Origin: Candidatus Poribacteria bacterium
GTDB lineage: Bacteria; Abyssobacteria; SURF-5
Reading direction: 5' to 3'
DNA length: 10,285 nucleotides
Assembly: GCA_016215705.1 (NCBI GenBank)
Contig: JACRIR010000190.1
Span: 1-10,285, forward strand
Below, piece after piece: positions 1 to 10,285 of this stretch. Both the position numbers and the translations under genes were made by a program. The notes under the pieces are model-generated. The model did no database searches and was not told the origin of the DNA. It saw only the letters and a program-made list of their open reading frames with translations. Each line of letters starts with the position of its first letter. Within the stretch, counting starts at the first letter, position 1.

Positions 1-270
1 AAGAAACGTACCCTAATCAAACACAAACAACTTTAGACAAATTGCGACATCTTTAGACGGCGGTAATAAAGACGGAATATTCTTAAAAATAAACACTGTT
101 CAGTTTTCGCAATATTGCCGCCGATTTCACAAAGCAATTGCCGCTGCTCTCCAGGACAACTGAAGTCCCAAAATCTCAGCAACGGAAAGGCCGACACCTC
201 CGCCGCGGCAATTCACAAACCAGGAAATTCCCGACGGCTGGAGCGGCGAACGCTGTCTTGATCTCTCTCC

Positions 271-299
271 TTGCAATTCGCCGGTGAAAGCGATAAAAT
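271..299 (+). promoter_or_regulatory. weak sigma70-like promoter candidate
   Basis: TTGCAA (271-276) and TAAAAT (294-299) are separated by 17 bases. This matches the sigma70 consensus at 4/6 and 5/6 positions. It would give a leader of about 215 bases before the first ATPase gene. It is the best candidate I see upstream of 524, but such matches occur by chance. Confidence 0.25.
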
Positions 300-474
300 T
301 AAATGGTAATTACTCTAATGCCATCCCGCCGAATCCCCAGCAATGAGCCCGTTCGGAGAGGTGTGTTGTCTCAGTCAATTATGGCAGTTCTTCTTGCAGA
401 AGCTGGCCCCGCGCCTGCCCAAACGAGGGGCAACCACGGAGGGTTGTCCTGCAAAGTGTCACAAATTATCAAGG

Positions 475-498
475 ACCATGAACCATAAACCATGAACC
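475..498 (+). repeat. short tandem repeat, 7-bp period (ACCATRA)
   Basis: ACCATGA, ACCATAA, ACCATGA and a partial ACC follow each other without gaps, giving about 3.4 units of 7 bases. The repeat lies just before the ribosome binding site of the ATPase gene at 524. Heptamer repeats of this kind are common intergenic simple repeats in some bacterial groups and have no known function. Confidence 0.7.
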
Positions 499-523
499 GA
501 CTTTATCGGGAGACATACATCGG

Positions 524-1573
524 ATGAGAGAGGCAAAACTCAACTTTCCATTTACTGCCATTGTCGGACAGGAGAAAATGAAACTGGCGCTCGTCCTGAA
601 CGCCATCAACCCAAAACTTTCCGGAGTGCTCATTCGAGGGGAGAAGGGCACGGCAAAATCGACTGCTGTCCGCTCCCTCGCGGTACTCTTGCCGAGCCTT
701 AAGGCTGTCAAGGGCTGTCCATTCCACTGTGACCCCGACGATTTTCACAAGATGTGTATTCAATGTCGCGACAAGCTTCGTGAGAAAACAGAACTTGAGG
801 CCGAAGAAAAGCAGACTCGAGTCATAAACCTTCCCGTGAACGCCACTGAGGACAGGGTTGTCGGCACCCTCGACCTCGAACACGCCATAAAGAAGGGCGA
901 GAAACGGTTTGAGCCCGGCGTGCTTGCCGACGCGAACAGGGGCATCCTGTATGTGGATGAAGTAAACCTCCTGGATGATCACATAGTTGACGTGCTGCTG
1001 GATTCTGCTGCGATGGGCGTCAACTCGATCGAGCGTGAAGGGGTTTCTTACACCCACCCTGCCGAATTCATCCTGGTCGGCACGATGAATCCGGAGGAGG
1101 GTGAGCTCAGGCCCCAGTTATTGGATAGATTCGGCTTGTGCGTGAATATCGAGGGTATCTCGGAACCGGAGCAACGGGTCGAGGTCGTCAAGAGGTGGGT
1201 CGCATTCGAGGATGATCCCAAAGCGTTCATCAAGGAATGGACAACCGCCGAGCGTGAGCTACGTGATCGCATTGTTCACGCGCGAGAGATTCTGCCGCGG
1301 GTCCGGATTTCTGACGAGATGTTGGACAAGATTGCGCACATATCGATAGAGATTGGCGTGGACGGTCACCGGGCCGACATAATCATGATGAAAACGGCAA
1401 AGACGGTCGCTGCGTTTCATCGGCGGACCGACGTGACTTGTGAGGACCTTGAGGAGTCGGCTGACATGGCGCTGCAGCATCGCGTAAGGCGCAAGCCGTT
1501 CGAGGATATCGTGCTCGACCGCGAGCGCATCGCAGCCGTGCTGAAGCACAACGTATCAGTGGCGCAATCATGA
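524..1573 (+). CDS. ChlI/BchI-like AAA+ chelatase ATPase subunit
   Basis: This 349-residue protein is an AAA+ ATPase of the Mg/Co-chelatase I-subunit family. Such proteins form hexamers that use ATP to drive metal insertion by a large CobN/ChlH-type subunit. Visible motifs are FTAIVGQE (10-17), Walker [10 protein letters not shown] (39-47), Walker B ILYVDE (141-146), sensor 1 GTMNPEEGE (186-194), the LLDRFGL arginine-finger region (199-205) and sensor 2 GVDGHRAD (278-285). Four cysteines (65, 69, 78, 81) form a CPFHC...CIQC cluster that may bind metal. Its length is normal for the family. The ATG at 524 follows GGGAG (508-512) at a rather long spacing, and the protein begins directly at the conserved [10 protein letters not shown] block. 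The gene lies 121 bp before its longer paralogue. No catalytic chelatase subunit is in the window, so the metal and tetrapyrrole cannot be assigned; a cobalamin role is as possible as any other. Confidence 0.88.
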
Positions 1574-1578
1574 TCTCT

Positions 1579-1597
1579 ATTGCGGACACCGTGCCGC
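1579..1597 (+). repeat. degenerate copy of the palindromic repeat arm
   Basis: The sequence ATTGCGGACACCGTGCCGC matches 16 of 19 bases of 1650-1668 in the same orientation, 71 bp upstream of it. The right arm is not clearly preserved. A GC-rich imperfect stem (GCCGCG 1609-1614 with CGCGGC 1620-1625) follows. I read this as a decayed copy of the repeat found at 1649-1683 and 7624-7662. Confidence 0.45.
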
Positions 1598-1648
1598 AAG
1601 CGAGGGCAGCCGCGGACCGCGCGGCTCGTGCGACACAATGACAAACTT

Positions 1649-1683
1649 AATTGGGAACACCATGCCGCGCAGTGTCCCCAATT
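1649..1683. repeat. palindromic dispersed repeat, copy 1
   Basis: AATTGGGAACAC (1649-1660) pairs with GTGTCCCCAATT (1672-1683) at 11 of 12 positions around an 11-base loop. The right arm ends directly before GAGG (1684-1687), the ribosome binding site of the next gene, so the hairpin would sit in the mRNA leader. The element shares ACACCA, CCGC and GTGTCCCC in order with the copy at 7624-7662. It has no T-run after it, so it is not a standard terminator. It resembles REP-like palindromes scattered in intergenic DNA of many anaerobic bacteria; the family assignment is from memory. Confidence 0.8.
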
Positions 1684-1694
1684 GAGGCTGAGAC

Positions 1695-3890
1695 ATGATG
1701 AAGAAGAGCAAAAGAAACGGTTGGGAAGCGCTCGGGAGGCCCGTGTATCCATTCACGGCTATTGTCGGGCAAGAGGAGTTGCTTCTCGCGCTCGTTCTGA
1801 ACGCAATCAATCCCTCGCTTTCGGGCGTGCTCGTGCGTGGCGAGAAGGGTACGGCCAAGTCAACCGCTGTCAGGGCGCTTGCAGACCTCTTGCCGGAGGT
1901 CGAAGTCGTTGCGGATTGCCCGTTCGGCTGCCATCCGAGGGAAAAGGAGAGAATGTGTCTGGCGTGTCGCGAGCGGCTCTCCCGAAATACTGAGTTTCCG
2001 GTCGAGACTCACAAAGTGCAAGTGATAAACCTGCCGGTCGGCGCGACCGAAGACAGGGTGGTAGGCTCAGTCGATTTCGAGCATGCTCTGCGCGCCGGCG
2101 AAAGGCGGGCCGAAATGGGAATTCTTGCGGCCGCAAACCGGAACATTCTCTATGTTGACGAAGTCAATCTTCTCGACGACCATATCGTAAATCTGCTTCT
2201 CGACACAGTCATCACCGGCATAAACATCATCGAGCGCGAAGGTATTTCGTTCGCGCATCCGTCCGAGTTCGCGCTCGTGGGCACGATGAACCCCGAAGAA
2301 GGCGAGATCAGGCCGCAGTTGCTCGACCGGTTCGGCTTGTGCGTCAGCATCGAAGGGATTGCTGACGCCGATTCGCGAGTCGAACTCATGAAACGCCGCG
2401 AAGAGTTCGATACGGACCCCGTCGCTTATCGGGAGAAATGGGCGATTGCGCAAGAGGCGATGCGGGCAAGGATTCGAAGGGCTCGTGAGTTGCTCCCCCT
2501 CGTGTCCGTCTCGAATGAGACGCGCGCGTTCATCTCGCAGATATGCTTGCTCAACAAAGTGGACGGCCACCGGGCCGACATCTTCCTCGAAAAAACCGCG
2601 AAAACGATAGCCGCGTTCAACGTCCGCCTATCTCCGACCCTCGAGGACATGAGCCAGGCGGCAAAACTCGTGCTGCCGCATCGCTCGCGTAAGGTTGATC
2701 TGCCCAAGAAAACCCTCGAGGATTTCCAGCGCATGCTCGCAGAGGAACTCGCAAAGGAGGAACGCCGCAAGAACGGGAAAGGCGGTCTCGAGGAAACAGA
2801 CGCCGATGCCACCGAGGTCGATGCGGAACAAGTGTTGCTGTCAGACGATTCATCGTTCGACGGCGGCGACGCGGCCAGTGGCGCGAGCGCGGCTGCCGGC
2901 GACGAGAACCAGCAAGCGCCCGATTTCGGCGGAAACCTCGAGGACGGCGCGGAAACCGACAAAGTGGGCTGCGGAAGCAGGTCGCGCGACAAGAACTACA
3001 GGGAGCGCTTGTTCGGAATTGGCGAGACGTTCAGGGTGCCGTCTCTTCTCATCGAGAGGGACCGAACCACGCGCAAGAAGAGCGGGCGCCGCATGCCGAC
3101 GCAGACGCTCCGGAAAACGGGCCGTTACGTGCGCAGCACCGCCGAAAGACGCAATGACGATCTCGCGTTCGATGCGACAATCCGCGCCGCAGCGCCCCAT
3201 CAGAAAAGCCGTCCGAAACGCGATGTCGCCATTACCATCGAGGATTCCGATATCCGCGAGAAAGTGCGCCGGATGAAGTCGGGCTGCCTCATGCTCTTCG
3301 TCGTGGATGCAAGCGGCTCGATGGGCACCCGTTTGATGACCGAGACCAAGGCGGCGATGATAAGCCTCCTCCTCGACGCCTATCAACGGCGCGACAAAGT
3401 GGCGCTCGTGACGTTCAAAGGCGACTCGGCCGAGGTTCTGCTGCCGCCGACGAACAGCATAGACCTCGCCAAGAAGCTTCTCGAAGACCTGCCGGCAGGC
3501 GGCAAGACCCCCCTCGGCCACGGCCTGCTGAAAGCACACGAGCTTCTCATGAATCATTTGCGCCGCGAAAACCAGACGACGCCTCTCATGGTCCTTATCT
3601 CCGACGGAGAGGCCAACGTGGGCGTCAGGGCCGACAAATCCTACGAGGGCCCCGGCTATTCGGCGCTCCTCGATGAGTTGTTCGAGATCGCGAAAATGAT
3701 ACGGGAAGACAAGAGAATCAAGACCCTCGTCATCGATACGGAAGAAAAAAGATTCTCCGTTTTCCGCAATTCCGCCACCTCTCCCTCGATGGCCCAGCGA
3801 ATAGCCGCCTCCATGGGCTCCTCCTACTGTAAGATCGAGGACTTCCGCGCGGGCGGCGTCGTCCGCGCCGTCAAAGAGCAAATGCGCTGA
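1695..3890 (+). CDS. fused ChlI-ChlD type chelatase ATPase with VWA domain
   Basis: This 731-residue protein combines an active-looking AAA+ module with a C-terminal von Willebrand factor A domain, as in the D subunit of Mg/Co-chelatases, which bridges the ATPase ring to the catalytic subunit. The AAA+ part has Walker [10 protein letters not shown] (49-57), a four-cysteine cluster (75, 79, 88, 91), Walker B ILYVDE (151-156), GTMNPEEGE (196-204), LLDRFGL (209-215) and VDGHRAD (289-295). An acidic, Ala/Gly/Ser-rich linker spans about 360-430. The VWA domain has the MIDAS residues DASGS (538-542), the GGKTPL threonine (605) and SDGEA (636-640). Classical ChlD usually has a degenerate Walker A; here it is intact, so the protein may hydrolyse ATP itself. 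ATG at 1695 (or 1698) follows GAGG (1684-1687). The AAA+ half is clearly a paralogue of the preceding gene. The catalytic partner is not in the window. Confidence 0.88.
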
Positions 3891-3899
3891 AAAATTCTC

Positions 3900-3928
3900 T
3901 TGACACCGGCATATCTCGCGAATATACT
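3900..3928 (+). promoter_or_regulatory. near-consensus sigma70 promoter for the qhp operon
   Basis: TTGACA (3900-3905) is a perfect -35 box. TATACT (3923-3928) is a 5/6 -10 box. The spacer is 17 bases, the optimum. Transcription should start near 3935, giving a leader of about 140 bases before qhpA. A promoter this strong in front of a catabolic operon suggests control by a repressor rather than dependence on an activator. Confidence 0.75.
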
Positions 3929-3930
3929 AC

Positions 3931-3950
3931 TAAGTTAGTTGACTGACTTA
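3931..3950. promoter_or_regulatory. operator-like 20-bp dyad at the transcription start
   Basis: TAAGTTAGTTGACTGACTTA is an inverted repeat in which 8 of 10 half-site positions match (TAAGTYAGTY). It begins two bases after the -10 box and covers the predicted start of transcription, the usual place for a repressor site. The size and symmetry suit a TetR- or MarR-type dimer, but no regulator gene is in the window. Known Paracoccus qhp control uses an AraC-type activator, so this would be a different arrangement. Confidence 0.5.
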
Positions 3951-3977
3951 ATTAGTTCCTGTCGTTTTGAAACGAGT

Positions 3978-4058
3978 ATGGTCAAAATAGTTTTTGCCCC
4001 GCAACGCCGCAAACGGATCATCTTCCTCATAGAGGCGAACTCCCTCTATCAACGGTAA
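3978..4058 (+). other. possible 26-residue leader reading frame
   Basis: An ATG at 3978 opens a 26-codon frame ending TAA at 4056-4058, 19 bp before the qhpA start. The peptide is basic in the middle (PQRRKR) and then hydrophobic (IIFLI). It would lie on the qhpA mRNA leader. Its ribosome binding site is poor and frames of this length occur often by chance, so I do not call it a gene. Confidence 0.15.
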
Positions 4059-4077
4059 CTCATTTGGAGGCTGCTTT

Positions 4078-5718
4078 ATGAGAAAAGCTCAGCAGTGGAG
4101 CCTGGCAATTGTTCTGGTATGCGCGCTCTCAGCCGTAGAGGCCGCCGCTTACGCCGCTTCGATGTTTCCGAAGAACTCACTCGTGCGCAAAAGGTGCATT
4201 GCCTGTCATATGCCCGATCAGAACGGCCGGCTCGAGGTCATCGAAGAAACCAGGAAAACTCCTGAAGAATGGAAAGTCGTCGTCGATCGGATGATCGCGA
4301 TGGACGGCGCAACGCTCGACGACGCCGAGTTTCCTCCTGTAATCAAGGAACTGAGCAAGCACCTTTGTCTGACACCCGAGGAGATGGCCGAAGTAGCCTA
4401 TCTAAACAGCGATGAAAACAGCCAGTACAGGGAAATACCCCGGAGCGATTTGGAAATGCAGATCATGGGCGCCTGCGCCCGGTGCCACACGTTCGGCAAA
4501 ATAAAATCGCACAGGAACACGCTCCAGCAATGGGCGGAAGTGAGGAACCTGCATCTTGGGTACTATCCTACTGCCGTCTTCCAGATGAGGGAAATGGACT
4601 GGCCGAAGGTTTTCAAGGACCTGCTCGACCCTCTATCAAAACTCTATGCTTTTGAGGATCCCCGTTGGCATGAATGGATGAAAAACAGAAAAGAGCAGGA
4701 TCTGACTGGCAAATGGAAAGTCGCCGGCTACCAGCCGGGCCTCGGATACTACGATGGAGCATACATTTTCAAATCGGACCCCGCCAGGGGAGAAGATGAG
4801 TATCGCATCGAGCGCGAGGTCAAATATGAGAACGGGACAACCCTCAAAATGACCGGCGAAGGGACGCTTTATAGCGAGTTTCATCTGCGGCTCTCATTTG
4901 CAGCGACCCCTCTGACCGGACGCGTCGAGGGTGTGTTCGATCTCGACGGCTCTCAAACGGGATTCAAGGGTAAGTGGTGGACAGTCGTTCAGGACTCCAA
5001 CGCCTATGGGGACGAAACATTCTACAAGGTTGGCGGCGATCCCCGTCTTTTCGCGGTCTATCCGAAATCGATTCGCGCCGCCGATGGACTGAAACAGAAA
5101 ATCACGCTTGTTGGAGTCGGGCTGTCCGCAAAAGTCACCGAGGCTGAAATCAGGTTCTCTGCATCGAATGTCAAGGTCTCAAAGATACTTAAGGCCGAAG
5201 ATTCCAAAATCGTCTGCCAGGTGCAAGCAGCGAGCGTCGCCTCGACCGGTCCCGCAAAGCTGAGCGTAAAAGGGATTTCATGCGATGAGGCAATCACCAT
5301 CTTTGACAAGATCGATGGCATAAAGGTGCTTCCCGAGCTTGGGCGCGCCCGCGTGAGCGGCGGCGCTGCTTATCCTCCTCAAGGTGTGCAATTTGTTGCC
5401 CGTGGCCTGAGCTTCGGCTCCGACGGTAAGCCTAACACCGATGACGACCTGGTTCTCGAGGCCGTGGACGCCACGTGGTGGCTCGAGGAAGAAGCTACCA
5501 GAGAAGGCGACGACGATCTGATGTGGTTACAGGCGCCAATCATGAACGGCCTTTATTCTCCTGTGACCACGTACGGACCCATAATCGGCAGAATGCAAAA
5601 TCAGGAAGGCGTAGGACTAATTGCCGTCGGCGCCGCTTACACGGAAGGAACGCGCGAGCTAAAAGGCAGAGCGTTGCTGGCTGTAACGGTTCCGGATTTT
5701 ATACCGCATATAAAGTAG
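4078..5718 (+). CDS. qhpA: quinohaemoprotein amine dehydrogenase alpha subunit (dihaem)
   Basis: QhpA is the large periplasmic subunit of quinohaemoprotein amine dehydrogenase. It carries two c-type haems that take electrons from the CTQ cofactor of the gamma subunit during oxidation of primary amines to aldehydes and ammonia. The 546 residues begin with a signal peptide (basic start, hydrophobic 8-20, likely cut near AYA-26 or YAA-27). The haem domain has CIACH (40-44) and CARCH (133-137). From about 200 on come the beta-sandwich domains II-IV of the family. The C-terminal part contains DGKPNTDDD, VDATWWLEE and LLAVTVPDFIPHI, which I recognise from the Pseudomonas/Paracoccus alpha subunits. 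Length is close to the family norm. The ATG follows GGAGG at a 7-base spacing. It is the first gene of the operon behind the 3900-3928 promoter, and its stop codon overlaps the ribosome binding site of qhpD. Confidence 0.93.
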   Translation: MRKAQQWSLAIVLVCALSAVEAAAYAASMFPKNSLVRKRCIACHMPDQNGRLEVIEETRKTPEEWKVVVDRMIAMDGATLDDAEFPPVIKELSKHLCLTPEEMAEVAYLNSDENSQYREIPRSDLEMQIMGACARCHTFGKIKSHRNTLQQWAEVRNLHLGYYPTAVFQMREMDWPKVFKDLLDPLSKLYAFEDPRWHEWMKNRKEQDLTGKWKVAGYQPGLGYYDGAYIFKSDPARGEDEYRIEREVKYENGTTLKMTGEGTLYSEFHLRLSFAATPLTGRVEGVFDLDGSQTGFKGKWWTVVQDSNAYGDETFYKVGGDPRLFAVYPKSIRAADGLKQKITLVGVGLSAKVTEAEIRFSASNVKVSKILKAEDSKIVCQVQAASVASTGPAKLSVKGISCDEAITIFDKIDGIKVLPELGRARVSGGAAYPPQGVQFVARGLSFGSDGKPNTDDDLVLEAVDATWWLEEEATREGDDDLMWLQAPIMNGLYSPVTTYGPIIGRMQNQEGVGLIAVGAAYTEGTRELKGRALLAVTVPDFIPHIK

Positions 5719-5726
5719 GGCGCGCA

Positions 5727-7166
5727 ATGGAACGATTCAGGGTCGCCGAAAACAGAGTGCTTGACGTTGACGGACACAGTTTCCTGTTTCTGGTCCGCGA
5801 AAACGCCATCTTCGAGGTTGCTCCCGAGATGAAGATTCTCCTCGACCGATGCTCGTCGAACGGCGACTTGAGCAGGGACGAAATCCTCGCTCGCATCGGC
5901 AGGTCTCCCGAAGATAGCGTCAAGACATTCAATGGACTCGTCCGCAGACGTGTCATCGAGACTAGAACTGACAAGGCTGCTTCTCCCACGGGCGCGCAAG
6001 CAACTGGATATTCAATCCCTATAAGCACCCTGGTGCTGCACGTCACAGATGACTGCAATATGGGATGTCTCTATTGCTACCGGCCGCCGCGCGAAAAGGC
6101 GAGCAATCGGCCGCCGGAAGAAAAAAGGATGATGACGCCCGAAGTGGCGGAGCGAGCCATAGACTTTCTGTTTGAGCGTTCGGGCAGTCTGAAGAAAATG
6201 GTCCTTGTATTCTTTGGGGGTGAGCCTTTTCTCAATTTTGACCTCATCCGCGTCGCCGTCAAGCACGCGAAACAAAAAGCGGAGGAGTCCGGAAAGAAGA
6301 TCGATTTCGCTGTCACTACCAACGGAACCCTGCTCACGGACGCGGCTGTCCGGTTCATCCAGGAGAACGAGATCGGAGTCACCGTGAGCATCGACGGCTT
6401 CGAAAAAGCGCACGACCGCTATCGCCGTTTTGCCGATGGGTCGCCCTCATACAGCGCCATAGTCCCTAACGTGGCAGAGCTTGTTCGGGCGTCCGACCGG
6501 CGACCCGTCGTTGCCCGCGTGACCGTCGCCGGCGGTGCAGAAGACGTTCCTGTCATATTGGATCATCTCCTCGAAATGGGCTTCGCGGAAGTCGGATTCG
6601 CGCCGGTCACAACCTGTGATCCGTCGTATCAGCTTGACGACGACTGCATGAAGCAACTACTCTGCCGGTTCGGCGCACTCTCCGAAAGATTCCTGAGCGC
6701 AGCCGCGCACAGCGACTTCTTTGGATTCTCGAATTTGATTGATTTGCTTGTGGCCCTGCATGAGGGCGAGGTAAAGAGCTATCCGTGCGGCGCGGGCATT
6801 GGTCTCTTTTCGGTGGACCCCGAAGGACGGCTGTATCTTTGCCAGCGTCTTACGGGTGAAGAACGGTTCTGCATGGGTGACCTTACTCGAGGACTGGACG
6901 ACTCGAAACTACGGATTTTCAGAGGGCAGGCCGAAGCCGATCGCAAGGAAGCGTGCGGGAGTTGTTGGGCGAGAACCGTGTGCGCCGGCGGGTGCTACCA
7001 CGAGTCCTTGGTCAGAGAGGGGGACCTCACCGCGCCGAATCTGCACTACTGCGAATGGATAAAGTCGTGGCTCGAAATGGGCTTGCGAGTATATGGGCGA
7101 ATCGCCCTAGACCGCCCTGAGTATCTGGATAAGCTTTCGATTATGCGGGGGCACGCGAGCGCTTGA
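5727..7166 (+). CDS. qhpD: radical SAM/SPASM peptide-maturing enzyme QhpD
   Basis: QhpD is the cytoplasmic radical SAM enzyme that makes the Cys-to-Glu/Asp thioether crosslinks inside the gamma subunit precursor. This 479-residue protein has the radical SAM cluster motif CNMGCLYC (Cys 110, 114, 117), GGEP (164-167), TTNGT (197-201) and SIDG (221-224). The C-terminal SPASM region has CX12GX4C (354-372), CX2CX5CX3C (410-423) and a final Cys 442, enough ligands for two auxiliary 4Fe-4S clusters. The first about 95 residues form a separate N-terminal part, probably the leader-binding region. The open frame continues upstream inside qhpA, but ATG 5727 is the right start: AGGG (5717-5720) lies 6 bases before it, and the protein then has the family length. 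The 8-bp gap to qhpA suggests translational coupling. Confidence 0.93.
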   Translation: MERFRVAENRVLDVDGHSFLFLVRENAIFEVAPEMKILLDRCSSNGDLSRDEILARIGRSPEDSVKTFNGLVRRRVIETRTDKAASPTGAQATGYSIPISTLVLHVTDDCNMGCLYCYRPPREKASNRPPEEKRMMTPEVAERAIDFLFERSGSLKKMVLVFFGGEPFLNFDLIRVAVKHAKQKAEESGKKIDFAVTTNGTLLTDAAVRFIQENEIGVTVSIDGFEKAHDRYRRFADGSPSYSAIVPNVAELVRASDRRPVVARVTVAGGAEDVPVILDHLLEMGFAEVGFAPVTTCDPSYQLDDDCMKQLLCRFGALSERFLSAAAHSDFFGFSNLIDLLVALHEGEVKSYPCGAGIGLFSVDPEGRLYLCQRLTGEERFCMGDLTRGLDDSKLRIFRGQAEADRKEACGSCWARTVCAGGCYHESLVREGDLTAPNLHYCEWIKSWLEMGLRVYGRIALDRPEYLDKLSIMRGHASA

Positions 7167-7188
7167 GGGCATGAGCATTGGTTTGTGA

Positions 7189-7208
7189 GGGCGCAGCATG
7201 ATGCGCCC
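7189..7208. other. 7-bp hairpin between qhpD and qhpC
   Basis: GGGCGCA (7189-7195) pairs perfectly with TGCGCCC (7202-7208) around a 6-base loop. It lies in the 104-bp gap between qhpD and qhpC. No T-run follows, so it is unlikely to end transcription fully. It could stabilise the downstream message, which needs to yield more structural protein than the QhpD enzyme, but that is inference. Confidence 0.5.
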
Positions 7209-7270
7209 CCGGAAAGAACTTGGACCTTCATGAGAATTGCTCTTTCTCGTGACTTCATCGAGGGAAACTC

Positions 7271-7609
7271 ATGAAAACGGGGGATAACATGGAAGACGAA
7301 GGATTGAAAGCGGTAAACAAGAAAGCGAAGAAGCTGGAGGAAACCGAAGTGTTCGGGATGGCCGATGTAATGACTGGCATGCCGATTGGATGCACGACGG
7401 TATTTGACACGGGATGGGAAACGAATCCGCGTCCATATTTGCCCATCGGCAATTGCATGCCGAGCGCGCGCGATTGGACCTCATGCGCGGGCCCATGCTG
7501 GTGGCCCGCCCAGGTGCCCGACGGCATCATGCGGTTCCCCGGTTTCCATAATCAGTGCCGCGCTATCGAACGGGATTGGAGAAACCTTAATTTCGTTATC
7601 AAGAGATGA
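7271..7609 (+). CDS. qhpC: quinohaemoprotein amine dehydrogenase gamma subunit precursor (CTQ)
   Basis: This 112-residue protein is the precursor of the small catalytic subunit that carries cysteine tryptophylquinone. Using known spacing in the Pseudomonas/Paracoccus gamma subunit, the expected crosslinks are Cys41-Glu50 (+9), Cys62-Asp68 (+6) and Cys76-Asp84 (+8), with CTQ formed from Cys72 and Trp78 (+6). All four spacings are kept exactly. Asp68 corresponds to the proposed catalytic base. The core CAGPCWWPAQVPD (72-84) and the end DWRNLNFV are family-like. Residues 1 to about 33 form a charged leader (KKAKKLEETE) with no Sec signal, as expected of a leader read by QhpD and later removed by a protease. 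Cys96 is an additional cysteine. ATG 7271 follows AGGG (7261-7264); ATG 7289 is a possible alternative that would shorten the leader by six residues. Confidence 0.93.
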   Translation: MKTGDNMEDEGLKAVNKKAKKLEETEVFGMADVMTGMPIGCTTVFDTGWETNPRPYLPIGNCMPSARDWTSCAGPCWWPAQVPDGIMRFPGFHNQCRAIERDWRNLNFVIKR

Positions 7610-7623
7610 TAAGAGGTGGCCTC

Positions 7624-7662
7624 TAATTTGGGGACACCAAACCGCATGGTGTCCCCCAATTA
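7624..7662. repeat. palindromic dispersed repeat, copy 2
   Basis: TAATTTGGGGACACCA (7624-7639) pairs with TGGTGTCCCCCAATTA (7647-7662) at 15 of 16 positions with a 7-base loop. It is the strongest hairpin in the window. A 5-bp hairpin (AGAGG 7612-7616 with CCTCT 7620-7624) abuts it on the left. The element lies between qhpC and qhpB and ends 11 bases before the qhpB ribosome binding site. There is no T-run, so it may act as an mRNA stabiliser or partial barrier, or may be a neutral mobile-type repeat. It is related to 1649-1683. Confidence 0.85.
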
Positions 7663-7685
7663 CGGGATTCTTTGGGAGGAATGGC

Positions 7686-8729
7686 ATGATGAAGAAAAAG
7701 CTGTTGGCGACCTTGCTGTTGGGGTGCATGGTAAGCTTCTCCGGTCTCGCTCGGGCCAACGACTTTATTTATGCACCCGTGAGCAACGCGCTGCAAATCA
7801 TCGATTGCAGCAAAGACGCGGTAGTGAAAACAATACCGGCGTACAACGATTTCATTGCCAGCGCTGCGTATTCGCCCGACGGAAAGCGGTACTATGCATG
7901 CGGATGGCACTCCATCTACGTTTTCGACACGATGTCCGACAAACTGATAGACACGTACAACTTCTCGACAGAACTTAACAGGGTTACAATAGGTTCGGTT
8001 GCTGTCTCCACCGACGGCGCCAGACTGTACATTGCCGCGAGCATCGTGAAGAGGAAACAGAACATCCCTCGACTCAATGTTCTACCTCCCCAGGTTGTTG
8101 CATTCGACCTCAAGAAAAGACAAATAATAAAGAGCTATGAGGCGCCCAATGCCATCAGCGGTGTCTTCACGATACGCAAGGACCCCAATCACCTCATTCT
8201 TCTCGGCCTAGATGTCTATAAGCTCGACCTTCGGACGGGAAAAGTCGAAACGATCATGGGAATGCTCAACCCTGACAAAGGGCAAAAGGAAGTAAGAAAT
8301 ATTATTCTGAACAATGTCAATTCGAGTCCGGGTGACCACGGGCTGCTTGCCCTTCCATATTACTCATTCAGCGAAACCGCCAGGGGCATGGGCTACCTTA
8401 TCATCGACACCAACACAGGCAAGCTGAGTCTCGTCAAGGGCGCTGACATCTGGTTTGCATACTCGGCGAAAGTGTCGCCGGACAAGAAGTACATCTATGC
8501 GGTTTTGGACGAACTCGTGAAAATTGACATGAAGACCGGTAAGACTATCAAATACACCACGGCAGAGAAAGGGACGTACACCGCCGTGGCTGTCTCGCCC
8601 GACGGGAAAAAGGTCTACGCTGGACCCTATGGCGCAGACATATCGGTTTATGACGCCGAAAGCTTGAAACTGCTGGGGGTTATTCCCCTCGAGGCCGACG
8701 GAAGGGTCTCGACGCTGATATCGCGCTGA
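7686..8729 (+). CDS. qhpB: quinohaemoprotein amine dehydrogenase beta subunit (beta-propeller)
   Basis: QhpB is the periplasmic seven-bladed propeller subunit that, with alpha, encloses the CTQ-bearing gamma subunit. The 347-residue precursor has YVTN/WD40-type blade signatures such as YSPDGKRYYACGW, VSPDKKYIYAV and VSPDGKKVYAG, and repeated strands ending in YVFDT, YKLDLRTGK and VKIDMKTGK. The signal peptide has KKK (3-5), a hydrophobic stretch (6-18) and an ARA-24 cleavage site before NDFIYAP; an LLGC sequence (11-14) also resembles a lipobox, but the hydrophobic part before it is short. The frame stays open upstream to 7386, but that part overlaps qhpC and the palindrome. GGGAGGA (7674-7680) fixes the start at ATG 7686, or ATG 7689 directly after it. 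Confidence 0.9.
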   Translation: MMKKKLLATLLLGCMVSFSGLARANDFIYAPVSNALQIIDCSKDAVVKTIPAYNDFIASAAYSPDGKRYYACGWHSIYVFDTMSDKLIDTYNFSTELNRVTIGSVAVSTDGARLYIAASIVKRKQNIPRLNVLPPQVVAFDLKKRQIIKSYEAPNAISGVFTIRKDPNHLILLGLDVYKLDLRTGKVETIMGMLNPDKGQKEVRNIILNNVNSSPGDHGLLALPYYSFSETARGMGYLIIDTNTGKLSLVKGADIWFAYSAKVSPDKKYIYAVLDELVKIDMKTGKTIKYTTAEKGTYTAVAVSPDGKKVYAGPYGADISVYDAESLKLLGVIPLEADGRVSTLISR

Positions 8730-8748
8730 AAAAAGGAGCATTGGAACC

Positions 8749-9345
8749 ATGGACAAAGATAAACCGGCAGATAATAACCCATCACGACGTTCCGGTGTTA
8801 CTAAGCTGAAATGGGCTGTAATCGTCGTGGCGCTTTTGATACCGGCGTCCATATTCGCCTCTCACGAGGTGGCAATCAGGTATTATCAAGAAGCGACCTG
8901 TTCGGCGTGCCATGAGATGAAAGACATCGTTCGGAAATGGAAAGATTCCGGTTCAGCCAAGAATCACAAGGATTGCATGGGCTGCCATTTTGATAAGGGA
9001 TTCAACGGATGGCTCGCGATGAACAAGGCTGCCGCCGTCGAGTTTGTCGCTCACTTCAAGAAAAACTCTGAGGACCCGATCAAGCCCCCGGATGAACCAC
9101 TTTTTTGGGACGGAGATAAAGAGCCGGGCTATTGGAGTCTCGTGCCAAATCACCGCTGTTTTCAGTGTCATGACGCCAAGAACCACGGCGAGCTGGACCA
9201 ACCACGAATTCACGCCAAGCTCATAAGCGGTATCGCTTCCAAACCCTGCAAGGATTGCCACAGCCACGAGATGCGCAACGGGCAGAAATTTTTTGAAAAA
9301 GTGTCCGGGGAAGAACAAGCCGCTTCGGCGGGCAGTCAGACTTGA
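8749..9345 (+). CDS. NapC/NrfH-type membrane-anchored tetrahaem cytochrome c
   Basis: This 198-residue protein has one N-terminal membrane segment (about 21-37) with a basic cytoplasmic start, and four haem motifs: CSACH (51-55), CMGCH (76-80), CFQCH (137-141) and CKDCH (167-171). The first motif continues as CSACHEM, the CXXCHXM pattern of the quinol-side haem of NrfH. Family members link the membrane quinone pool to periplasmic oxidoreductases. Here the gene lies 19 bp after qhpB, with AAGGAG (8733-8738) before its ATG, so it is very likely the electron partner of the amine dehydrogenase. Electrons would then flow from enzyme to quinone or to another cytochrome, opposite to the usual NrfH direction. 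That direction is inference; Paracoccus uses a soluble cytochrome instead. The last 15 residues are low-complexity. Confidence 0.88.
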   Translation: MDKDKPADNNPSRRSGVTKLKWAVIVVALLIPASIFASHEVAIRYYQEATCSACHEMKDIVRKWKDSGSAKNHKDCMGCHFDKGFNGWLAMNKAAAVEFVAHFKKNSEDPIKPPDEPLFWDGDKEPGYWSLVPNHRCFQCHDAKNHGELDQPRIHAKLISGIASKPCKDCHSHEMRNGQKFFEKVSGEEQAASAGSQT

Positions 9346-9351
9346 GTCCAA

Positions 9352-10281
9352 ATGATGGAACTGGCCGTCCACATCCGGAAGCCCCAACAGGGCGCAGGCT
9401 TGAACGAAATTCAAAACCATCTGCTTGGCTTCTATGAGGCGGCTGACATTCAAAACACGGATTGGGGCGGGAAACTCGGTCGTTCCATTCACAGAATCTA
9501 TGTCGGCGATGAGTTTTGCGCGAACCGGCTGCCCACTCTCGCTGAACTGGAAGACATCCTCCAATTTGCAGCAACAGAGAACAAAGAGACAACCTTCCTG
9601 ACGCCGCCACTTACGAATGACGGGCTGGATGCATGCTCCCTCCTCTTTGACTGTCTCAAAAACATGCGACCATCCGCGGAGATAGTCGCCAACGACTGGG
9701 GCACGCTCCTTTTTCTGAAAGCGGGATACCCCTCGCTCCGACTTGCGGCAGGACGGCTTCTGGACAAGGGATTCAAGGACCCCAGGCTGCAAGATGCGGA
9801 TCGCCTCTCCTTGTTCTCGCCTGAAACCGAGGCGCTACTGAATGCGAGCACGTTTGACCATGCAGGGTTCCAGGAAAAGATGGTTGAGTTGGGAGTCTCG
9901 CGTCTGGAGCGCGACGTGTTTCCATACGCGCGGAAGCTGTGTGGCTCTCCCCGGCTCGGAATATCCGTTTATTTTCCTCTCGGCTATGTCACCACGGGCA
10001 GAGTCTGCTGGACTGCGACCTTTGCGCAAAAACCCGCCGGAATGTTTGTCGCTTCGGGCAAGTGCGCCCGCACCTGTGACACGATGCCTCTCCGGCTCCG
10101 AAGCGATGATTTCTCGTTTCCGGTGATTCAGAATGGCAACACCTTGTACTATCTGTATTCGGCGCCGATGATGGCATCGCTGGTGGAGGTGGCAAGAAAC
10201 CAAAACCTGCGCCTTGTGTATCAAGGGTTTGCCTTGCTTCCCCCTTTGATAAAGGGGGGCAAGGGAGATTTGACGACATAG
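9352..10281 (+). CDS. U32-family UbiV-like iron-sulfur protein
   Basis: This 309-residue protein looks like a U32-type TIM-barrel protein close to UbiV. It starts MELAVHIRK and has IYVGDEFCANRLP (50-61), LTPPLTNDGLD (83-93), EIVANDWGTL (110-119) and AGRLL (133-137). UbiV holds a 4Fe-4S cluster with one N-terminal cysteine and a CX12CX3C set; here Cys56 fits the first and Cys219, Cys238 and Cys242 (CX18CX3C) fit the set. Cys197 is also present. Known U32 members (UbiU/UbiV, RlhA, TrhP) support O2-independent hydroxylation; protease activity is shown only for a few. The gene begins 6 bp after the cytochrome stop, with a weak ribosome binding site, so it is probably coupled to it; ATG 9355 is an alternative start. 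The last about 14 residues (PPLIKGGKGDLTT) come from a dispersed repeat, not from the family fold. Confidence 0.72.
   Translation: MMELAVHIRKPQQGAGLNEIQNHLLGFYEAADIQNTDWGGKLGRSIHRIYVGDEFCANRLPTLAELEDILQFAATENKETTFLTPPLTNDGLDACSLLFDCLKNMRPSAEIVANDWGTLLFLKAGYPSLRLAAGRLLDKGFKDPRLQDADRLSLFSPETEALLNASTFDHAGFQEKMVELGVSRLERDVFPYARKLCGSPRLGISVYFPLGYVTTGRVCWTATFAQKPAGMFVASGKCARTCDTMPLRLRSDDFSFPVIQNGNTLYYLYSAPMMASLVEVARNQNLRLVYQGFALLPPLIKGGKGDLTT
10231..10265. repeat. dispersed palindromic repeat overlapping the U32 gene end
   Basis: CCCCCTTT (10240-10247) pairs with AAAGGGGG (10251-10258) around GAT, and CCTTG (10232-10236) with CAAGG (10260-10264) extends the stem. This matches a well-known type of intergenic repeat (CCCCCTTT-loop-AAAGGGGG, then AAGGG and GATTT) found in many bacterial genomes. 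Its reading as PPLIKGG is typical where a frame runs into such a repeat. It supplies the last residues and stop codon of the U32-like gene. Confidence 0.75.
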
Positions 10282-10285
10282 GTCT

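Follow-up and report, generated by a model that had tools for sequence, protein, structure and literature searches.

The qhp operon of the window

The window, the whole stretch of DNA analysed here, is one entire contig of 10,285 bp (contig C123 of genome G000), from an assembly of 5.47 Mb in 270 contigs that is 92% complete. The genes treated below are these:

4078..5718, + strand: qhpA, dihaem alpha subunit of quinohemoprotein amine dehydrogenase (TIGR03908; Pfam PF09098/14930/09099/09100)
5727..7166, + strand: qhpD, radical SAM/SPASM enzyme (TIGR03906; radical SAM and SPASM matches)
7271..7609, + strand: qhpC, gamma subunit precursor (NF037958, 113.8 bits, cut-off 50)
7686..8729, + strand: qhpB, beta-propeller beta subunit (TIGR03907; synteny in relatives)
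8749..9345, + strand: NapC/NrfH-type membrane-anchored tetrahaem cytochrome (PF03264, E 7e-10; NrfH-like)
9352..10281, + strand: UbiV-like U32-family protein, UbiVL (hhalign to UbiV, AF2 model, Cys conservation)

Judged from these matches, the window carries a quinohemoprotein amine dehydrogenase operon in the order qhpA-D-C-B. QhpA scores 314.8 bits against TIGR03908 (cut-off 274) and has two CxxCH haem motifs, at residues 40 and 133. QhpD, at 431 bits, falls slightly short of the TIGR03906 cut-off of 453, and QhpB (E 1e-31, 110 bits) lies under the curated TIGR03907 cut-off of 223. The window QhpD, presumably the maker of three Cys-Asp/Glu thioethers, is 33–58% identical to QhpD elsewhere. 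We assume for QhpC the residue pairing of the known Pseudomonas and Paracoccus enzymes; on that basis it presents the cross-link pairs C41-E50, C62-D68 and C76-D84 and the CTQ pair C72-W78 (precursor numbering). The CTQ Trp and every cross-link residue, eight residues in all, are invariant in 75 of 75 extracted QhpC proteins, and the same product is therefore expected with either of the two hydroxylase systems discussed below. The residue just before the CTQ Trp, position 77 (window 7499–7501), is Trp in 49 of the 75 and Phe, Tyr, Gly or Ser otherwise.

The tetrahaem cytochrome has its four CxxCH motifs at residues 51, 76, 137 and 167. It is found in most Desulfobacterota qhp operons and is the probable electron acceptor of the amine dehydrogenase. 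The genes for the QhpE protease and the QhpF exporter follow the U32 gene pair (see below) in most related operons; the window contig stops before that point. Directly upstream of the qhp operon are two Mg/cobalto-chelatase-like AAA+ genes (524–1573 and 1695–3890), one ChlI-like and one ChlI-ChlD-like with a VWA domain, both under their family cut-offs.

A remote relative of UbiV

The sequence-only reading had described the last gene of the window as UbiV-like. Its open reading frame is as reported there, encoding 309 aa from an ATG start 6 bp past the tetrahaem cytochrome gene, with Cys56, Cys219, Cys238 and Cys242 in place. The likeness to UbiV is borne out as a remote one by profile alignment, the four cysteines and the predicted fold, but the protein belongs to a new family and is not UbiV itself.

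No Pfam or NCBIfam model matched the window UbiVL, even at E<1, and automatic annotation would therefore call it hypothetical. This includes PF01136 (Pfam Peptidase_U32) and the UbiV models NF047965 and NF011991, against which E. coli UbiV scores 363–440; the relatives of UbiVL gave no match to these two models at E<0.1. Because BLAST of UbiVL proteins against UbiV was not significant in most members, we used profile alignment. An hhalign comparison of a 20-relative UbiVL profile reached UbiV with 71% probability (E 3.6e-5) and all four cysteines in register; against UbiU the probability was 1.6%.

The ligands of the 4Fe-4S cluster proven in UbiV are C39, C180, C193 and C197 (PMC6747719). The UbiVL pattern, CXnCX18CX3C, aligns with them, its spacing being X18 as against X12 in UbiV. 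Cys56, Cys219, Cys238 and Cys242 are conserved in 46, 45, 43 and 44, respectively, of 46 aligned relatives, and two of the relatives missing one Cys are truncated or gapped sequences. From this alignment we presume that the four cysteines are 4Fe-4S ligands.

The AF2 model of UbiVL is a confidently predicted TIM barrel (pLDDT 86.6). Among re-aligned PDB chains its best match was the U32 structure 5d88 (Z 13.1 over 203 residues, rmsd 3.7), with CutC barrels in a tie at 12.9. Plain Foldseek on the same model had put chitinases on top with low TM-scores; we discarded that ranking, and a second look with VIA placed 5d88 first. A phmmer search of the PDB with the single UbiVL sequence returned chance matches only. 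By sequence and model, then, we class UbiVL as a remote UbiV relative that stands on its own, new branch within the U32 superfamily.

A UbiU-like partner follows UbiVL in related operons

UbiV works beside UbiU, and a second U32 gene had been predicted just beyond the window. The contig stops 4 bp past the UbiVL stop codon, and the next gene is unreadable here. Searching GTDB species genomes with QhpD yielded 80 loci. A UbiU-like gene, which we term U32P, lies directly after UbiVL in 25 of the 26 loci that continue past UbiVL, as predicted; the sole exception is L023, where U32P is missing. The group nearest to the window, of Desulfobacterota type, has the order qhpA-D-C-B-cytochrome-UbiVL-U32P-qhpF-qhpE and no QhpG. 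The first sign of the pair had come from a distant genome, G043, where a UbiVL relative stands right after a clear PF01136 gene (131 bits).

U32P aligned with UbiU by hhalign at 99.8% probability (E 1e-27), yet its score is far short of the UbiU family cut-off (78 vs 440 bits). The best match of its AF2 model was again 5d88 (Z 17.1; CutC 16.7). It keeps the CX6C pair and has further conserved cysteines (C248, C251, C319). In the tree, qhp-linked U32P proteins form one clade with support 1.00 that excludes UbiU, RlhA, TrhP and the U32P members of other U32 pairs. No U32P was found elsewhere in the window's genome assembly, whose other U32 gene, on contig C138, is TrhP-like, also by tree. The U32P of this genome is predicted to lie in the assembly gap just downstream of UbiVL.

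The pair also adjoins qhpC where qhp clusters are split or duplicated, as D-C-UbiVL-U32P-F-E in L104 and L105 and as A-C-B-UbiVL-U32P in L107 and L108. The genomes of L104 and L105 each have an A-D-C-B cluster as well; the clusters given here are second, stand-alone ones in which qhpA and qhpB were not detected. They may supply CTQ peptides for another enzyme or be a dedicated maturation set.

Among 386 genomes sampled irrespective of qhp, qhpC occurs in four, the window's own included, and all four have the pair in the operon; among the 382 without qhpC, 11 have a U32 pair, and these pairs fall in other clades. The non-qhp pairs mostly have the reversed order, U32P then UbiVL (G043:C3 = L004; L147–L156), and varied neighbours, among them an AMP-ligase, a methyltransferase and MoaA. 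They are probably O2-independent hydroxylases. On this phylogeny the qhp-linked pair represents a dedicated branch within a larger family that is itself uncharacterised.

QhpG and the U32 pair across genomes

CTQ formation in Paracoccus and Pseudomonas requires QhpG, and the two oxygen atoms that this enzyme introduces both come from O2 (PMC7876137). The absence of QhpG anticipated for the window's genome was upheld: the best match there to NF049967 scored 38.5 bits (cut-off 240) and covered residues 1–139 only, and other low-scoring FAD-protein matches to the model were mostly N-terminal. Nor was QhpG found in the searched genomes of the Desulfobacterota-type qhp group.

We searched 83 qhp-bearing genomes in full with the QhpG model and the UbiVL alignment. 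QhpG was scored as present when a match spanned about the full model, or extended as far as the end of its contig, and stood well over the generic FAD-protein background; some such matches are below the curated cut-off. The U32 pair alone was present in 27 genomes, QhpG alone in 42, both in six and neither in eight (Fisher p 2.5e-9; p 4e-12 if the short QhpG-like flavoproteins described below are counted as QhpG). Mutual exclusion, as the sequence-only reading had proposed, thus largely holds, but it is strongly clade-structured and six genomes have both systems. The data offer just five phylogenetically independent contrasts in QhpG, a number too small to reach significance: a mean of 2.1 run in the expected direction and 0.2 in the opposite one, and in 2.8 the U32 pair does not differ. 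On the QhpD tree the U32-only label needs six changes, against a mean of 23 when labels are shuffled; replacement therefore occurred repeatedly.

Both systems occur together in an ETNP (oxygen-minimum-zone) Litorilituus, a Pseudomonadales, a Glaciimonas and three Acidobacteria, and in these last three the pair is detached from the qhp genes. Among the genomes with neither, L037, L043, L062 and L088 have a short QhpG-like flavoprotein, beside qhp genes in two of them. Examples of this protein, all from Acidobacteria, are:

L088:6992-7993, - strand: short QhpG-like flavoprotein
L165:4386-5405: short QhpG-like flavoprotein
L166:1398-2366: short QhpG-like flavoprotein
L167:3845-4861, - strand: short QhpG-like flavoprotein

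These proteins have ∼320–340 aa and, compared with the L088 one, are 40–45% identical. The one tested had no Pfam match, and the best NCBIfam match is QhpG, at 73 bits (cut-off 240). Their hosts are Acidobacteria with no standard QhpG in their qhp operons, and the short flavoprotein is apparently a divergent QhpG. The remaining genomes with neither include L020, with an N gap inside qhpB, and L025 and L079, which are small assemblies. The sole unexplained case is L050 (Planctomycetota), with a qhp operon A-D-C-B-E and neither QhpG nor the pair found in its genome; it may have a third hydroxylation route or an incomplete assembly. Four loci that had appeared to lack both hydroxylases were rejected as such: L028 and L033 are accompanied by a further qhp cluster that includes the pair, and L064 and L084 by a second A-C-B cluster with the pair on the same contig.

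Oxygen and the hosts of the pair

The U32 protein had been proposed as an O2-independent replacement in an anaerobe. No match to the haem-copper oxidase family was found in the window's genome, nor in six other U32-only genomes; the route is not, however, confined to anaerobes. Genes of this family, which takes in NO reductases, were found in 25 of 25 searched QhpG-bearing genomes and in 19 of 26 U32-only genomes (Fisher p 0.01), and we accordingly rejected the pair as a mark of strict anaerobes. U32-only hosts with such genes include Acidobacteria, Glaciimonas and f98 genomes, and O2 would therefore be available to many U32-only hosts. By their gene content, aerobic-looking Acidobacteria are also among the organisms in which the U32 route occurs.

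Proposed function and alternatives

We think it likely that UbiVL and its UbiU-like partner are a heteromeric U32 hydroxylase that replaces QhpG and dihydroxylates Trp78 to give CTQ without O2. The reasons are drawn from comparative sequence analysis: QhpG is absent, Trp78 and the cross-links are kept, the partner gene is adjacent in relatives, qhp-linked U32P proteins have a clade to themselves, the cysteines match the UbiV cluster ligands and the two systems have complementary distributions. Counting against it are the clade structure of those distributions, the haem-copper-oxidase-family genes of many U32-only hosts, the lack of U32P in this assembly and in L023, the remoteness of the UbiV resemblance, the tie with CutC in the fold comparison, and the detached pairs of the three Acidobacteria that also have QhpG. 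The replacement of QhpG suggested by the sequence-only reading is supported, as a function of the pair. Other U32 hydroxylases take their oxygen from prephenate (PMC11574389), and by analogy with UbiUV, RlhA and TrhP we infer the same donor for the qhp pair. Comparable substitutions have been described: UbiUV stands in for the flavin monooxygenases UbiI/H/F in ubiquinone synthesis (PMC6747719), and tRNA hydroxylation offers a parallel choice between the O2-dependent TrhO and the U32 protein TrhP (PMC6599085).

In the proposed sequence of events, QhpD would first cross-link QhpC. UbiVL and U32P, predicted to form a heterodimer in which each partner holds a 4Fe-4S cluster, would then hydroxylate Trp78 twice, in the cytoplasm, on the cross-linked QhpC. 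Export by QhpF and cleavage and trimming of the gamma subunit by QhpE would come afterwards, and in the finished enzyme electrons from amine oxidation would exit via the tetrahaem cytochrome.

The pair might instead serve another need, a small quinone or a haem or cytochrome part, with Trp78 hydroxylated by an unrecognised enzyme or by QhpD with water. The substrates of U32 proteins are diverse, and pairs of the wider family are found off qhp among unrelated neighbours. But in gene content the qhp pair takes the place of QhpG nearly one for one and goes with qhpC even into split and duplicated clusters, U32-type operons showed no further candidate oxygenase, and QhpD and QhpC are conserved there as in QhpG operons; we regard this reading as unlikely. 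More improbable still is that trace O2 is scavenged through a divergent flavoprotein elsewhere in the genome, with the U32 pair merely assisting. Divergent short QhpG-like proteins, low-scoring against the QhpG model, do exist in Acidobacteria without the pair; against this, the window's host has no haem-copper oxidase match, and its FAD proteins score low against the QhpG model, mostly over the N-terminal part.

We give hardly any credence to true peptidase activity on the QhpC leader. That leader does require cleavage, and the Pfam name of the partner's family is 'Peptidase U32' (PF01136), but the leader protease QhpE is encoded in the same operons, the four cluster cysteines hardly ever vary, and characterised proteins with such motifs are hydroxylases (PMC6747719; PMC11574389). 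Equally slight is the chance that a general UbiUV-like or RNA-hydroxylating enzyme sits in qhp operons by accident, as the remote UbiU/TrhP-like scores of U32P might suggest: U32P is far under the UbiU cut-off (78 vs 440 bits) and in a clade of its own, no ubiT-type neighbour was identified beside the pair, and the TrhP-like U32 gene of the window's genome is a different one, on C138.

Taking the heteromeric hydroxylase as the preferred reading, we lean, with somewhat less assurance, to a broader statement: that this is an undescribed O2-independent route in which a dedicated U32 pair with prephenate as donor doubly hydroxylates a Trp within a protein, that a peptide would here, for the first time, be the substrate of a U32 hydroxylase, and that the pair has been exchanged with QhpG several times. 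The open-access literature, to which our search was confined, yielded no U32 genes in qhp operons and no O2-independent CTQ formation. Tryptophylquinone cofactors have so far been tied to O2-dependent maturation, a dependence that the U32 route, if true, would lift. It would also account for amine dehydrogenases in anaerobes of the sulfate-reducer type, and would extend the range of substrates known for these hydroxylases, hitherto a quinone precursor and RNA, to proteins. The small, genetically encoded substrate would make this a compact system for working out U32 oxygen transfer from prephenate.

Comparison with known systems

Like UbiU-UbiV, the qhp pair consists of two adjacent U32 genes with a four-Cys pattern in each, UbiVL having the UbiV-type motif with its first Cys far upstream; in both cases flavin monooxygenases are replaced (for qhp, on our reading) and some genomes keep both systems. 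The two differ in that the qhp pair shows about 25% identity or less, with UbiVL below every family model, and has the reversed gene order, UbiV-like first. U32P has the extra cysteines C248, C251 and C319. The presumed substrate of the qhp pair is a peptidyl Trp, and the pair is linked to qhp with no ubiT identified beside it.

The proposed step, dihydroxylation of Trp in QhpD-cross-linked QhpC, is the one performed by the flavin monooxygenase QhpG (PDB 7CTQ). Fold and chemistry are unrelated, FAD and O2 in QhpG versus predicted Fe-S TIM barrels working without O2 in the U32 pair. RlhA and TrhP share the U32 family, and their hydroxylation is prephenate-dependent (PMC6599085), which is assumed for the qhp pair by analogy; unlike the pair, they are single-gene systems with RNA substrates and fall outside the qhp-linked clade. 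LodB and GoxB, the flavoprotein maturases of CTQ oxidases, also take part in making CTQ, in other enzymes, but are O2-type flavoproteins related to QhpG.

The contig end and a dispersed repeat

The 3' end of the UbiVL gene overlaps a repeat, within which about the last 15 residues of the protein are encoded:

10240..10258, no strand assigned: dispersed palindromic repeat CCCCCTTTGATAAAGGGGG (38 genome copies with at most 1 mismatch; 0 in control)

Several copies of CCCCCTTTGATAAAGGGGG lie no more than about 100 bp from the first base of a contig, and the repeat probably caused the contig break after UbiVL. Two other, mutually similar intergenic palindromes (TTGGG(G)ACACC...GTGTCCCCAATT) are present in the window at 1650–1684 and 7626–7662, and they too have the look of a dispersed repeat.
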